NCBI RefSeq assembly: GCF_010500215.1
Contig: NZ_JAAGOY010000010.1
Location: 46,408 to 110,407 of the forward strand
Direction of reading: 5' to 3'
Source: Aliiroseovarius sp. PrR006
Lineage (GTDB): Bacteria > Pseudomonadota > Alphaproteobacteria > Rhodobacterales > Rhodobacteraceae
DNA length: 64,000 nucleotides
The translations under genes were made by a program, and so were the position numbers. How positions within the stretch are numbered: the first letter of the stretch is position 1; each line of letters opens with the position of its first letter. Below are positions 1 through 64,000 of this stretch, piece by piece. The notes beneath the pieces are model-generated. The model was not told the DNA's origin, did no database searches, and saw only the letters and a list, made by a program, of their open reading frames with translations.

Positions 1-270
1 GACGTGGTCCGGCAGGACATCGTGGTGTCGCCGCAGGTGGCTGAAATGGCCAAACGTGCGGTTGAACAATATGGCGCGGTCCCCAAGGCGCATTGCGGCC
101 AGTCCGTCAGCGCCATCCTGCGCAGCCTTCCGGGGTTCGAAACGATCCCGCAAAGCTATTATCCGAAGAAGATCATGAACGCGTTTGGCGCGCGCCCCGG
201 AGTACGGACGAAAACCTTCAGCGACGACGACCCGCATAAAGGTGGTCAGATCAGAACGCGCAACATCTAA
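1..270 (+). CDS. C-terminal part of an unrecognised protein
   Basis: The reading frame is open from the first base of the window and ends with TAA, so only the last 89 or so residues are visible and the true start lies upstream. The visible part is polar and has no membrane segment or motif I recognise; it ends in a basic stretch (PHKGGQIRTRNI). A GTG at position 4 could serve as a start, but there is no ribosome site visible before it. The gene is convergent with azlD, whose stop lies 8 bases away. Codon use is like the neighbours, so it is probably a real gene. I do not assign a function. Confidence 0.6.
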   Translation, partial: DVVRQDIVVSPQVAEMAKRAVEQYGAVPKAHCGQSVSAILRSLPGFETIPQSYYPKKIMNAFGARPGVRTKTFSDDDPHKGGQIRTRNI

Positions 271-278
271 GCCCCGCG

Positions 279-611
279 TTATCCCAGCAGAAACAGCAGC
301 CCGTACAGCGTCGCGGCCCCTGACAGGATCGCGGCCAGAACGTTTTTGCTGAAATACCCCACCGCCAATGTCACCAATGCGGCCCCCAAGCGTGCGGGAT
401 CAGGGTTGCCCCCTGTCGCAGCAGGCCAAAAGACCAGCGGCGCGACCAACCCCGGCAGCACCGCTACGGGCGTATAACGCAGGTGCCGCAGCACCCATTC
501 AGGCATTTGTCGATCACCGATTATTCCCAGAAAGCTGAAGCGGATCAGGAAGCTACCAATTGCCATCGCGAAGATGACAAACCAGACGGTGGTGTGGTTC
601 AGTTCTTCCAT
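279..611 (-). CDS. azlD: AzlD-type small subunit of branched-chain amino-acid exporter
   Basis: A 110-residue, very hydrophobic protein with about four membrane segments, the usual size and make-up of AzlD. AzlD acts with AzlC to export branched-chain or related amino acids across the inner membrane. The ATG at 611 overlaps the azlC stop as TGATG, the normal coupling for this pair. An upstream in-frame ATG at 707 lies deep inside azlC and adds a non-hydrophobic leader, so I reject it. Family assignment rests on size, topology and pairing with azlC; the exact substrate cannot be read from sequence. Confidence 0.85.
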   Translation of the reverse strand: MEELNHTTVWFVIFAMAIGSFLIRFSFLGIIGDRQMPEWVLRHLRYTPVAVLPGLVAPLVFWPAATGGNPDPARLGAALVTLAVGYFSKNVLAAILSGAATLYGLLFLLG

Positions 612-1321
612 CAGGCAGCCCTCCGTTCCATGTATAGCTCGATCTGCGCGCCCACGACCATCGCTCCGATCGCCGCCACCAACAGGCCCGAGCCATAGGG
701 CATCCACGCCATCAGAAGCGCCAAGACAACCGAGGTCAGTGCCGAGGCCACATGCGCCATCGTGCGCAGCGCGGGCGCAATCATGGCCAGGAAAGTAATC
801 GGCAAGGCGAAATCCAATGCGAACTCAGGAGGCACCTGCGCCCCGGCGACTGCACCAAGGTATGATGCGCCGTACCAGAACGGCGCCAGAGGGGCGACCG
901 TTCCAACGTAATAGGCAAACCGCTCGGACACGGTCAGCTCGCGCTCCATCTCGAACTTAATCTGCGACAGGGCGTAGGCCTGATCCACCATCAGATAGGC
1001 CACCAAGCCACGCTGCCAGATCGGTGCGCTGCCCAGATAAGGGGTCAGTGACGCGCTGTACATTGCCATGCGCATGTTCACAGCCAACGAAGTCAGAATC
1101 ACGATCACGGTGGGGGCGTTCTCGGTCATCAATTGCACAGCGGTGAACTGCGCGGCCCCCGCAATGACCAGGATCGAAAAGCCCATAACTTCGGCCACAT
1201 TCATTCCCGCTTCGGTCGCCACCACGCCGAAAAGCGCGGCAAAGGGGATGATCACCAGAAGAAACGGTAAAGCATCGCGTGTTCCGCGCAGGAATTGTCG
1301 TTTCGGGTTGGACGTGGTCAT
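611..1321 (-). CDS. azlC: AzlC-type large subunit of branched-chain amino-acid exporter
   Basis: A 236-residue polytopic inner-membrane protein. It shows typical AzlC features: an N-terminal RGTRDALPFLLVIIPFAALFG-like stretch, a first helix pair with GFSILVIAGAAQFTAVQL, and NMRMAMYSASLTPYL in the middle. Together with AzlD, encoded next and overlapping by TGATG, it should form an amino-acid exporter. The gene is divergent from fdhD. The two starts are about 50 bases apart, so both promoters must lie in or very near this short gap. Confidence 0.9.
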   Translation of the reverse strand: MTTSNPKRQFLRGTRDALPFLLVIIPFAALFGVVATEAGMNVAEVMGFSILVIAGAAQFTAVQLMTENAPTVIVILTSLAVNMRMAMYSASLTPYLGSAPIWQRGLVAYLMVDQAYALSQIKFEMERELTVSERFAYYVGTVAPLAPFWYGASYLGAVAGAQVPPEFALDFALPITFLAMIAPALRTMAHVASALTSVVLALLMAWMPYGSGLLVAAIGAMVVGAQIELYMERRAA

Positions 1322-1374
1322 CGGGAATTCCTAAGTTACCCCTAACGCTTACGGCGTCCGTGCAGGAGTTGCAA

Positions 1375-2259
1375 TTGGCCACTGAACTAGATCTATCCGA
1401 ATACCTTATCGCGCCCGACCCCGGCGCGGCGCGTTTGACCCGTGCTGTTGCAGGCCATGACGAAACTGGCGCGCCCGTGACCATCAAAGTGGTGGAAGAG
1501 CGCCCGTTGACCATTTTCCTGAACCGGCGCGAGATCGTGACCGCCATGACCATTGGCGACTATCCCGAATATCTGGCGCTGGGATTTCTGCGCAATCAGG
1601 GGATGTTGTCCGAGAACGACCAGATCATCGGCGTCGACTATGACGAGGACATCGATACCGTCGTCGTGCGCACCGCCACGGAAACGGATTACGAAGACAA
1701 GCTCGCCCGCAAAACCCGTACTTCGGGCTGTGCCGTGGGCACGGTTTTTGGCGACATGATGGAGGGGCTCGAGGGGCTGACCCTGCCCGCGACGCCGGTG
1801 AAAACCTCGTGGCTTTATGCGCTGTCGCAAAAGATCAACCGTACGCCCTCGCTGTATCTTGAGGCTGGCGCGATCCACGGCACGGTGCTGTGCGAAGGTG
1901 ACCGCCCGCTGGTCTACATGGAGGATGTGGGCCGCCATAACGCCGTCGATAAAGTGGCAGGCTGGATGCTGGATCAAGGTGTCACCGGCGCGGACAAGAT
2001 CCTTTATACCACCGGGCGCCTGACGTCCGAGATGGTGATCAAAACCGCACAGATGGGCATTCCCGCTCTGGTCTCACGATCGGGCTTCACCGCATGGGGT
2101 GTCGAGATTGCAAACGAGATCGGGTTGACCCTGATCGGTCGGATGCGTGGGCAGCGGTTTACCTGTCTGGCCGGAGAAAGCCGCCTGATCCGAGATGTGG
2201 ACCCGGCCCATGTAGGGCACGAAGATCGCAAACATCGGCGCAAAGGAGCAGGCGCATGA
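1375..2259 (+). CDS. fdhD: FdhD, formate dehydrogenase sulfurtransferase
   Basis: FdhD carries sulfur from a cysteine desulfurase to the molybdenum cofactor of formate dehydrogenase. Family signs include VVEERPLTIFLNRREIVTAM near the N-terminus, TSGC with the acceptor Cys at about residue 119, and MEDVGRHNAVDKVAGW with TTGRLTSEMV further on. The family's usual Cys-x-x-Cys is reduced here to one Cys (GCAVG). The frame is open back to 1279 inside azlC. I choose the TTG at 1375 because AGGAG lies six bases before it; GTG 1360 is the alternative. It begins a molybdenum-cofactor operon: its TGA overlaps the mobA ATG (ATGA). Confidence 0.9.
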   Translation: MATELDLSEYLIAPDPGAARLTRAVAGHDETGAPVTIKVVEERPLTIFLNRREIVTAMTIGDYPEYLALGFLRNQGMLSENDQIIGVDYDEDIDTVVVRTATETDYEDKLARKTRTSGCAVGTVFGDMMEGLEGLTLPATPVKTSWLYALSQKINRTPSLYLEAGAIHGTVLCEGDRPLVYMEDVGRHNAVDKVAGWMLDQGVTGADKILYTTGRLTSEMVIKTAQMGIPALVSRSGFTAWGVEIANEIGLTLIGRMRGQRFTCLAGESRLIRDVDPAHVGHEDRKHRRKGAGA

Positions 2260-2876
2260 CCCGGCCCCTTGGCATCATTCTGGCAGGCGGTTTGGCCACC
2301 CGCATGGGCGGCGGAGACAAGGGGCGTCTGCCCTTAGGCGATGGCACGCTTTTGTCCCACGTAATCGACCGGCTGGCGCCTCAGGTCGATGGCATGGCCC
2401 TGAACGCGAACGGAGACCCCGCGCGGTTTGCCGACACCGGCCTGCCTGTCCTACCCGATAGCATCGACGGCTATGCAGGCCCGCTGGCGGGCGTCTTGGC
2501 CGGGCTCGACTGGGCCGCCGAACAAGGCGCGACCCATGTGGTATCCGCCGCCGCCGACACACCGTTCTTCCCGCGCGACCTTGTGGATCGCCTGCTGATC
2601 GCTGCACAGCGCGACGGCACGGACATCGCGCTGGCCGCCACGCTGGATCCACAGCGCGGTGCCATGCGACAACCGACCTTCGGCCTTTGGCCCGTGGTTT
2701 TGCGCGACGATCTGCGCGCGGCGCTAAACGACGGCTTGCGTAAAGTCGTCCTGTGGACGGACAAACACAGCGCAGCAACCGCCAGCTTCTCCCCCACGCC
2801 CTTTGATCCGTTTTTCAACGTGAACACCCCAGACGACCTTGCCCAGGCCGAACAGCTTTTGGAGACCGCTTCATGA
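2256..2876 (+). CDS. mobA: MobA, molybdenum cofactor guanylyltransferase
   Basis: A 206-residue nucleotidyltransferase that joins GMP to molybdopterin to make the guanine-dinucleotide cofactor used by DMSO-reductase-family enzymes such as formate dehydrogenase. The GTP-binding signature GIILAGGLATRMGGGDKGRL is at residues 5-24, and the later AADTPFFP matches the metal-binding Asp region. AAGGAG stands before the ATG, which overlaps the fdhD stop by four bases. The mobA stop in turn overlaps the next gene (ATGA at 2873), so all three are translationally coupled and probably serve formate dehydrogenase maturation. Confidence 0.93.
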   Translation: MTRPLGIILAGGLATRMGGGDKGRLPLGDGTLLSHVIDRLAPQVDGMALNANGDPARFADTGLPVLPDSIDGYAGPLAGVLAGLDWAAEQGATHVVSAAADTPFFPRDLVDRLLIAAQRDGTDIALAATLDPQRGAMRQPTFGLWPVVLRDDLRAALNDGLRKVVLWTDKHSAATASFSPTPFDPFFNVNTPDDLAQAEQLLETAS

Positions 2877-4633
2877 AAATCTTCGGCGTCACCGGCTGGA
2901 AGAACTCGGGCAAAACGGGGCTGATGGAGCGTCTGATCACCCATTTCACCGCCCAAGGCCTGCGCGTCTCGACCCTGAAACACACCCATCACGGCGTGGA
3001 TCTGGAAAAACCCGGAACGGACACGCACCGCCACCGTCTGGCGGGCGCGCAAGAGGTCGTGCTGGCCTCCTCCGCCCGCATCACCTCCCTGCACGAGCTG
3101 CGCGATGACCCCGAACCCCGGCTGGCCGAACTGATCGCAGGCCTGAGACCTTGCGACCTCGTACTGGTCGAAGGCTTCAAAGGCGCACCGCATCCCAAGA
3201 TCGAGGCGCACCGATCCGAGACCGGCGAAGACCTTCTGGCACCAGACAACGACACGATCCGCGCCGTGGCCAGCAATGAAGCCCTGCCCGATTTGGACCT
3301 GCCTGTTTTCGATCTGGATAACACCGCCGCGATTGCAGCCTTCATCGCAGATGTCACCGGCCTTGCGCCCCGCGAACCGAAGGGGTTGAAGAACGACTGC
3401 TTTGCCCTGCCCCCTGGCGTGCATTGGACTCCGGTCGACGAAGCTCTCGAGACACTGCGTGACCGCCTATCGCCTGTGGTTGGAACCGAAACTGTGCCCA
3501 CCGCAACCTCCCGCGGCCGCATCCTTGCAAGTGACCACATGGCCGCCCGCTCCAACCCACCCGGCGCAAACTCTGCCGTCGATGGATACGCCTTCGCCTA
3601 CGCGGGGCTGCCCGAAGGCGACGTGATCGGACTGCCCCTTATGCCCGAGCGCGCCGCTGCCGGGGGACCGTTCACCGGCACCGTCCCGATGGGCCACGCC
3701 ATCCGCATCCTGACCGGCGCGCTTCTGCCCGACGGCGTGGACACGGTGGTCTTGCAAGAGGACGTCCAAATCGATGGCCAAACCCTGCGCTTCCCTGCCG
3801 GCGTCAAACCGGGCGCCAATGCCCGCGCGGCAGGTGAAGACGTCGAAGCCGGCAAGCTGGCGCTTCCCATGGGCCACAAGATGCGCGCGCCCGATGTGGC
3901 GCTACTCTCGGCACTCGGTCTGCCCAACGTCCAAGCCTTCAAGCCACTGCGGGTCGGTGTCCTATCCACCGGCGACGAACTGGCCGAGCCCGGCACCACG
4001 ACGGACACCGCCCGCACCTATGACGCCAACCGCCCGATGCTTCTGTCGCTGGCCGAGGGCTGGGGCTATACCCCCGTCGATCTAGGCCACGTGGCCGACG
4101 ACCGTGACGCCCTGCGTGCGGCCTTCGACAAAGCCGCGACGCAAGCCGACGTCATCCTGACCTCTGGCGGTGCGTCCGCCGGGGACGAGGATCACGTCTC
4201 AGCACTTTTGAAAGAAACCGGTTCTCTGCACCACTGGCGCATCGCCATTAAACCCGGCCGCCCGCTGGCGCTGGCCCAATGGAACGGCACGCCTGTCTTT
4301 GGCCTGCCCGGCAATCCGGTCGCAGCCCTTGTCACTACCCTGATCTTCGCACGCCCGGCGTTCTCGGTCCTTGCAGGCGGCCCGTGGCTGACCGCGCCCG
4401 GAACCATGCTCCCCGCCGCCTTCAGCAAATCCAAGAAAGCAGGCCGCCGCGAATACCTGCGCGCGCGCCTGAGCGAAGACGGACAGATCGAAGCGTTCAA
4501 ATCAGAAGGGTCTGGCCGCATCTCGGGCCTGTCATGGGCCACCGGGCTGGTCGAACTGCCAGACGAGGCGATGGACATCACTCCCGGCACCCCCATCCGC
4601 TTTATCAGCTATGACAGTCTCGGGATCACCTGA
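2873..4633 (+). CDS. mobB/moeA: MobB-MoeA fusion protein
   Basis: One continuous 586-residue frame holding two enzymes. Residues 1-165 are MobB, a GTP-binding partner of MobA, with the P-loop GWKNSGKT at 8-15 and DLVLVEGFKGAPHPKIE. Residues of roughly 180-586 are MoeA, which inserts molybdate into adenylated molybdopterin. Its marks are NPPGANSAVDGYAFA, the STGDEL motif, SGGASAGDEDHV and GLPGNPVAALV. There is no internal stop or start signal at the junction. The fusion links metal insertion and nucleotide attachment steps physically, and follows mobA with an ATGA overlap. Such fusions are known in this bacterial group as far as I recall. Confidence 0.93.
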   Translation: MKIFGVTGWKNSGKTGLMERLITHFTAQGLRVSTLKHTHHGVDLEKPGTDTHRHRLAGAQEVVLASSARITSLHELRDDPEPRLAELIAGLRPCDLVLVEGFKGAPHPKIEAHRSETGEDLLAPDNDTIRAVASNEALPDLDLPVFDLDNTAAIAAFIADVTGLAPREPKGLKNDCFALPPGVHWTPVDEALETLRDRLSPVVGTETVPTATSRGRILASDHMAARSNPPGANSAVDGYAFAYAGLPEGDVIGLPLMPERAAAGGPFTGTVPMGHAIRILTGALLPDGVDTVVLQEDVQIDGQTLRFPAGVKPGANARAAGEDVEAGKLALPMGHKMRAPDVALLSALGLPNVQAFKPLRVGVLSTGDELAEPGTTTDTARTYDANRPMLLSLAEGWGYTPVDLGHVADDRDALRAAFDKAATQADVILTSGGASAGDEDHVSALLKETGSLHHWRIAIKPGRPLALAQWNGTPVFGLPGNPVAALVTTLIFARPAFSVLAGGPWLTAPGTMLPAAFSKSKKAGRREYLRARLSEDGQIEAFKSEGSGRISGLSWATGLVELPDEAMDITPGTPIRFISYDSLGIT

Positions 4634-4724
4634 TCCGCATTTTCTTGTCAAAAGTATCCTGGGGTGTATGCGCGCAGCGCAGAGGGGCAAGGCCCCGCAG
4701 GCTCACGAAGTCAGCCACCGGACG

Positions 4725-5207
4725 TTAGTCGCCATGACGCAGCAAGCGCTGCTTCTGACGACCCCAATCGCGCTTGGCTTCGGTCGCGCGCTTGTCATGG
4801 GCTTTCTTACCCTTGGCAATACCCACCTTCACCTTCACCAGACCTTTGTGATTGAAATAGATCACCAGCGGCACAAGGGTCATGCCCTTCCGGCTGGTCG
4901 CATTCCACATCTTGGAAATCTCGCGCTTCGATGCCAACAGCTTGCGCTTGCGGCGTTCCAGATGCCCCCAAGTCACGGCCTGTTTGTAGGGCGCGATATA
5001 GGCGTTGGTCAGGTAAAGTTCGCCGTCTTCCACAGCGACATAGCTTTCAGCAATATTCGACCCACCCTGACGCAGCGATTTCACCTCAGAGCCCATCAAC
5101 ACGATGCCGCATTCGATGTCTTCCTCGATCGCATAGTCATAGCGTGCACGCCGATTGTCGGCGATCACTTTGTAGTTTGCGTCTTCTTTGGTTTTTGCTT
5201 TAGCCAT
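4725..5207 (-). CDS. smpB: SmpB, tmRNA-binding protein
   Basis: A 160-residue basic protein that binds tmRNA and brings it to stalled ribosomes for trans-translation. Typical motifs are [28 protein letters not shown] near the N-terminus, the central [16 protein letters not shown], and the lysine-rich tail [15 protein letters not shown] that enters the mRNA channel. It is complete and of normal length. It is convergent with the mobB/moeA gene. A second ribosome-rescue gene, arfB, lies at 48.2 kb. Confidence 0.96.
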
Positions 5208-5248
5208 GTGCCGGATGTAGGGCTTGCACCGCGAACTGTCCAGACTGC

Positions 5249-5734
5249 TCAGGCAACCGGCGCATCAATCGTGGCGATCCATGGCTTCAAATCCACCACT
5301 GGGGTGGCGTCGAAACAGTCCAACGCATCAATGCCAATGACGCCAGCCTCGATATCCAGTGACACAATCTGAACCGTGCTCATCGCAATCGGATTCGGAC
5401 GACTGGGCGAGCGCAGGGAAAATACCCCGCGTGGAGCGTCCGCGTGACGCGGGCTTTGCACGATCAGATCGCGACGCGCCTGATCCATCCAGTAGAGCAC
5501 GATGATGTGCTGACCGACGGTGAAGTCCTTGATGCCGGGTTGATAGCCCTCGGCCAGTTCAATCCGAAACGCACCGCCCTCTTCGGCCACACGCTTGCGC
5601 GCGCCGGCCACGTTGCCCGGCGCATCGCCCGGTTGCCACGGGGTGCGGACATGCCCGATGAAGGCCACGCGCGGCCCGTCACTGTCGGCAGGGTCGAAGG
5701 CGAGTTGAACCTCGCCTTCGCGCCTATCACTCAT
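5249..5734 (-). CDS. trmO: TrmO-family tRNA methyltransferase
   Basis: A 161-residue protein of the TsaA/YaeB (TrmO) beta-barrel family, which methylates N6-threonylcarbamoyl-adenosine 37 of certain tRNAs using S-adenosylmethionine. Family motifs seen are FIGHVRTPW near residue 26, [17 protein letters not shown] in the middle, and [16 protein letters not shown] near the end. Its ATG overlaps the dapA stop (TGATG at 5732-5736), so it is the downstream partner of dapA. The E. coli enzyme has an added C-terminal domain that is absent here, as in other short members. Confidence 0.85.
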
Positions 5735-6609
5735 CAGTTGATCAGCCCGGCATGACGCATGGCAGCGTCGATGGCGGATTTGGTCTCGTCCGACAGTTCA
5801 ACCAGCGGCGAGCGGACTTCTTCGGTGCAGCGGCCCAGCTTGGACAGCGCGTATTTTGCGCCACAAGTGCCCGGCTCCATAAAGATCGCCTGATGCAGCG
5901 GCATCAGCTTGTCAGCGATTTCCAACGCCTTGCTGAAATCACCTTCCAGCGTTGCGGCCTGCATATCCGCGCAAAGACGCGGGGCCACGTTCGCCGTGAC
6001 CGAGATACACCCCACGCCACCTTGGGCGTTGAACCCGTGCGCCGTGGCGTCTTCGCCCGACAGCTGGATGAAATCCGCACCACAGGTCATGCGCTGAAAG
6101 CTGACACGCGCAAGGTCGCCAGTGGCGTCTTTCACACCCACGATGTTCTTGTGCTTAGCCAGTTCGCCCATGGTCTCGGGTGTCATGTCGACAACCGAGC
6201 GGCCGGGGATGTTGTAGATCACAATGGGCAGGTCGACGGCATCGGCAATCGTCTCAAAGTGCGCGACAAGGCCGCGCTGGGTCGGCTTGTTGTAATAGGG
6301 CGTCACCACCAGACCGGCAGCAGCGCCAACACGCTTGGCGAACTCCATAAAGCGCAGGGCTTCGGCGGTGTTGTTCGAGCCTGCGCCGGCAATGACCGGC
6401 ACGCGGCCCGCAGCGGATTCCACTACGGCTTCGATGACGGCTTCGTGCTCGTCATGGGTAAGGGTCGGGCTTTCGCCAGTCGTACCCACAGGCACCAGAC
6501 CGCTCGAGCCTTCCTCGATCTGCCATTCGACCAAGCGTTTGAGCGCGTCGAAATCCACTGCACCGTCCTTGAACGGCGTAACCAGGGCAGGAAGAGATCC
6601 TTTAAACAT
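5734..6609 (-). CDS. dapA: DapA, 4-hydroxy-tetrahydrodipicolinate synthase
   Basis: A 291-residue aldolase-fold enzyme that condenses pyruvate with aspartate semialdehyde in lysine and diaminopimelate synthesis. Visible are [14 protein letters not shown], the Tyr motif VIYNIPGRS, and the Schiff-base lysine in GVKDATGD. I use ATG 6609, which has GGAG six bases upstream, rather than an in-frame ATG ten codons earlier. The stop overlaps the trmO start. Diaminopimelate feeds peptidoglycan, and the divergent neighbour is a murein lytic transglycosylase. Confidence 0.95.
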
Positions 6610-6755
6610 GACACGCTCCATTTTTGTCTGTGTTTCCAATCACGTCTGCGAAGATCTGCTGAATCGCTCCGCAAACGCGGCGGAAACTAGCCGGGTTCGA
6701 CAGAAATGCCAAGTTTGTGTGTTGCGTGTTAGCGCCATAAAGCTAGGTTTTGCAC

Positions 6756-8717
6756 ATGAACAGGATCAAATCGCGCCTCATACCGGCCCTGACGGTGGCC
6801 GCCAGTATTGGTTTTGCCGCAAGCACCCCCGCTTTCACACAGAATGCCGGGGCCGTTTCGGCCTTTAAAAAGGCTATTGAAAGCGCCCGTGCCGAGGAAT
6901 GGGGCACCGCCCGCAGCCAAGCCGCGCAAGGCGGTGCGTTGGCTGCTGACATCCTGGAATGGCACCGCTTGCGGCAAAGCGAAGGCAGTTTTGCCGACAC
7001 CCGCGCCTTTCTGGCCCGCAATCCCGACTGGCCCGGCCTAAAGCTTCTGCGCAAACGATCCGAAGAATCAATTCCGCGCAATCACACACCGACCGAGGTT
7101 CTGGAGTTCTTCCGCGACCAGCCGCCGCAAACCGGGCGCGGCGCGTTGCGTCTGGCCGAGGCGCTGAAGGCCACCGGCAACAGCGAAGAAGCGAAGGCGC
7201 AGATCATTCTTGGTTGGATTTCACTGTCGCTGGACGAAGACGAACACGATGCCTTTGTCTCGCGCTATGGCAACACACTGCGGTCCTATCATTGGGACCG
7301 GGCCGACATGCTGCTGTGGCGCGGCGCCACCACCGAAGCCGGGCGCATGATGCCGCTTTTGTCGTCCGGACAGCAGGCGCTGACCAAGGCCCGCATAGCG
7401 CTGCGTAAAAAGCAAAACGGCGTGGATGCGCTGATCAAAGCCGTTCCCGCCAGCCTGTCAGATGATCCGGGACTGGCCTATGAGCGCTTCCTCTGGCGCG
7501 CCTCGAAAGGGCGCAATCAGGATGCGGTGGATTTGATGTTGGAGCGGTCGACCTCGGCCCAGTCCCTTGGCGCGCCCGAGCGTTGGGGCAGTTGGCGCCG
7601 CGTCTTGGCGCGCTGGTCGATGCGCGATGGAAAGCCGAAGCAGGCCTATCGCCTGGCTACGTCGCACCACATTGCCGATGGCTCCAGCCGCAACGACTTG
7701 GAATGGCTGGCGGGATACATCGCCTTGCGCAAGCTTAACGATCCGGCGACGGCGCTAGAGCATTTCCAGACCTTCCAGCTGGGCGTCGAGACCCCGATCA
7801 GCCTTGGCCGCGCCGGATATTGGCAGGGCCGCGCCTATGAGGCATTGGGCGACAAGATCAGCGCGCAGGCCTCCTACGAATATGGTGGCGAGTTCCAGAC
7901 CAGTTTCTATGGCCTTCTGGCGGCTGAGAAGGCGGGCCTTCCGATGGATCCCCGTCTGACCGGGTCCGAACCCTTCCCCGATTTCCGGCAGGCCCGTTTC
8001 TGGGGTGGATCGGTGATGGAAGCTGCCCGTCTTCTGCAAGCCGCAGGAGAGCTTTATTGGGCCGAGCGGTTCTCGGTCCATCTGGCCGAAAGCCTGACCC
8101 GAGAAGAGATCGGGCAGCTGACTGCATGGGCGGAAAGCGTAAGCGAGCCGCACCTGCAGGTGATGATCGCCAAACAGGCCGCACGGCAGGGCCACACCAT
8201 CGCCCGCCCCTATTTCCCGACGCCCGACATCGGGCGCGGCAACCGCACCGTCCCGCGTGCCTTGGAGCTGGCCATCGCCCGGCGCGAAAGCGAGTTTGAT
8301 CCCGAGGTCGTCTCGGGCGTCGGCGCGCGCGGACTGATGCAGCTGATGCCGGGCACCGCGTCTGACATGGCAAAACGGCTGGACATGCCCTATTCCAAAG
8401 CTCGTTTGACCGAAGACCCCGCTTATAACACGCGGCTTGGCTCCGAATACCTTGCAAAACTAATCGAAGATTTCGACGGCAACCCGGTTCTGATCTCGGT
8501 GGGTTACAACGCTGGCCCCAGACGCTCGCAAAACTGGACCGAGAGGTTCGGGAATGTGCGGTCTTCGTCGGTGGATATCATCGACTGGATCGAGCACATC
8601 CCGTTCCGTGAAACCCGCAACTATGTGATGCGCGTCACCGAAAGCCTGCCGATCTATCGCGCACGGCTGACGGGCAAGACACAACCGCTGCGCCTGTCGA
8701 AAGAGCTTAAGAAGTAG
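6756..8717 (+). CDS. Soluble lytic murein transglycosylase (Slt family)
   Basis: A secreted periplasmic enzyme of about 653 residues that cleaves the glycan strand of peptidoglycan to 1,6-anhydro ends. A signal peptide ends near AFTQ. It is followed by a long helical superhelix domain and then a C-terminal SLT domain with the catalytic Glu in ARRESEFDP (about residue 511), then GLMQLMPGTA and VGYNAGP. I take ATG 6756; a TTG two codons earlier is also in frame. The last 11 bases overlap the convergent DMT transporter gene. The length is typical of the Slt70-like class. Confidence 0.92.
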   Translation: MNRIKSRLIPALTVAASIGFAASTPAFTQNAGAVSAFKKAIESARAEEWGTARSQAAQGGALAADILEWHRLRQSEGSFADTRAFLARNPDWPGLKLLRKRSEESIPRNHTPTEVLEFFRDQPPQTGRGALRLAEALKATGNSEEAKAQIILGWISLSLDEDEHDAFVSRYGNTLRSYHWDRADMLLWRGATTEAGRMMPLLSSGQQALTKARIALRKKQNGVDALIKAVPASLSDDPGLAYERFLWRASKGRNQDAVDLMLERSTSAQSLGAPERWGSWRRVLARWSMRDGKPKQAYRLATSHHIADGSSRNDLEWLAGYIALRKLNDPATALEHFQTFQLGVETPISLGRAGYWQGRAYEALGDKISAQASYEYGGEFQTSFYGLLAAEKAGLPMDPRLTGSEPFPDFRQARFWGGSVMEAARLLQAAGELYWAERFSVHLAESLTREEIGQLTAWAESVSEPHLQVMIAKQAARQGHTIARPYFPTPDIGRGNRTVPRALELAIARRESEFDPEVVSGVGARGLMQLMPGTASDMAKRLDMPYSKARLTEDPAYNTRLGSEYLAKLIEDFDGNPVLISVGYNAGPRRSQNWTERFGNVRSSSVDIIDWIEHIPFRETRNYVMRVTESLPIYRARLTGKTQPLRLSKELKK

Positions 8718-9570
8718 AGCGTCGGCTGCGGATCAGGGTGAAAATGCCCGCCGACACAACGATTACCGCGCCGATGACGACATTGGTGTGCAAGGTCTCG
8801 TTAAAGACCAAGACGCCGATGAAGCTGACGAAGACCAGTTGCAGATAGGCGAAGGGCTGGACGGTGCTGGCTTCGGCGAATTCATAGCATTTGATCAGCA
8901 GCCAATGGCCCAGCACGCCAGTGCAGCACAGAAGCGCCATCCACGCCCAATCGCCTTGTGACATAGGCTGCCAGAACCAGATGCCTATTGCGGTCATCAC
9001 CACCGCGCCGATGACGCCGGTCCAGAAAAAGCTGGTCTGCGTGCTGTCCGTCTTGGCCGCCAACCGTGTCATCAAGCCATAGACGGCAAACATCGCAGCC
9101 CCCAGCAGCGGAATGATTGCGTAAGGCGAAAAAACGCCCGAGCCCGGCTGTAGAATGATCAGGATACCGATGAAACCAACCCCAATAGCCGCCCAACGAC
9201 GCCACCCCACATGCTCGCCCAGAACACGGCCAGACAGTGCTGCAACCATCAGCGGGTAAACGGCGAAAATTGCGTGGCTTTCCACCAGCCCCAGCAGTGT
9301 GAAGGACAGAACGGTCACACAGATCTCCAGCGCCAGCAGCGCCCCACGTGAGATTTGCAGCCAGAGGCGGGCGGGACGCAGCGCCTGAGACAAAGCATTG
9401 TTGCGATGTGTGATCCAGATAACGAAGGCCGCGAAGAACCAATAGCGGATCATCACCACCATCCAGACGTTGTATTCGCCGCCCAAATGGCGCGAGATCC
9501 CGTCCTGCATCGCGAAGACGAAGGTGGTGGCCACCATCAGCCAGATGCCGATTTGATTGTTGCGCTCCAT
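8707..9570 (-). CDS. EamA/DMT-family drug-metabolite transporter
   Basis: A 287-residue inner-membrane protein with ten predicted helices arranged as two EamA repeats. The N-terminal MVATTFVFAMQDGISRHLGG and the second-half FSPYAIIPLLGAAMFAVYGLMTRL are typical of the S-adenosylmethionine/RhaT-like DMT branch. The substrate is unknown. AAGGGG lies before the ATG. The 3' end overlaps the slt gene by 11 bases, tail to tail. Confidence 0.85.
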   Translation of the reverse strand: MERNNQIGIWLMVATTFVFAMQDGISRHLGGEYNVWMVVMIRYWFFAAFVIWITHRNNALSQALRPARLWLQISRGALLALEICVTVLSFTLLGLVESHAIFAVYPLMVAALSGRVLGEHVGWRRWAAIGVGFIGILIILQPGSGVFSPYAIIPLLGAAMFAVYGLMTRLAAKTDSTQTSFFWTGVIGAVVMTAIGIWFWQPMSQGDWAWMALLCCTGVLGHWLLIKCYEFAEASTVQPFAYLQLVFVSFIGVLVFNETLHTNVVIGAVIVVSAGIFTLIRSRRSTS

Positions 9571-9579
9571 TGCGTCCCC

Positions 9580-10269
9580 TTAAGGTCGCAAAATTCCGCG
9601 GCTCATATGCCGCTTGCGCCCGTATCCGGGAACACGTTCCACGTCGAATCCCGCCGCGTCTAGGGCGCGACGGACAAAACCTGCGGCGGTATATGTCGCA
9701 AACGTGCCATTTGGCGCGGTGTGGGTTCCGACTTCGCCCATCAGCGCCTCGCCCCACAGCTCGGGGTTCTTGGCGGGCGAGAACCCGTCGAGGAACCACG
9801 CATCCGATTTGCCGTCCCATGTGGCGAGGGTTTCGCGGGCATCGCCCTCGATCACCTCGACGGCGAACCCGTCCAGATCAAACCGACGTGCACCTTCGGC
9901 CCATGCCGACAGGAAAGGACCTGCGACCGCGTGCGCCTCGGGGAAAGCGCGCAGGGCGCGGTCAATGTCGACCGCTTCCATCGGGAAAGCCTCGAAGGAC
10001 GTGAACCCAGCCCCCTCGGGCGACCCCGCCGCAAGCCACGCGATGAACGCCGCCAGCATGTTCAACCCGGTGCCAAAGCCCAGCTCGGCAATCTGGAAAC
10101 CGGGGCGAAACCGCGCTGCCAATTCATTGCCGTCGATGAAGACATGCCGCGTTTCGGCCAGTCCATCTTCCAGCGAGAAATAGGGGTCGTCAAACTGCTC
10201 GGCCACCGGCACGCCGCTGTCTTTCCACGTGATACTCGCCGTGGTGGTCGTTGTCTGGCGCTTTGTCAT
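9580..10269 (-). CDS. mnmD: MnmD-type tRNA methyltransferase (stand-alone MnmC1 domain)
   Basis: A 229-residue S-adenosylmethionine enzyme matching the methyltransferase half of MnmC, which makes 5-methylaminomethyl-2-thiouridine at tRNA position 34. Motifs are DDPYFSLEDGLAETRHVF, the SAM loop ELGFGTGLN, and WFLDGFSPAKNPELW. The oxidase half found fused in E. coli MnmC is missing from this gene. An FAD oxidoreductase resembling that half starts 55 bases away on the other strand, which suggests a split system. The DMT transporter follows 10 bases downstream. Confidence 0.88.
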   Translation of the reverse strand: MTKRQTTTTTASITWKDSGVPVAEQFDDPYFSLEDGLAETRHVFIDGNELAARFRPGFQIAELGFGTGLNMLAAFIAWLAAGSPEGAGFTSFEAFPMEAVDIDRALRAFPEAHAVAGPFLSAWAEGARRFDLDGFAVEVIEGDARETLATWDGKSDAWFLDGFSPAKNPELWGEALMGEVGTHTAPNGTFATYTAAGFVRRALDAAGFDVERVPGYGRKRHMSRGILRP

Positions 10270-10324
10270 GATCTGCCCTAGAACGCTGATGAAACCCGCG
10301 CGACCATGAAGAAGGAACGGCCCA

Positions 10325-11365
10325 ATGGCAATCGCTGATGTGACAGTTTACGGCGCGGGGATCTTTGGCCTGTCGGTCGCGTGGAGCTGCGCCAAGCGGG
10401 GCGCAAAGGTGCGGGTAATTGACCCGAACGGGCCGGGCGCGGGATCATCCGGCGGTCTGGTCGGTGCGCTGGCCCCGCATGTGCCTGAGCGCTGGAACGC
10501 GAAGAAAGCCTTTCAATTCGACAGCCTGATCATGGCGGAAGCGTACTGGGCCGAGGTCGAGGTGGTGTCTGGCAAATCCCCCGGCTATGCGCGGTCTGGC
10601 CGGTTGCAACCCATCGCGGACGACCGCCTGTTGGACCTCGCCAAAACCCGCGCGGTCGAGGCCGAAACCCTGTGGCAGGGGAAAGCGGTCTGGCAAGTCC
10701 GCCCGACCTCGGACTTCCCGGATTGGGCGCCAATCAGCCCGACAGGGTTCCTGATCTACGACACGCTGACCGCCCGGATGAGCCCCCGCCGCGCAGGCGC
10801 CGCCTTGGTCGCTGCGATCCAAGCCAAGGGCGGCGAAATCGTGACCGACGGCCCCTCGGAAGGGACCGAAGTCTGGGCGACCGGCTGGCAGGGCATGGTG
10901 AAACTGTCCGAGGAATTGGGCAAACCTGTCGGCAACGGCGTCAAAGGCCAAAGCGCGCTTCTGGATTACGACGCGCGCGAGATGCCGCAGCTTTTCGCAG
11001 ATGCGGTGCACATCATCCCACACGCGGACGGTACCGTCGCAATCGGATCGACCAGCGAACGTGAATTTGACGATCCCTCTAGCTGCGACGAGGCCTTGGA
11101 CGAAGTCATCGCCCGCGCCCGCGCCGCCTGTCCGGCCCTTGCAAATGCACCCGTAATCGAACGCTGGGCTGGCGTCCGCCCCCGCGCCAAATCCCGCGCG
11201 CCGATGCTGGGCGAATACCCCGGACGCCCCGGTGCCTTCATCGCCAATGGCGGCTTCAAAATCGGCTTCGGCGTGGGCCCGCGCGTAGGCGAGTTGATGG
11301 CGGATCTAGTACTGGAAGGACGTGACGACATCCCCGAAGATTTCCGGGTCGAGGCGAGCCTGTAG
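10325..11365 (+). CDS. FAD-dependent oxidoreductase, MnmC2/DAO-like
   Basis: A 346-residue member of the D-amino-acid oxidase-like FAD family. The dinucleotide-binding loop GAGIFGLSVAW is at residues 10-20. SSGGLVGALAPHVPERW, followed later by ERWAGVRPRAKSRAPMLG and ANGGFKIGFGVGP, recalls the FAD half of MnmC, which removes the carboxymethyl group from cmnm5U34. Divergent mnmD next door supports this role. A glycine-oxidase-like enzyme is the main alternative. AAGGAA precedes the ATG. A VOC-family gene follows 14 bases downstream. Confidence 0.8.
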   Translation: MAIADVTVYGAGIFGLSVAWSCAKRGAKVRVIDPNGPGAGSSGGLVGALAPHVPERWNAKKAFQFDSLIMAEAYWAEVEVVSGKSPGYARSGRLQPIADDRLLDLAKTRAVEAETLWQGKAVWQVRPTSDFPDWAPISPTGFLIYDTLTARMSPRRAGAALVAAIQAKGGEIVTDGPSEGTEVWATGWQGMVKLSEELGKPVGNGVKGQSALLDYDAREMPQLFADAVHIIPHADGTVAIGSTSEREFDDPSSCDEALDEVIARARAACPALANAPVIERWAGVRPRAKSRAPMLGEYPGRPGAFIANGGFKIGFGVGPRVGELMADLVLEGRDDIPEDFRVEASL

Positions 11366-11379
11366 CGAGGAGAAGTTCG

Positions 11380-11784
11380 ATGATCCCAACACTGAGCGCA
11401 CTGGATCACCTTGTGTTGACGGTGGCGGACATCGACCGCACCGCCCAATTCTATTCGGATGTTCTGGGCATGTCGGCCAAACAGTTCGAGGCAACAGACG
11501 GTTCAATGCGCTGGGCGCTGAGCTACGGCGATCAGAAGATCAACCTGCACCAAGTAGGGAAAGAGTTCGACCCGAAGGCCTACTGCCCAGCGGCGGGCAG
11601 CGCCGACCTGTGTTTTCTGACCGAACATCCACTCGCTTCGTGGCAAGATCATCTTGCCATGCAGGGTGTGACAATCATAGACGGTCCCATCCACCGCAGC
11701 GGCGCACAGTTTCCAATTACGTCGATCTACATCCGCGATCCCGATGGCAACCTGATCGAAATCGCCCAGAAGCGTCAGGACTGA
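11380..11784 (+). CDS. VOC-family (glyoxalase-like) protein
   Basis: A 134-residue single vicinal-oxygen-chelate unit pair. LDHLVLTVADIDRTAQFYSDVLG at the N-terminus gives the first metal-ligand His, and YIRDPDGNLIEI at the C-terminus gives the last Glu ligand. It resembles the GLOD5/virulence-protein branch, whose substrates are unknown. GAGGAG lies before the ATG, and the gene follows the FAD oxidoreductase by 14 bases as its probable operon partner. Its end overlaps the convergent FMN reductase gene by ten bases. Confidence 0.85.
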   Translation: MIPTLSALDHLVLTVADIDRTAQFYSDVLGMSAKQFEATDGSMRWALSYGDQKINLHQVGKEFDPKAYCPAAGSADLCFLTEHPLASWQDHLAMQGVTIIDGPIHRSGAQFPITSIYIRDPDGNLIEIAQKRQD

Positions 11785-12320
11785 TCGACAGCCGCGCGCA
11801 GCTTCTCCATCAGTTTTCCAAGATTGGCCTTGTAGCGCTCATTCGTCAAAACACCATCCGCATCGAACTCTTTTGAACTGCCTGCCACGGCGATCTCGGT
11901 CCCGATCACTAGCTTCGGCTGAAACGGCACCATTGCTGCCACCAACGACGCCTGCGCCCGCTCTCCGCCCGCGCGACCACCAGCGGCAGACATAACGGCA
12001 ACAGGCTTTCCCTGCCAAGGATGAGGCTTCACCCGGCTGACCCAATCCAGCGCGTTCTTCAAAACGCCGGTCAGCATCTTGTTATACTCTGGGGTCGAAA
12101 TGATCACCGCATCCGCCGCTGCAATCTGTGCCGCCAATTTTGCAACGCCCTCGGGGATCCCCTCGGCATCCTCAAGGTCACCATCGTAAAGCGGCAGGTT
12201 CAAATCTGCCTCGATATACTCTGCGTCGCCATAAAGCCGCGCAGCATTTCGCAGCAGGAACCGGTTCGTTGCGTCTTTACGCAGGGAACCGGACATGCCA
12301 AGCAATTGGTGTTTGGACAA
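11775..12320 (-). CDS. NADPH-dependent FMN reductase family protein
   Basis: A flavodoxin-fold reductase of about 181 residues. MSGSLRKDATNRFLLR is the phosphate-binding loop, and STPEYNKMLTGVLKNALDW is the family's flavin-contact motif. Such enzymes reduce flavin or quinones with NAD(P)H. I place the start at TTG 12320, because a strong GGAGG sits five bases before it. The in-frame ATG at 12365 would add 15 residues and has no ribosome site. The divergent TPP enzyme begins 75 bases upstream. Confidence 0.88.
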   Translation of the reverse strand: MSKHQLLGMSGSLRKDATNRFLLRNAARLYGDAEYIEADLNLPLYDGDLEDAEGIPEGVAKLAAQIAAADAVIISTPEYNKMLTGVLKNALDWVSRVKPHPWQGKPVAVMSAAGGRAGGERAQASLVAAMVPFQPKLVIGTEIAVAGSSKEFDADGVLTNERYKANLGKLMEKLRAAVDQS

Positions 12321-12394
12321 TGAAGCCTCCTTGTTCGCGTCCCAAGGATGTGGGGCGCGCGACATAAGAGGTCAAGATAAGACGAGACTTACCC

Positions 12395-14050
12395 ATGCGC
12401 CACGGCGGACAAATCCTGGTCGATCACCTGAAAACCGAAGGCGTAAGCCGCGTCTTTTCCGTGCCCGGCGAAAGCTTTCTGGCAGCCCTAGATGGGCTTT
12501 ATGACAGCGGGATCGAGAACGTGGTCTGCCGTCAGGAAGGTGGCGCTGCGATGATGGCCGAGGCACATGGCAAGCTGACCGGCGCGCCGGGTGTGCTATT
12601 CGTAACACGCGGGCCGGGGGCGACGAATGCCTCGGCCGGTATTCACGTCGCGATGCAGGATGCGACACCACTGGTGGTTTTCGTCGGTCAGATCGCGCGT
12701 GGTCACCGGGATCGCGGCGCGTTTCAGGAAGTCGACTATCGCGCCTTTTTCGGCCCGCTTGCCAAATGGTCCTGCGAGGTCGACCAGACCGAGCGCCTGC
12801 CGGAATACCTCGCCCGCGCCTTCCATGTGGCCCGCACCGGACGCCCCGGCCCCGTCGTGATCGCCTTGCCCGAAGATATGCTGAGCGACATGGCCGATGT
12901 GCCGGATCGCCCGGCAGTGCCCGCAACGCAAGGCAACGTCTCCAGCGCGGACGCGGGTGCGATGCTGTCCACGATCGGGGCCTCCGCGCGTCCGCTTTTG
13001 ATCGCGGGCGGCCCAGGGTGGACGGCAGATGCAGGCGCTGCACTGATGGATTTCGCCGCCACAAACGACCTGCCCGTCGCGACGGCCTTCCGCCGTCAGG
13101 ACTATGTGGACAACCGCCACCCGAACTATGTCGGAGACCTTGGCCTTGGCATCAACCCGGCGCTGAAGGCCATGTTCGACGAAGCCGACACGCTGGTCGT
13201 TCTGGGTAGCCGTCTGGGCGATATCGTCACCGGCAGCTACGAGATGCTGGACCCGATGCAGACCGGCAAGCGCATCGTGCATGTCTATCCCTGTGCCGAA
13301 GAGTTGGGCCGCGTCTATCACGCCGATCAGACCGTGCTGGCCACCGGCCCCGCAGCGGTTGAGGCGCTGAGCGCACAGCCCACGCTGAGCGCCACGCCGT
13401 GGGCCGAGTGGATGCAACAGGGCCGCGCGGCCTATGACGCATTCCAAACCCCGGTCGAAACCCCCGGTCCCGTCAAGCTGGAACGCATCATGCACTGGCT
13501 GTCAGACACGCTGCCTAACGACACCATCATGACCAACGGAGCCGGGAACTACGCCACATGGCTGCACCGTTACTTCCGCTTCAAGGAATACGGCACACAG
13601 CTGGCCCCGACCTCGGGCTCGATGGGCTATGGCTTCCCGGCCGCAGTAGCCGCCAGCCTGCAACATCCTGACCGCACCGTCATTGCATGGCTTGGGGATG
13701 GTGAGTTTCAGATGACCCTAAACGAGATGTCGACCGCCGTGCAGCACGGCGCGAAACCCATTGCGATCATCGTGAACAACGGGCGCTATGGGACCATCCG
13801 GATGCACCAAGAACGCACCTATCCGGCGCGCGTCTCGGGCACTGATATGGCGAACCCCGATTTCGCGGATCTGGCCCGCGCCTATGGAGGCCACGGCGAA
13901 ACCGTCACCAGGGATGAGGATTTCGAGGCAGCCTTCCGCCGCGCCGAAGCATCCGGAAAATTGGCCGTGATTGAGTTGGTGGTAGACCAGCAGGTCGCCA
14001 CGCCGGGGCTGACGCTGGATCAGTTGCGCGCGCAGGGCGAGGCGGGGTAA
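12395..14050 (+). CDS. Thiamine-diphosphate-dependent enzyme, acetolactate-synthase-like
   Basis: A 551-residue enzyme with the three domains of the acetolactate synthase/benzoylformate decarboxylase family. The cofactor-activating Glu is at about 48 in CRQEGGAAMMAEAHGK. A central nucleotide-fold domain follows, then the C-terminal ThDP motif WLGDGEFQM with VNNGRYGTIRMHQE. No small regulatory subunit lies nearby, so it is probably not the biosynthetic acetolactate synthase. The actual 2-oxoacid substrate is unknown. It starts 29 bases from the FMN-reductase region, divergently. Confidence 0.85.
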   Translation: MRHGGQILVDHLKTEGVSRVFSVPGESFLAALDGLYDSGIENVVCRQEGGAAMMAEAHGKLTGAPGVLFVTRGPGATNASAGIHVAMQDATPLVVFVGQIARGHRDRGAFQEVDYRAFFGPLAKWSCEVDQTERLPEYLARAFHVARTGRPGPVVIALPEDMLSDMADVPDRPAVPATQGNVSSADAGAMLSTIGASARPLLIAGGPGWTADAGAALMDFAATNDLPVATAFRRQDYVDNRHPNYVGDLGLGINPALKAMFDEADTLVVLGSRLGDIVTGSYEMLDPMQTGKRIVHVYPCAEELGRVYHADQTVLATGPAAVEALSAQPTLSATPWAEWMQQGRAAYDAFQTPVETPGPVKLERIMHWLSDTLPNDTIMTNGAGNYATWLHRYFRFKEYGTQLAPTSGSMGYGFPAAVAASLQHPDRTVIAWLGDGEFQMTLNEMSTAVQHGAKPIAIIVNNGRYGTIRMHQERTYPARVSGTDMANPDFADLARAYGGHGETVTRDEDFEAAFRRAEASGKLAVIELVVDQQVATPGLTLDQLRAQGEAG

Positions 14051-14073
14051 CCACCGCGCCCTGTCGCTAAGGA

Positions 14074-14385
14074 TCAGCCTTTCGGCATCTCCATCAGCTC
14101 GGCTAGATGGATCGTGCCCATCTGGATGAAGCTGTTTTCGCTGGCAATCGCCAAGGCCGTGTCCGCATCCGGTGCGTTGATCACACAAAACCCCATCATT
14201 GGCTGCTTGAACCCTTCGCGGTGGCCATCGCCATCCACGGTCCATTGCGCCTTGAACGGTGTCTCGGGCATTTCGAACACATCCGCGTATTTGGCAATCC
14301 ATGCCTTATACGCAGCCTGCATTTCGGCCTTCTTGTCGTCCGGCACATCCGTCGGCTCGTGATAGGCCATGTAGAATTTCGGCAT
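14074..14385 (-). CDS. Small YciI-like/dimeric alpha-beta-barrel protein
   Basis: A 103-residue soluble protein that reads like a YCII-related or dimeric alpha-beta-barrel fold: FYMAYHEP at the start, GFCVINAPDADTALAIA in the middle, and MGTIHLAELM at the end. The function of this group is not established. It has an excellent ribosome site (GGGAGGAG) and lies 23 bases behind cobO on the same strand, so it may be the last gene of that transcript. The family call is tentative. Confidence 0.7.
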   Translation of the reverse strand: MPKFYMAYHEPTDVPDDKKAEMQAAYKAWIAKYADVFEMPETPFKAQWTVDGDGHREGFKQPMMGFCVINAPDADTALAIASENSFIQMGTIHLAELMEMPKG

Positions 14386-14394
14386 CGGTTCTCC

Positions 14395-14408
14395 TCCCGT
14401 TAACGGGA
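14395..14408. repeat. 14-bp perfect palindrome between cobO and the YciI-like gene
   Basis: TCCCGTTAACGGGA is its own reverse complement. It fills most of the 23-base gap and runs into the Shine-Dalgarno sequence of the downstream minus-strand gene. With no loop it cannot form a hairpin easily, so if it acts at all it is more likely a protein-binding dyad. It may be chance. Confidence 0.5.
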
Positions 14409-15017
14409 TCAGTATTCGACCCCAATCTGCGCCTTGATGCCCGACCGGAACGGGTGCTTTACCAACTCCATCTCGGTCACCAGATCGGCAATCTCGATCA
14501 GATCGTCCGAGGCATTGCGCCCAGTCAAAACCACATGTGTCATCTCGGGCTTTTCTTCGACCAGAAACTGCACGACCTCGTTGATGTCGACATAGTCATA
14601 GCGAATGGCGATGTTGATCTCGTCCAGCAGTACCATCTTGTTCGACGGGTCGCGGATCAGCTCTTTGGATTTCTCCCACGCGGCCTGTGCCATTTCGATA
14701 TCGCGGGTGCGGTCTTGGGTCTCCCACGTGAAGCCCTCGCCCATCGTGTAGAACTCGCAAGTATCGCTGAACTTGGCGTTGATCAGATCACGCTCGCCGC
14801 AATCCATGCCGCCCTTGATGAACTGCACCACGGCGCATTTCATATCGGCTGCAATACAGCGAAAAATCATCCCAAACGCGGCCGAGCTTTTGCCCTTGCC
14901 CTTGCCCGTATGCACGATAATCAGACCCTTCTTGTCGGTCTTCGTCGCCATGATCTTGTCACGGGCGGCTTTCTTCTTTGCCATCTTTGTGGCGTGGCGA
15001 TCGGGATCTACGGTCAT
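14409..15017 (-). CDS. cobO: CobO, cob(I)yrinic acid a,c-diamide adenosyltransferase
   Basis: A 202-residue ATP-dependent enzyme that adds the adenosyl ligand to reduced corrinoids in cobalamin synthesis and salvage. The P-loop GKGKGKSS follows a lysine-rich N-terminus, and VLLDEINIAIRYDYVD and VLTGRNASDDLIEIADLVTEM are typical of the BtuR/CobO family. GAGG five bases before ATG 15017 decides the start over an ATG 14 codons upstream. It sits 120 bases downstream of the membrane-protein gene, on the same strand, beyond a hairpin. Confidence 0.94.
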   Translation of the reverse strand: MTVDPDRHATKMAKKKAARDKIMATKTDKKGLIIVHTGKGKGKSSAAFGMIFRCIAADMKCAVVQFIKGGMDCGERDLINAKFSDTCEFYTMGEGFTWETQDRTRDIEMAQAAWEKSKELIRDPSNKMVLLDEINIAIRYDYVDINEVVQFLVEEKPEMTHVVLTGRNASDDLIEIADLVTEMELVKHPFRSGIKAQIGVEY

Positions 15018-15074
15018 TCTGGCCTCACTTCTGAATGTCAGACCAGTGTGAGAGTACATGGCCCCAGATGCAAG

Positions 15075-15105
15075 TGCGGGCGCCCCGAAAATCAGGACGC
15101 CCGCA
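15075..15105 (-). terminator. Hairpin downstream of the 15131-16336 gene
   Basis: Two perfect 8-base arms (TGCGGGCG at 15075-15082 and CGCCCGCA at 15098-15105) enclose a 15-base loop between the membrane-protein stop and cobO. On the minus strand there is no U-run after the stem, so it would be a weak or Rho-assisted terminator, or a processing site. On the plus strand the stem is followed by TATTTT. Confidence 0.45.
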
Positions 15106-15130
15106 TATTTTGGCCACCGTGAGTGGCGTG

Positions 15131-16336
15131 TTACTCGGCTGGTACGGCCGAGCTGTGTACGCGGCCAAAATGTTGTTTGTTCAGACGAACAACCAGAACA
15201 ATCATGGCCATTTGGAACGCAATCGCAATGGCGGAAATCACCCAGTACATGACCGAGAATTTGTCAATCACACCAGCTTTCACCAGCCCCGAGTTCAGGA
15301 AGAAGTGCAACAGAACCGACAGGGCAACACCCGGGCAGACCAGCGCATAGGAACCGGGCGAAGTCCCGTTCCCGAAGACAAAGCTCTTCCAGTAGCCAAC
15401 ACGCGACAGCACAACCAGACCCAGCAGTCCGAACAGAACTTGGATGGCGATCAGGCGGGCAAGAAACATCATGGTTTCGGCACCCGAACCGTGCACATCA
15501 AAGGTGGCGTGCAGGCCGTGATCTTGGCGCAGGAACATGATGCCCAGAATGGTCATCAGCGGGATGACGATCATCAGAGTGGGCGCAGCTTCCTTGGCAG
15601 TCCCGTGATGCAGCATCGAGTTGAAGGCAGTGAACAGGGCCAGCGCGGCATAGACGATCGAGCCCACACCGAAGAAGGTCGAGCCGACCAGCGAGACGCC
15701 GACGACGATGGTATTGGTGCTCATTGCAGCCGGGGCGGCGAAACCAACAGCGGTCATGGCAAGGGCGAAGGCGGGCAGCATCTGGGCAAAGCTGTTATGA
15801 GCGGTCACGTCGAAGACGCCACCTTTGGACAGCACGCGGCCCAAGAAGTCACCGATGAAGCTCAGCGCCAGAATACCGATGGCAAGGAAAGCGGCCATGG
15901 CGAAGGGGAACAAGTATTCCACGATCGACCACAGGCCGGGTACGAAGACCAGACCGGCCACGAACAGACCGTTCACGCTCATCGCCAAGGCCAGCGGCAT
16001 GGCAAGGATCGTGGTTTCGGCGTTCGAGTTCTTCAGGGCGGTGTAGGCATCTGTTTTGCGGAAGGCCGAGAAGCTTTTCAGGTTCCAGATCAGGTATTTC
16101 AGGTTCAGGAACACCATGGCGGCGATACCCGCCCATGCCACGGCAATGGCGATTTTGATGCCCATCGAGCCAGTGGTGAAGGCGGCCATGATATCTTCAA
16201 AGACCGGCACAGGCTGGCCCGGGTGCTTCACCCAGAACATCAGGTACATGAAGAAGGTGACCGACAGGCCACCGGCCCCGACCGAGGCGAGGAAGTAGAG
16301 CGGCGAATATTTATCCGCAGGACGAGAGGTTTGCAT
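15131..16336 (-). CDS. Polytopic membrane protein, probably TsoY-type
   Basis: A 401-residue protein with about ten membrane helices. Landmarks are MYLMFWVKHPGQPVPVFED in the first quarter, MLHHGTAKEAAPTLM in the middle, and TSPGSYALVCPGVALSV with a Cys in the last quarter. From memory this matches the family named TsoY, some of whose members carry selenocysteine, possibly at that Cys; the function is not established. A good promoter and an ATTC-N8-GAAT operator precede it, which points to control by a sulfide-responsive ArsR-type repressor. GGAG stands seven bases before the ATG. The naming is moderate-confidence only. Confidence 0.7.
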   Translation of the reverse strand: MQTSRPADKYSPLYFLASVGAGGLSVTFFMYLMFWVKHPGQPVPVFEDIMAAFTTGSMGIKIAIAVAWAGIAAMVFLNLKYLIWNLKSFSAFRKTDAYTALKNSNAETTILAMPLALAMSVNGLFVAGLVFVPGLWSIVEYLFPFAMAAFLAIGILALSFIGDFLGRVLSKGGVFDVTAHNSFAQMLPAFALAMTAVGFAAPAAMSTNTIVVGVSLVGSTFFGVGSIVYAALALFTAFNSMLHHGTAKEAAPTLMIVIPLMTILGIMFLRQDHGLHATFDVHGSGAETMMFLARLIAIQVLFGLLGLVVLSRVGYWKSFVFGNGTSPGSYALVCPGVALSVLLHFFLNSGLVKAGVIDKFSVMYWVISAIAIAFQMAMIVLVVRLNKQHFGRVHSSAVPAE

Positions 16337-16351
16337 CGGATTTCTCCATTC

Positions 16352-16371
16352 ATATTCGTTATCTTGAATAT
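16352..16371 (-). promoter_or_regulatory. Inverted-repeat operator ATATTC-N8-GAATAT
   Basis: A perfect 6-base dyad with an 8-base spacer touches the -10 box of the promoter below and covers the expected transcription start. It contains ATTC-N8-GAAT, which I recall as the site bound by the persulfide-sensing repressors SqrR/BigR in alphaproteobacteria. No regulator gene lies in the window. It predicts repression of the membrane-protein gene that is relieved by sulfide. Confidence 0.6.
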
Positions 16372-16400
16372 CTTATAATTGCAATTGCAACAGTCCGCAA
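16372..16400 (-). promoter_or_regulatory. Sigma-70-type promoter of the membrane-protein gene
   Basis: On the minus strand TTGCGG (16400-16395) and TATAAG (16377-16372) are separated by exactly 17 bases. The spacer contains the palindrome AATTGCAATT. The operator at 16352-16371 begins directly after the -10 box, the normal place for a repressor. Confidence 0.6.
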
Positions 16401-16498
16401 GCCCCTGCCCGTGTACAGGTTGTCGCGGGATGAATTTGCTGAGATTTACCGATTGTTAACCAAGGCACCGCAATCTGCAGGGAAAGGAGATCCAACCC

Positions 16499-16828
16499 AT
16501 GCGCCTTGCCCATTCCCTTGTTTTTCTGGCTCTTTCGGCCCTTGCTGCCTGCGACAGCCCCAGTCCGCAATTCATGCATCGCGACACCGCGACAACGCGG
16601 GTCGAGGTCGAAGGATCGACCTTCTCGGTGCATCAACGCGAGAACTGGGTCGAGGTCTATCGCATCGGATTCGAGGCCCTGCCCCGCGTTCCGGTGATTC
16701 TGGCCCGCGCGAAAATCGCGATTGAACAGGCCACGGGATGTCAGGTGGTCAAAGGGACGCTCAGCGGCGATCAGGCCATTCAACGGGCCAAGATTGACTG
16801 CGATCAAACCTCTTTGGAGAATTCATAA
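16499..16828 (+). CDS. Small lipoprotein of unknown function
   Basis: A 109-residue protein with a lipoprotein signal: LVFLALSALAAC, with the lipid-bearing Cys at residue 18. It should be anchored in the periplasm. The mature part (about 90 residues) has one further Cys pair candidate (GCQVV and IDCDQ) that could form a disulfide. AAGGAG lies before the ATG. Its end overlaps the convergent acetyltransferase by 25 bases. I do not recognise a family. Confidence 0.75.
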   Translation: MRLAHSLVFLALSALAACDSPSPQFMHRDTATTRVEVEGSTFSVHQRENWVEVYRIGFEALPRVPVILARAKIAIEQATGCQVVKGTLSGDQAIQRAKIDCDQTSLENS

Positions 16829-17268
16829 GAGGTCACGCGATCATATCCGGGATGGCAGCTTTCGCCGGTTTTCTTGAAGCCAAGCCGGGTGAAAATCTTG
16901 TGGTTCTCGACAAGTTCGATCCGCGTTTTAAGTGCAAGACGCGGAAGGTCCATGTCGCGCGCGCGTTGCTCGGCCAGATCTATCAAGGCGCGCGCATGGC
17001 CCTTCCCCTGCGCGTCTGGATGGACGGCAAGTTTTCCCAGATACAGTGCCGGAGGATCCATATCCGGGCGGGGCGTTAGAAACAGGCAGGCCTCATGGCC
17101 AATCAACCAGATTTCTCCGCTTTCGGCCTGCTGTGTAATGTCAGCGGCGCTGAGCCGATGCAGCGAACTTGGCGGATCAATCCGCCCCTCCATCTTGGCA
17201 AAAGCCGCATGAAGCAGCGCCAGTATCGGCGCGGTATCTTCTTGCGGATCAAGCCGTCGCGGGGTCAC
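16804..17268 (-). CDS. GNAT-family N-acetyltransferase
   Basis: About 154 residues with the GNAT fold. The acetyl-CoA loop VHPDAQGKGHARALIDLAEQRA is seen, and a typical C-terminal RLGFKKTGE. Substrate unknown. The frame is open upstream, but GTG 17268 overlaps the cobN stop as GTGA, which makes it the likely start and shows translational coupling to cobN. It therefore sits in the cobalamin operon, although nothing in the protein ties it to corrinoids. Confidence 0.82.
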   Translation of the reverse strand: MTPRRLDPQEDTAPILALLHAAFAKMEGRIDPPSSLHRLSAADITQQAESGEIWLIGHEACLFLTPRPDMDPPALYLGKLAVHPDAQGKGHARALIDLAEQRARDMDLPRLALKTRIELVENHKIFTRLGFKKTGESCHPGYDRVTSYEFSKEV

Positions 17269-20200
17269 CGAATCTGGTCCAGCATTGCCCGGGCTGAGTT
17301 CGAGCGCGGCATCCACAGCCCGCGTTCAATCGCTTCGCGCAGACGTTCAGCGATCTCTTTCAGCGCCGGATCGTTATGCTCTTCGATGAAATCGCGGGTG
17401 TCGTCATCTTCGATGAACGCGCTGTAGACCAAATCGAAGTGATGGCTACGCACCGCGCCCGTGGTGGCCGCGAAGGCGAACATGTAATCGACCGTCGCGG
17501 CGATCTCGAACGCGCCTTTATAACCGTGGCGTTTCACCCCATCGATCCATTTCGGGTTCACCACGCGCGAGCGGACCACGCGCCCAATCTCGTCTTCCAG
17601 CGTACGGATCACCGGGCGTTCTGGGCGCGAGTGGTCGTTGTGATAAATCGGACGATCCCGGCCCTGAAGGGTCGATACAGCCGCCGCCGCACCGCCTTCG
17701 AACTGGTAATAGTCGTCGCTGTCCAGCAGATCGTGCTCGCGGTTGTCCTGGTTCTGGACGATGGCCTCGACCTGCCCCAGACGGGCCTCGAACCCTTCGC
17801 GGTCGCGGGTACCTTCGCTGCCTGCGCCATAGGCATAGCCGCCCCATTCCAGATAGGCCTCGGCCAGATCGGCCTTGTCGGCCCAAAGCCGCTCGTCGAT
17901 CATCGCCTGAAGCCCCGCGCCATAGGCCCCGGGTTTCGAGCCATAGACCCGCGACGTGCCTTCACCCGCACGTACTCGCGCGGCGGCCGGGTTTACGTCA
18001 TCGGGTTCGTCCAGCGCCTGCACAGCCCGCGCGGCACTGTCGACCAAGGCGATCAGTTGCGGGAAGGCGTCGCGGAAGAAGCCGGACACGCGCAGGGTGA
18101 CGTCCACACGCGGACGACCCAGAGCCGAGGACGGGATCACTTCGAACCCGGTCACGCGGCGGTTGGCGCTGTCCCATTTGGGCTTCACGCCCATCAGTGC
18201 AAGCGCCTGCGCGATGTCGTCTCCACCCGTGCGCATATTCGCCGTGCCCCATGCGGTGACCAGCATCGTGCGCGGCCAGTCGCCATGGGTCTGTAGGTGC
18301 TTGTCGATCAACAGGCTTGCTGATTTCCAGCCCAGCGCCCAGGCGGTCGGCGTCGGCACCGCGCGGCTATCGACCGAGAAAAAATTCCGCCCCGTCGGCA
18401 ACACATCCAATCGCCCGCGGGTCGGAGCGCCGGATGGCGCAGGAGCGACGAACTGCCCAGCAAGGGCGGTGAGGAGCCCCTCCCCCTCATCTGGCCCACA
18501 GGCCCGCACCGAGGGTAGAACTTGTGCGTGATAAGCATCCAGAACCGGGCGGGTTGCGGCGAAGTCTTCCGGCACCTCGCCCCACGCAACGGCCTTCTGG
18601 GCCAGCAACTCCAACCGCTCGACGGTGTCACCATTGCTGCGCCAGTTGCCTGCGTCGATCGCTTCAAGACGTTGGTGACGCGGGCCGTCATAAGAAGCCG
18701 CCATATCACAATCCAACGGATCAATATCTACGCCGCAATCCGCCGCCAAAGCCCGGATCAGTGACGCATCGCCCCCTTCACCCTGTCCACGCGGAACACG
18801 GACTAGTGCGATACCCAGATCGCGCTCCAGATCGCCGGTCGGAGACTGCCCGAACACGTGCAGACCGTCGCGGATCTGCGCCTCTTTCAATTCACACAGA
18901 TAAGCGTCGAGCTTGGCCAGATCGCTATCCTCGTCCTCGCCCGACATGCCCACATCGGCGTCCAGCCCGGTGGCGTGCGTCAGGGTCAGGATCTCGCGGC
19001 GCAGGCGGTCGATGCGGCGGGGATCGACGCCGGCGGCTTCATAGTATTCGTCCACCAACGCTTCCAGATCGTGCAGCGGGCCATAGGTCTCGGCCCGGGT
19101 CAGAGGGGGCGTCAGGTGGTCGATGATCACGGCCTGCGCGCGGCGCTTGGCCTGCGTGCCTTCGCCGGGATCGTTAACGATGAACGGATAGACATGGGGC
19201 ATCGGGCCCATCACAGCCTCGGGCCAGCAGGTCTCGGACAGGGCGACCGCCTTACCCGGCAGCCACTCAAGGTTCCCGTGCTTGCCCATATGGACCAACG
19301 CGTGCGCCCCAAAAACGTGACGCAGCCAGAAATAGAAGGCCAGATAATTGTGTGGAGGGACAAGGTCGGGCGAGTGATAGGTCTCGGTCGGGTCGATGTT
19401 ATAGCCTCGCGCGGGCTGCACGCCGACGACGACATTGCCGAACTCTAGAACCGACAGCGCAAACGACCCGCAATCGACCTCGCCGGGGGTAAAGAACGGA
19501 TCTTGTTCGGGCTTGCCCCAGCGGCTCTCAATCGCCTCGCGCATCTCCCACGGCAGTTGGCCATAGTTTATCTGGTAATCGGACATCGGCATCGAGACTC
19601 CGCCCGCGCGTGCGGCCCTGTCGGTCAGCCAGTTGGTCGGCCCTGCCATGACGGCTTGCATCAGCGCATCGCTGTCCGCAGGCGCGTCCGTGACCATATA
19701 ACCCTGATCATTCAGCAGCCCGAGCGCATGCACCACGGCGGCGGGCGTATCCAGCCCCACGCCGTTGGCCAGACGCCCATCCTTGTTGGGATAGTTCGCC
19801 ATGATCAGTGCGACTTTGCGGTCGCCCGTCGCAGCACGCCGCAGACGCGCCCAGTTGGCGGCAAGTTCCGCCACGAACTGCACCCGGTCGCCCAGCGCCT
19901 TGTAGGTGGCAATGGGGCATTCAGTGGCCTCGTCAAAGAAAGCTTCGCCCTTGAAGGAAATCGCGCGGGACAGGATGCGGCCGTCCACTTCGGGCAGGGC
20001 TACGTTCATCGCAATGTCACGCGCAGACAGTCCGGTCAGACCCTCGGCCCATGCCTCTTCGCTGGACCCAGCCAGCACGACCTGAAACACCGGCGCCGCG
20101 TTGCACCACGGGGCTTCGAACGGGTTCTGGCTGGGCGCGTCACCTGCGTGGGGCGAGCCGACGGCGAAAGAGGTGCAGTTTAGGATGACCTCGGGCGCCG

Positions 20201-20966
20201 CCTCGGTGAACAGGCTTTCCAAAGTCGCGACAGACACCGGATCTTTCAACGACGCCACGAACACCGGCAGCGGATTCAGCCCCTGCCGCAACAGCGACTT
20301 CACAAGACGATTAATCGGGTTCAATCCCGCACCCTGCACCAACGCACGATAGAAGACGACCGGCACAACGGGGGCGCCATCGGTCCACATCTCTTGCGCG
20401 ACGGACAGATCGGCCACGCCCGCGCCGGGCCAATAGACACCTGCGCGCAGCAGGGGGCGCGCGGCTTCGGGCTTGTCGCCGCCGTCCATCATCACCTTGG
20501 CATAGTTCAGGAACCCAACCGAGTTCTCCGGCCCGCCCTCGACCAGATAGGCCCAGAGCGCATCGTAGTCCTCGTCCGAGACTGTCGACAGCGCACGCAG
20601 TTCCGCGTCCGGTTTGTCGTCGCCGGGTAGCAGCGCCAACGGCACGCCCGCGTCGCGCAGATGGGCGGCGTATTGCTCAGCCCCGTATTTCCAGTAACCG
20701 ACACCACCCAACACCCGCGCCACAACCAGCCGAGACTTCGTCGCGCAATTGTCGATATGCAGGTCGACCGACATCGGGTGCGCCAGATGCATCATGTTGG
20801 CCAGACGCAGACCGGGGGTACCCGCCATCTCGGCCCGCGCTTGGGCAAGCCCCGCAAGTTCCGTGTCCGCGGCCGAAATAAACACCAGATCCGAGGGCGT
20901 CTGCCCCAGATCCACCGGTTCTTTCCCGTCATCAATGCTGCCCGGAGTGGCTGCCAGAAGATGCAT
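17265..20966 (-). CDS. cobN: CobN, cobaltochelatase large subunit
   Basis: A 1233-residue ATP-dependent chelatase subunit that inserts cobalt into hydrogenobyrinic acid a,c-diamide in the aerobic cobalamin pathway. Recognisable stretches include NYPNKDGRLANGVGLDTPAA, HALVHMGKHGNLEWLPGKA, VYPFIVNDPGEGTQAKRRAQ, and DYMFAFAATTGAVRSHH near the C-terminus. The length is normal and the frame is unbroken. AAGGGA precedes the ATG. The partner subunits CobS and CobT are not in the window. A GNAT gene is coupled to its stop, and cobW lies upstream beyond a small opposite-strand gene. Confidence 0.96.
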   Translation of the reverse strand: MHLLAATPGSIDDGKEPVDLGQTPSDLVFISAADTELAGLAQARAEMAGTPGLRLANMMHLAHPMSVDLHIDNCATKSRLVVARVLGGVGYWKYGAEQYAAHLRDAGVPLALLPGDDKPDAELRALSTVSDEDYDALWAYLVEGGPENSVGFLNYAKVMMDGGDKPEAARPLLRAGVYWPGAGVADLSVAQEMWTDGAPVVPVVFYRALVQGAGLNPINRLVKSLLRQGLNPLPVFVASLKDPVSVATLESLFTEAAPEVILNCTSFAVGSPHAGDAPSQNPFEAPWCNAAPVFQVVLAGSSEEAWAEGLTGLSARDIAMNVALPEVDGRILSRAISFKGEAFFDEATECPIATYKALGDRVQFVAELAANWARLRRAATGDRKVALIMANYPNKDGRLANGVGLDTPAAVVHALGLLNDQGYMVTDAPADSDALMQAVMAGPTNWLTDRAARAGGVSMPMSDYQINYGQLPWEMREAIESRWGKPEQDPFFTPGEVDCGSFALSVLEFGNVVVGVQPARGYNIDPTETYHSPDLVPPHNYLAFYFWLRHVFGAHALVHMGKHGNLEWLPGKAVALSETCWPEAVMGPMPHVYPFIVNDPGEGTQAKRRAQAVIIDHLTPPLTRAETYGPLHDLEALVDEYYEAAGVDPRRIDRLRREILTLTHATGLDADVGMSGEDEDSDLAKLDAYLCELKEAQIRDGLHVFGQSPTGDLERDLGIALVRVPRGQGEGGDASLIRALAADCGVDIDPLDCDMAASYDGPRHQRLEAIDAGNWRSNGDTVERLELLAQKAVAWGEVPEDFAATRPVLDAYHAQVLPSVRACGPDEGEGLLTALAGQFVAPAPSGAPTRGRLDVLPTGRNFFSVDSRAVPTPTAWALGWKSASLLIDKHLQTHGDWPRTMLVTAWGTANMRTGGDDIAQALALMGVKPKWDSANRRVTGFEVIPSSALGRPRVDVTLRVSGFFRDAFPQLIALVDSAARAVQALDEPDDVNPAAARVRAGEGTSRVYGSKPGAYGAGLQAMIDERLWADKADLAEAYLEWGGYAYGAGSEGTRDREGFEARLGQVEAIVQNQDNREHDLLDSDDYYQFEGGAAAAVSTLQGRDRPIYHNDHSRPERPVIRTLEDEIGRVVRSRVVNPKWIDGVKRHGYKGAFEIAATVDYMFAFAATTGAVRSHHFDLVYSAFIEDDDTRDFIEEHNDPALKEIAERLREAIERGLWMPRSNSARAMLDQIR

Positions 20967-21029
20967 GTCGCGTCCCTTGCGTTAAGATGTTATGGACCGG
21001 CCAAACATGACCCGATCAAGGTGAACCCT

Positions 21030-21194
21030 ATGGATTATAAAGCTGCCGGCGCACCGAAACCTGCCAAGGGCAAGCCCCGCCACTCCGAACACAATGCCCG
21101 TGGAACCGCGAAGAACCCGCTGAACCGGAAGGACGACAAATCAGCGCTCTTGGCGCGAATGAAAGCGGCTGCCGACAAGGGCAAGAAGGCGTAA
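21030..21194 (+). CDS. 54-residue basic peptide of unknown function
   Basis: A short, lysine-rich, uncharged-core protein (starts MDYKAAGAPKPAKGK, ends KAAADKGKKA) with a proper AAGGTGA ribosome site five bases before its ATG. It is transcribed against the surrounding cobalamin genes, between cobN and a GNAT gene, and ends seven bases before the latter's stop. Composition suggests RNA or DNA contact or a disordered protein. No family recognised. Confidence 0.65.
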   Translation: MDYKAAGAPKPAKGKPRHSEHNARGTAKNPLNRKDDKSALLARMKAAADKGKKA

Positions 21195-21201
21195 GCGCCG
21201 C

Positions 21202-21654
21202 TCACAGCGCTTTCTCCATAAAGAGAGAGCTGTTGGCCTCGGGGTAATCCCCAAACGGTCCGCATGTGGTAAATCCGGCCCGTTCGTAAAGACGGTGCGC
21301 CGCATAAAGCACATTGCCGGTTTCCAGCTTCATCGCCGTGTGGCCTTGAGCACGAGAGGTGGCTTCGATCTGCTGAAGCAGCGCCTCGCCCACACCTTTA
21401 CCGCGCGCCTCCGGCGAGACGAACATCGACTTCACCTCGCCATACGCACCTTTATCCGCCAGCGCGCCAGTCCCCAGCACCGTATCGCCCTCACGCGCCA
21501 CGAAGAACGAGATCTCGGGCACGCAGAGGTCGTCGATGTTCAGAAAGAAATTATCCTCAGGTGGAAACAGGCTCTCCATCAGGGCATGGCTTTGCTGAAG
21601 CAGCGCCGTGGCCTGCGGATCGCGCGGATCGCCGGGGACAACCTGAACCGTCAT
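21202..21654 (-). CDS. GNAT-family N-acetyltransferase downstream of cobW
   Basis: A 150-residue GNAT protein. VKSMFVSPEARGKGVGEALLQQIE is the acetyl-CoA-binding motif, and LYERAGFTTCGPFGDY is near the end. It resembles the YjgM/ElaA-like small-molecule acetyltransferases; substrate unknown. Its ATG overlaps the cobW stop (ATGA at 21651-21654), so it is translated together with cobW and is under the same B12 riboswitch. Confidence 0.86.
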   Translation of the reverse strand: MTVQVVPGDPRDPQATALLQQSHALMESLFPPEDNFFLNIDDLCVPEISFFVAREGDTVLGTGALADKGAYGEVKSMFVSPEARGKGVGEALLQQIEATSRAQGHTAMKLETGNVLYAAHRLYERAGFTTCGPFGDYPEANSSLFMEKAL

Positions 21655-22763
21655 GCGGTCAGCGCCTGTGCAATGGCATCGCGGTCCAGACCCGACTGCC
21701 CAATGACCACCAGACGCGTTTCGCGGGTCTGGGTGCCGAAGGGCTGATCGAAATAGGTGTCGACGCGGGGACCGACAGCCTGCAGCGTCAGGCGCATCGG
21801 CTTGCCTTCAACGGCAGCAAAACCTTTCAGACGCAGGATATTGTTAGCACGGATCACGTCGGCGACCTTTTCGGCAAAGGCTTTGGGATCGGCGACCTCG
21901 CCCAGCGTGACCACGAAGCTTTCGAACGCATCATGGTCGTGATCGTGGTGGTGATGATGGTCATGGTCATCATCGTGATCGTGATGATGGTGGTGTTCGT
22001 CATGGTCGTGGTGGTGATCATCGTGGTGATGATGCCCCTTCTCGTGCAGCGACAGACGGGCGTCCATATCATCCTCGGCGCCCATGCCCTGCCCCAACAG
22101 AACCTCAACCGGCAGCGCACCCATGGTCGAGCGCACGACCTGCACGCCATCACGGCTGTCCCCAGACAGTTTCGACACCAGCTGATCCGCCTCGCCTTCC
22201 GCTAGAAGGTCGGACTTGTTCACGACGATCATGTCGGCACAGGTCACCTGATCCTTGAACAGCTCGGACAGCGGCGTTTCGTGGTCCAGGTTCTCGTCCA
22301 GCTTGCGCTGCGCTTCCACGGCGTCCAGGTTCGAGGCGAACTGACCGTCAAACACGGCCTTACCGTCCACAACGGTCACAACGCCATCCACGGTCACACG
22401 GGTCGAAATCTCAGGCCACTGGAAAGCACGGACCAGCGGCTGCGGCAGCGCCAGACCCGAGGTTTCAATCACGATGTGATCGGGCGGTGTGTCACGGTCC
22501 AGCAGCTTTTCCAGCGTCGGAATGAAGTCCTCGGCCACGGTGCAGCAGATGCAGCCGTTCGACAGCTCCATGATGTCATCCTCGGTGCAGGTCTCGTCCC
22601 CGCAGCCTTTCAGAATGTCGCCGTCTACGCCCAGATCGCCAAACTCGTTGATGATCAGCGCGATGCGCTTGCCCTTGGCGTTGTCCAGCATGTGGCGGAT
22701 CAGGGTCGTCTTGCCCGCGCCCAGAAAACCGGTGACCACGGTGGCAGGGATCTTTGCTTGCAT
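21651..22763 (-). CDS. cobW: CobW-type GTPase with His-rich metal-binding insert
   Basis: A 370-residue G3E-family P-loop GTPase thought to deliver cobalt to the cobaltochelatase. Seen are GFLGAGKT at 12-19, the CICC metal site at 71-74, the VNKSD guanine motif near 181-185, and an extraordinary Asp/His run at 240-278 with 23 histidines. The C-terminal CobW domain follows (DAFESFVVTLGEV). AAGGAGG before the ATG is preceded by a small hairpin and a cobalamin riboswitch, so expression should fall when B12 is plentiful. Confidence 0.94.
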   Translation of the reverse strand: MQAKIPATVVTGFLGAGKTTLIRHMLDNAKGKRIALIINEFGDLGVDGDILKGCGDETCTEDDIMELSNGCICCTVAEDFIPTLEKLLDRDTPPDHIVIETSGLALPQPLVRAFQWPEISTRVTVDGVVTVVDGKAVFDGQFASNLDAVEAQRKLDENLDHETPLSELFKDQVTCADMIVVNKSDLLAEGEADQLVSKLSGDSRDGVQVVRSTMGALPVEVLLGQGMGAEDDMDARLSLHEKGHHHHDDHHHDHDEHHHHHDHDDDHDHHHHHDHDHDAFESFVVTLGEVADPKAFAEKVADVIRANNILRLKGFAAVEGKPMRLTLQAVGPRVDTYFDQPFGTQTRETRLVVIGQSGLDRDAIAQALTA

Positions 22764-22776
22764 CTTATCCTCCTTC

Positions 22777-22795
22777 GCCCGTCTCCCCGACGGGT
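22777..22795 (-). promoter_or_regulatory. Hairpin abutting the cobW ribosome site
   Basis: CCCGTC and GACGGG form a 6-pair stem (plus a G-U) with a five-base loop, three bases upstream of the AAGGAGG of cobW. It lies between the riboswitch body and the Shine-Dalgarno sequence and may be part of the expression platform. There is no U-tract, so control would be at translation rather than termination. Confidence 0.5.
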
Positions 22796-22808
22796 GGGTT
22801 GCGTGTGG

Positions 22809-22981
22809 GCATGGCAGGTCTCCTGGCTTCGCGGGTCGAAGCGCGCCGCCGCCTTCCCGACCCTGAGAGCCAGTGGCGCTGGCGGGCGCTCTCCGCTTAC
22901 AGTCGCGGGGGCGGCTGCACCATCAGACCCCGGATTGGGTCGTCCCCGGTGCATTCCCTTTTGTCCCATTGGGAACCATGC
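22809..22981 (-). promoter_or_regulatory. Cobalamin riboswitch upstream of cobW
   Basis: On the minus strand the conserved blocks appear in order: GGTTCCC with its partner GGGAA, the TGCACC arm, GCCCCCGCGACTGTAAGCGG, CCACTGG, GGGAAGGCGGC, and the B12 box GAAGCCAGGAGACCTGCC. The closing stem GCATGG/CCATGC (22981-22976 with 22814-22809) marks the ends. This is the classical AdoCbl-type aptamer. It lies 46 bases before the cobW start and should repress cobW and the coupled acetyltransferase when adenosylcobalamin is bound. Confidence 0.95.
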
Positions 22982-23197
22982 AGAACGTCTTTGCCGTGCA
23001 AGGGGGCAAAGGGTCAAGATCGAAACCGACCTAGGACGGGGGAATGGCGGCACGGCAAATGCGCCCAGAAGGCGCCAAATGCGATATCTTGTGGATAACT
23101 AGCCCATTTCGACCACATATCGGTCACCGCCGTTGACTCCTGCAATTTCCCTTCGAACAATCATTGGACAGTAAGAATCAATAATGAGGCAGACCGC

Positions 23198-26100
23198 TTG
23201 CGGTTTTCAAAACTCCGTCTGAATGGCTTTAAAAGCTTTGTAGACCCGACCGATCTGGTGATCGCGGACGGGCTGACGGGTGTGGTGGGACCGAACGGCT
23301 GTGGCAAATCCAACCTGCTGGAAGCCCTGCGCTGGGTCATGGGCGAGAACCGCCCGACCGCCATGCGCGGCGGCGGGATGGAGGATGTGATCTTTGCCGG
23401 TGCTGCCTCGCGCCCCGCGCGCAACTTCGCCGAAGTCTCGCTCCTACTGGACAACAGCGAACGCCTTGCCCCTTCAGGGTTCAATGAAAGCGACAATCTG
23501 GAAATCATACGCCGGATCACCCGCGACGCGGGCTCTGCTTATAAGGTGAACACCAAAGATGTGCGCGCGCGCGACGTCAGCATGCTGTTCGCCGATGCCT
23601 CGACCGGGGCGCATTCGCCTGCACTGGTGCGTCAGGGGCAGATTTCCGAGCTGATCAACGCCAAGCCGAAGGCGCGTCGCCGCATTCTGGAAGAAGCGGC
23701 TGGCATCTCGGGCCTGTATCAGCGTCGTCACGAGGCAGAGCTGAAGCTGAAAGGCACCGAGACCAATCTGGCCCGCGTGGAAGACGTGATTGAACAGCTC
23801 GCGTCGCAGCTTGGGCAGTTGGCGCGACAAGCACGGCAGGCCGCACGCTATCGCACCATTGGCGACGATCTGCGCCGTGCCGAAGGATTGCTTCTATACC
23901 GTCGCTGGAAAGAGGCCGACGCCGCCCGCGCCGAGGCGCAAGCGCAGCTGACCGAGCGCGTCAAAGCCGCCGCCGCGGCCGAGGGTGCCTCGCGCCAAGC
24001 CACCAAAGCCCGACAGGAAGCCGAAGACCGCCTGCCGCCCCTGCGCGAGGAAGAGGCTGTTGCCGCCGCCATCTTGCAGCGCCTGCAAGTCCAGCGTGAC
24101 CAGCTGTCGGATCAGGAAAACCAAGCGCGCGAGCGGATTGAGACTCTGACCAGCCGCATCGCGCAACTGGCCCGCGACATCGACCGTGAAAGCGGTCTGA
24201 ACAAAGACGCCGGTGAAACGATCGAGCGTTTGGAATGGGAACAGGCGCAGATTGCCAAGGCATCCGAAGGCCATGACGACGCGCTTGAGGCATCCAATGC
24301 CGATGCCCGCGACAGTGCCGCGATCTTGCAGGAACGCGAAGGCGACCTGACCCAGCTGACGGAAGACGTCGCGCGGCTGGCCGCGCGCCACCAATCCGCC
24401 CACCGCCTACTGGATGACAGCCGCAAAACGCTGGAAAAAAGCGAAGGCGAGGCCACGCGGGCGCGGTCTGCGATGGACGATTCGAAGGGGGCCGTGGACA
24501 AGGCCGCAGCTGATTTCGAAGCAGCTGGCGTGGCGCAAACAGGGGCTGCGAAAGCCTCGGAAGAGGCTGAAGCGGCGCTTGTAGCTGCCGACGAAGCCCG
24601 GTCTGAGGCGCAATCCCGCGAAGCCGACGCCCGCGCCGCCCGCTCGTCCGCCGAGGGTGAAGTCAACGCGCTACATGCCGAGGTTCAAGCCCTGTCCCGT
24701 CTGGTCGAACGTGATGCGTCCGAAGGCTCGCAGGTGCTGGATACGCTGCGGGTGAAATCAGGCTACGAGAAGGCATTGGGTGCTGCGCTGGCGGACGACC
24801 TGCGCGCACCGGAAATTGACGGTGAGGCGCCTTCAGGCTGGGCGTTGCTGCCCGGATATTCGCAGGCGCAATCGCTGCCTGACGGTGTGAATGCGCTGTC
24901 CAACTATGTCACCGTGCCCGAAGTTCTGGCCCGCCGGATGAGCCAGATCGGCCTAGTCCACACCGAAGACGCCGCGCGCCTGCAAGCCGATTTGAAACCG
25001 GGACAGCGGCTGGTCTCGATGGAGGGGGATCTGTGGCGCTGGGACGGGTTCCGGGCGGGTGCAGAAGACCAGCCTTCGACCGCCGCGTTGCGTCTGGAAC
25101 AGCTCAACCGCCTGCAGGAACTCAAGCAGGATCTGGAAGAAGCCACGGCTCGCGCCGATGGCGCCCGTGCTGCCCATGACGTGCTGAAAACCCGGCTGGT
25201 GGAAACGACCGAGGCCGACAAACGCGCCCGCGATGCCCGCCGCGATGCCGACCGCGCCGTCACCGAAGCGAACCGCGCCCTGTCGCGCGCCGAAGCCGAT
25301 CGCAACATCGCGGAAGGCAAACTGGAAAACCTTGGGCTGGCCCTGAAACGCCACGAAGAGGAAGCCATGGGCGCGCGTCAGCGTTTGGCGGAAGCGGAAA
25401 AAGGCGTCGCCGATCTGGGCGATCTGGATGCAGCCCGCACGCAGGTCGAAGAGGTCAAAATGGCCGTCGAGGCCGCGCGGATGACCATGATGTCGAAGCG
25501 CTCGGCCCATGACGAGCTGCGCCGCGAGGGCGAGGCGCGGACCCGTAGATCTCAGGAAATCACCAAAGAGATTTCCGGCTGGAAGCACCGTCTGGAAACC
25601 GCGGGCAAGCGGATTGCCGAACTGGACGAGCGCAAGACCGAAAACGAGGCCGGACTGAAAGACGCGCAAGCCGCGCCGGACGAGCTGGCCGCCAAGCGCG
25701 ACGAACTGGCCGATGCCATTGGCGAGGCCGAGACCCGGCGCAAGGCGGCAGGCGACAAGCTGGCCGAGGGTGAGACCGCCGAACGCGACGCCGCCAATGC
25801 CGAACGCGACGCCGAACGCGCCGCCGGTGAAGCCCGCGAGGCCCGCGCCCGCGCCGAAGCACGCGCAGATGCGGCCCGCGAGACCGTGCATCTTGCCGCC
25901 GAGCGTATTCAAGAAGAGATGGAGACCACGCCGGACGCCCTGCTGGAATCTCTGGACGCGGATCCCGAAAAAATGCCGTCGTCCGAGCAGATCGAACACG
26001 ACGTGAACCGCCTGAAACGCCAGAGGGATTCCTTGGGCGCAGTGAACCTTCGCGCCGAAGAAGACGCCAAAGAAGTTCAGGAAGAACACGACCATCTGCT

Positions 26101-26653
26101 GTCTGAAAAGACCGATCTGGAAGAGGCGATCAAGGCCCTGCGCACCGGCATTTCCAGCCTGAACAAGGAAGGGCGCGAGCGCCTTTTGACCGCGTTCGAG
26201 CAGGTGAACGAAAGCTTCGGAACCTTGTTCCAGCACCTCTTCGGTGGTGGCGAAGCCAAGCTGGTTCTAGTCGAAAGCGATGACCCGCTGGATGCCGGTT
26301 TGGAAATCATGTGTCAGCCCCCGGGCAAGAAACTGTCGACACTCAGCCTGCTGTCAGGCGGCGAACAGACCCTGACCGCGCTGGCCCTGATCTTTGCCGT
26401 CTTCCTTGCCAACCCCGCGCCGATCTGTGTGCTGGACGAGGTCGACGCGCCCTTGGACGACGCCAACGTCACGCGGTTCTGCGACCTACTGGACGAGATG
26501 ACCCGCCGCACCAACACGCGCTTTTTGATCATCACCCACCACGCCGTGACGATGTCACGGATGGACCGTCTGTTCGGCGTGACGATGGCAGAACAGGGCG
26601 TTAGCCAGCTGGTCAGCGTTGACCTGAAAAAGGCCGAGCAAATGGTCGCCTGA
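23198..26653 (+). CDS. smc: SMC, chromosome condensation ATPase
   Basis: A 1151-residue structural-maintenance-of-chromosomes protein that loads on DNA with ScpAB to organise and segregate the chromosome. The N-terminal Walker A is GPNGCGKSN, followed by long coiled coils (Ala/Glu/Arg-rich, about 170-500 and 670-980) around a hinge at roughly 510-650. The C-terminal signature is LLSGGEQTLTALAL, with Walker B PICVLDEVDAPLDD. The start is TTG 23198, with GAGG eight bases before it; no ATG fits. A TTGACT at 23133 could be its -35 box. It is divergent from cobW. Confidence 0.96.
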   Translation: MRFSKLRLNGFKSFVDPTDLVIADGLTGVVGPNGCGKSNLLEALRWVMGENRPTAMRGGGMEDVIFAGAASRPARNFAEVSLLLDNSERLAPSGFNESDNLEIIRRITRDAGSAYKVNTKDVRARDVSMLFADASTGAHSPALVRQGQISELINAKPKARRRILEEAAGISGLYQRRHEAELKLKGTETNLARVEDVIEQLASQLGQLARQARQAARYRTIGDDLRRAEGLLLYRRWKEADAARAEAQAQLTERVKAAAAAEGASRQATKARQEAEDRLPPLREEEAVAAAILQRLQVQRDQLSDQENQARERIETLTSRIAQLARDIDRESGLNKDAGETIERLEWEQAQIAKASEGHDDALEASNADARDSAAILQEREGDLTQLTEDVARLAARHQSAHRLLDDSRKTLEKSEGEATRARSAMDDSKGAVDKAAADFEAAGVAQTGAAKASEEAEAALVAADEARSEAQSREADARAARSSAEGEVNALHAEVQALSRLVERDASEGSQVLDTLRVKSGYEKALGAALADDLRAPEIDGEAPSGWALLPGYSQAQSLPDGVNALSNYVTVPEVLARRMSQIGLVHTEDAARLQADLKPGQRLVSMEGDLWRWDGFRAGAEDQPSTAALRLEQLNRLQELKQDLEEATARADGARAAHDVLKTRLVETTEADKRARDARRDADRAVTEANRALSRAEADRNIAEGKLENLGLALKRHEEEAMGARQRLAEAEKGVADLGDLDAARTQVEEVKMAVEAARMTMMSKRSAHDELRREGEARTRRSQEITKEISGWKHRLETAGKRIAELDERKTENEAGLKDAQAAPDELAAKRDELADAIGEAETRRKAAGDKLAEGETAERDAANAERDAERAAGEAREARARAEARADAARETVHLAAERIQEEMETTPDALLESLDADPEKMPSSEQIEHDVNRLKRQRDSLGAVNLRAEEDAKEVQEEHDHLLSEKTDLEEAIKALRTGISSLNKEGRERLLTAFEQVNESFGTLFQHLFGGGEAKLVLVESDDPLDAGLEIMCQPPGKKLSTLSLLSGGEQTLTALALIFAVFLANPAPICVLDEVDAPLDDANVTRFCDLLDEMTRRTNTRFLIITHHAVTMSRMDRLFGVTMAEQGVSQLVSVDLKKAEQMVA

Positions 26654-26722
26654 TCCGGCAACACTCTTGCCCCATCCTGATCATCCCCCTAGGCTGAGCC
26701 AAAACCTGATTTGGAGAAGCAT

Positions 26723-27190
26723 ATGAAATCCATTCTTTTTTCCGGTGCGATGGCTCTGTCCTTGATGGCGGGTCACACCGCTATGGCCCAACAGGTCAAG
26801 GCCTCCGAACCTGAGAGCGTTCTGGCCTATTTTGAAGATCTGGGTGCGCCCGCGAAACTGGTTGAAGACAACGTCGGCGATCCGTCGGTCGAAGTGCGCT
26901 ATTACGGCACCAGCATGGTCGTGTTCTTCTACGGCTGCCGTAACAACACCAACTGCAACTCGCTTCAGTTCTTCGCCGCCTATACCCCGGAAAGCGAGAT
27001 TTCGCTTGAGGGTCTGAACGACTGGAACGCCGAGCAGCGCTATGGCCGTGCTTATGTGGCCGAAGACGGCCGCAAGATGCTGGAGTACGACATTTATACA
27101 GGTCAGGACGGCGTCAGCATGACCGACTTTGACGAGATCTTCGACATCTGGACCGAAGTCGTCGAAAGTTTCGAAGACTCACTGTCCTAA
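26723..27190 (+). CDS. Secreted YbjN-domain-like protein
   Basis: A 155-residue exported protein with a clear signal peptide ending at MAQ-QVKA. The mature part (VLAYFEDLGAPAKLVEDN, then a small Cys-containing YGCRNNTNCNSLQF hairpin, then LNDWNAEQRYGRAYV) looks like the YbjN/type III chaperone-like fold common in alphaproteobacterial secreted proteins of unknown role. The GGAG before ATG 26723 decides the start. A good terminator follows. Confidence 0.75.
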   Translation: MKSILFSGAMALSLMAGHTAMAQQVKASEPESVLAYFEDLGAPAKLVEDNVGDPSVEVRYYGTSMVVFFYGCRNNTNCNSLQFFAAYTPESEISLEGLNDWNAEQRYGRAYVAEDGRKMLEYDIYTGQDGVSMTDFDEIFDIWTEVVESFEDSLS

Positions 27191-27197
27191 GACGTGT

Positions 27198-27232
27198 CGC
27201 CCCCACCCTGATGGATGGGGGCGAATTTCTTA
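27198..27232 (+). terminator. Intrinsic terminator between convergent genes
   Basis: CGCCCCCA (27198-27205) pairs with TGGGGGCG (27216-27223) as a perfect 8-bp stem, followed by AATTTCTT. It ends the transcript of the YbjN-like gene and directly abuts the stop of the convergent lytic transglycosylase. Confidence 0.75.
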
Positions 27233-28411
27233 CAAAGCACTCAACAATTGTGCCGTCGGCCACGCGTCGGCGGGCAGGCCCAACCGGATCTGCTCTTGCT
27301 GAATGGCGGTGCGGGTTTTCGCGCCCAGAATACCATCGATCTTGCCCACATCATGCCCGCGCGCGGCCAGTTTCTTTTGCAGTGTTTTCATCTGCTGGCC
27401 CGTGAAGGCCGGGTCGGGATTGCCTGCATTGAAGACCGGCGCGCCTTCCAGCCGCGTGGCGAAATAAGCGGCGGTGGTGACGTAGACAAAGCTTTGGTTC
27501 CATTCGAAATAGACGCGGAAATTAGGGTAGGCGATGAAGGCCGGCCCTTTGCGCCCTTGCGGCAGGATGATCGACGCGGGCAGATTACCTGCACCCAGTT
27601 TTCCACTGCGGGGCGTCACGCCCAGTGCAGCCCAGTCAGACACGGATCTCGAGGTGTTCAGCCCGGTCTCGGCCCAATTCAAGTTTGACGGCACCGAGAC
27701 CTCTTGCAGCCACGGTTCGCCCGCGCGCCAACCCAGACCCCGCAACATATTGGCCCCGGACAACAGCGCGTCCGCAGGAGTTTTGCGCAGGTCAATCTTG
27801 CCGTCGCCATTGCCGTCCACGCCGGCCTCGATGATGTCACCGGGCAGCATCTGGACCATTCCGATTTCGCCCGCCCATGCGCCGGTCGAGGTCGCGGGGT
27901 TGAAGGCGCCGGCCTCGTGCAGTTCCAGCGCGGCGAAAACCTGCGGTTGGAACAATTCCGGGCGGCGGCAATCATGCGACAGCGTCACCAGCGAGTTCAG
28001 CGTATTGAAGTCCCCTTGGAAGGCGCCATAGTCGGTCTCGAACGCCCAGAACGCAGTCAGGACACCGCGGCTGACACCGTAGTCAGCCTCCATCCGGTCG
28101 AAGGTCGCAGCGTGCTTGGTCAACATCGCGCGGCCCCGGTCAATCCGGTTCTGACTGATCAGACGGCGCGAGAAATCGACGAAGGGACGTTGGAAAATCC
28201 CCTGCGCGCGGTCGGCCTTCAGTGTCGCCGGATCCTGCCGGACAGACGCGAAGAACTTGTTCACGCTGGATTTGGAATGGCCCTTGGCGATGGCCGCATC
28301 TTTCATCGCTTTTACGAAGCCCGAGAAGCTTCCGCCACAGGCCACGGTTTGCGCCTGTGCGGGAAGAGCCAGTGTCATGGCCATGACCGCTGCGGAAATT
28401 AGTTTTTGCAT
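27230..28411 (-). CDS. MltB-like lytic murein transglycosylase with PG-binding domain
   Basis: A 393-residue secreted enzyme. The signal peptide ends at AQAQ. The catalytic domain of glycoside hydrolase family 103 follows, with the Glu in AFWAFETDYGAFQGDF and GEIGMVQMLPGDI. A C-terminal peptidoglycan-binding repeat follows (LQKKLAARGHDVGKIDGILGAKTRTAIQ). It lacks a lipobox, unlike E. coli MltB, so it should be soluble in the periplasm. AAGG precedes the ATG. Confidence 0.92.
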   Translation of the reverse strand: MQKLISAAVMAMTLALPAQAQTVACGGSFSGFVKAMKDAAIAKGHSKSSVNKFFASVRQDPATLKADRAQGIFQRPFVDFSRRLISQNRIDRGRAMLTKHAATFDRMEADYGVSRGVLTAFWAFETDYGAFQGDFNTLNSLVTLSHDCRRPELFQPQVFAALELHEAGAFNPATSTGAWAGEIGMVQMLPGDIIEAGVDGNGDGKIDLRKTPADALLSGANMLRGLGWRAGEPWLQEVSVPSNLNWAETGLNTSRSVSDWAALGVTPRSGKLGAGNLPASIILPQGRKGPAFIAYPNFRVYFEWNQSFVYVTTAAYFATRLEGAPVFNAGNPDPAFTGQQMKTLQKKLAARGHDVGKIDGILGAKTRTAIQQEQIRLGLPADAWPTAQLLSAL

Positions 28412-28455
28412 GTGAATACCTTACTCTGCTCGGCGGGCAGATTACCGGATTCGCC

Positions 28456-29373
28456 TCACGTGACAACCGCCAGCAGGATCACGACGCCCAGCAGGACCAA
28501 CCATGCCGACCAAAGGGCATCTACGGCCTGATCGACCTCTTTCGCGCCGATGTCACGCGCGCCTTCGCCGTTCACCCAGGGGAAGTCCCGCATTTCGCCG
28601 TGATAGGCACGGGGGCCGGACAGTGCGACATTCAGAGTGCGGGCCATGGCGGCCTCAGGCCAGCCCGCATTGGGCGAGCGGTGCAAGGGTGCGTCGCGGC
28701 GGATCACCGACCACGCGGACCATTGGCGGCTGGCAAGGATCAGGATCAGCGCAGTCAAGCGGGCGGGCACCCAGTTCAGCACGTCGTCCATACGTGCAGC
28801 GAACTTGCCGAACTGTTCATAGCGTTCGTTGCGATAACCGATCATGCTGTCGGCGGTGTTCACCAGCTTGTAAATCATCAGCCCCGGCAGGCCTGCGATC
28901 AGGAACCAGAAAGCCGGCGCGACGACCCCGTCCGAGAAGTTCTCGGCCGCGCTTTCAATTGCACCGCGTGCGATGGCGTCATCCGTCATGTCCTTGGTGT
29001 CGCGCCCGACGATCATGGCGACGGCTTTGCGCCCCTCTTCCGTCGATTGTCGGAGCGTGTCGGCCACGGCCTGCACATGCTGGGCCAAGGATTTCTGCGC
29101 CAGAAGGATTGCGGCCACGACTATTTCCAGTAGCCCGCCGAAGGGCAGATGCTGGATCACTTGACCAAGTATCCCCGCCACTGCAGCCAGCACGAACACG
29201 CCCATCGCACCGTTGAAGAAGCGGTTGTCGCCTTCGTTTAGATTACGCTCTAGCCACCCGATCGCACGGCCCATCAGGACTGCCGGGTGCGGCACACGTT
29301 TCCACGCCCAATCGGGCTCGCCCATGAAGGCGTCCAAGATTAGGGCCAGAACCAGAGGTGCTGCGTAGATCAT
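28456..29373 (-). CDS. cobD: CobD/CbiB, adenosylcobinamide-phosphate synthase
   Basis: A 305-residue inner-membrane protein that attaches the aminopropanol (phosphate) arm to adenosylcobyric acid. LALILDAFMGEPDW and HPAVLMGRAIGWLE at the N-terminus, and SAAENFSDGVVAPAFWFLIAGLPGLMIYKLVNTADSM-type residues in the middle, are diagnostic. ATG 29373 overlaps the cobC stop (ATGA), so I discard an upstream ATG 39 codons earlier. It is the last gene of the DUF1636-cobC-cobD operon. Confidence 0.94.
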   Translation of the reverse strand: MIYAAPLVLALILDAFMGEPDWAWKRVPHPAVLMGRAIGWLERNLNEGDNRFFNGAMGVFVLAAVAGILGQVIQHLPFGGLLEIVVAAILLAQKSLAQHVQAVADTLRQSTEEGRKAVAMIVGRDTKDMTDDAIARGAIESAAENFSDGVVAPAFWFLIAGLPGLMIYKLVNTADSMIGYRNERYEQFGKFAARMDDVLNWVPARLTALILILASRQWSAWSVIRRDAPLHRSPNAGWPEAAMARTLNVALSGPRAYHGEMRDFPWVNGEGARDIGAKEVDQAVDALWSAWLVLLGVVILLAVVT

Positions 29374-30311
29374 AGGGCAGCCTCCAACTGCGCCCAGCGA
29401 TCCGGGTGCGGCAAGCCAAGGCGGAGCCAGCGGGTCGAATAGGGGAAGATGCGCGACCAGACCTGGCGTTCGGCCAAGCGATCCTGCCACGCTTGCGCGT
29501 CGCCTACATCGTAAAGCCTGAACAGCGTGGTGCCTCCCAGCGCCTCGGCGCCTTTGGCGGTCATCAGCGCATCCAGACGGGTGGTGTCGTCCGCCAGCCG
29601 CGCGCGTGTCGTGTGCGCCCAGTCATAATCCTCAAGTGCCTGCGCGCCCAGCTCCAGTGCCGGGCCCGAGACCTGCCACGGCCCGATCGTGTCGCGCAGT
29701 TTGGCGATCAGTGTGGGGTCTCCGATCACGAAACCCAGACGCAACCCGGCAAGGCCCCAGAACTTGCCGAAGCTTTTCAGGATCAAAACGCCGGATGTGG
29801 TCGCGGCCTTGATCAGGCTTTGATCGGGCATCACGTCACAGAAGCTTTCGTCGATCACCGTCAGCGTGCGGTCCAGATCCAGATCCGGCCAAACGCGACC
29901 ATCGGGATTGTTGGGATGCACTACGACGCGGGCGGGGGCGGCGTGATCCACGACCTCCCACCCCTGCGTGTGAAACCCGGCGGAGTGTTCGTTATAAGTC
30001 GGACCTTCGATCTGCACCTGATCGGCAGGCAGAAGCGAGGGGATGCGGGCGATCAGCGCGGATGCGCCGGGTGCGGCCAGAAACGCAGCGCCGTCGGGCA
30101 CGTTCCAAAACTTGCGTGCCGCAGCCTCGAGCCGCGCAAACGCGCCCTTGTCGGGCAGCGCGGTCCATGCATCTGCCGAGAACGCCCCCACAGGATAAGG
30201 CAGCGGATTGATGCCCGTGGACAGATCCAGCCAGCCCGTGCGCGTGCCGCCAAACCGTGCAATGGCCGCGTCCAGCCCGCCCCCGTGATCGCGTTCTTTC
30301 GCTTGGGTCAT
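29370..30311 (-). CDS. cobC: CobC, threonine-phosphate decarboxylase-like aminotransferase
   Basis: A 313-residue PLP enzyme of the fold-type I family that supplies the aminopropanol (phosphate) arm for cobalamin. Marks: DLSTGINPLPYP near the start, VVVHPNNPDGRVW, DESFCD, and the PLP lysine in ILKSFGKFWGLAGLRLGF. ATG 30311 overlaps the stop of the DUF1636 gene, and its own stop overlaps cobD, so the three are a tight operon. The 20-codon longer reading is discarded for that reason. Confidence 0.92.
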   Translation of the reverse strand: MTQAKERDHGGGLDAAIARFGGTRTGWLDLSTGINPLPYPVGAFSADAWTALPDKGAFARLEAAARKFWNVPDGAAFLAAPGASALIARIPSLLPADQVQIEGPTYNEHSAGFHTQGWEVVDHAAPARVVVHPNNPDGRVWPDLDLDRTLTVIDESFCDVMPDQSLIKAATTSGVLILKSFGKFWGLAGLRLGFVIGDPTLIAKLRDTIGPWQVSGPALELGAQALEDYDWAHTTRARLADDTTRLDALMTAKGAEALGGTTLFRLYDVGDAQAWQDRLAERQVWSRIFPYSTRWLRLGLPHPDRWAQLEAAL

Positions 30312-30679
30312 GTGTCCTCCGGCAGGGGCGCGTGGCGGGTAACAAAGTGGCCTTTTACGGCCTGCGGCCATTCGCGATAGGGCACCTGCCCGGTCTCGCT
30401 ACCGGCATGGGCCACGGCGTAGTCGACGATACCTTGGGCAGCGTCCTCGGACACCTCGAACCGGCCCAGCGTGTAGCACAGCTTACCATTCGCCTGGATC
30501 GCCACGTTACAGCTGTTGTCGCAGCCCATCAGGCAAGACACGCGGCGGGTTCGGACGGGCGTGCCATCGGCCTGTGCCTCGATTAGCGCAGCCAAGGCTT
30601 CGCCGTCGGTCTTCTCCATCCCGCGTTCGGCCCAATCGGCGTGTTTGCAAGTGTCACAGATGGTGATCCAGGTTGTCAT
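30308..30679 (-). CDS. DUF1636 metal-binding protein of the cobalamin operon
   Basis: A 123-residue protein with five cysteines (C8, C11, C49, C53, C57) laid out like a thioredoxin-fold iron-sulfur ferredoxin: ICDTCKHA and SCLMGCDNSCNVAI. This fits DUF1636, a family often found beside cobalamin genes and suspected in metal or redox handling, though its role is not proven. AAGGAG precedes the ATG. It leads the operon and its stop overlaps cobC (ATGA). No B12 riboswitch is visible upstream of it. Confidence 0.85.
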   Translation of the reverse strand: MTTWITICDTCKHADWAERGMEKTDGEALAALIEAQADGTPVRTRRVSCLMGCDNSCNVAIQANGKLCYTLGRFEVSEDAAQGIVDYAVAHAGSETGQVPYREWPQAVKGHFVTRHAPLPEDT

Positions 30680-30838
30680 GGCGCGCGCTCCTTCACTGTT
30701 GGGGATGGTTCAAACGGAAAACGCGCCGAAAGACAACGCAAATTGCGGCGAAGTGGCCCGGTTGGGCGACACCGAGGCAGCAACGGCAAGATTGGCATGT
30801 GATGCGGAACGTGCCATACCGCAGCGGCGGAGATTATT

Positions 30839-31246
30839 ATGCAAATACTCATTGTTGAAGAAAACCCTGATCTGGCCCGGATTTGGTCGGCGCATCTGAC
30901 GCGTCAGGGGATGAACGTATCACATGCCCAGTCGAAATCCGAAGCGCATGCGCTGGTCACCGAACGCGCGTTTGACGTGGTCATTCTGGACGCCGACATT
31001 GACGGCGGACGGCCGATTGCACTGGCAGATTTCATCTCGTATCGCCTGCCTAAGGCGCGGGTGATTTTCGTGACCAACACCAGCTTCTTCTCGGATGGGT
31101 CGATCTTCGCATTGGCGTCAAATGCCCATGCCTGTGTTTCTACGGATGCGGACCCATCTGACATTGTCAGCCTGGTCGACTACCACGCCCGCGCCGCGCG
31201 CCAGCAGGTAGGCTCCTCGGGGCCATCGGGCCCCTCGAACGGATAA
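30839..31246 (+). CDS. Stand-alone receiver-domain protein lacking the conserved lysine
   Basis: A 135-residue CheY-like protein without an output domain. The acidic pair E7/E8 (ILIVEENPDL) and the likely phosphate-accepting Asp 51 (VVILDADIDGG) are present, as is the Ser/Thr position in FVTNTS. The usual lysine before the last strand is replaced (ACVSTDAD), so its activation mechanism must differ or it may be a pseudo-receiver. CGGAG precedes the ATG. No kinase gene is adjacent; a hybrid kinase lies at 38 kb. Confidence 0.82.
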   Translation: MQILIVEENPDLARIWSAHLTRQGMNVSHAQSKSEAHALVTERAFDVVILDADIDGGRPIALADFISYRLPKARVIFVTNTSFFSDGSIFALASNAHACVSTDADPSDIVSLVDYHARAARQQVGSSGPSGPSNG

Positions 31247-31301
31247 CACGCGCCCTCAGGTTTCGGCTTTCGTTTCCGGACAAACGCACTAAGGTCGCGG
31301 C

Positions 31302-31931
31302 ATGACACAGAATACCCCCGTCTCCGCCGTGGTTTTTGACATCGGCAACGTCCTGATCCGTTGGCAGCCGGAAGAGCTGTATGACCAATGGATCGGCAGA
31401 GTGCGCCGGGAAGAGATGTTCGCCGCCGTCGACTTGCATTTCATGAACGAACTGGTCGACCGGGGAGGCGATTTTCGGCAGGTGATTTATGACACCGCCG
31501 ACAAATACCCGACCTATGCGGAAGAAATCCGTTGGTGGCATGATCGCTGGCTCGATCTGGCCAGCCCTGCGATTGATCTGTCGGTTGCGACCCTGCGTGC
31601 CTTGAAAACCCGGGGCGTGCCGGTCTTTGCCCTATCGAACTTCGGCATCGGCACGTTCGAGGTTGGGGAAGCCGCTTATGATTTCCTGTCCGAATTCGAC
31701 CGGAGATACATCTCGGGCCATATGGGCGCGACCAAACCCAGCGCACAGATCTATCAGATGCTGGAAGACGATTGCGGCCACGCACCCGGTGGCCTTCTAT
31801 TCACCGATGACCGCGCCGAGAATATCGACGCCGCCGCCCAGCGCGGCTGGCAAACGCATCATTTCACCACGCCCCGCGCTTGGGCCGACACCCTCATCGC
31901 CCGCGACTTGATAAAGGAGAGCGACCTGTGA
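31302..31931 (+). CDS. HAD-superfamily hydrolase (subfamily IA)
   Basis: A 209-residue phosphatase-like protein. VVFDIGNVLIRW holds the nucleophile Asp 13; SNFGIG is motif II; KPSAQIYQ has the motif III lysine; LFTDDRAENIDAA is motif IV. The FDIGNV form is shared with sugar-phosphate phosphatases such as YihX. The TGA overlaps the GTG of the cyclodeaminase-like gene (GTGA), so it leads a three-gene coupled operon with a cyclodeaminase-like enzyme and a dioxygenase. Confidence 0.88.
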   Translation: MTQNTPVSAVVFDIGNVLIRWQPEELYDQWIGRVRREEMFAAVDLHFMNELVDRGGDFRQVIYDTADKYPTYAEEIRWWHDRWLDLASPAIDLSVATLRALKTRGVPVFALSNFGIGTFEVGEAAYDFLSEFDRRYISGHMGATKPSAQIYQMLEDDCGHAPGGLLFTDDRAENIDAAAQRGWQTHHFTTPRAWADTLIARDLIKESDL

Positions 31932-32842
31932 CCCCCGAATTGATCCCGTTTGAGGCTGACAATCTTCTCAGCTGGCAAAGTCTGGCTGACGCATTCCTTG
32001 AGGACCACGCAAAACCGAAAGCCGAGATCGGCGACACGTTCCTCTATCGTGGCGAGGACACGATGCTGACCCGCTCGGCTTGGATCGACGGGTTAGGGAT
32101 CGCCGTGAAGACCGCCAACATCATGCCCGGCAATCCGGGACGCGGCGAGCCGATGATCCACGGCGCGGTGAACCTGTATGACGATACCACTGGGCTGCTT
32201 GAAGCCATCGTGGATTTCCACCTTGTCACCAAGTGGAAAACCGCAGGTGACAGCGCACTTGGTGCGCGGCTTCTGGCGCGGCCTGACAGTAAGGTGGTGC
32301 TGATCGTCGGCGCGGGCACGGTCGGGCGCAACCTGCGCATGGCGTATGAAGCAATGTTCCCCGAGGCCCATTTCCTAATCTGGAACCGCAGCCCGGAAGG
32401 CGCGGCTAGGTTTGCGGACGATTTCGACAAAACCGAAACGGTTACCTCACTGGAAGAGGGCTTTGCGCAGGCGGACATCATCACCTCGGCGACCATGACG
32501 ACCGAGCCGGTGATCAAGGGCGAGTGGTTGCGTCCCGGCCAGCATCTGGACCTGATCGGCGCCTATCGCCCCGACATGCGCGAGGCTGACGACACCGCCC
32601 TGAACCGCGCCCGCCTATTCATGGACAGCCGCGACACGGTGCTGGATCACATTGGCGAATTCAAAGACCCTCTGGCCCGTGGGGTGATCAGCCGCGACGA
32701 TGTGGTGGGTGATCTTTACGACCACAAGGATGGCGTTTTTGAACGCGCGCCCGAGGATATCACGCTCTACAAAAACGGCGGCGGCGCGCATCTGGACCTG
32801 ATGACCAGCCGCTACATCCTGAACGCTTGGAGGAACAGATGA
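31928..32842 (+). CDS. Ornithine cyclodeaminase/mu-crystallin family protein
   Basis: A 304-residue NAD(P)-binding enzyme. The family marks are GIAVKTANIMPGNP, the dinucleotide loop VLIVGAGTVGRNLR, and ITSATMTTEPVIKG, then HLDLIGAYRPDMRE. Members act as ornithine cyclodeaminase, ketimine reductase or N-carboxyalkyl amino acid enzymes, so the reaction is open. The start is GTG 31928, overlapping the HAD stop, with AAGGAG eight bases before it. Its TGA overlaps the next ATG. Confidence 0.88.
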   Translation: MTPELIPFEADNLLSWQSLADAFLEDHAKPKAEIGDTFLYRGEDTMLTRSAWIDGLGIAVKTANIMPGNPGRGEPMIHGAVNLYDDTTGLLEAIVDFHLVTKWKTAGDSALGARLLARPDSKVVLIVGAGTVGRNLRMAYEAMFPEAHFLIWNRSPEGAARFADDFDKTETVTSLEEGFAQADIITSATMTTEPVIKGEWLRPGQHLDLIGAYRPDMREADDTALNRARLFMDSRDTVLDHIGEFKDPLARGVISRDDVVGDLYDHKDGVFERAPEDITLYKNGGGAHLDLMTSRYILNAWRNR

Positions 32843-33627
32843 TCACGAAGCAGCATATCGAGGATTTCCAGCGCGACGGTGTGGTCGTGATCCGTGGCGC
32901 GTTCACCGACTGGATCGACACGATGATCGCGGGGGTGGATCGCAACATGGCCGAACCGTCGCAATACGCATCCGAGAACGCCGTGACCGAAGGCCGCTTC
33001 TTCGACGATTACGTCAACTGGACCCGTATCCCGGAATATGAACGCATCGTGCGCGACAGCCCGGCAGCCCAGATCGCCGCCGAGGTCATGCAAAGCGACA
33101 CCGCGCAGTTCTTCCATGATCACGTGCTGGTCAAGGAACCCGGCACGCCCAAGCCCACCCCGTGGCATCAAGATGGCCCCTATTACTTTGTCGAGGGCGA
33201 GCAAACCGCCAGCTTCTGGATCCCGCTGGACCCGGTCCGCGAGAACTCGCTGCGGTTCATCGCGGGCAGTCACAAATGGGACCGTATGGTCCGCCCGGTC
33301 AGCTGGGCTGATGACAGCGACTTTTATGAGGGTGATCAGGAATGGACCCCAGTGCCCGATCCGGATGCCAACCCCGACGACATGAAAGTGTTGGAGTGGG
33401 AGATGGACCCCGGCGACGCGGTTATCTTCGACTTCCGCACCGCACACGGCGCACGCGGCAACCAATCTGCCAACCGCCGCCGCGCGCTCAGCCTGCGCTG
33501 GATGGGCGATGACGCACGATATGTGGAACGTCCTGGCCGCACCTCTCCGCCCTTCCCGGGGCACGAGATGACACAAGGCCAGAAACTGCGCGAGGACTGG
33601 TTCCCGGTGATCTGGCCTGCGGGCTGA
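32839..33627 (+). CDS. Phytanoyl-CoA dioxygenase (PhyH) family protein
   Basis: A 262-residue Fe(II)/2-oxoglutarate dioxygenase. The iron ligands His 110 and Asp 112 are in TPWHQDGPYY; the distal His is in FDFRTAHGARGNQ. It likely hydroxylates a small metabolite. GGAGGAACAG precedes the ATG, which overlaps the cyclodeaminase stop. A strong terminator ends the operon. The combination with a cyclodeaminase-like enzyme and a phosphatase suggests modification of an amino-acid-like compound, which is only an inference. Confidence 0.88.
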   Translation: MITKQHIEDFQRDGVVVIRGAFTDWIDTMIAGVDRNMAEPSQYASENAVTEGRFFDDYVNWTRIPEYERIVRDSPAAQIAAEVMQSDTAQFFHDHVLVKEPGTPKPTPWHQDGPYYFVEGEQTASFWIPLDPVRENSLRFIAGSHKWDRMVRPVSWADDSDFYEGDQEWTPVPDPDANPDDMKVLEWEMDPGDAVIFDFRTAHGARGNQSANRRRALSLRWMGDDARYVERPGRTSPPFPGHEMTQGQKLREDWFPVIWPAG

Positions 33628-33642
33628 TCCCAGAAAAAACAA

Positions 33643-33675
33643 ACCCCCGGAAGCGGCGCTTACGGGGGTCGTTTT
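33643..33675. terminator. Bidirectional terminator between PhyH gene and rpsU
   Basis: ACCCCCG and CGGGGGT form a 7-bp stem around a nested AAGC/GCTT stem (33643-33669). On the plus strand CGTTTTG follows; on the minus strand the flank reads TTTGTTTTTTCTG, so it serves both the dioxygenase operon and rpsU. Confidence 0.85.
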
Positions 33676-33717
33676 GACGGACAGTTGACAACCTGCCCAT
33701 CGAACACTGTTCAGATC

Positions 33718-33924
33718 TTAGAGAAGACCTTCACGCTGTGCTTTCTTACGAGCCAGCTTACGCTGACGGCGAATCGCTTCTGCCTTCTCGCGCGCTTTTT
33801 TCTCGGAGGGCTTCTCGAAATGTTGCTTGAGCTTCATCTCACGGAAGACACCTTCACGCTGAAGTTTTTTCTTCAGCGCACGAAGCGCTTGATCGACGTT
33901 GTTATCACGAACCGAAACCTGCAT
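33718..33924 (-). CDS. rpsU: Ribosomal protein bS21
   Basis: A 68-residue, highly basic protein beginning [20 protein letters not shown] and ending in the arginine/lysine-rich helix typical of bS21 of the small ribosomal subunit. bS21 sits near the anti-Shine-Dalgarno region of 16S rRNA and helps initiation. It is a single gene here, divergent from COQ9 and ended by a bidirectional terminator. Confidence 0.97.
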
Positions 33925-34035
33925 GTGGTTGTCACCACCTTTCTAAGTTAGAGTTTGCAAAAAGTTGCAGGAAGCTGGCTTCTAGCAGCGACGAAGTCTC
34001 TTGTCCAGTTCGCCCTCAAATGCGAGGAAATAACT

Positions 34036-34719
34036 ATGATTGAAAAAGATAAATTACTTGAGGCGGCCCTGAACCACGTCCCGTTCGACGGGTGGTCGGA
34101 CGCAACCCTTCTGGCCGCCGCCGAAGATTGCGACCTGACTGAAACAGATGCGCGCGCGATGTATCCGCGCGGAGCCGTGGATCTGGCGCTGGCCTATCAC
34201 CGAGCGGGTGACGCCAAGATGGTCGACCGGCTGACCGCTGCAGACCTGTCCGAGATGCGCTTTCGCGACAAGATCGCGGCGGGTGTGCGGTTTCGGCTTG
34301 AGGTTGCGGACAAGGAACTGGTCCGCAAAGGCATGACCTTCTTCTCGATGCCGCAGAACGCCAGCGACGGGGCGGCAGCTCTGTGGCAGACCTGTGGACT
34401 GATTTGGGAGACATTGGGCGACAGCTCGACCGATCTGAACTGGTACACCAAACGCGCGACGCTGTCGGCGGTCTATTCGTCGGTCGTGCTGTTCTGGCTG
34501 GGCGATGAAAGCGAAGGGGACGAGGCCACATGGGCCTTCCTTGATCGCCGCATCGACGACGTGATGCAGATCGAAAAGATCAAAGGACAGGCTCGTGGCT
34601 CGGCACTGTACAAGGCGTTCATGTCAGGACCGGGCAAGATCTTGGACACGATCAAAGCCCCCGGCACCCCGAACCCGAACTACCCCGGCCGCTGGCACCT
34701 AGACGAGGACGACAAATGA
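34036..34719 (+). CDS. COQ9-family ubiquinone biosynthesis protein
   Basis: A 227-residue protein of the COQ9 family, a lipid-binding TetR-like fold that supports ubiquinone hydroxylation. HVPFDGWSDATLLAAAEDC at the start and WYTKRATLSAVYSSVVLFWLGD in the C-terminal half are diagnostic. ATG 34036 with GAGGAA upstream is preferred over a start 27 codons earlier, which falls in the promoter region facing rpsU. The stop overlaps a quinone oxidoreductase gene (ATGA). Confidence 0.92.
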   Translation: MIEKDKLLEAALNHVPFDGWSDATLLAAAEDCDLTETDARAMYPRGAVDLALAYHRAGDAKMVDRLTAADLSEMRFRDKIAAGVRFRLEVADKELVRKGMTFFSMPQNASDGAAALWQTCGLIWETLGDSSTDLNWYTKRATLSAVYSSVVLFWLGDESEGDEATWAFLDRRIDDVMQIEKIKGQARGSALYKAFMSGPGKILDTIKAPGTPNPNYPGRWHLDEDDK

Positions 34720-35699
34720 CCAACACCATGCGCGCAATCCAGATCACCGAGCCCGGTGGTCCGGAAGTCCTGCAACTGTGCGAAGAACCCATCCCAACCC
34801 CGCGCCCCGGCGAGATCCTGATAAAGGTGGCCTTCGCAGGTGTGAACCGTCCCGATGCGTTGCAACGCGCGGGCAGCTATGCGCCTCCCCCGACCGCCAG
34901 CCCCCTGCCCGGCCTTGAGGCTTCGGGCGAAGTTGTGGCGCTTGGCGACGGCGTGACACAGTGGGCCGTGGGCGACAAGGTCTGTGCCCTTCTACCCGGT
35001 GGCGGCTATGCAGAATACGTGACGACCCCGGCGGCCCACGCGCTGCGTATCCCTGAAGGTATGGGCATGAAGGAAGCCGCCTGCTTGCCCGAAACCTTCT
35101 TCACCGTCTGGTCCAACGTCTTCATGCGGGGCGGCCTGCAAGCGGGCGAGCGGTTCTTGGTGCACGGCGGCAGCTCGGGCATCGGCACGACGGCAATCCA
35201 GCTGGCCAACGCTTTTGGCGCCCGCGTGTTCACCACCGCAGGCTCGGACGAGAAATGCGCCGTCTGCACCGATCTGGGGGCCGAACGGGCGATCAACTAC
35301 AAAGACGAAGACTTCGTCGAGGCGCTGAAGCCCGAGGGCGGTACGAACCTGATCCTCGACATGGTGGGCGGAAGCTATATCGCCCGCAACATCAAATGTT
35401 TGGCAGTCGAAGGCCGCATGGTTCACATCGCCTTTCTGTCCGGCCCCAAGGCCGAGATCAACTTTGCGATGATCATGGCCAAACGCTTGACCGTCACCGG
35501 ATCCACCCTGCGCCCGCAATCCGATCTGGCCAAAGCCCGTATCGCCGAGGAGTTGGCCGAGAAGGTCTGGCCGCTGCTGGATGCAGGTCGCATCGCCCCC
35601 GTCATGGATCAGGTCTTCGCGCTGGAAGACGCCCACAAGGCCCATGCGCGAATGGAAACCAGCCAGCATATCGGCAAGATTGTGTTGGAGATTACCTAG
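34716..35699 (+). CDS. NAD(P)H:quinone oxidoreductase (medium-chain family)
   Basis: A 327-residue zinc-free member of the medium-chain dehydrogenase family, similar to the PIG3/QOR type. Marks are MRAIQITEPGGPEVL, AGVNRPDALQRAG, and the NADPH loop VHGGSSGIGTTAIQLA. It follows COQ9 with an ATGA overlap, so a role with quinones is plausible. A second ATG four codons in could also start translation. Confidence 0.9.
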   Translation: MTNTMRAIQITEPGGPEVLQLCEEPIPTPRPGEILIKVAFAGVNRPDALQRAGSYAPPPTASPLPGLEASGEVVALGDGVTQWAVGDKVCALLPGGGYAEYVTTPAAHALRIPEGMGMKEAACLPETFFTVWSNVFMRGGLQAGERFLVHGGSSGIGTTAIQLANAFGARVFTTAGSDEKCAVCTDLGAERAINYKDEDFVEALKPEGGTNLILDMVGGSYIARNIKCLAVEGRMVHIAFLSGPKAEINFAMIMAKRLTVTGSTLRPQSDLAKARIAEELAEKVWPLLDAGRIAPVMDQVFALEDAHKAHARMETSQHIGKIVLEIT

Positions 35700-35701
35700 C
35701 G

Positions 35702-36346
35702 CCCTATAACGAGCATGACGGGAAACGGATCCTTTTCGTTCATATTCCAAAGACCGGCGGCACCTCGGTCGAGTCGTGGATGAGTTCGATCTCGCCCCTG
35801 CGGCCATACAACCCGATCCCGACCGCTGATTTGCGCCTGACGCCACAGCATCTTCGTATGACGGATATCGAAGCCATGTTTGGCGCGGATTATTTCGATT
35901 TTGTCTTCGCCATCGTTCGTGCCCCTTACAAACGGATCGAATCCGAATTCAAGATGCGCACCGAACGTTCGGCGGACGCGATCACGCAGAAAGGGCGCTT
36001 TAATACTTGGCTTGATCGCGTGCTGAACATGGCGAAGTCCGATCCGTTTTTTCTGGATGGCCACCTGATCCCGCAGTGGGAATACCTGTCCGACAATTGC
36101 ACCATTTACAGGTTCGAGGACGGAATCGAGGCGATCATCGAAGACGTAGCCGAGAAAACCGGGCTGCCCCTGCCGGATAAAACCCCGCATTATCGGGATT
36201 CCTCGGATCTCAAGATCGAGATTGAATGGGCCTCGAACAGCATCATGGCAGTGAACCAGAAATACCGGTCGGATTTCGAGCACTTGGGCTATGACATGCG
36301 TGAGCCCAACGTCAAAACCCGTATGATCCAACGCCTGAAGTCGTAA
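35702..36346 (+). CDS. Sulfotransferase-family protein without a recognisable start codon
   Basis: The frame encodes KRILFVHIPKTGGTSVESW, the PAPS-binding signature of sulfotransferase families, then FVFAIVRAPYKRIESEF (3'-phosphate loop) and LIPQWEYLSD, ending at TAA 36346. No ATG, GTG or TTG lies in frame between the quinone-reductase stop and the signature; the frame stays open far back inside that gene. The first in-frame ATG (35780) comes after the signature. The codon at 35699, where homologues would plausibly start with Met-Pro-Tyr, is GCG. Either the start was lost by mutation or a non-standard start is used. Its stop touches that of RNase T2. Confidence 0.6.
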   Translation, partial: PYNEHDGKRILFVHIPKTGGTSVESWMSSISPLRPYNPIPTADLRLTPQHLRMTDIEAMFGADYFDFVFAIVRAPYKRIESEFKMRTERSADAITQKGRFNTWLDRVLNMAKSDPFFLDGHLIPQWEYLSDNCTIYRFEDGIEAIIEDVAEKTGLPLPDKTPHYRDSSDLKIEIEWASNSIMAVNQKYRSDFEHLGYDMREPNVKTRMIQRLKS

Positions 36347-36988
36347 CTACTTGATCGGATCCAACAACGCCCGCTGCGCCGTGCAATCACGCACCACATC
36401 GCGGGCGCATTTTCTGGGCTCTAGGTCTTTGGTCAGACACAGACGCGCCTCTTGGATACGGTTGGATTTGCAGGTGATGGTCAGCATGTCCGGGTGCCAG
36501 TCGGGATTGGCATGAAGAAAGGCCTCTTCCACGACGGATGCGGGTAGGCGCACGGGATTGTCGAGCTTGCGAAACACTTCTGGGCGGTTCACCGCACCAT
36601 AAGCTTCGCGCACAAGGTCGTAGTAAACCGCTGCCTCAAGCCCCGCGCAGGAGCCGTGTTTTTTCCACTGATACCACGCTGCCCCGCTGGTGCCGAACAG
36701 GTCCGCCTGCGCCGCAGTCATCCACCGGGACGGCGCGCGCACGGCGGTTTTGCAATAGCTTGGCCAGCCGTTTTCGTATTGCGGCCACAGCCCATGCACG
36801 ACCCAGCCCAGATCGCGCTCGGGGTCGCATTGTTCGGACCCACGCTGATCGCCAGTCGTGGCGCACCAATTGGGCGACCAGCTGAGCGACAGGACGTAGT
36901 AGTCGAAGTCCCCGGCGCGTTCGCCCTCGGCCACACAGGCACATGCTGCACTCAGCCAGATCAAGCCGCCTATGACCAGTTGACGCAT
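36347..36988 (-). CDS. RNase T2-family secreted ribonuclease
   Basis: A 213-residue exported RNase. The signal peptide ends near CACVAEG. The first active-site segment VVHGLWPQYENGWPSYC has catalytic His 65; the second reads WYQWKKHGSCAG with His 111. In the second segment the common His-Glu pair is replaced by Tyr-Gln, though Lys and His are kept. Six or more cysteines suit disulfides. The stop codon abuts that of the convergent sulfotransferase with no gap. Confidence 0.9.
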   Translation of the reverse strand: MRQLVIGGLIWLSAACACVAEGERAGDFDYYVLSLSWSPNWCATTGDQRGSEQCDPERDLGWVVHGLWPQYENGWPSYCKTAVRAPSRWMTAAQADLFGTSGAAWYQWKKHGSCAGLEAAVYYDLVREAYGAVNRPEVFRKLDNPVRLPASVVEEAFLHANPDWHPDMLTITCKSNRIQEARLCLTKDLEPRKCARDVVRDCTAQRALLDPIK

Positions 36989-37135
36989 TTGCCCTTCCCT
37001 CTTTCGCCTTCCTTCCTTATATAGGCCCCAAGTTCCCCGACAACGGAAACCCGTCTGGAAGGCCTAAAGGCGCCAGACAGCCCAGCCAGGGCGCGGGAAA
37101 GTTGTATCCGGGCCGATATTGTAAGGAGTGTTCAG

Positions 37136-37873
37136 ATGAGCAAACTGATCATGGCAAAAGCCACCGCTGTTTGGCTGGTGGACAACACAACGATCAGCTT
37201 CAAGCAGATCGCGGATTTCTGCGACCTGCACGAGCTGGAAGTGCAGGGCATTGCCGATGGCGACGTCGCCACCGGTGTTAAGGGCTTTGATCCCGTGGCC
37301 AACAACCAGTTGGATCAAGAAGAGATCGACAAGGCCGAAGCCAACCCGCTGCACAAGCTGAAGCAAAAATTCTATGCCGCTGCTGCTGGCGAAGAAAAAC
37401 GCCGCGGCCCGCGCTATACCCCGCTGTCCAAGCGTCAGGACCGTCCGAACTCGATCCTGTGGCTGGTGAAGTTCCACCCGGAACTGGCAGATGCACAAAT
37501 CGCCAAGCTGGTGGGCACCACCAAGCCGACCATTCAGGCGATCCGCGAGCGCACCCACTGGAACATCCAGAACATGGAGCCCATCGATCCGGTTGCTCTG
37601 GGTCTGTGCCGCCAAAGCGAGCTGGATCAGGCCGTTCAGAAAGCCGCTGCCAAGCAGGCCAAAGAGGGTGGCGTTATGTCAGATGACGAACGCCGCAAGC
37701 TGGTCTCGACTGAGCAGAGTTTGGCGATGGACACCGAGCCTAAAATGCCCAGCGCCATCGAAGGGCTGGAAACTTTCTCGTTGTCGGATGCACCGGAAGA
37801 GAAAGAGGAAGAACTGCCCGATGCAGACAGCTTCTTCAACCTTCCGGACTCGAACGACGAAGACGACGAATAA
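37136..37873 (+). CDS. trcR: TrcR/DUF1013 cell-cycle regulator
   Basis: A 245-residue acidic protein of DUF1013, named TrcR (cell cycle transcriptional regulator) in alphaproteobacteria. MAKATAVWLVDNTTISFKQIADFC resembles a helix-turn-helix, and RPNSILWLVKFHPELADAQIAKLVGTTKPTI a second one. The tail is strongly acidic. TAAGGAG lies before the ATG. It has its own terminator. Confidence 0.88.
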   Translation: MSKLIMAKATAVWLVDNTTISFKQIADFCDLHELEVQGIADGDVATGVKGFDPVANNQLDQEEIDKAEANPLHKLKQKFYAAAAGEEKRRGPRYTPLSKRQDRPNSILWLVKFHPELADAQIAKLVGTTKPTIQAIRERTHWNIQNMEPIDPVALGLCRQSELDQAVQKAAAKQAKEGGVMSDDERRKLVSTEQSLAMDTEPKMPSAIEGLETFSLSDAPEEKEEELPDADSFFNLPDSNDEDDE

Positions 37874-37880
37874 GATCCAA

Positions 37881-37908
37881 AACCCCGGCCCAGCGCCGGG
37901 GTTTTTCG
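37881..37908 (+). terminator. Intrinsic terminator of trcR
   Basis: AACCCCGGC and GCCGGGGTT form a 9-bp stem with a five-base loop, followed by TTTCG. It starts eight bases after the trcR stop. Confidence 0.9.
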
Positions 37909-38012
37909 TTGCCGTACCCGTGCGCCTTAAATTTTCCGGGTCTCGTTAATTTCCTGTTCACCGTGATCGACGATGCTGCCTTGGACAGTATCGGAAGACC
38001 GGAGAACCGGGG

Positions 38013-40232
<2,220 letters not shown>

Positions 40233-40994
40233 TTAGCCCTCGTCGCGCAGGAACACGGGCTGGTCCGGGGTGCTCATCTCGGGCTGGTATTGGTAACCGC
40301 CCAGATCGAACTCGATCAGGGCGTCTGGATCGCGCAGCCGGTTCTGCATCACATAGCGCGCCATCGACCCACGCGCCTTCTTGGCATAGAAGCTGACCAC
40401 CTTTGGCGTGCCGTTCTTCATCTCCATGAATTGGGGCGTGATCACGCGCAGGGCCAGTCGATCCTTCTGCACGGCAGAAAAATACTCGACCGAGGCGCAG
40501 TTCACCAAGACCTCGCTTTGGGTTTCGTCCGCGGCCGCATTCAGCGCATCCGCAATGCGCGGACCCCAGAACTCATAGAGGTTCTTGCCGCGTGGGTTCT
40601 GCATCCGTGTGCCCATTTCCAACCGGTGCGGCGCAATCTGGTCGCGCGGGCGCAGAAGTCCGTAAAGCCCAGATAGAAGACACAGATGGTCGTCGGCATA
40701 ACGCAACGCGTCTTCGTCCAGACTGGGCGCGTCCAGCCCAGCATAGGTGTCACCCGCGAACATCTCGATTGCGGGTTTTTCACCTTCTCCGCTGCCAAAG
40801 ACATTGAACCGATCGGCATTCAGCGCGCCTAGCTTGGGCGAGATATGCATGAGTTTTTCCAGCCCTTCCGCCCCGACACCCCGCGCGGTTTTAGCCAGAA
40901 TTTCAGCTTGGTCCAAAAACCGAGGCCGCGTGCCAGCCCCATTCAGGGCCGGTTTTTCGTCCAATCGTTTGGCAGGGGAAACCACAACCAGCAT
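40233..40994 (-). CDS. yaaA: YaaA peroxide-stress protein
   Basis: A 253-residue protein of the YaaA/DUF328 family, which lowers free iron and limits oxidative DNA damage in E. coli. MLVVVSPAKRLDE, LCLLSGLYGLLRPRDQIAPHRLEMG and FYAKKARGSMARY are diagnostic. It starts one base after the recQ stop (TGA-C-ATG), so the two are coupled and link DNA repair with oxidative stress defence. Confidence 0.93.
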   Translation of the reverse strand: MLVVVSPAKRLDEKPALNGAGTRPRFLDQAEILAKTARGVGAEGLEKLMHISPKLGALNADRFNVFGSGEGEKPAIEMFAGDTYAGLDAPSLDEDALRYADDHLCLLSGLYGLLRPRDQIAPHRLEMGTRMQNPRGKNLYEFWGPRIADALNAAADETQSEVLVNCASVEYFSAVQKDRLALRVITPQFMEMKNGTPKVVSFYAKKARGSMARYVMQNRLRDPDALIEFDLGGYQYQPEMSTPDQPVFLRDEG

Positions 40995-40995
40995 G

Positions 40996-43038
40996 TCAGT
41001 CCTCTTCGCTTAGAATTTCCAGAAACGCGGGTCCGAACCGTTCGGCTTTGGCGTCATTCATCCCCGGCATACGGCCAAGATCGCCAATGCTCATCGGCTT
41101 GCGTTCAGCAATTTTACGTAAGGTGCCCGGCGCGATGGTCAAGTACTTGCCGGTGCCATCTTCGCCACGCAACAACTCGGTTGTGGCGTCCTGCAACCGG
41201 TCAAACAGGCTGCCCGCCGCGCGGCCTGCCAGCTTGCGACGGACGGGATGCATGTGCTCGACCTCGCCCGCGATGACCTGCAGAAAGTCGGTGCCATAGC
41301 TCTCCAACTTTTTTGCGCCAACGCCACCGATCCGCGCCATATCATCCAACGTAACGGGGCGTGTTTCGGCCATTTCAATCAGCGTTTTGTCGGTGAACAC
41401 CACATAGGCGGGGACGCGCGCGGCCTCGGCCAAGGCTCGGCGTTTGGCTTTCAGTGCAGAGAGCAGCGGCGCGTCTTCTTCCGACACCAGCATCTTGGCG
41501 GCAGGGCGGCGTGTCGCCTTCAACGTATCGCGCCGGAGCGTGACTTGTGCCTCGCCGCGCAGGACCGGATGCGCCTTTTGCGTGATCCGCAGCGCACCGT
41601 GCCGTTCCGGGTCGGGTCGCACCAGATCAAGCCCCAGAATCTGCCGGAAAATCGCCTGCCACATGGGTTTCGTGTGATCCTGCCCCACCCCAAAGGTTGG
41701 CAAACTGTCATGGCCGCGCTCTTGCACGCGATCCGTCATCGTTCCGCGCAAAATATCGATCAGATGCCCCGAACCGAAACGTTCGTCAGTGCGCAAAATG
41801 GCCGACAGAGCCTTCATCACATCGACCGTCCCGTCGAACAGGTCCGGCGGGTTAGAACACAAGTCGCAATTCCCGCAGGGCTCGGCCTCCTCGCCAAAAT
41901 AGGCCAGAAGCTGTTGGCGGCGGCAGCCGTGTGCTTCGGCCAGACCAAGCAGCGCATTCAGACGCCCATGATCCGCCGAGCGGCGTTCCGGAGGCGCGAG
42001 CCCTTCGTCGATCTGGGTACGGCGAAAGCGGATATCATCGGCGCCGAACAGAGTCAGCGTCTCGGCGGGCGCGCCATCACGACCCGCGCGTCCGATTTCT
42101 TGATAGTAGGCCTCGATCGACTTGGGCAGATCGGAATGGGCAACCCAGCGGATATCTGGCTTGTCCACGCCCATGCCAAAAGCAACGGTTGCGACCACGA
42201 TCAACCCGTCTTCCTGCTGAAAGCGGCGCTCGACCTCGCGACGGTCATCAGGCTCCATGCCGCCGTGATAATGCACCGCCGCGTGGCCTGAATCGCGCAA
42301 GGCATTCGCCAAGGTCTCGGTCCGGGCGCGGGTGCCGGAATAGACGATCCCCGACTGCCCCTTGCGCGCGGCGGCGAAGGACAGAATTTGTTGCCGGGGG
42401 GAGTTCTTGGCAGCAAAGGCCAGATGAATGTTGGGCCGGTCGAAGCCATGCAGGAACGAGGCGGGTGGTGCGCCATCGAACAGTTTCTCGACAATCTCAG
42501 CCCGGGTTTCTTCGTCCGCGGTCGCGGTAAATGCCGCCAAAGGCACGTCCAGCGCGCGGCGCAGCTCTCCGATCCGCAGATAGTCGGGGCGGAAATCATG
42601 GCCCCATTGGCTGACGCAATGCGCCTCGTCCACGGCGATCAGGCTGGTGTCGATCCGGCGCAGAAGGTTCAACGTCCCGCCCGAGGCCAGACGTTCCGGC
42701 GCCATGTACAGCAGCTTCAGCTCGCCGCGATCAAGGGCTTCGAACACCGCATCGGTTTCTTCCTGCGTGTTGCCCGAGGTCAGCGCCCCAGCAGATACGC
42801 CCGCGGCCTGAAGCCCACGCACCTGATCGCGCATCAGGGCAATCAGCGGCGAAATCACCACCGTCACCCCGTCGCGCACCAGCGCAGGCAATTGAAAGCA
42901 CAGGGATTTCCCGCCACCTGTCGGCATGATGGCCAAGGTGTTCTGACCATCACACACGGCTTGCACGATCTCGGCCTGACCGGGCCGAAAGTCATCGAAG
43001 CCGAAAACGGATTTCAGAAGATCAAGATCGCGGGGCAT
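40996..43038 (-). CDS. recQ: RecQ DNA helicase
   Basis: A 680-residue 3'-5' helicase. Walker A is MPTGGGKSLCFQ, the DEAH box is in AVDEAHCVSQWGHDFRP, and motif VI is QEIGRAGRDG. A zinc site CGNCDLC and a winged-helix RQC follow, and two HRDC units are seen at the C-terminus (about 525-600 and 605-680) rather than the single one in E. coli. yaaA follows immediately. Confidence 0.95.
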   Translation of the reverse strand: MPRDLDLLKSVFGFDDFRPGQAEIVQAVCDGQNTLAIMPTGGGKSLCFQLPALVRDGVTVVISPLIALMRDQVRGLQAAGVSAGALTSGNTQEETDAVFEALDRGELKLLYMAPERLASGGTLNLLRRIDTSLIAVDEAHCVSQWGHDFRPDYLRIGELRRALDVPLAAFTATADEETRAEIVEKLFDGAPPASFLHGFDRPNIHLAFAAKNSPRQQILSFAAARKGQSGIVYSGTRARTETLANALRDSGHAAVHYHGGMEPDDRREVERRFQQEDGLIVVATVAFGMGVDKPDIRWVAHSDLPKSIEAYYQEIGRAGRDGAPAETLTLFGADDIRFRRTQIDEGLAPPERRSADHGRLNALLGLAEAHGCRRQQLLAYFGEEAEPCGNCDLCSNPPDLFDGTVDVMKALSAILRTDERFGSGHLIDILRGTMTDRVQERGHDSLPTFGVGQDHTKPMWQAIFRQILGLDLVRPDPERHGALRITQKAHPVLRGEAQVTLRRDTLKATRRPAAKMLVSEEDAPLLSALKAKRRALAEAARVPAYVVFTDKTLIEMAETRPVTLDDMARIGGVGAKKLESYGTDFLQVIAGEVEHMHPVRRKLAGRAAGSLFDRLQDATTELLRGEDGTGKYLTIAPGTLRKIAERKPMSIGDLGRMPGMNDAKAERFGPAFLEILSEED

Positions 43039-43098
43039 GTGTGTGCTGCTCGGTGTTTGAGATGCACAATCCCATGCCCGCGCGTGGGCAGCAAGGGA

Positions 43099-43389
43099 TT
43101 AGTAGACCGCAGCGTGCAACGCATCTTTAAGAACAATCTGAATGGCAATCAGCGCGATCAGGGCAACCAGCGGTGCCAGATCCAAATTGCCCAGATTGGG
43201 CAGGAATGCGCGGATGCGCGAGTATACGGGCTCAAGCAGTTTGTTCAGGCCGTACCAGATTTGCGCAACGATCGGCTGACGCAGGTTCAGCACCTGGAAA
43301 TTGATCAGCCACGACATGACGATATGCACGATCAGAATAAACCAAGCAATTTCGGTAAGCATCAGAAGGATTTTGAGAATGCTAATCAT
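43099..43389 (-). CDS. YggT-family membrane protein
   Basis: A 96-residue protein with two membrane helices in one YggT unit (MISILKILLMLTEIAWFILIVHIVMSW-type residues, then LLEPVYSRIRAFLPNLGNLDLAPL). Members influence membrane or osmotic homeostasis; the mechanism is unclear. AAGGAG lies six bases before ATG 43389; the ATG five codons earlier lacks one. It is divergent from the thioesterase-like gene. Confidence 0.88.
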   Translation of the reverse strand: MISILKILLMLTEIAWFILIVHIVMSWLINFQVLNLRQPIVAQIWYGLNKLLEPVYSRIRAFLPNLGNLDLAPLVALIALIAIQIVLKDALHAAVY

Positions 43390-43515
43390 GTCGGCTCCTT
43401 GCATTTGATTTCACGACATCTAAGTCGCCCAACCGACAAGAGCAAGGGTGACGCGCGGTTGGCGTTGACGTTTGGGGAAAGTCACGGCAGGGCAACCACA
43501 TCTAAAGGAGCCGCC

Positions 43516-44046
43516 ATGTACCCCTTCGTCCGCATGATCAAAGAGATGATCAAATACGCCAAAGCCGAGCCGCTGCCCATCGATGGCGTCCATATTAGTC
43601 ACCATCGCTGCTGGCCGTGGGACATCGACCTGTGGCGCGAGCTGAACAATGGCCGCACCCTGACCATGTACGATCTGGGGCGTATTCCGTTGGCGGGCCG
43701 CACAGGTCTAAGTCGTGCCTTGATCAAGAACCGCTGGGGGCTGACCATGGCCGGGGCCAGCGTCCGCTACCGCAAGCGCATCCGCACTTTCGCACGGTTC
43801 GAAATGCGCAGCCGGTTGGTCGGATGGGATGACAAATTTTTCTATGTCGAGCAGACGATGTGGCTGGAAGACGACTGCGCGAACCAGATCGTCTATCGCT
43901 CGGCCGTGACAGATCGCAACGGCATTGTGTCCACGGACAAGGTGCGGACCACCATTGGCCATTCCGGCCCGCCCCCCATTCTGCCGGAATGGGTGCAAGC
44001 ATGGATCGCAGCTGACGCTACGCGACCCTGGCCACCAGAAATGTAA
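43516..44046 (+). CDS. Thioesterase-fold (4HBT-like) protein
   Basis: A 176-residue protein with the hot-dog-fold look of the acyl-CoA thioesterase family related to eukaryotic THEM6: DGVHISHHRCWPWDIDLWRELNNGRTLTMYDLGR near the start. That is the position where 4HBT enzymes carry the catalytic Asp after a Trp. FFYVEQTMW and the later beta strands fit. The substrate is unknown. AAAGGAG precedes the ATG. Confidence 0.75.
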   Translation: MYPFVRMIKEMIKYAKAEPLPIDGVHISHHRCWPWDIDLWRELNNGRTLTMYDLGRIPLAGRTGLSRALIKNRWGLTMAGASVRYRKRIRTFARFEMRSRLVGWDDKFFYVEQTMWLEDDCANQIVYRSAVTDRNGIVSTDKVRTTIGHSGPPPILPEWVQAWIAADATRPWPPEM

Positions 44047-44115
44047 TCCCCTTGCCCGCGCGCACGTTTCCCTGTTTGATCGACAAAAAGCACACAGGCA
44101 TTCTCAGGGGCAAAC

Positions 44116-45447
44116 ATGGCAGAGATCTCGGCACGCAAGCGCATTTGGGGATGGTTCTTTTTCGATTGGGCCAGTCAGCCCTATAATACGTTGATCCTGA
44201 CCTTCGTGTTCGCCCCTTATTTCAAGACCGTGGTTGGCGACGGGGCACAAGCGCAGGCCAGTTGGGGCTTTGCCGTTGGCACCTGCGGCCTGATCATCGC
44301 GATCCTCGCCCCTATTCTGGGCGCCTTCGCCGATAACTCTGGCAACCGCTTACGATGGATCTGGCTGTTTTCGATCATGTATGTGATCGGCAGCTTCGGC
44401 CTGTGGTACTCGGCCCCGGACAACTTCAACATGACTCTTCTGCTGATCCTCTTCGGCATCGGTCTGATCGGGATGGAGTTCGCCACGATCTTCACCAACG
44501 CGATACTGCCCGACCTTGGCTCGCGCGAAGAGATCGGCAGCATATCCGGCAATGGCTGGGCATTCGGCTATATCGGTGGCCTGCTGACCCTGATCATCAT
44601 GCTGGCGCTGTTCGTTGAGCAGCCCAATGGCAAGACGTTGATCGGCATGACGCCCCCCTTCGGGCTGGACCCGGCAATGAAAGAGGGCACGCGATTTGTG
44701 GGTCCGCTGACCGCGATTTGGTTTGCGGTGTTCATGATCCCGTTCTTCCTGTGGGTGCGCGATCCAAAACCGGTCAGCAGCGACCCCTTACTGGTCCGCC
44801 ACGCGCTGGCGAGCCTGTGGAAGACCATTCGGTCACTTCCGAAGTCCCCCAGCCTGTTTGCCTATCTCAGCAGCTCGATGTTCTATCGGGATGCGCTGAA
44901 TGGGATGTACACGTTCGGCGGCATTTATGCGGCGGGCGTCTTGAACTGGTCGGTCGTTGACGTAGGCATCTTCGGCATTCTGGCGATCATAACCGGCGCG
45001 ATATTCGCATGGATCGGCGGACGCGCGGACCGGCACTTTGGGCCCAAACCGGTGATCACCATCTGCATTCTTGTGCTGACCTTTGTGGCCATCTGCATCG
45101 TCTTCATCTCACGCGAGAGCGTGTTTGGCATGCCGGTCGAGCCTGACAGCAAGCTGCCCGACATTGGGTTCTACATCCTTGGCGCGCTGATCGGTGCCGC
45201 TGGTGGCGCACTGCAATCGGCCAGCCGCACCATGATGGTCCGCCAAGCCAACCCCGAGCGGATGACCGAAGCATTTGGCCTTTATGCCCTTGCGGGCAAG
45301 GCCACCAGCTTCCTTGCACCCTTCCTGATCGGCATCATCACCGCCGCGACAGGCAGCCAACAGCTCGGCGTCTCCCCGCTTATCGGACTGTTTGTTCTGG
45401 GACTTGTCCTATTGATCTGGGTTAAACCCAAAGGCACCCACGCATAG
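44116..45447 (+). CDS. MFS transporter of the UMF1/Atg22-like family
   Basis: A 443-residue protein with about 12 membrane helices. FFFDWASQPYNTLILTFVFAPYF and GSISGNGWAFGYIGG are the hallmarks of the bacterial relatives of the vacuolar amino-acid effluxer Atg22 (PF11700). The substrate is unknown. It ends eight bases before mepA. Confidence 0.88.
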   Translation: MAEISARKRIWGWFFFDWASQPYNTLILTFVFAPYFKTVVGDGAQAQASWGFAVGTCGLIIAILAPILGAFADNSGNRLRWIWLFSIMYVIGSFGLWYSAPDNFNMTLLLILFGIGLIGMEFATIFTNAILPDLGSREEIGSISGNGWAFGYIGGLLTLIIMLALFVEQPNGKTLIGMTPPFGLDPAMKEGTRFVGPLTAIWFAVFMIPFFLWVRDPKPVSSDPLLVRHALASLWKTIRSLPKSPSLFAYLSSSMFYRDALNGMYTFGGIYAAGVLNWSVVDVGIFGILAIITGAIFAWIGGRADRHFGPKPVITICILVLTFVAICIVFISRESVFGMPVEPDSKLPDIGFYILGALIGAAGGALQSASRTMMVRQANPERMTEAFGLYALAGKATSFLAPFLIGIITAATGSQQLGVSPLIGLFVLGLVLLIWVKPKGTHA

Positions 45448-45455
45448 GTTTTCAT

Positions 45456-46322
45456 ATGAGACTGTTTCACAAACTGATCCTGATTGCTGGCCTCGCCCTG
45501 ACCGGGGTGCCTGCGGCGGCCCAACAACCCGCGAAAGAGCTGTTCGGCGCGGCACGACAGGGAACGGCCAGCCGGTCGGCCTCGTTCGGATCGTATGCCA
45601 AAGGGTGTCTGGCCGGGGCCGAGCAACTTGCCGAGACTGGGCCGACATGGCAAGCCATGCGTCTGTCGCGCAATCGCAACTGGGGCCACCCCGAGCTGAT
45701 CGACTTCGTGCAGAAACTGTCGCGCAAAGCCGCACAACAGCGCGGGTGGAAGGGGCTTTACGTGGGCGACCTGAGCCAGCCGCGTGGAGGCCCGATGCTG
45801 ACCGGGCACCGTTCGCATCAAATCGGGCTGGATGCTGACATCTGGATGCTGCCTCCTAAACGCCTGAATCTAAGTGCGTCCGAGCGCGAAGGGCTCTCGT
45901 CCATCTCGACCCGTCGGTCGAAAGGCGCCTATGTAAACGAAAACTGGACCCGCGCGCATCACGAGATCATCAAGGCCGCCGCGAAAGACAAACGCGTCGC
46001 GCGGATCTTTGTCTTCCCCGGCGCCAAGGTGCAGATGTGCAAGGACGCCAAAGGCGACCGGCGCTGGCTTCGTAAAATCCGTCCTTGGTGGGGGCACCAC
46101 TATCATTTCCATGTGCGACTTGCCTGCCCCAAAGGCGTGCAAGGTTGTGTAAATCAGGCTCCGCCCCCCACTGGAGATGGCTGTAAAGATGCGGAAAAAT
46201 GGGTGCATGATATACTTCATCCCAAGCCCGCACCGAAACCAGCGACGCCGCGCAAACCACGCGGCCCACTGACCCTTAAGGATCTTCCCAACCAATGCGG
46301 ACCCGTTTTGTCATCGCGATAG
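45456..46322 (+). CDS. mepA: MepA, penicillin-insensitive murein endopeptidase
   Basis: A 288-residue periplasmic zinc metallopeptidase that cuts peptide cross-links in peptidoglycan. The signal peptide ends at AAAQ. Metal ligands are in [16 protein letters not shown] and [14 protein letters not shown]. Six cysteines agree with the E. coli enzyme. Its last 28 bases overlap the start of the next gene in another frame, so the two are probably cotranscribed. Confidence 0.93.
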
Positions 46323-47221
46323 CGGCGCTTGCCGCGCTTCTGGCGCTTGATCTTGGGGCGCAGCCGGTGTCGGACGCCCAATTGGTGTCCGCCTATCGCT
46401 GGCATGGCACGGGCGAGCATTTCGGCGGGTTTTCGGGGCTAGAGGTCAGCGAAGACGGCAAAAATTTCATCGCAATCACCGACCGTGGCTATGTCGCCCG
46501 TGGCAGCTTCAACCGCGAAGAGGGCGTCATCAAAGGCCTGAACACCACCCGCCTCGGCCCGCTGAAGTCCCCGAAGGGCACCCCGTTCGGTCGTTTCCGG
46601 GCTGACAGCGAGGGGCTAGCCACCCATATGAACGGCCCGCTTTACGTAAGCTTTGAAGCTAAACATCGCGTGATGCGCTTTTCCAGTATCCGGACCAAGG
46701 GCCGCACCTTGAAAGGGCATCCGGACTTTAAGGAATTGCAAAACAACTCGTCGCTCGAGGCCTTGGCCATCGACCGCAACGGCACGCTCTACACCATTCC
46801 CGAACGCACCGGCGTCGAAGGCTCGCCCTTCCCTGTCTACCGCCTGCGGGCGGGCAGCCAGACATGGGACAAACCTTTCTCGCTCCCGCGTTTCGCGCCC
46901 TACCTGCCGGTCGGCGCCGATATCGGGCCCGACGGGAAGTTCTATCTGCTGGAACGCCACCTCAGCGGCATTCTGGGCTTCACCAACCGCGTCCGCCGCT
47001 TCGACATCACCCCGGCGGGCCTCAAAAACGAGGTCGAACTTCTGCGCACCCCCGTTGGCCTGCATGACAATCTGGAAGGTCTTGCCGTCTGGCGCGACAC
47101 CGACGGCAACATTCGCCTGACCATGGTGTCCGACGACAATTTCAAGTTCTACCAGACCACGGAATTCGTTGAATATGTGGTCCCGACTCTTGCGAAACCT
47201 GCGGGAGAGGTCGCGAACTGA
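46295..47221 (+). CDS. Secreted esterase-like protein of the phytase family
   Basis: A 308-residue exported protein with a signal peptide ([17 protein letters not shown]). It matches the domain called esterase-like activity of phytase (PF13449), a beta-propeller: [48 protein letters not shown] and [14 protein letters not shown] repeat around the propeller. The substrate is unknown. It overlaps mepA by 28 bases. Confidence 0.82.
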
Positions 47222-47231
47222 CGCGACATCC

Positions 47232-47247
47232 CCCTTGTTTACAAGGG
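47232..47247. repeat. Perfect inverted repeat after the phytase-family gene
   Basis: CCCTTGT-TT-ACAAGGG, a 7-base dyad with two central bases, lies 10 bases after the esterase stop. There is no T-run after it, so it is either a weak terminator hairpin or an operator for the downstream transporter gene. Confidence 0.45.
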
Positions 47248-47254
47248 TTGATAT

Positions 47255-47337
47255 GTCCGTTTCGTCCCTGTAAGAGACCTCCGTCCCTGATCGGCAGGGG
47301 CCAAGTCTCCGCGACCTTGATAAAACGGACCAACAAC
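47255..47337 (+). promoter_or_regulatory. Candidate structured 5' leader (riboswitch-like) of the queuosine-precursor transporter
   Basis: Three stems nest: P1 GTCCGTTT (47255-47262) with AAACGGAC (47323-47330), 8 bp; P2 GAGAC (47274-47278) with GTCTC (47305-47309); P3 GTCCCTG (47283-47289) with CAGGGGC (47295-47301), including one G-U. GTCCCTG also occurs at 47264-47270, so a second, exclusive pairing with CAGGGGC is possible. The P1 3' strand contains ACGGA, the only ribosome-site-like sequence before the ATG at 47338, so P1 would block translation. I know no riboswitch class with this layout in front of this gene. Confidence 0.5.
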
Positions 47338-47958
47338 ATGACCCGACTTCTTCCTGGCGTGATCGCCATGGCTGCCATTGTGGTGGCCTCAAACATTCTG
47401 GTGCAATTCCTGTTCGGCAACTGGCTGACCTGGGGCGCCTTCACCTATCCGCTGGCATTCCTTGTCACCGACGTGATGAACCGCGTTTATGGCGTGTCCG
47501 CCGCACGCAAAGTCGTCTTTGCCGGCTTCGTCACCGGCGTGATCTGCAGCTTCATCGGCACCCAGATCATGGGCGAGTTCGGTCCGCTTGTGACCCTGCG
47601 CATCGCAATGGGATCCGGCCTAGCCTTCCTGACCGCACAGCTTTTGGACGTCGCGATCTTTGATCGTCTGCGCGAAGGTCGCTGGTGGCGCGCACCGGTC
47701 GTTTCGACCCTGATCGGCAGCTCGGTGGACACCGCAATCTTCTTCACCATCGCCTTCTCGGGCACGCTGACCTTCCTTGAACCGGCCAACGACGTCAGCT
47801 GGGCGGGCGAGGTTCTGCCGCTTCTGGGCGCAGGCCCGATGGCCCCGCTGTGGGTGTCTTTGGCCGTTGCTGACTGGATGGTGAAACTGGCGCTTGCGCT
47901 GCTGGCACTGGTGCCGTTCCGCGTTCTGGTCACAAAACTTTCACCAAATCCTGCGTGA
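47338..47958 (+). CDS. Queuosine-precursor transporter (VUT family)
   Basis: A 206-residue inner-membrane protein with about six helices, of the YhhQ/VUT family (PF02592) that imports queuosine precursors such as preQ0, preQ1 or queuine. FTYPLAFLVTDVMNRVYG and the later LLDVAIFDRLREGRWW with GSSVDTAIFFTIAFSG are the family motifs. ATG 47338 is the natural start; an earlier in-frame ATG at 47248 would be read through the structured leader. The end overlaps a hairpin. Confidence 0.9.
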   Translation: MTRLLPGVIAMAAIVVASNILVQFLFGNWLTWGAFTYPLAFLVTDVMNRVYGVSAARKVVFAGFVTGVICSFIGTQIMGEFGPLVTLRIAMGSGLAFLTAQLLDVAIFDRLREGRWWRAPVVSTLIGSSVDTAIFFTIAFSGTLTFLEPANDVSWAGEVLPLLGAGPMAPLWVSLAVADWMVKLALALLALVPFRVLVTKLSPNPA

Positions 47959-47967
47959 AAAGTTTTG
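47933..47967 (+). terminator. Terminator-like hairpin at the end of the queuosine-precursor transporter gene
   Basis: CAAAACTTTCAC (47933-47944) pairs with GTGAAAAGTTTTG (47955-47967) with one bulged A, and the stop codon lies inside the second arm. The T-run is within the stem, so termination would be moderate. Confidence 0.5.
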
Positions 47968-48026
47968 ACAAACGCAAAATATGTGGCACGCTCCTAGATA
48001 TAGAAACAGCGAGAAAGGAGGTGTCC

Positions 48027-48068
48027 ATGTCAAGAGATGCAACGGAGCGAGGTGCTGGGACAATCTAG
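48027..48068 (+). CDS. 13-codon leader peptide ORF
   Basis: ATG to TAG encodes MSRDATERGAGTI. Its ribosome site is as strong as possible: 12 bases complementary to the canonical 16S tail, GGAGG five bases before the ATG. The peptide has no run of a single rare amino acid, so classical amino-acid attenuation is not obvious. Whether the peptide or only ribosome occupancy matters is unknown. Confidence 0.45.
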   Translation: MSRDATERGAGTI

Positions 48069-48152
48069 GTCGCGGTGGTTCGAGGCAGCCCTCGAACTGA
48101 AACGCGGGCCGAGTTGACCCAAGTCTAACCGGCCCCACCTCCAATATTCTCG

Positions 48153-48186
48153 AAAGGGTCGTTCCGATGGAACGGCCCTTTTTCGC
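48153..48186 (+). terminator. Strong intrinsic terminator upstream of arfB
   Basis: AAAGGG-T-CGTTCC (48153-48165) pairs with GGAACG-G-CCCTTT (48169-48181) through a 3-base GAT loop, 13 pairs including one G-U, with a five-base T-run. It ends any transcript coming through the structured RNA 44 bases before arfB. Confidence 0.9.
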
Positions 48187-48229
48187 ATCTGCCATTCCCG
48201 TTGGCCAAGCGATTGGATAGGGTGCCCAC

Positions 48230-48649
48230 ATGATCCGCGTGAATGACGATATCACCCTGCAAGACTGGGAGCTCAGCGAAAGCTTTTCACGCTCGTCCGG
48301 CCCCGGCGGGCAAAATGTGAACAAGGTCTCGACGGCCGTTGAGTTGCGGTTCGAAGCCGCACGCTCTCCCCATCTGTCGCAAGCCGTGAAGGCGCGGCTG
48401 AAGCGGATCTCCGGGCGGAAATGGGCGCACGATGGCGCGATCACCATCCGGGTCGAGGATACGCGCAGCCAAGCCCGCAACCGAGAGATCGCCGCCGAAC
48501 GTCTGGCCGAAATGGTCCGCAAAGCGCTGGTCGCGCCCAAGCGGCGCATCCCAACCAAGCCCACCAAAGGGTCTCAGCGCCGACGCATGGATGCCAAGAC
48601 CAAACGCGGACAAGTGAAGGCTTTGCGTGGGAGGGTCACGGATGATTGA
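48230..48649 (+). CDS. arfB: ArfB, alternative ribosome-rescue peptidyl-tRNA hydrolase
   Basis: A 139-residue release-factor-like protein (YaeJ/ICT1 type) that frees peptides from ribosomes stalled without a stop codon. FSRSSGPGGQNVNKVSTAVELRF holds the GGQ catalytic motif, and the C-terminal tail is rich in lysine and arginine (RRRMDAKTKRGQVKALRGR), as needed to enter the mRNA channel. AGGGTG precedes the ATG. Upstream lies a terminator-ended RNA with ribosome-mimicking sequences. The other rescue factor, smpB, is also in this window. Confidence 0.94.
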   Translation: MIRVNDDITLQDWELSESFSRSSGPGGQNVNKVSTAVELRFEAARSPHLSQAVKARLKRISGRKWAHDGAITIRVEDTRSQARNREIAAERLAEMVRKALVAPKRRIPTKPTKGSQRRRMDAKTKRGQVKALRGRVTDD

Positions 48650-48750
48650 CTCTTTTACTTAATAACGCAATTACTTCGACGTAGCACCCCCACAAGGGCA
48701 AGGTCCGTACACCGAATGGACCGTACCATCCAAACACAACGGAGCATGAC

Positions 48751-50028
48751 ATGGCGGATACCTCTTCGATCCTGGAACGGCGCGCGCGGCTTCTTGGCCC
48801 GAACATGACCACCTTCTATCGCACGCCGGTTCATATCACTCGCGGCAAAGGGACATGGCTATGGGACGCGGATGGAAACCGCTATCTGGACTGCTACAAC
48901 AACGTCCCGCATGTCGGCCACGCACACCCGAAAGTGGTCGAAGCGACCACCAAGCAGGCCGCGACCCTGAACACCCACACGCGTTATCTGCACGAAGGCA
49001 TTCTGGATTATGCCGAGCGCCTGACGGGCACGATGGATCACGGGCTAGATACGATGATCATGGTCTGCACCGGATCCGAGGCCAACGACATCGCCCTGCG
49101 CATGGGCCGCGCCATGACCGAAAAGGTGGGCATCATCTGCACCGACAACACCTATCACGGCAATACGGATCTGGTCAGCCATATGTCCGCGAAACGCACG
49201 CCGATTGGCGGGCCAGTGGACTGGGTCAAGAAGGTGCCTGCGCCGGATACCTTGTTCCCATTGGGCGGCAGCGCCGAGGCGCAACCACAGGCGTTCGCCG
49301 ACGAGATCCAGCGCGCCATCGACGAGCTGGAGGAGGCAGGATACGGCTTCGGCACACTGATCCTCGACCCATTCTTCGCCAATGAGGGCTTCCCCACCCT
49401 ACCCAAGGGCTTCCTCGATCCGACCGTCGCGGTTGTTCGCAAGGCCGGAGGCATCATCATCGCGGACGAGGTGCAGCCAGGCTTTGGCCGCACCGGCCGA
49501 AATTTCTGGGGCCACGACCGGATCGGGTTGGTGCCCGACATCGTAACCATGGGCAAACCGATGGGGAATGGGCATCCGGTGGCAGCCGTCGTGACACGAC
49601 CCGAGATCATGGCCGAATTCCGCACCCGCTTTGGCTATTTCAACACGTTCGGCGGCAACCCGGTGTCTGCGGCTGCCGCGATGGCGGTTCTGGATGTGCT
49701 TGAGGAAGAAGAACTGGTTCAGAACGCATGCGACACCGGCGACTATGCGTTGGGACTGCTGAAAGAGCTGTCGCACCCGATGATCGCCGACACCCGCGGC
49801 GCGGGGCTGTTCATGGGGATCGAGTTCACGCGGGACGGTGACCCGGAAGAGGCGGCTGGGTTCTGCAAAGATCTGGTGGAAGAGATGCGGAACCGAGGCG
49901 TGTTGCTGCATCTTGTCGGACGGCACTACCACGGGATAAAAATCCGCCCGCCGATGTGTTTTAACCGCGCACAAGCCGACTTGCTGGCCGAGACTCTGGA
50001 CGCCGCATTGAAAGCCGTTCCCGCATGA
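48751..50028 (+). CDS. Class III aminotransferase-fold PLP enzyme (phospholyase-like)
   Basis: A 425-residue PLP enzyme of the AGXT2/ETNPPL branch of class III aminotransferases. The N-terminus WDADGNRYLDCYNNVPHVGHAHP, the PLP-contact CTGSEAND, the IIADEVQPGFGRTG Asp, and the lysine in TMGKPMGNGHPV are typical of phospho-amine lyases as well as transaminases. Its ATGA overlap with a kinase-like gene suggests the pair phosphorylates and then eliminates phosphate from an amino alcohol or hydroxylated amino acid. Confidence 0.88.
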   Translation: MADTSSILERRARLLGPNMTTFYRTPVHITRGKGTWLWDADGNRYLDCYNNVPHVGHAHPKVVEATTKQAATLNTHTRYLHEGILDYAERLTGTMDHGLDTMIMVCTGSEANDIALRMGRAMTEKVGIICTDNTYHGNTDLVSHMSAKRTPIGGPVDWVKKVPAPDTLFPLGGSAEAQPQAFADEIQRAIDELEEAGYGFGTLILDPFFANEGFPTLPKGFLDPTVAVVRKAGGIIIADEVQPGFGRTGRNFWGHDRIGLVPDIVTMGKPMGNGHPVAAVVTRPEIMAEFRTRFGYFNTFGGNPVSAAAAMAVLDVLEEEELVQNACDTGDYALGLLKELSHPMIADTRGAGLFMGIEFTRDGDPEEAAGFCKDLVEEMRNRGVLLHLVGRHYHGIKIRPPMCFNRAQADLLAETLDAALKAVPA

Positions 50029-50969
50029 CTACCGTCTTGAAACAAGCCCTCAAGGCATGGGGCGCACAGCATGTGCGGATGATCAAGGATCGCGAGAACG
50101 CGGTGCATGAGGTGCGGATTGCCGGGAAGCCGGCCGCGCTGCGGTTGCACCGGCCGGGGTACCAGTCCGAGGCCGCCATTCGCTCGGAACTCGACTGGAT
50201 GGCCGCACTGGCATCGAAGGGCATGCGGGTGCCGTCGCCGATCCCGACGAGTGATGGCGACCTTGTGTTTTCGCTGGGGTCAGATCAGTGCGCGACGATG
50301 GTGTCGTGGGTCGATGGAGCACCGATTGGGGAAGGTGGCGAGCCGCTGGGGGGTACGGCCGAGGATCAGGTCGCGCTGTACCGCAAAGTCGGCGCCGAGC
50401 TGGCGAAGCTGCACAATCTGACGGATGACATCACCCTGCCAGACGGGTTCACGCGGCACCGCTGGGACATCCCCGGTCTGCTGGGGGACGACCCGTTCTG
50501 GGGGCGGTTTTGGGAGTGTCCGGCACTGAGCGAGGACGACCGGAACATGGTGCTGCGCGCGCGGGCTGTAGCGCATGATCTGGCGACAGTTTACCTTGAG
50601 AATGGCGCGGATTTCGGGCTAATCCACGCGGACGCCCTGCGCGAGAACGTGTTTGTTCACAATGACCGACTGACCTTGATCGACTTCGACGACGCAGGGT
50701 TTGGGTTCCGGCTTTACGACCTTGCGGTGATGCTGTCGCAGAACGAAGACGAACCCGCCTATGAATCGATCAAGGCGGCGGCGCTGACGGGGTATCGAGA
50801 CCACCGTGCGCTGAGCCAAGAGGCGGAAGACCTGCTGCCCATGTTCCTAATGATGCGCCGCTTTGCGTCGATGGGCTGGGCGGTTCCGCGATACGATCCG
50901 ACCGGCCCCGAGGTCGCCAGCTATACCCAAAAAGCCGTCACCGCCGCCCGGAATTTCCTTGGGGGATAA
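50025..50969 (+). CDS. APH-fold kinase, hydroxylysine-kinase-like
   Basis: A 314-residue protein kinase-like small-molecule kinase (aminoglycoside phosphotransferase family). The catalytic loop is GLIHADALRENVFVH and the metal motif LIDFDDAGFGFRLYDLAVML. It resembles hydroxylysine kinase and homoserine kinase type II. Overlap with the aminotransferase-fold gene upstream (ATGA) couples the two. The natural substrate cannot be told from sequence. Confidence 0.85.
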   Translation: MTTVLKQALKAWGAQHVRMIKDRENAVHEVRIAGKPAALRLHRPGYQSEAAIRSELDWMAALASKGMRVPSPIPTSDGDLVFSLGSDQCATMVSWVDGAPIGEGGEPLGGTAEDQVALYRKVGAELAKLHNLTDDITLPDGFTRHRWDIPGLLGDDPFWGRFWECPALSEDDRNMVLRARAVAHDLATVYLENGADFGLIHADALRENVFVHNDRLTLIDFDDAGFGFRLYDLAVMLSQNEDEPAYESIKAAALTGYRDHRALSQEAEDLLPMFLMMRRFASMGWAVPRYDPTGPEVASYTQKAVTAARNFLGG

Positions 50970-50990
50970 GGGGCCGCGTGACGGGCGGAA

Positions 50991-51086
50991 ATGTTTAAAC
51001 CTTTTAACGCAGGATTGGCCGGGGTTTTAAAGTTTTTAATGGTGTTTTGGGGTGGGTTTTAAAGGGTTTAAGGGTGGGTTACCTTA
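50991..51086. repeat. Three tandem 32-bp phased AT-rich repeats
   Basis: TTAA-N5-TTAA cores begin at 50995, 51027 and 51059, exactly 32 bp apart, in a shared frame TTTTAAA-N3-TTTAA flanked by G-runs. The rest of each unit is degenerate. A period of about three helical turns would place the cores on one face of the DNA. They lie in the 214-base gap before the low-GC DUF6119 gene. A second small repeat (TCCACCTA at 51090 and 51103) follows. Confidence 0.6.
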
Positions 51087-51183
51087 CGCTCCACCTATCC
51101 GATCCACCTACCAGTTCAGATAAACCTTGAGGAGATGGATTCGATACTTATTGTGATTCATATTCCAATTTCGGAGTTTCACT

Positions 51184-52824
51184 TTGCCAAAGAAAAAAAG
51201 CTTCACATTTCATATCGCCAAGTCTTCCAAAAAGGACTTCAGAGATTACCTTTCGGAAAACGCACGTGCAAACCTAGCTGCACTCAACTCACAAAGCCTA
51301 GGGATTAAAGGTTTCGGCGAAAGGGCGGCACTGTTCATCTTTCGCGGTCCCTCAAGCCCACCTAAATGGCTCAAGCAACTCTCAGCCGCTTTTAAGGGAA
51401 TAGAAGAGTTTTCAACATCTTCAGGCGCTGCCGTTTTGTTGTTCGAATCTAACAAACGGGTATTGGCCGTCACATTCTCTCATGGCTGGATGTATCTCGA
51501 TCAAAGGCAGTTCGCAGCCGATTTCGGTATAAAGGTCGCCGTAAACGCACTTGATGTTGGCAAACTCAGAAGACTTGATAGATCAAACTTAGGCGACGCC
51601 CTCCAAGGAGTTTCGCAATCTCCCTTTCAACGAGAGTTTCGATCGCTTTGGACTTCGGACGCTCTAGATATCGTTTCTAGACTGAGCGGAAAAACAAAGG
51701 ATGACGTAAGCTCAGATGCAATGACCGGCTCCAAATCTCTAAAGATCACCGGGGAATACGAAATCGCAGATATCCCTGATGTTTCATCCGAATTGGTAGA
51801 GTTATTTGAATCGAAGGCGTACAAAGGCACGGATTTCGCAATTATCGACTTCGTTCGACCAATTTTGGATCGAGAAGAGATCTCAAAATTAGATGAGTTG
51901 GCAGCTAAAAGCATCGCCAAGGGTGAGCAGAGTTTCGAGCTTTCACTTCCTCTCGACGTTTCGGCCGATGCCACCGCGTTTACCTTCAAAGGAGCTAGAA
52001 CAAAAAGGACGTACCCTGACTTAATGCTTGGTCACTACCAAAAGAGTCTCGGAACTAAACTACCTGATGTCAGGCCCAAAACGCTTAAATCACACAAGGT
52101 TGTGGCTCATTTCGATGACATGCGTCCCTCTCTTAGTATGTCCATTAAAGACGCTCTTGTTGGTTCGATCGAAATGGGGACCAAGAGATATGCAGCCAAC
52201 GAAGGCAATTGGTTTAGGATTGACGAAACATTTCGGCAGACGATGGAAGCCCGCTTTGACGAACTTAAAACCAACTGGTCTGATAGCGTGCCCCCAGTAA
52301 TCATTTACAAATACGACGAGAAGAAGAACGGAAAACTAGAACGAGAAGACGACTACAATAAAAGACTGTCTAAGCACTACGGCTTTGCGTTGTTAGACAA
52401 AGAAGAGATAGTTATTCCGAACGCCCCCCATTCTGGTTTTGAACCGTGTGACCTGCTCGATGTCGCGGGAAAAAGGTTCATCCACGTGAAAAAATCCTCA
52501 AGGCGCTCAGCGGTGCTGAGTCACTTCTTCAAGCAGGGATCAAATTCCGCTCGTCAGTTCAGTGGCGTACCGTCGTGTTGGGCACAACTAGGTAAAATGC
52601 TAAGAAACCAAAACCGTGTCGAAGAGGCAAAAAAAGTTGAAGACAAATCGTATCGCAGCGGGTGGACGGTCGAGTATTGGATAGTCGATTACCCTAGGAA
52701 AAACGGAAAATTCAACATTCCTTTCTTTAGTAAGATTTCTCTTCACGACGAAGCACAAGATATTGAGTCTAGGCAGTTCTCCGTTGCACTAAAGTTCATT
52801 CAGAGACCGAATGTAGTGCTCTAA
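51184..52824 (+). CDS. DUF6119/TIGR04141 sporadically distributed protein, possible defence gene
   Basis: A 546-residue protein whose start (MPKKKSFTFHIAKSSKKDFRDYL), middle (GNWFRID, DDYNKRL, ALLDKEEI) and end (GFEPCDLLDVAGKRFIHVKKSSRRSAVLSHFFKQG, split by short gaps) match my memory of the TIGR04141/DUF6119 family, which occurs patchily and often near defence genes. The E-x-C-D...H-x-K-x-S cluster recalls a nuclease active site, but this is not proven. Base composition and codon use are clearly more AT-rich than in neighbours, which indicates recent transfer. The TTG start has CGGAG seven bases upstream. It stands alone, without a methylase or helicase. Confidence 0.75.
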   Translation: MPKKKSFTFHIAKSSKKDFRDYLSENARANLAALNSQSLGIKGFGERAALFIFRGPSSPPKWLKQLSAAFKGIEEFSTSSGAAVLLFESNKRVLAVTFSHGWMYLDQRQFAADFGIKVAVNALDVGKLRRLDRSNLGDALQGVSQSPFQREFRSLWTSDALDIVSRLSGKTKDDVSSDAMTGSKSLKITGEYEIADIPDVSSELVELFESKAYKGTDFAIIDFVRPILDREEISKLDELAAKSIAKGEQSFELSLPLDVSADATAFTFKGARTKRTYPDLMLGHYQKSLGTKLPDVRPKTLKSHKVVAHFDDMRPSLSMSIKDALVGSIEMGTKRYAANEGNWFRIDETFRQTMEARFDELKTNWSDSVPPVIIYKYDEKKNGKLEREDDYNKRLSKHYGFALLDKEEIVIPNAPHSGFEPCDLLDVAGKRFIHVKKSSRRSAVLSHFFKQGSNSARQFSGVPSCWAQLGKMLRNQNRVEEAKKVEDKSYRSGWTVEYWIVDYPRKNGKFNIPFFSKISLHDEAQDIESRQFSVALKFIQRPNVVL

Positions 52825-54113
52825 ACCACAACCTCCATCCCAACCTGTTCGCCGACCCCAAACACACGCTTATAGCGAACAATCTCGTCCTCCGGACCCA
52901 TCGCCTTGTTGGGGTTGTCAGAGAGCTTCACCGTCGCCCTCCCGTTCGCTTTCACGGCCTTACAGACCAGCGAGAACGGGGCGAGGGCGTTGTCGGGGAC
53001 GAGGTCTCGGAAATCATTCGTCAGCAGCGTGCCCCAACCGAAGCTGGTACGCACTCGGCCTGCGAATTGCTGGTGCAGTTCGATGATTTTGTCGGTGTCC
53101 AGACCGTCCGAGAAGATGACCATTTTCTGGGTAGGATCCTCGCCGCGGGATTTCCACCAATTGATGGCGGTCTCGGCGCCTGTGGCGGGGTCTCCGCTGT
53201 CGATGCGGATGCCGGTCCAGCCGGCCAGCCAATCGGGCGCGTTGTCCAGAAAGCCCTTGGTGCCATAGGTGTCGGGCAGGATGATGCGCAGGTTGCCGTC
53301 GTGCTCCTGCTGCCAGTCGGCAAGCACGTCATAGGGGGCTTGGGCCAGCGCCGCGTCGTCCTCGGCAAGGGCCGCGTAGACCATGGGCAGTTCGTGGGCG
53401 TTGGTGCCGATGGCTTCGATGTCGCGCTTCATGGCGATGTGGCAGTTCGAGGTGCCGACGAAGTTTTCGCCCAGCCCCTCCATCGCCGCCTGCACGCACC
53501 AATCCTGCCAGAGGTAGGAGTGGCGGCGGCGGGTGCCGAAATCGGCAAGGCGGAGGCCGTCGAGGGTGCGGAGTTGCGAGATCTTCTCCCACGCGCGGGT
53601 CATGGCGCGGGCGTAGAGGACTTGTAGTTCGAACCGGCCCATACCCCGCAGTACAGCGCGCGAGCGGAGTTCCATGAGGACGGAAAGCGCAGGGATTTCC
53701 CAGAGCATGACCTCGGGCCAGGAGCCTTCGAAAGTCAGTTCGTATTGGTCGCCTACGCGTTCAAGATGGTAGGGCGGCAGGCGCATGTTCTCGAACCACT
53801 CCATGAAGTCATGGCGGAACATCTGGCGTTTGCCGTAAAACGTATTACCGCGCAGCCATGTGCTTTCGCCGCGCGACAGCGACAGCGAGCGGATGTGGTC
53901 CAGTTGCTCGCGCAGCTCGCCCTCGTCGATGAGATCGGCGAGGGGCACGTGTTTCGAGCGGTTGATCAGGCTGAAGGTAACCTGCGCGTCGGGCTTGTTG
54001 CGGAAGACCGACTGGCACATGAGCAGCTTGTAGAAATCGGTGTCGATCAGCGAGCGGACGATCGGATCGATCTTCCAGTTGTGATCATAGACGCGAGTGG
54101 CAATATCAACCAT
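52821..54113 (-). CDS. pncB: PncB, nicotinate phosphoribosyltransferase
   Basis: A 430-residue enzyme that joins nicotinate to PRPP to give nicotinate mononucleotide in NAD salvage. Marks are LIDTDFYKLLMCQSVF at the N-terminus, GTSNCHIAMKRDIEAIGTNAHELPM, and GIRIDSGDPATGAE. The ATG directly follows the pncA stop (TAA-ATG). The stop overlaps that of the DUF6119 gene by four bases, so the acquired gene fits flush against this one. Confidence 0.95.
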   Translation of the reverse strand: MVDIATRVYDHNWKIDPIVRSLIDTDFYKLLMCQSVFRNKPDAQVTFSLINRSKHVPLADLIDEGELREQLDHIRSLSLSRGESTWLRGNTFYGKRQMFRHDFMEWFENMRLPPYHLERVGDQYELTFEGSWPEVMLWEIPALSVLMELRSRAVLRGMGRFELQVLYARAMTRAWEKISQLRTLDGLRLADFGTRRRHSYLWQDWCVQAAMEGLGENFVGTSNCHIAMKRDIEAIGTNAHELPMVYAALAEDDAALAQAPYDVLADWQQEHDGNLRIILPDTYGTKGFLDNAPDWLAGWTGIRIDSGDPATGAETAINWWKSRGEDPTQKMVIFSDGLDTDKIIELHQQFAGRVRTSFGWGTLLTNDFRDLVPDNALAPFSLVCKAVKANGRATVKLSDNPNKAMGPEDEIVRYKRVFGVGEQVGMEVVV

Positions 54114-54722
54114 TTACGCCTCCAGTTTCACGCCTGCGGCGCGCATGTTGTCACGGGCGGTAGCCAGCGAGCCGTCAAGGTCGATGGCACGGCAGGCGGC
54201 TTCCAGAACGGTGACGTCGAAACCCAGTTTGGCACCGTCGATGGCCGAGTAGGCGACACAGAAATCGGTCGCAAGGCCGACCATGGTCAACTTGGTGACG
54301 CCACGGGTGCGCAGGTAGCCTTCCAGCCCGGTGGGGGTCGTCTGGTCATTCTCGAAGAAGGCGGAATAGCTGTCGATCTGCGGGCGGAAGCCTTTGCGGA
54401 TCACGAGGTCGGCGGGGGCCGTTAGAAGATCGGGGTGGAAAGCGGCCCCATCTGTGCCCTGCACGCAGTGGTCGGGCCATAGGACTTGGGAACCATAGGG
54501 CATCTCGGTCATCTCAAACGGGGCTTTCCCATCGTGCGACGACGCGAACGAGCTGTGACCCGCTGGGTGCCAGTCCTGCGTGAAAACTTTCACGGCAAAG
54601 TCGGGCAGCATGGCATTGATCAGGGGCACAATCTGGTCGCCTTCGGCGACGGCAAGGGCTCCGCCCGGGCAGAAATCGTTCTGCACGTCGATCACGATCA
54701 GGGCTTCATCTGCGGTGCGCAT
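54114..54722 (-). CDS. pncA: PncA, nicotinamidase
   Basis: A 202-residue cysteine hydrolase that deamidates nicotinamide to nicotinate, the substrate of PncB downstream. The catalytic Asp is in LIVIDVQNDFCPGG, the Lys in LVIRKGF, the Cys in GLATDFCVAYSA; metal ligands are in DWHPAGHSSF. The pair makes a complete nicotinamide salvage unit. Confidence 0.95.
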   Translation of the reverse strand: MRTADEALIVIDVQNDFCPGGALAVAEGDQIVPLINAMLPDFAVKVFTQDWHPAGHSSFASSHDGKAPFEMTEMPYGSQVLWPDHCVQGTDGAAFHPDLLTAPADLVIRKGFRPQIDSYSAFFENDQTTPTGLEGYLRTRGVTKLTMVGLATDFCVAYSAIDGAKLGFDVTVLEAACRAIDLDGSLATARDNMRAAGVKLEA

Positions 54723-54807
54723 GGGCGGTCCTCCTTGAACTTCAATGGGTAAGGACCGCGCGCAGAAGGGTCAAGCAACGAGCGCCAAGGATGCATGCAG
54801 CCACACG

Positions 54808-54837
54808 AAAAAGGGGCGCGCACCACGCGCACCCCTT
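54808..54837 (-). terminator. Terminator of the polysaccharide-export gene
   Basis: On the minus strand AAGGGGTGCGCG pairs with GCGCGCCCCTT across a short loop (one mismatch), followed by TTTTC. It lies 23 bases after the stop of the export lipoprotein gene and just upstream of pncA. Confidence 0.75.
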
Positions 54838-54859
54838 CAAAAGCCACATTCGGTCAAGC

Positions 54860-55993
54860 CTAGAGCCTACTGATGTCAAACGTGATCCCGGTCAGCTGGC
54901 GGACCAGTCGCACCAAGGTGTTGCTTGCCGCGATCGCGCTTTCGGTAACAAGCACAGTATCCTTGCTGTGGATCTGGAACTTGCCCGCACTGAACAGCCC
55001 GTCAGCAGTGGTCAGGTCGATCACAAAGACGCTGCGCACATTGTCTGGCCCCTGATCGTCTGCGCGCACGGCGGTTTGCGGATACTCGCGCAGGATCAAG
55101 ATCCCTTTCGGGTTGGCGCGTTGATCCGTCAGACCACCAATCAATGACATCGCATCAAGCGCGGAAATCTCGGGTTTCGAGAACGGGATCAGCGCCTCTT
55201 TCGAGGCTGCCCCCAGCGAGCGGAAATAGCGGCTGTCACTTTCGACGGCCAGCTTGTCTCCGGGACGCAAATAGGTGTCATAGGACGCGTTGGACATCAC
55301 TTCCGACAGGGGACGCTGATAGGTTTGGTTTCCCCGGATCAGTTTGACGCTGGGGTTCTTCAGACTTTTGTCCGGGCCGCCCGAGGCTGCGATGGCGTGC
55401 AACACGGTAAAGCTGGGGTCATCAAGCGTAATCGGACCGGGACGCGAAACGCCCGACACCACCGAAACCGTGCCGCGTGTACCCTGCTTAACATTCAGCT
55501 GCACCTGCGCCGAGGGGATCGCCTCGACATACTTACGCTGGATGCGGGCGCGGGCCGCCGAATGGGGCATGCCTGCGATATGCACGCTGCCGACGAAGGG
55601 CAGGAAGATGGTGCCGCCGGAAGAAACAAGCATATTCTTCATCTCGACCGTGTTCTGGCCGGGCGAGGACAGAAGCGAGGATTCCTCGCTGTCCCAGACA
55701 ATCACGTCCACGCGGTCAAACGGCCGGATCGGTTTGTCGACGCTCGCGGCCCCGCGCGATGGCCAAGTATAATCGCCGTCCGCGTTGGGGGCAGGCCAGC
55801 TTGCAATGGCAGGCAGGGTCGCCTTGGACACGGTGTATACAGCCAGATCAGCACTGCTGTCAGCGGGTCCGCCAACAATCTCGGATTGAAGGGCCGCACC
55901 GCGTGGCGCGTCACAGCTGGCCAAAGCAAGGACAGAAACCGCAATCAAAACAAAACGCCTCCGCGCAACCCCCAAGGATTCTTTGTGGTTCAA
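54860..55993 (-). CDS. Polysaccharide-export (Wza-like) outer-membrane lipoprotein
   Basis: A 377-residue protein with a lipoprotein signal (VSVLALASC). IRPFDRVDVIVWDSE and GGTIFLPFVGSVHIAGMPHSAARARIQRKY-type residues match the Poly_export domain, and RPGPITLDDPSFTVLHAIAASGG a SLBB domain. It should form the exit pore for a capsule or exopolysaccharide. The start is TTG 55993 (AGG upstream), or possibly the TTG six codons later. An IS remnant lies directly upstream, where its promoter would be. Confidence 0.86.
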   Translation of the reverse strand: MNHKESLGVARRRFVLIAVSVLALASCDAPRGAALQSEIVGGPADSSADLAVYTVSKATLPAIASWPAPNADGDYTWPSRGAASVDKPIRPFDRVDVIVWDSEESSLLSSPGQNTVEMKNMLVSSGGTIFLPFVGSVHIAGMPHSAARARIQRKYVEAIPSAQVQLNVKQGTRGTVSVVSGVSRPGPITLDDPSFTVLHAIAASGGPDKSLKNPSVKLIRGNQTYQRPLSEVMSNASYDTYLRPGDKLAVESDSRYFRSLGAASKEALIPFSKPEISALDAMSLIGGLTDQRANPKGILILREYPQTAVRADDQGPDNVRSVFVIDLTTADGLFSAGKFQIHSKDTVLVTESAIAASNTLVRLVRQLTGITFDISRL

Positions 55994-56024
55994 GGTGACC
56001 TGAGCCCCTGTATCTCCTCCAGTT

Positions 56025-56376
56025 ATGTGTAGAGTCCGCCCAACTTAAGGACGGACAAATGAAGACGAGGTTCACCGACGAACAGATCATCCAGAAGATC
56101 AAGGAGCAGGAAGCAGGCGAGCGGACTGCAGATGTGTGCAGGCGCTATGGGGTTAGCTAGGGCACCTTCTGCAAATACACATCGAAGTATGGCGGCCTGG
56201 AGCCTTCAGAGGCCAAGAAGCTGCTGGCGGAACAGATGTTGGACAACGCCACGCTTCGGGATGTGAACTCAAAAAAATGGTAACGCCCGATGCCAAGCGG
56301 ATGGCGGGGTCAGACGGATTGCGCCATCGAACCTTGCGCCCCCACACAGACGTTTTGAAACTGGCCGATCGCTGAT
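56025..56376 (+). mobile_element. Degenerate IS3-family insertion sequence remnant
   Basis: Holds a decayed orfA (56059-56283) and the first 32 codons of an orfB-like frame (ATG 56277 to TGA 56375). They are joined at A7 (AAAAAAATGG), the usual slippery site for programmed -1 shifting in IS3 elements. Most of orfB, including the DDE catalytic region, is gone. I could not define the terminal repeats with confidence; TGTAGAGTCCGCCC near 56029 may be the left end. Confidence 0.75.
56059..56283 (+). pseudogene. IS3-family orfA (transposase helix-turn-helix subunit), broken
   Basis: The frame reads MKTRFTDEQIIQKIKEQEAG and RTADVCRRYGVS, then an in-frame TAG (56158-56160) where Gln or Pro is expected, then GTFCKYTSKYGGLEPSEAKK. 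A short deletion follows (the usual linker before LLAEQMLDNATL is shortened), and the frame ends at TAA 56281. Both lesions make it inactive. Confidence 0.85.
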
Positions 56377-56384
56377 CGCGCGCT

Positions 56385-57886
<1,502 letters not shown>

Positions 57887-59947
57887 ATGTTTAGTTTCGC
57901 TGGCACCAGCTTCGGTGCCAGTCAGTTATATGAATCAGGAGTTACAGATCTGAAGATCGTCTGGCAGGATGGCCAGGCGCATCTTGTATCGATCAGCGCA
58001 TCCGCTGGCGGGTCCATGATACAAACCATCGGCGCGGGCGGCACACTGACGCTGTCAGATCAGGTCTGGACCGGAGGGGGGGCGGTATCTTCGTCCGCTC
58101 CTGTCCTGGAAACCATCACACACCAAGGCGCAACTGTCCTGCTGGCCTTTGGGCAAAGTGACTGGGGGATTGCGGGCCTAACTCTAGCCCCCGACGCGGC
58201 ATTGTCGGATCCGGTATTCTATCAGTGGGGTCCAAGTGGGGTGGGGCTGCTCACGGCCCTGCATGCGACAGTCATCGACGGCGAGACACATATCTACGCA
58301 GCCAGCATCACCGGCGAAGGCTTTTGCCACTACACGCTTGATGGCACGAACACCCTCATATTACAGGGTAATTATAGCCAGCCTGCGTCTCTGTCCGAAC
58401 CGGATTTGATCGACATAGAGACCGTTGATTTCGGCACGCATCAGGTGCTGATCACGGCCTCGTCCGCAGGGGATGGCATCGCCAGCTATCTGCTAGACGC
58501 CACGGGCGCGCCGACTTTGGTGTCCGAGCATTCCGCCGCCACAGTGCTGCCGGTTGGTACGCCAACCAAGCTGGCCACCGGGACGGTTGGAAGTCAGAAC
58601 TTTGTCATCTTGGCCAGCGCGGGCAGCTCGTCCTTGACCGTATTTGCGGTCGACGCGACAGGCACGCTAACCCCGGCGGACCATGTCATCGACAACAAAT
58701 TCACGCGCTTCTCGGATGTGACCGAGCTGACCACCGTCGAACACCATGGACGCCTGTATGTCATCGCGGGTGGCTCTGACGATGGGCTATCACTGTTCAC
58801 GCTGCTGCCTGACGGCAGATTGGTCCATCTGGACACCGTCTGGGACACGAACACAACCGCCCTTCAGAACGTCGCAGCCCTTGAGGCCGCCAGCGTGAAT
58901 GGGCAAATCGTTGTCTTTGCGACCAGTGAGACCGAACTGGGGATCACCCAATATACGATCGACCCAGACCCGGCAGGCGTGACGCTGATAGGCGGTATCG
59001 CGGGGGATACATTGACCGGAGGCGCGGACAGCGACGTCATTCTTGGCGGCTTTGGCGACGACACTTTGGCTGGCGCGGGTGGCGCAGACATGCTCAGCGA
59101 TGGCGCGGGCGCGGACACAATGACGGGTGGGGCCGGCGCGGACCTGTTCATCCTTGGTGACGACGGCAATCTAGATACGATCACGGATTTCGATCCGACC
59201 GAGGACTCCTTGGATCTGAGCAGCTATCACATGCTGTATGACGCAAGCCAGCTTGACGTCACCTCGACCCTCTGGGGGGCCATACTGACCTATAAGGACG
59301 AGGTTCTGCACGTCTATCGTGCGGGTGGTGGGGCGCTGGATGCCTCGCATTTTCAGACACCGGACATATTGGCGCTGGACCGCCCCCCGAACGGGTTCGA
59401 ATTTATCCCAGGAAACTTGGACGGCACCCCGACTGACGGCAGCGCCCCGGACATTGAAACCGTTTGTTTTTCAAAAGCAAGTTCCGGCACCCTGACCGGC
59501 TTCCGCAGTAGTAAGATCGAACAGGCTGCCACGGACAACCAAGCTCGTTCCATCGAAAGCCTGACCGAAGTGGTATTCAGCAACGTGTTCGTTAGCGACC
59601 GCAACGGCATTGCTAGCTACATCGATATGACGGACGAATACCTCGTCAGCAACGCAACATCTACTTACATCATGTCTGCGGATCACGGCCTGAATAGCGA
59701 CGTTGATCAAGGCAATTTTGCATTCAACGACAGCGTCGAACGCATTCTCGAGTTCGCTTTCGCAGATGACGAGTTCATGTTTGACAATGCACTTTGGAAC
59801 GACCGGCATCTATCAGATGAGCCGGTTTTCAGGTCCGCAATCACCAGAGAAATCGGGGAACTGGTTGACTTGGGCGACTGGGACCTACTGGCGGTTCTCG
59901 GGGTTAACGACCTGTCACATTTTGAGGGGCTTGTTGATTTCTGGTAG
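57887..59947 (+). CDS. RTX calcium-binding secreted protein
   Basis: A 686-residue protein. Residues 1-365 are repeated short beta segments (VFAVDATGTLTPADHV, LFTLLPDGRLVHLDTV and similar) that look like a beta-propeller. Residues about 369-422 hold glycine/aspartate nonapeptides (GDTLTGGADSD, GGFGDDTLAGAGGAD, GGAGADLF), the calcium-binding RTX roll read by type I secretion systems. DFDPTEDSLDLSSY follows. A 200-residue tail of unknown type comes after. There is no signal peptide, as expected for type I export, but no exporter genes lie nearby. ATG 57887 is chosen; the frame is open further upstream without a ribosome site. Confidence 0.82.
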   Translation: MFSFAGTSFGASQLYESGVTDLKIVWQDGQAHLVSISASAGGSMIQTIGAGGTLTLSDQVWTGGGAVSSSAPVLETITHQGATVLLAFGQSDWGIAGLTLAPDAALSDPVFYQWGPSGVGLLTALHATVIDGETHIYAASITGEGFCHYTLDGTNTLILQGNYSQPASLSEPDLIDIETVDFGTHQVLITASSAGDGIASYLLDATGAPTLVSEHSAATVLPVGTPTKLATGTVGSQNFVILASAGSSSLTVFAVDATGTLTPADHVIDNKFTRFSDVTELTTVEHHGRLYVIAGGSDDGLSLFTLLPDGRLVHLDTVWDTNTTALQNVAALEAASVNGQIVVFATSETELGITQYTIDPDPAGVTLIGGIAGDTLTGGADSDVILGGFGDDTLAGAGGADMLSDGAGADTMTGGAGADLFILGDDGNLDTITDFDPTEDSLDLSSYHMLYDASQLDVTSTLWGAILTYKDEVLHVYRAGGGALDASHFQTPDILALDRPPNGFEFIPGNLDGTPTDGSAPDIETVCFSKASSGTLTGFRSSKIEQAATDNQARSIESLTEVVFSNVFVSDRNGIASYIDMTDEYLVSNATSTYIMSADHGLNSDVDQGNFAFNDSVERILEFAFADDEFMFDNALWNDRHLSDEPVFRSAITREIGELVDLGDWDLLAVLGVNDLSHFEGLVDFW

Positions 59948-60054
59948 GCGGACCATTCGTGGTGCCTACGTAATGCAACGCACGCTTGGGTGCGGCCCCG
60001 TTAAGTATTTTCGCCAATCACTTGGACGGTAACGACCTTTTCGCGGAGAGCCCC

Positions 60055-60876
60055 ATGAGCCAGTCCCCTATCCTGTCCCTACCCCTGATCCAGCCGTCTC
60101 AGGCGCAAAAACATGTCACCCATAACGAAGCGCTTCGGGTGTTGGATGTGTTGGTCCAACTGACAGTCCAAAGCGCCGACGGGACGGTGCCCCCCGCCTC
60201 ACCAGCCGAGGGGGACCGCCACATTGTCGCCAGCGGGGCAACAGGTGACTGGGCCGGGCGGGATCACAACATTGCCCTTTTGGAAAGCGGTGTCTGGCAG
60301 TTTTTTGTGCCATCGGAAGGTTGGCACGCCGATGTTCAAGCCACAGCCAAAACGATGCGGTTTGACGGCAGCGCCTGGGTCGAGATGACACTCGACACCA
60401 ACAATCTGGACCATGTCGGCATCAACACAAGCGCCGATGCAACCAACCGGCTGGCGGTGTCCTCGGACGCCACGCTTTTGACCCATGCGGGCAGTTCGCA
60501 TCAGCTAAAGGTCAACAAAGCTAGCAGCGGCGACACCGGTTCCTTGCTGTTTCAGACCAACTGGTCGGGGCGCGCGGAGATGGGGTTGGCGGGGAACGAT
60601 GACTTCTCGATCAAGACCAGCGCGGATGGGTCCAGCTGGCACAGCGCGGTCGTGGCCACCGGGAACGGAGACGTTGGAATCGGCAAAGCCCCGGTGGCCA
60701 AGCTGGACGTGGACGGGGTGATGAAGCTGACCCCGGCTCTGACAGCCGACCTTCCTGCTGCAGCAACCATTGGGACGGGCGGCATCGCCTTCGTGTCGGA
60801 TGCGACCGGAGGCGCTCAGCTGGCCTATAGCGATGGCGCGGCGTGGCTGAAAGTGGCGGACGGCAGCGCGTTGTAA
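60055..60876 (+). CDS. DUF2793 domain-containing protein
   Basis: A 273-residue protein. The first 100 residues (LPLIQPSQAQKHVTHNEALRVLD, then PPASPAEGDRHIVASGATGDWAG) are the DUF2793 domain, seen in alphaproteobacterial surface and phage-tail-like proteins. The rest is Gly/Ala/Ser-rich and resembles tail-fibre stalks (VGIGKAPVAKLDVDG and IAFVSDATGGAQLAYSDGAAW). GGAGAG precedes ATG 60055. It follows the RTX gene on the same strand, 107 bases on. Confidence 0.82.
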   Translation: MSQSPILSLPLIQPSQAQKHVTHNEALRVLDVLVQLTVQSADGTVPPASPAEGDRHIVASGATGDWAGRDHNIALLESGVWQFFVPSEGWHADVQATAKTMRFDGSAWVEMTLDTNNLDHVGINTSADATNRLAVSSDATLLTHAGSSHQLKVNKASSGDTGSLLFQTNWSGRAEMGLAGNDDFSIKTSADGSSWHSAVVATGNGDVGIGKAPVAKLDVDGVMKLTPALTADLPAAATIGTGGIAFVSDATGGAQLAYSDGAAWLKVADGSAL

Positions 60877-60895
60877 CCAGTAGTACTGCTTTTGA

Positions 60896-61534
60896 TCACT
60901 GCCCGCGAATACGGGCAGCGCGACGCCCTGGCAGCGGCACCGATTTCGCCGCTGTCAGATACAGTACGTACAGATCCAGCATCAGCGACTTGTTCCGGTG
61001 ATAGATCATATCCAAATGCGCTTTGCGTGGAATGCAGCGACGCAAGTAAACGTCTTCCGCTTCTTTCTGCGAATGGCACTCGGCCAACATTTTTTCTTCG
61101 TGGGAATGAAAGATGATCGAGGCCATCCCGGTGATGCCGGGGCGGTCCAAAAGCACCTGCTGATAAATTGCGGGACAGGCGGCGACATAGCGCGGCTCGG
61201 GCGGGCGCGGGCCCACGAAACTCGTCTCGCCTTTCAGCACGTTCAGCAGTTGCGGCAGCTCATCCAGACGATGGTCGCGAAGATACCGGCCCAGCTTGGT
61301 AATCCGACCTCTTTTATGCCCACCGGTGATGCCCACGCTTTCATGCGCAGGGGCCGTCCGCATCGTGCGAATCTTCATCTGGTCGAACACTTGGTCAAAT
61401 GCGGTGTTACGACGCGAGCGGTAAATGAATGGGCGTCCATCCTTGGCTAGCACCACGACGTACAGACCCGCCAGAGCGGGAATCACCGGCACCATAAGCA
61501 CAAGTGCCAATACGATGTCGAAAAGCCGTTTCAA
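60896..61534 (-). CDS. Sugar transferase (initiating phosphoglycosyltransferase)
   Basis: A 212-residue bacterial sugar transferase that loads the first sugar phosphate on undecaprenyl phosphate. RLFDIVLALVLMVPVIPAL is the single membrane helix; KIRTM, LRDHRLDELPQLLNVLKGE and SFVGPRPPEP are the catalytic motifs. The start is TTG 61534, with AAGGAA upstream. It is 47 bases downstream of ugd on the same strand, so both serve polysaccharide synthesis. Confidence 0.9.
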   Translation of the reverse strand: MKRLFDIVLALVLMVPVIPALAGLYVVVLAKDGRPFIYRSRRNTAFDQVFDQMKIRTMRTAPAHESVGITGGHKRGRITKLGRYLRDHRLDELPQLLNVLKGETSFVGPRPPEPRYVAACPAIYQQVLLDRPGITGMASIIFHSHEEKMLAECHSQKEAEDVYLRRCIPRKAHLDMIYHRNKSLMLDLYVLYLTAAKSVPLPGRRAARIRGQ

Positions 61535-61581
61535 CCTGTGCCGGTTCCTTGCCTGCTTCCTCCCGCTGCAGGAAGGGGGCC

Positions 61582-62916
61582 TTAGTCATGCCATTCCCCG
61601 GTGCCGAACCCGCGACGCCCGACGGCACAATAGGTCGTGAACCCCGCTCGCTCCGCATCCGATGGCGAATAGATGTTGCGCAGATCGGCCATCGCTGCCG
61701 TGTTCATACCTTCGGCCAGACGTTTCAGGTCCAGCGCTCGGAACTCATTCCACTCGGTCAGAAGCACAACCGCATCCGCATTCTCGGCAGCCTTATATGC
61801 ATCTTCGAACCAATGTGCACCCGGCAAAAGCGCTTTGCCCTCGGCAAGGCCCTGAGGGTCGACGACACGGACGGTTGCCCCACCGCCGATCAAAGCCGGA
61901 ACGATGGTCAGGCTGGGTGCATCGCGCATGTCATCCGTGTTGGGTTTGAAGGTGACCCCGAGCACGACAATGGTCTTCCCCGAAACACCGCCGCCACACA
62001 TATCGACCACCTTGTCGATCATCCGGCGTTTGGCGCCGTCATTCACGTTGATCACAGCCTCGGTGATCTGCATCGCCATGCCGTTTTCCTGACCAATGCG
62101 AGCAAGCGCCTTGGTGTCCTTCGGGAAACAGCTTCCGCCATAGCCCGGACCCGCGTGCAGGAATTTGTTGCCGATCCGACCATCCAGCCCGATGCCTTTC
62201 GACACTTGCTTCACGTCTGCATTCACGCGCTCGCACAGTGCGGCGATTTCATTCATGAAGGTGATCTTGGTCGCCAGGAACGCGTTCGCCGCGTATTTGA
62301 TCATCTCAGCGCTTTCCAGATCGGTGGTGACAATCGGAAAATCACGCAGGAACAGCGGGCGATAGATCTCGGCCATCACTTGCGCAGCGCGGTCGTTCTC
62401 GACGCCGACTACCACGCGATCCGGCCGCATGAAGTCATCAATCGCGGCACCTTCACGCAGAAATTCCGGGTTCGAGGCCACGTCAAACTCCAGTTCCGGA
62501 TTGGCCCTCGCGATCACCTCGGCGACGCGGCGATTGGTGCCGACGGGTACCGTGGACTTGGTGACGACCACGGCATGGTGGTCCAATGATTCGGCAATCT
62601 CTTCTGCAGCTGCGAAAACATAGGTCAGATCCGCATGGCCATCACCACGACGCGTGGGCGTGCCAACAGCAATAAAGACAGCATCCGCCCCTGAAACGGC
62701 TTCTTTCAAGTCTTCAGTGAAGGTCAGGCGCCCGGCCTGAACGTTTTTCGCCATCAAATCTTCCAACCCGGGCTCATAGATCGGAACCTTGCCCGCTTCG
62801 AGCATCCGGATCTTGCGCGGATCCTTATCGACGCAAACGACTTCATGTCCAAAATCAGAAAAACAAACCCCCGATACGAGCCCAACATAGCCCGTTCCAA
62901 TCATTGCGATTTTCAT
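61582..62916 (-). CDS. ugd: UDP-glucose 6-dehydrogenase
   Basis: A 444-residue NAD enzyme that oxidises UDP-glucose to UDP-glucuronate for exopolysaccharides. The Rossmann loop MIGTGYVGLVSGVCFSD, YEPGLEDL, and the catalytic Cys in GPGYGGSCFPKDTKAL are clear; the C-terminal domain VVLLTEWNEFRALDL is intact. It seems functional, unlike glf in the same locus. Confidence 0.95.
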   Translation of the reverse strand: MKIAMIGTGYVGLVSGVCFSDFGHEVVCVDKDPRKIRMLEAGKVPIYEPGLEDLMAKNVQAGRLTFTEDLKEAVSGADAVFIAVGTPTRRGDGHADLTYVFAAAEEIAESLDHHAVVVTKSTVPVGTNRRVAEVIARANPELEFDVASNPEFLREGAAIDDFMRPDRVVVGVENDRAAQVMAEIYRPLFLRDFPIVTTDLESAEMIKYAANAFLATKITFMNEIAALCERVNADVKQVSKGIGLDGRIGNKFLHAGPGYGGSCFPKDTKALARIGQENGMAMQITEAVINVNDGAKRRMIDKVVDMCGGGVSGKTIVVLGVTFKPNTDDMRDAPSLTIVPALIGGGATVRVVDPQGLAEGKALLPGAHWFEDAYKAAENADAVVLLTEWNEFRALDLKRLAEGMNTAAMADLRNIYSPSDAERAGFTTYCAVGRRGFGTGEWHD

Positions 62917-63088
62917 CGGTCATTACTCTCATGTATTTAATAAAACTGCATAACTTTGGTGCGAGAAACACCGCTGCAAGTCAATGGACCGCGCCATATA
63001 ATTGCCAAGAAATGGTCTCGCATTCCTCAATTACTTATTGAACAATAGAACCTAGGATCCGTCATTCCCACTCAGATCGGAGACAAAA

Positions 63089-63724
63089 ATGTTGCGCCCC
63101 TTGTTGCCCGTCATGCTGACCGCATGCCTTGCTGTCTTCCTGTCACCTGCCACAGCGCAGGCCAAGTGCTCTGTTCAGCGCGTTGCAGGTGAAGAAAAAT
63201 CCATATCCTACAAACAGTTGAACCAAGCGATTTTGGATGCCGCGATCTTGGCGGAGGTGAACTTTTACCGGTGCAAACACGGCCTACCAAAGCTGACTGC
63301 GGCAAGCGGTTTGCGCACACAAGCCAGCAAACACTCGAAGTGGATGGCGAAGTCCGGCAAGCTGAGCCATAAGGCGTCGAGCGGGAAAACAAGCAGCCTG
63401 AAGGGGCGGCTCAAGTCATCGGGCGTGAAGTATAAAACGGGTGCTGAAAACATCGGCGTCATGCGTTTGTACAATATCGACAATCGTCAGTTTCTGATTC
63501 GATCCTCTGGGAAATGCGTGTTCACAACGCCTTCTGGCCAACCCATCGGGCGGCACAGCTATCGCAGCCTGGCCAAATTGGCCGTACGCGAATGGATGGA
63601 ATCTCCGGGTCACCGCAGGAATATCCTACGCCGAAACCTTCGCTACACCGGCGCGGGTGGCGGGATCCGCCCGAATTCTCAGTACTGTGGTGCGGTTTTC
63701 CTGACCCAGATATTTTCGGGCTAA
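63089..63724 (+). CDS. Secreted CAP (SCP/PR-1) domain protein
   Basis: A 211-residue exported protein; the signal peptide ends at AQAK. The CAP core shows AILAEVNFYRCKHGLPKL, QASKHSKWMAKSGKLSHKA (helix with the conserved His) and GAENIGV, then REWMESPGHRRNIL. Four or more cysteines suggest disulfides. CAP proteins act outside the cell, often as lipid binders or proteases, with no assigned role here. GGAG lies before the ATG. Confidence 0.88.
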   Translation: MLRPLLPVMLTACLAVFLSPATAQAKCSVQRVAGEEKSISYKQLNQAILDAAILAEVNFYRCKHGLPKLTAASGLRTQASKHSKWMAKSGKLSHKASSGKTSSLKGRLKSSGVKYKTGAENIGVMRLYNIDNRQFLIRSSGKCVFTTPSGQPIGRHSYRSLAKLAVREWMESPGHRRNILRRNLRYTGAGGGIRPNSQYCGAVFLTQIFSG

Positions 63725-63880
63725 GATGCGAGTATGGCAACCAAGCCACATCGGCCAAACTTCGCTGATCGAGCAGGGGTGGCTGGCAGTTCATCCTTCC
63801 AAAATCACTGCTTCTATGAGAAATATAGCGTGACGGCACGCTAAAGTAGTGAGCCCGCGCACCATTATGGAGTATGTAAC

Positions 63881-64000
63881 ATGAAAAAAGTCATGACCCT
63901 TGCCGCTGCTGGCATGATCGCTTTGTCCGCCCCCGCTTTTGCTGGCGGCTACAGCGACCCGATCGTTGAAGACGTTGTTGTGGTTGAAGAAGCTGCAAGC
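63881..64000 (+). CDS. N-terminal part of a small secreted protein (cut by window end)
   Basis: The frame starts with ATG 63881 behind ATGGAG and runs to the window edge. The 40 visible residues are a signal peptide (MKKVMTLAAAGMIALSAPAFA) followed by GGYSDPIVEDVVVVEEAAS, an acidic mature start. Such short secreted proteins are common in Rhodobacterales. No function can be given. Confidence 0.75.
   Translation, partial: MKKVMTLAAAGMIALSAPAFAGGYSDPIVEDVVVVEEAAS

What the first reader, a model, noticed from the sequence alone, without database searches (positions are those of the whole stretch)
47995..48186. Terminator-ended RNA carrying both a full-length SD and an anti-SD mimic, in front of the ribosome-rescue gene arfB
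AGAAAGGAGGTG (48012-48023) perfectly complements 12 bases of the canonical 16S 3' tail and drives a 13-codon ORF. CACCTCC (48136-48142) further on mimics that tail and can pair perfectly with GGAGGTG of the same RNA. Two more clean hairpins and a 13-bp terminator complete the element, and arfB starts 44 bases after it. Translation of the mini-ORF would free the anti-SD mimic; idle or scarce ribosomes would let the RNA close on itself. This would be an apt sensor of ribosome status for a rescue factor, or a small RNA that blocks ribosome sites elsewhere.
Basis: partly seen in the sequence, partly recalled or inferred. Interest (0 to 1): 0.85.

Follow-up and report, generated by a model that had tools for sequence, protein, structure and literature searches.

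The report
Self-locking mini-message matching ribosome's tail
This is a predicted short RNA gene, found in 254 of 295 sampled genomes of this bacterial family, that carries a tiny conserved reading frame behind a ribosome-binding site complementary base for base to the tail of the ribosomal RNA; the RNA is predicted to fold back and shut that site, so it likely works as a self-locking mini-message rather than only as a switch for the neighbouring rescue gene.

Summary
In detail: extended SD, 13-codon ORF, CACCTCC, hairpins and a 13-bp terminator are all there. The arfB reading is only partly right. Homologues occur in 254 of 295 family genomes, nearly always once, and have their own promoter-like sequence (89 of 90). 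In 90 genera the SD:CACCTCC pairing is never broken, 85 mini-ORFs have exactly 18 codons (all three stop codons occur), and 89 of 90 are predicted to close the SD. A queuosine-precursor transporter gene lies just upstream in 84 of 90; arfB follows within 400 nt in only 67. Relatives elsewhere in the class mostly have other neighbours and match Rfam RF01867 (CC2171), a Caulobacter sRNA. So this is a divergent relative of CC2171 that Rfam's cut-off misses (0 of 61), and the group looks like translated mini-mRNAs. Likely mechanism (inferred): 30S subunits, through an 11-18-nt match to the 16S tail, compete with an internal lock; ribosome loading is predicted to move CACCTCC onto a second site inside the ORF (63 of 90). 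What the switch controls is unknown.

The parts
47965..47992 (+). predicted promoter: -35 TTGACA (47965-47970), 16-nt spacer, -10 CACGCT (47987-47992); start expected near 47999-48001
   Evidence: TTGnnn-(15-18)-nAnnnT, 14-27 nt before the SD block, in 89 of 90 family homologues (72 of them with spacer 16 and 19-21 nt), 2 of 90 after one letter shuffle each
48000..48183 (+). predicted transcript, about 184 nt (ends inferred)
   Evidence: promoter spacing, terminator; the RF01867 model in a relative starts at CAACAAC just before the SD block
48012..48023 (+). extended Shine-Dalgarno AGAAAGGAGGTG, complement of the 16S tail CACCTCCTTTCT
   Evidence: same-genus 16S tail; longest run matching the 16S-tail complement is 11-18 nt across 90 homologues
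48027..48068 (+). mini-ORF, 13 codons plus TAG (MSRDATERGAGTI); 18 codons in 85 of 90 family homologues
48017..48023 (+). P1 5' strand GGAGGTG (SD core)
   Evidence: pairs with 48136-48142; 100% of 630 cells paired in 90 sequences
48136..48142 (+). P1 3' strand, anti-SD mimic CACCTCC
   Evidence: only G-U-preserving changes seen across 90 sequences
48049..48054 (+). ORF-internal GAGGTG, predicted alternative partner of CACCTC (48136-48141) when a ribosome sits on the SD
   Evidence: 63 of 90; all six pairs possible in 54 of 90, five of them in 66 of 90
48055..48058 (+). P2 5' strand CTGG, pairs with CCGG 48129-48132 (family consensus helix)
   Evidence: helix 4: 97.5% of cells paired, 2 of 4 pairs with two-sided changes; the window's own lowest-energy fold uses a local hairpin instead
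48129..48132 (+). P2 3' strand CCGG
48077..48098 (+). P4 hairpin with CAGC loop (48086-48089)
   Evidence: helix 7: 8 of 9 pairs with two-sided changes
48149..48154 (+). TCTCGA, candidate partner of codons 2-3 (TCAAGA, 48030-48035); would cross P1 as a pseudoknot
   Evidence: 84% of cells paired, but no covariation beyond shuffles; inferred
48153..48183 (+). intrinsic terminator, 13-bp stem, loop GAT, T run
   Evidence: terminator-like hairpin plus T run in 88 of 90 homologues
47341..47958 (+). queuosine precursor transporter (YhhQ/Vut_1), conserved upstream neighbour
   Evidence: PF02592 and TIGR00697; just upstream, same strand, in 84 of 90
48230..48649 (+). arfB, downstream neighbour
   Evidence: NF006718, 176 bits against a cut-off of 100; within 400 nt downstream in 67 of 90

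Best explanation
The element is a predicted single-copy RNA gene related to CC2171 (RF01867), with its own promoter-like sequence and terminator, a conserved mini-ORF and a ribosome-binding site complementary to the 16S rRNA tail, and it is predicted to be a mini-message that locks its own ribosome-binding site by pairing it with a downstream CACCTCC. How it likely works (inferred): transcription starts about 25 nt before the ORF; ribosomes load while the RNA is being made, or later invade the 7-bp lock because the 16S tail offers a longer helix (11-18 nt across the family). While a ribosome sits on the start site, CACCTCC is predicted to move to a GAGGUG inside the ORF; when the ribosome has reached the stop codon the lock is predicted to re-form behind it. 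Each RNA would thus be translated in proportion to free 30S subunits and then shut. The output, which could be the short peptide, the exposed CACCUCC acting on other messages, or the RNA's own stability, is not known; I favour a trans-acting regulatory RNA whose shape depends on ribosome loading.
For: Widespread, nearly always one copy: 254 of 295 family genomes. Translation: 85 of 90 ORFs are exactly 18 codons; over all 90 the stops are TAG 39, TGA 36, TAA 15; codon 2 is Ser in 87 of 90 through four synonymous codons. Lock: P1 paired in 630 of 630 cells, its changes all G-U-preserving; other helices covary (whole structure: 340 two-sided cells against 93.5 shuffled, 0 of 500). SD closed in 89 of 90 folds; switch to the internal site in 63 of 90 with a ribosome on the start. 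Promoter-like sequence 89 of 90, terminator 88 of 90. Kinship to CC2171: over Rfam's cut-off in 4 of 20 loci and in one more, L219; 16 of 16 loci match end to end at E 0.02 or better; 52 of 61 family genomes at E <= 0.01. In the class the SD plus start pattern gives 71 of 385 genomes (two of them in this family), reversed control 0, with ORFs of 20-35 codons in 28 of 30 loci read.
Against: No expression or ribosome-profiling data were available for this genome. The SD lock is not class-wide: only 6 of 32 non-family copies fold with the SD fully closed (unpaired probability 0.02 or less; transcript ends guessed); CC2171 proper closes codons 3-5 instead. P1 shows no two-sided covariation, since the SD side never changes, and its changes are all transitions, so they are modest evidence. 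The ribosome-occupancy folds are energy-model predictions with a crude footprint; 27 of 90 do not make the predicted switch. Many codons (AGA 85, GAG 89, ACA 90 of 90) are fixed beyond what coding needs. The RF01867 run also rang in Deinobacterium, one of 14 control genomes and not an alphaproteobacterium, so its weakest E-values may be chance. Schrader 2014 states that the intergenic Caulobacter ncRNA regions are not translated (PMC4117421, passages).
Confidence: 0.6

Rival explanations
1. arfB attenuator: translation or folding of the mini-ORF RNA sets read-through of the terminator into arfB in this family.
For: arfB follows within 400 nt in 67 of 90 genera, often with little room for a separate promoter; weak leaderless-promoter signal (11 of 67, shuffled mean 4.7, highest 11) and an SD-like 4-mer in 19 of 67. 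arfB is also near in two other families.
Against: 23 of 90 genera keep the RNA without arfB directly behind; most other families have different neighbours; promoter-like sequence and terminator are kept in 89 and 88 of 90. No call tested for an anti-terminator; none struck me by eye.
Confidence: 0.15
2. Functional microprotein gene: the conserved 18-residue peptide (MSRxxLERGVGT...) is the product, and the fold only limits its dose.
For: Constant length and N-terminal sequence within the family, synonymous changes in codon 2. A 23-residue Sinorhizobium peptide, SEP1, had the highest translation efficiency of the unannotated ORFs (PMC10117765, passages); the eight Rhizobium-like copies here (family f174) also have 23 codons, but SEP1's stated pI of 4.18 does not obviously fit the sequences I read, so this is a lead only.
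Against: The peptide changes completely between families (MSHCH..., MSSD..., MSSE...) while SD and start are kept. No NCBIfam match for eight and no Pfam match for six peptides of 20 residues or more; the usual 18-residue form is too short for these tools. Many codons are fixed at the nucleotide level.
Confidence: 0.2
3. Purely non-coding sRNA, as Rfam labels CC2171, whose CACCUCC seed blocks ribosome sites of target messages; the ORF is incidental.
For: Rfam type 'Gene; sRNA'; C-rich anti-SD motifs are suggested to act on ribosome-binding sites in other alphaproteobacterial sRNAs (PMC3927594, passages).
Against: 18 codons in 85 of 90 with three different stop codons in use; a GTG, ATG or TTG start at SD distance in all 90; CACCUCC is predicted to be buried when no ribosome is bound.
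Confidence: 0.1

Closest known systems
CC2171 sRNA (Rfam RF01867), Caulobacter
   Same: End-to-end model match (E 1.4e-6 for L055; 52 of 61 family genomes at E <= 0.01); same 5' block GAAAGGAGGTGATCCAGTGTC, short ORF in the relatives read, long-range helix to the stretch before a strong terminator.
   Different: Scores stay below Rfam's cut-off of 75 bits in all 61 family genomes and the window copy is not found. The long-range lock here covers the SD itself, not codons 3-5. Rfam treats it as a non-coding sRNA.
CcsR / RSs0680-type alphaproteobacterial sRNAs with CCUCCUCCC loops
   Same: C-rich anti-SD motif (PMC3927594, passages).
   Different: The window element has no CCUCCUCCC loop; it has its own mini-ORF and pairs the motif with its own SD.
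hok-type fold-back-inhibited mRNAs (recalled, no call)
   Same: Message kept silent by pairing of 5' and 3' parts.
   Different: No antisense RNA was looked for; the peptide is shorter and by eye not hydrophobic; no toxin likeness tested.
Spot 42 and rnTrpL, dual-function sRNAs
   Same: Small RNA carrying a 14-15-codon ORF (named in PMC10117765, passages).
   Different: No sequence kinship tested; here SD complementarity to the whole 16S tail is the hallmark.

Membership tests
RF01867 CC2171 | score over Rfam's gathering cut-off (75 bits) | tested here: not met
   0 of 61 family genomes over the cut-off
RF01867 CC2171 | significant end-to-end similarity, window copy itself | tested here: not met
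   no match in the window stretch at E <= 10 and none in the window's genome
RF01867 CC2171 | significant end-to-end similarity, the window copy's homologues | tested here: met
   52 of 61 family genomes at E <= 0.01; 4 of 4 family loci; the window copy joins this set with 118 bits by model R2
RF01867 CC2171 | 5' block CAAC..GAAAGGAGGTGATCCAGTGTC | tested here: met
   the window's genus lacks one A (GGTG-TCCATG)
RF01867 CC2171 | helix between codons 3-5 (CAUUGUC) and GACAAUG before the terminator | tested here: inconclusive
   replaced here by SD:CACCUCC (100%); a codon 2-3:UCUCGA helix is possible (84% of cells, no covariation)
RF01867 CC2171 | expressed as a discrete small RNA | not testable with these tools
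   no RNA-seq of this organism; Landt 2008 is not held
arfB cis-regulatory leader | conserved directly upstream of arfB | tested here: not met
   67 of 90 genera only; near arfB in 2 further families only, among 40 loci compared
Translated mini-mRNA | conserved reading frame with start and stop at fixed places | tested here: met
   85 of 90 exactly 18 codons, three stop codons in use

The most novel reading that the evidence does not exclude
Alphaproteobacteria carry a class-wide, single-copy mini-message, so far filed as the non-coding sRNA CC2171 or missed altogether, whose ribosome-binding site copies the complement of the whole 16S rRNA tail and whose fold swings between closed and open with ribosome loading: a dedicated sensor of free small subunits, placed next to the ribosome-rescue gene in most of the Rhodobacteraceae genera sampled.
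Probability: 0.25. Interest if true: 0.88.

Novelty: new variant of a known kind. Interest (0 to 1): 0.72.

Why it matters
It links an unrecognised, widespread RNA element of Rhodobacteraceae to an unexplained Caulobacter sRNA family and gives comparative evidence that the group is translated. A ribosome-binding site that pairs with the 16S tail over its length, kept across families and facing an internal competitor, makes a direct test possible of whether bacteria gauge free 30S subunits with a dedicated RNA. It also points to an annotation gap: no copy in 61 family genomes reaches Rfam's cut-off.

Tried and rejected
Rejected or left: a known Rfam family found directly in the window (only the cobalamin riboswitch at 22796-22995 passed; nothing relevant at E <= 10). 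The R. sphaeroides UTR-derived sRNAs UdsA-UdsH were read about (PMC8625941: outline with abstract, part 1 of 2 of the results, figure legends and table; PMC9779115: passages); the loci of most are not given in what I read, and no sequence was compared. BjsR sRNAs of Bradyrhizobium: passages only, no match shown. NCBIfam with eight and Pfam with six typed mini-peptides gave nothing. Plasmid search with a Rhizobium-like copy: no match. A leaderless arfB promoter is weak. The crossing helix codons 2-3:UCUCGA has no covariation. The alternative pairing with the internal GAGGTG is less conserved than P1 (54 of 90 full).

Limits of the counts: model R1 was built from 18 of 27 aligned sequences (near-duplicates, L023 and L027 left out). 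R2 came from 34 sequences. The 90-sequence set is the 30 best loci plus 60 that I chose by hand from the listed, better-scoring matches's 254, so it leans to good matches; 30 of them carry flanks of 1.5 kb or less. A5 was fitted to R2's structure, which favours that structure. The 80 named loci L061-L140 (80 of 120 stretches) were found with a pattern that fixes SD and start, so they were not used for counts. Of the 15 non-family loci, two printed empty and were not read. Families and class are unnamed in the genome tool: I read f1 as Rhodobacteraceae because contigs of G030, G070 and G083 have the lengths of named records, and the class as Alphaproteobacteria by inference.

Literature searches for earlier descriptions. 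'CC2171' and 'RF01867' gave only Rfam 15 (PMC11701678, a table line) and a Mesorhizobium list (PMC5596092, a table line and one other passage) as relevant papers. Schrader 2014 (PMC4117421, passages) says two earlier predicted Caulobacter ncRNAs are translated, without naming them in the passages I saw; one could be CC2171. One search's letter strings hit 1,163 papers; the ten listed were irrelevant chance matches. PMC5521070, PMC3927594, PMC2873474 and PMC10117765: passages only. Landt 2008 was not held.

Full report
What is there. The RNA folds much better than its shuffles (z -5.2), with GGAGGTG paired to CACCTCC. The genes beside it are a queuosine precursor transporter, ending at 47958, and arfB, starting at 48230. 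The 16S tail could not be read in this assembly; in a same-genus genome it is GGCTGGATCACCTCCTTTCT.

Spread. Blastn finds the element in 21 of 21 same-genus genomes, own included, and in 6 of 40 others. A covariance model from 18 sequences finds it in 254 of 295 family genomes, one per genus; in the rows listed only one genome, G229, has two matches. At least one genome reported as negative (G033) carries it by blastn. The 80 named contigs listed, of 120 stretches hit by a pattern, are by their names Rhodobacteraceae or kin and unplaced bins, including Cereibacter, Paracoccus, Thioclava and Salipiger.

It is translated-looking. In 90 homologues from different genera, 85 ORFs are exactly 18 codons long (the rest: 13 in three, 17 and 24 in one each); over all 90 the stop is TAG in 39, TGA in 36 and TAA in 15, and starts are GTG 84, ATG 4, TTG 2. 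Codon 2 is serine in 87 of 90 through four synonymous codons. The consensus peptide is close to MSRxxLERGVGTxxxxxx. The window's genus has the shorter, 13-codon form. Several codons are fixed at the nucleotide level (ACA in 90 of 90), so RNA constraint is present too.

It is structured. On those 90 sequences the SD:CACCTCC helix is formed in every cell (630 of 630); the CACCTCC side varies, but only by changes that keep G-U pairs, and the SD side never varies, so this helix has no two-sided covariation. Other helices covary: for the whole structure 340 two-sided cells against 93.5 in shuffles, 0 of 500 as high, and sliding the partners destroys the signal. Minimum-energy folds close the SD in 89 of 90. 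With a ribosome placed on the start site, CACCTCC is predicted to shift to a GAGGUG inside the ORF in 63 of 90; with a ribosome at the stop codon the SD lock is predicted to stand in 86 of 90. That second site can form all six pairs in 54 of 90.

It looks like its own gene. A TTGnnn-(15-18)-nAnnnT promoter-like pair lies 14-27 nt before the SD block in 89 of 90 (2 of 90 after one letter shuffle each), and a terminator-like hairpin with a T run follows in 88 of 90. The transporter gene is just upstream on the same strand in 84 of 90 and was not found in 6. arfB starts within 400 nt downstream in 67, lies farther off in 5 and is not in the fetched flank in 18. Among 40 loci from this and other families, compared by their ORFs of 80 residues or more, arfB is the only gene near the RNA in three families (f1, f27, f146); one other downstream gene is shared by two (f71, f95), and the remaining shared ORFs are pairs at scattered positions. 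An arfB role within the family stays possible, because arfB often begins soon behind the terminator and shows no clearly conserved promoter.

What it is related to. A model search of the class gave 35 of 337 genomes at E <= 0.01, 30 of them outside the family and mostly weak. A pattern of SD plus start finds 71 of 385 genomes of the class, two of them in this family, with none for the reversed control; 28 of 30 loci read have ORFs of 20-35 codons, one has 56 and one is cut by the contig end. A second pattern finds 47 of 299 genomes of the phylum; only one of the 47 (G748) lies outside the class, and all 20 loci read have ORFs of 20-27 codons. Four of 20 loci scanned pass Rfam's cut-off for RF01867, CC2171, a Caulobacter sRNA, and the alignment shown for one of them (L298) covers the model from end to end. 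At relaxed threshold 16 of 16 loci tried match it end to end at E 0.02 or better, one of them (L219) over the cut-off and four from this family below it. A genome-scale run of Rfam's own model finds 52 of 61 family genomes at E <= 0.01 but none over the cut-off, and not the window's genome; the four places that I compared's list (G094, G022, G069, G030) all overlap the element there. Of 14 control genomes it rings in Caulobacter, as expected, and in Deinobacterium, which is unexpected and suggests chance at the weak end; one of the two is over the cut-off. So the element is a divergent relative of CC2171 that Rfam misses, and by Rfam's own criterion it is not filed as a member.

How it likely works. 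Shown by sequence: mini-ORF, 16S-tail complement, conserved pairing arms, promoter-like sequence and terminator. Inferred: that it is transcribed as a unit; that the 30S subunit and CACCUCC compete for the same site; that loading of a ribosome moves CACCUCC to the internal site; and that the RNA closes again afterwards. The output is unknown. In other families the lock differs: CC2171 pairs codons 3-5 with the stretch before the terminator, and only 6 of 32 non-family copies fold with the SD itself closed. What is shared among the class copies read is the 16S-tail complement, the mini-ORF and, in most, a terminator-like hairpin.

What is known. Searches gave no functional account of CC2171 in the held library. 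Two leads suggest that translation may already sit in supplementary tables: Schrader 2014 states that two earlier predicted Caulobacter ncRNAs are translated (PMC4117421, passages), and a 23-residue Sinorhizobium peptide, SEP1, has the highest translation efficiency among the new ORFs (PMC10117765, passages). I could not check either against sequence.

Noticed in passing
window 22796-22995 (-): Cobalamin riboswitch, 98 bits against a cut-off of 31.5.
   Followed up: no
L023 and L027 (genomes G033, G023): Two family copies have quite different mini-ORFs (23 and 18 codons) but keep the SD, a GGCAG hairpin and CACCTCC.
   Followed up: partly
L203:1500-1700: One class copy carries a 56-codon ORF with a signal-peptide-like start instead of the usual 20-35 codons; it may be an unrelated gene with a strong SD.
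   Followed up: no
L225, L193: arfB lies next to the RNA, divergently, in family f27 and about 0.9 kb away in f146.
   Followed up: partly
L302-L309: Rhizobium-like copies carry 23-codon ORFs (MSSDFVF...) whose 3' part could form a CAGT/CAGC-loop hairpin; candidate for the published SEP1.
   Followed up: partly
genome G748 (other class), contig C50:51745-51761: The only genome outside the class with a hit to AAGGAGGTGATCCNRTG in the phylum sample.
   Followed up: no
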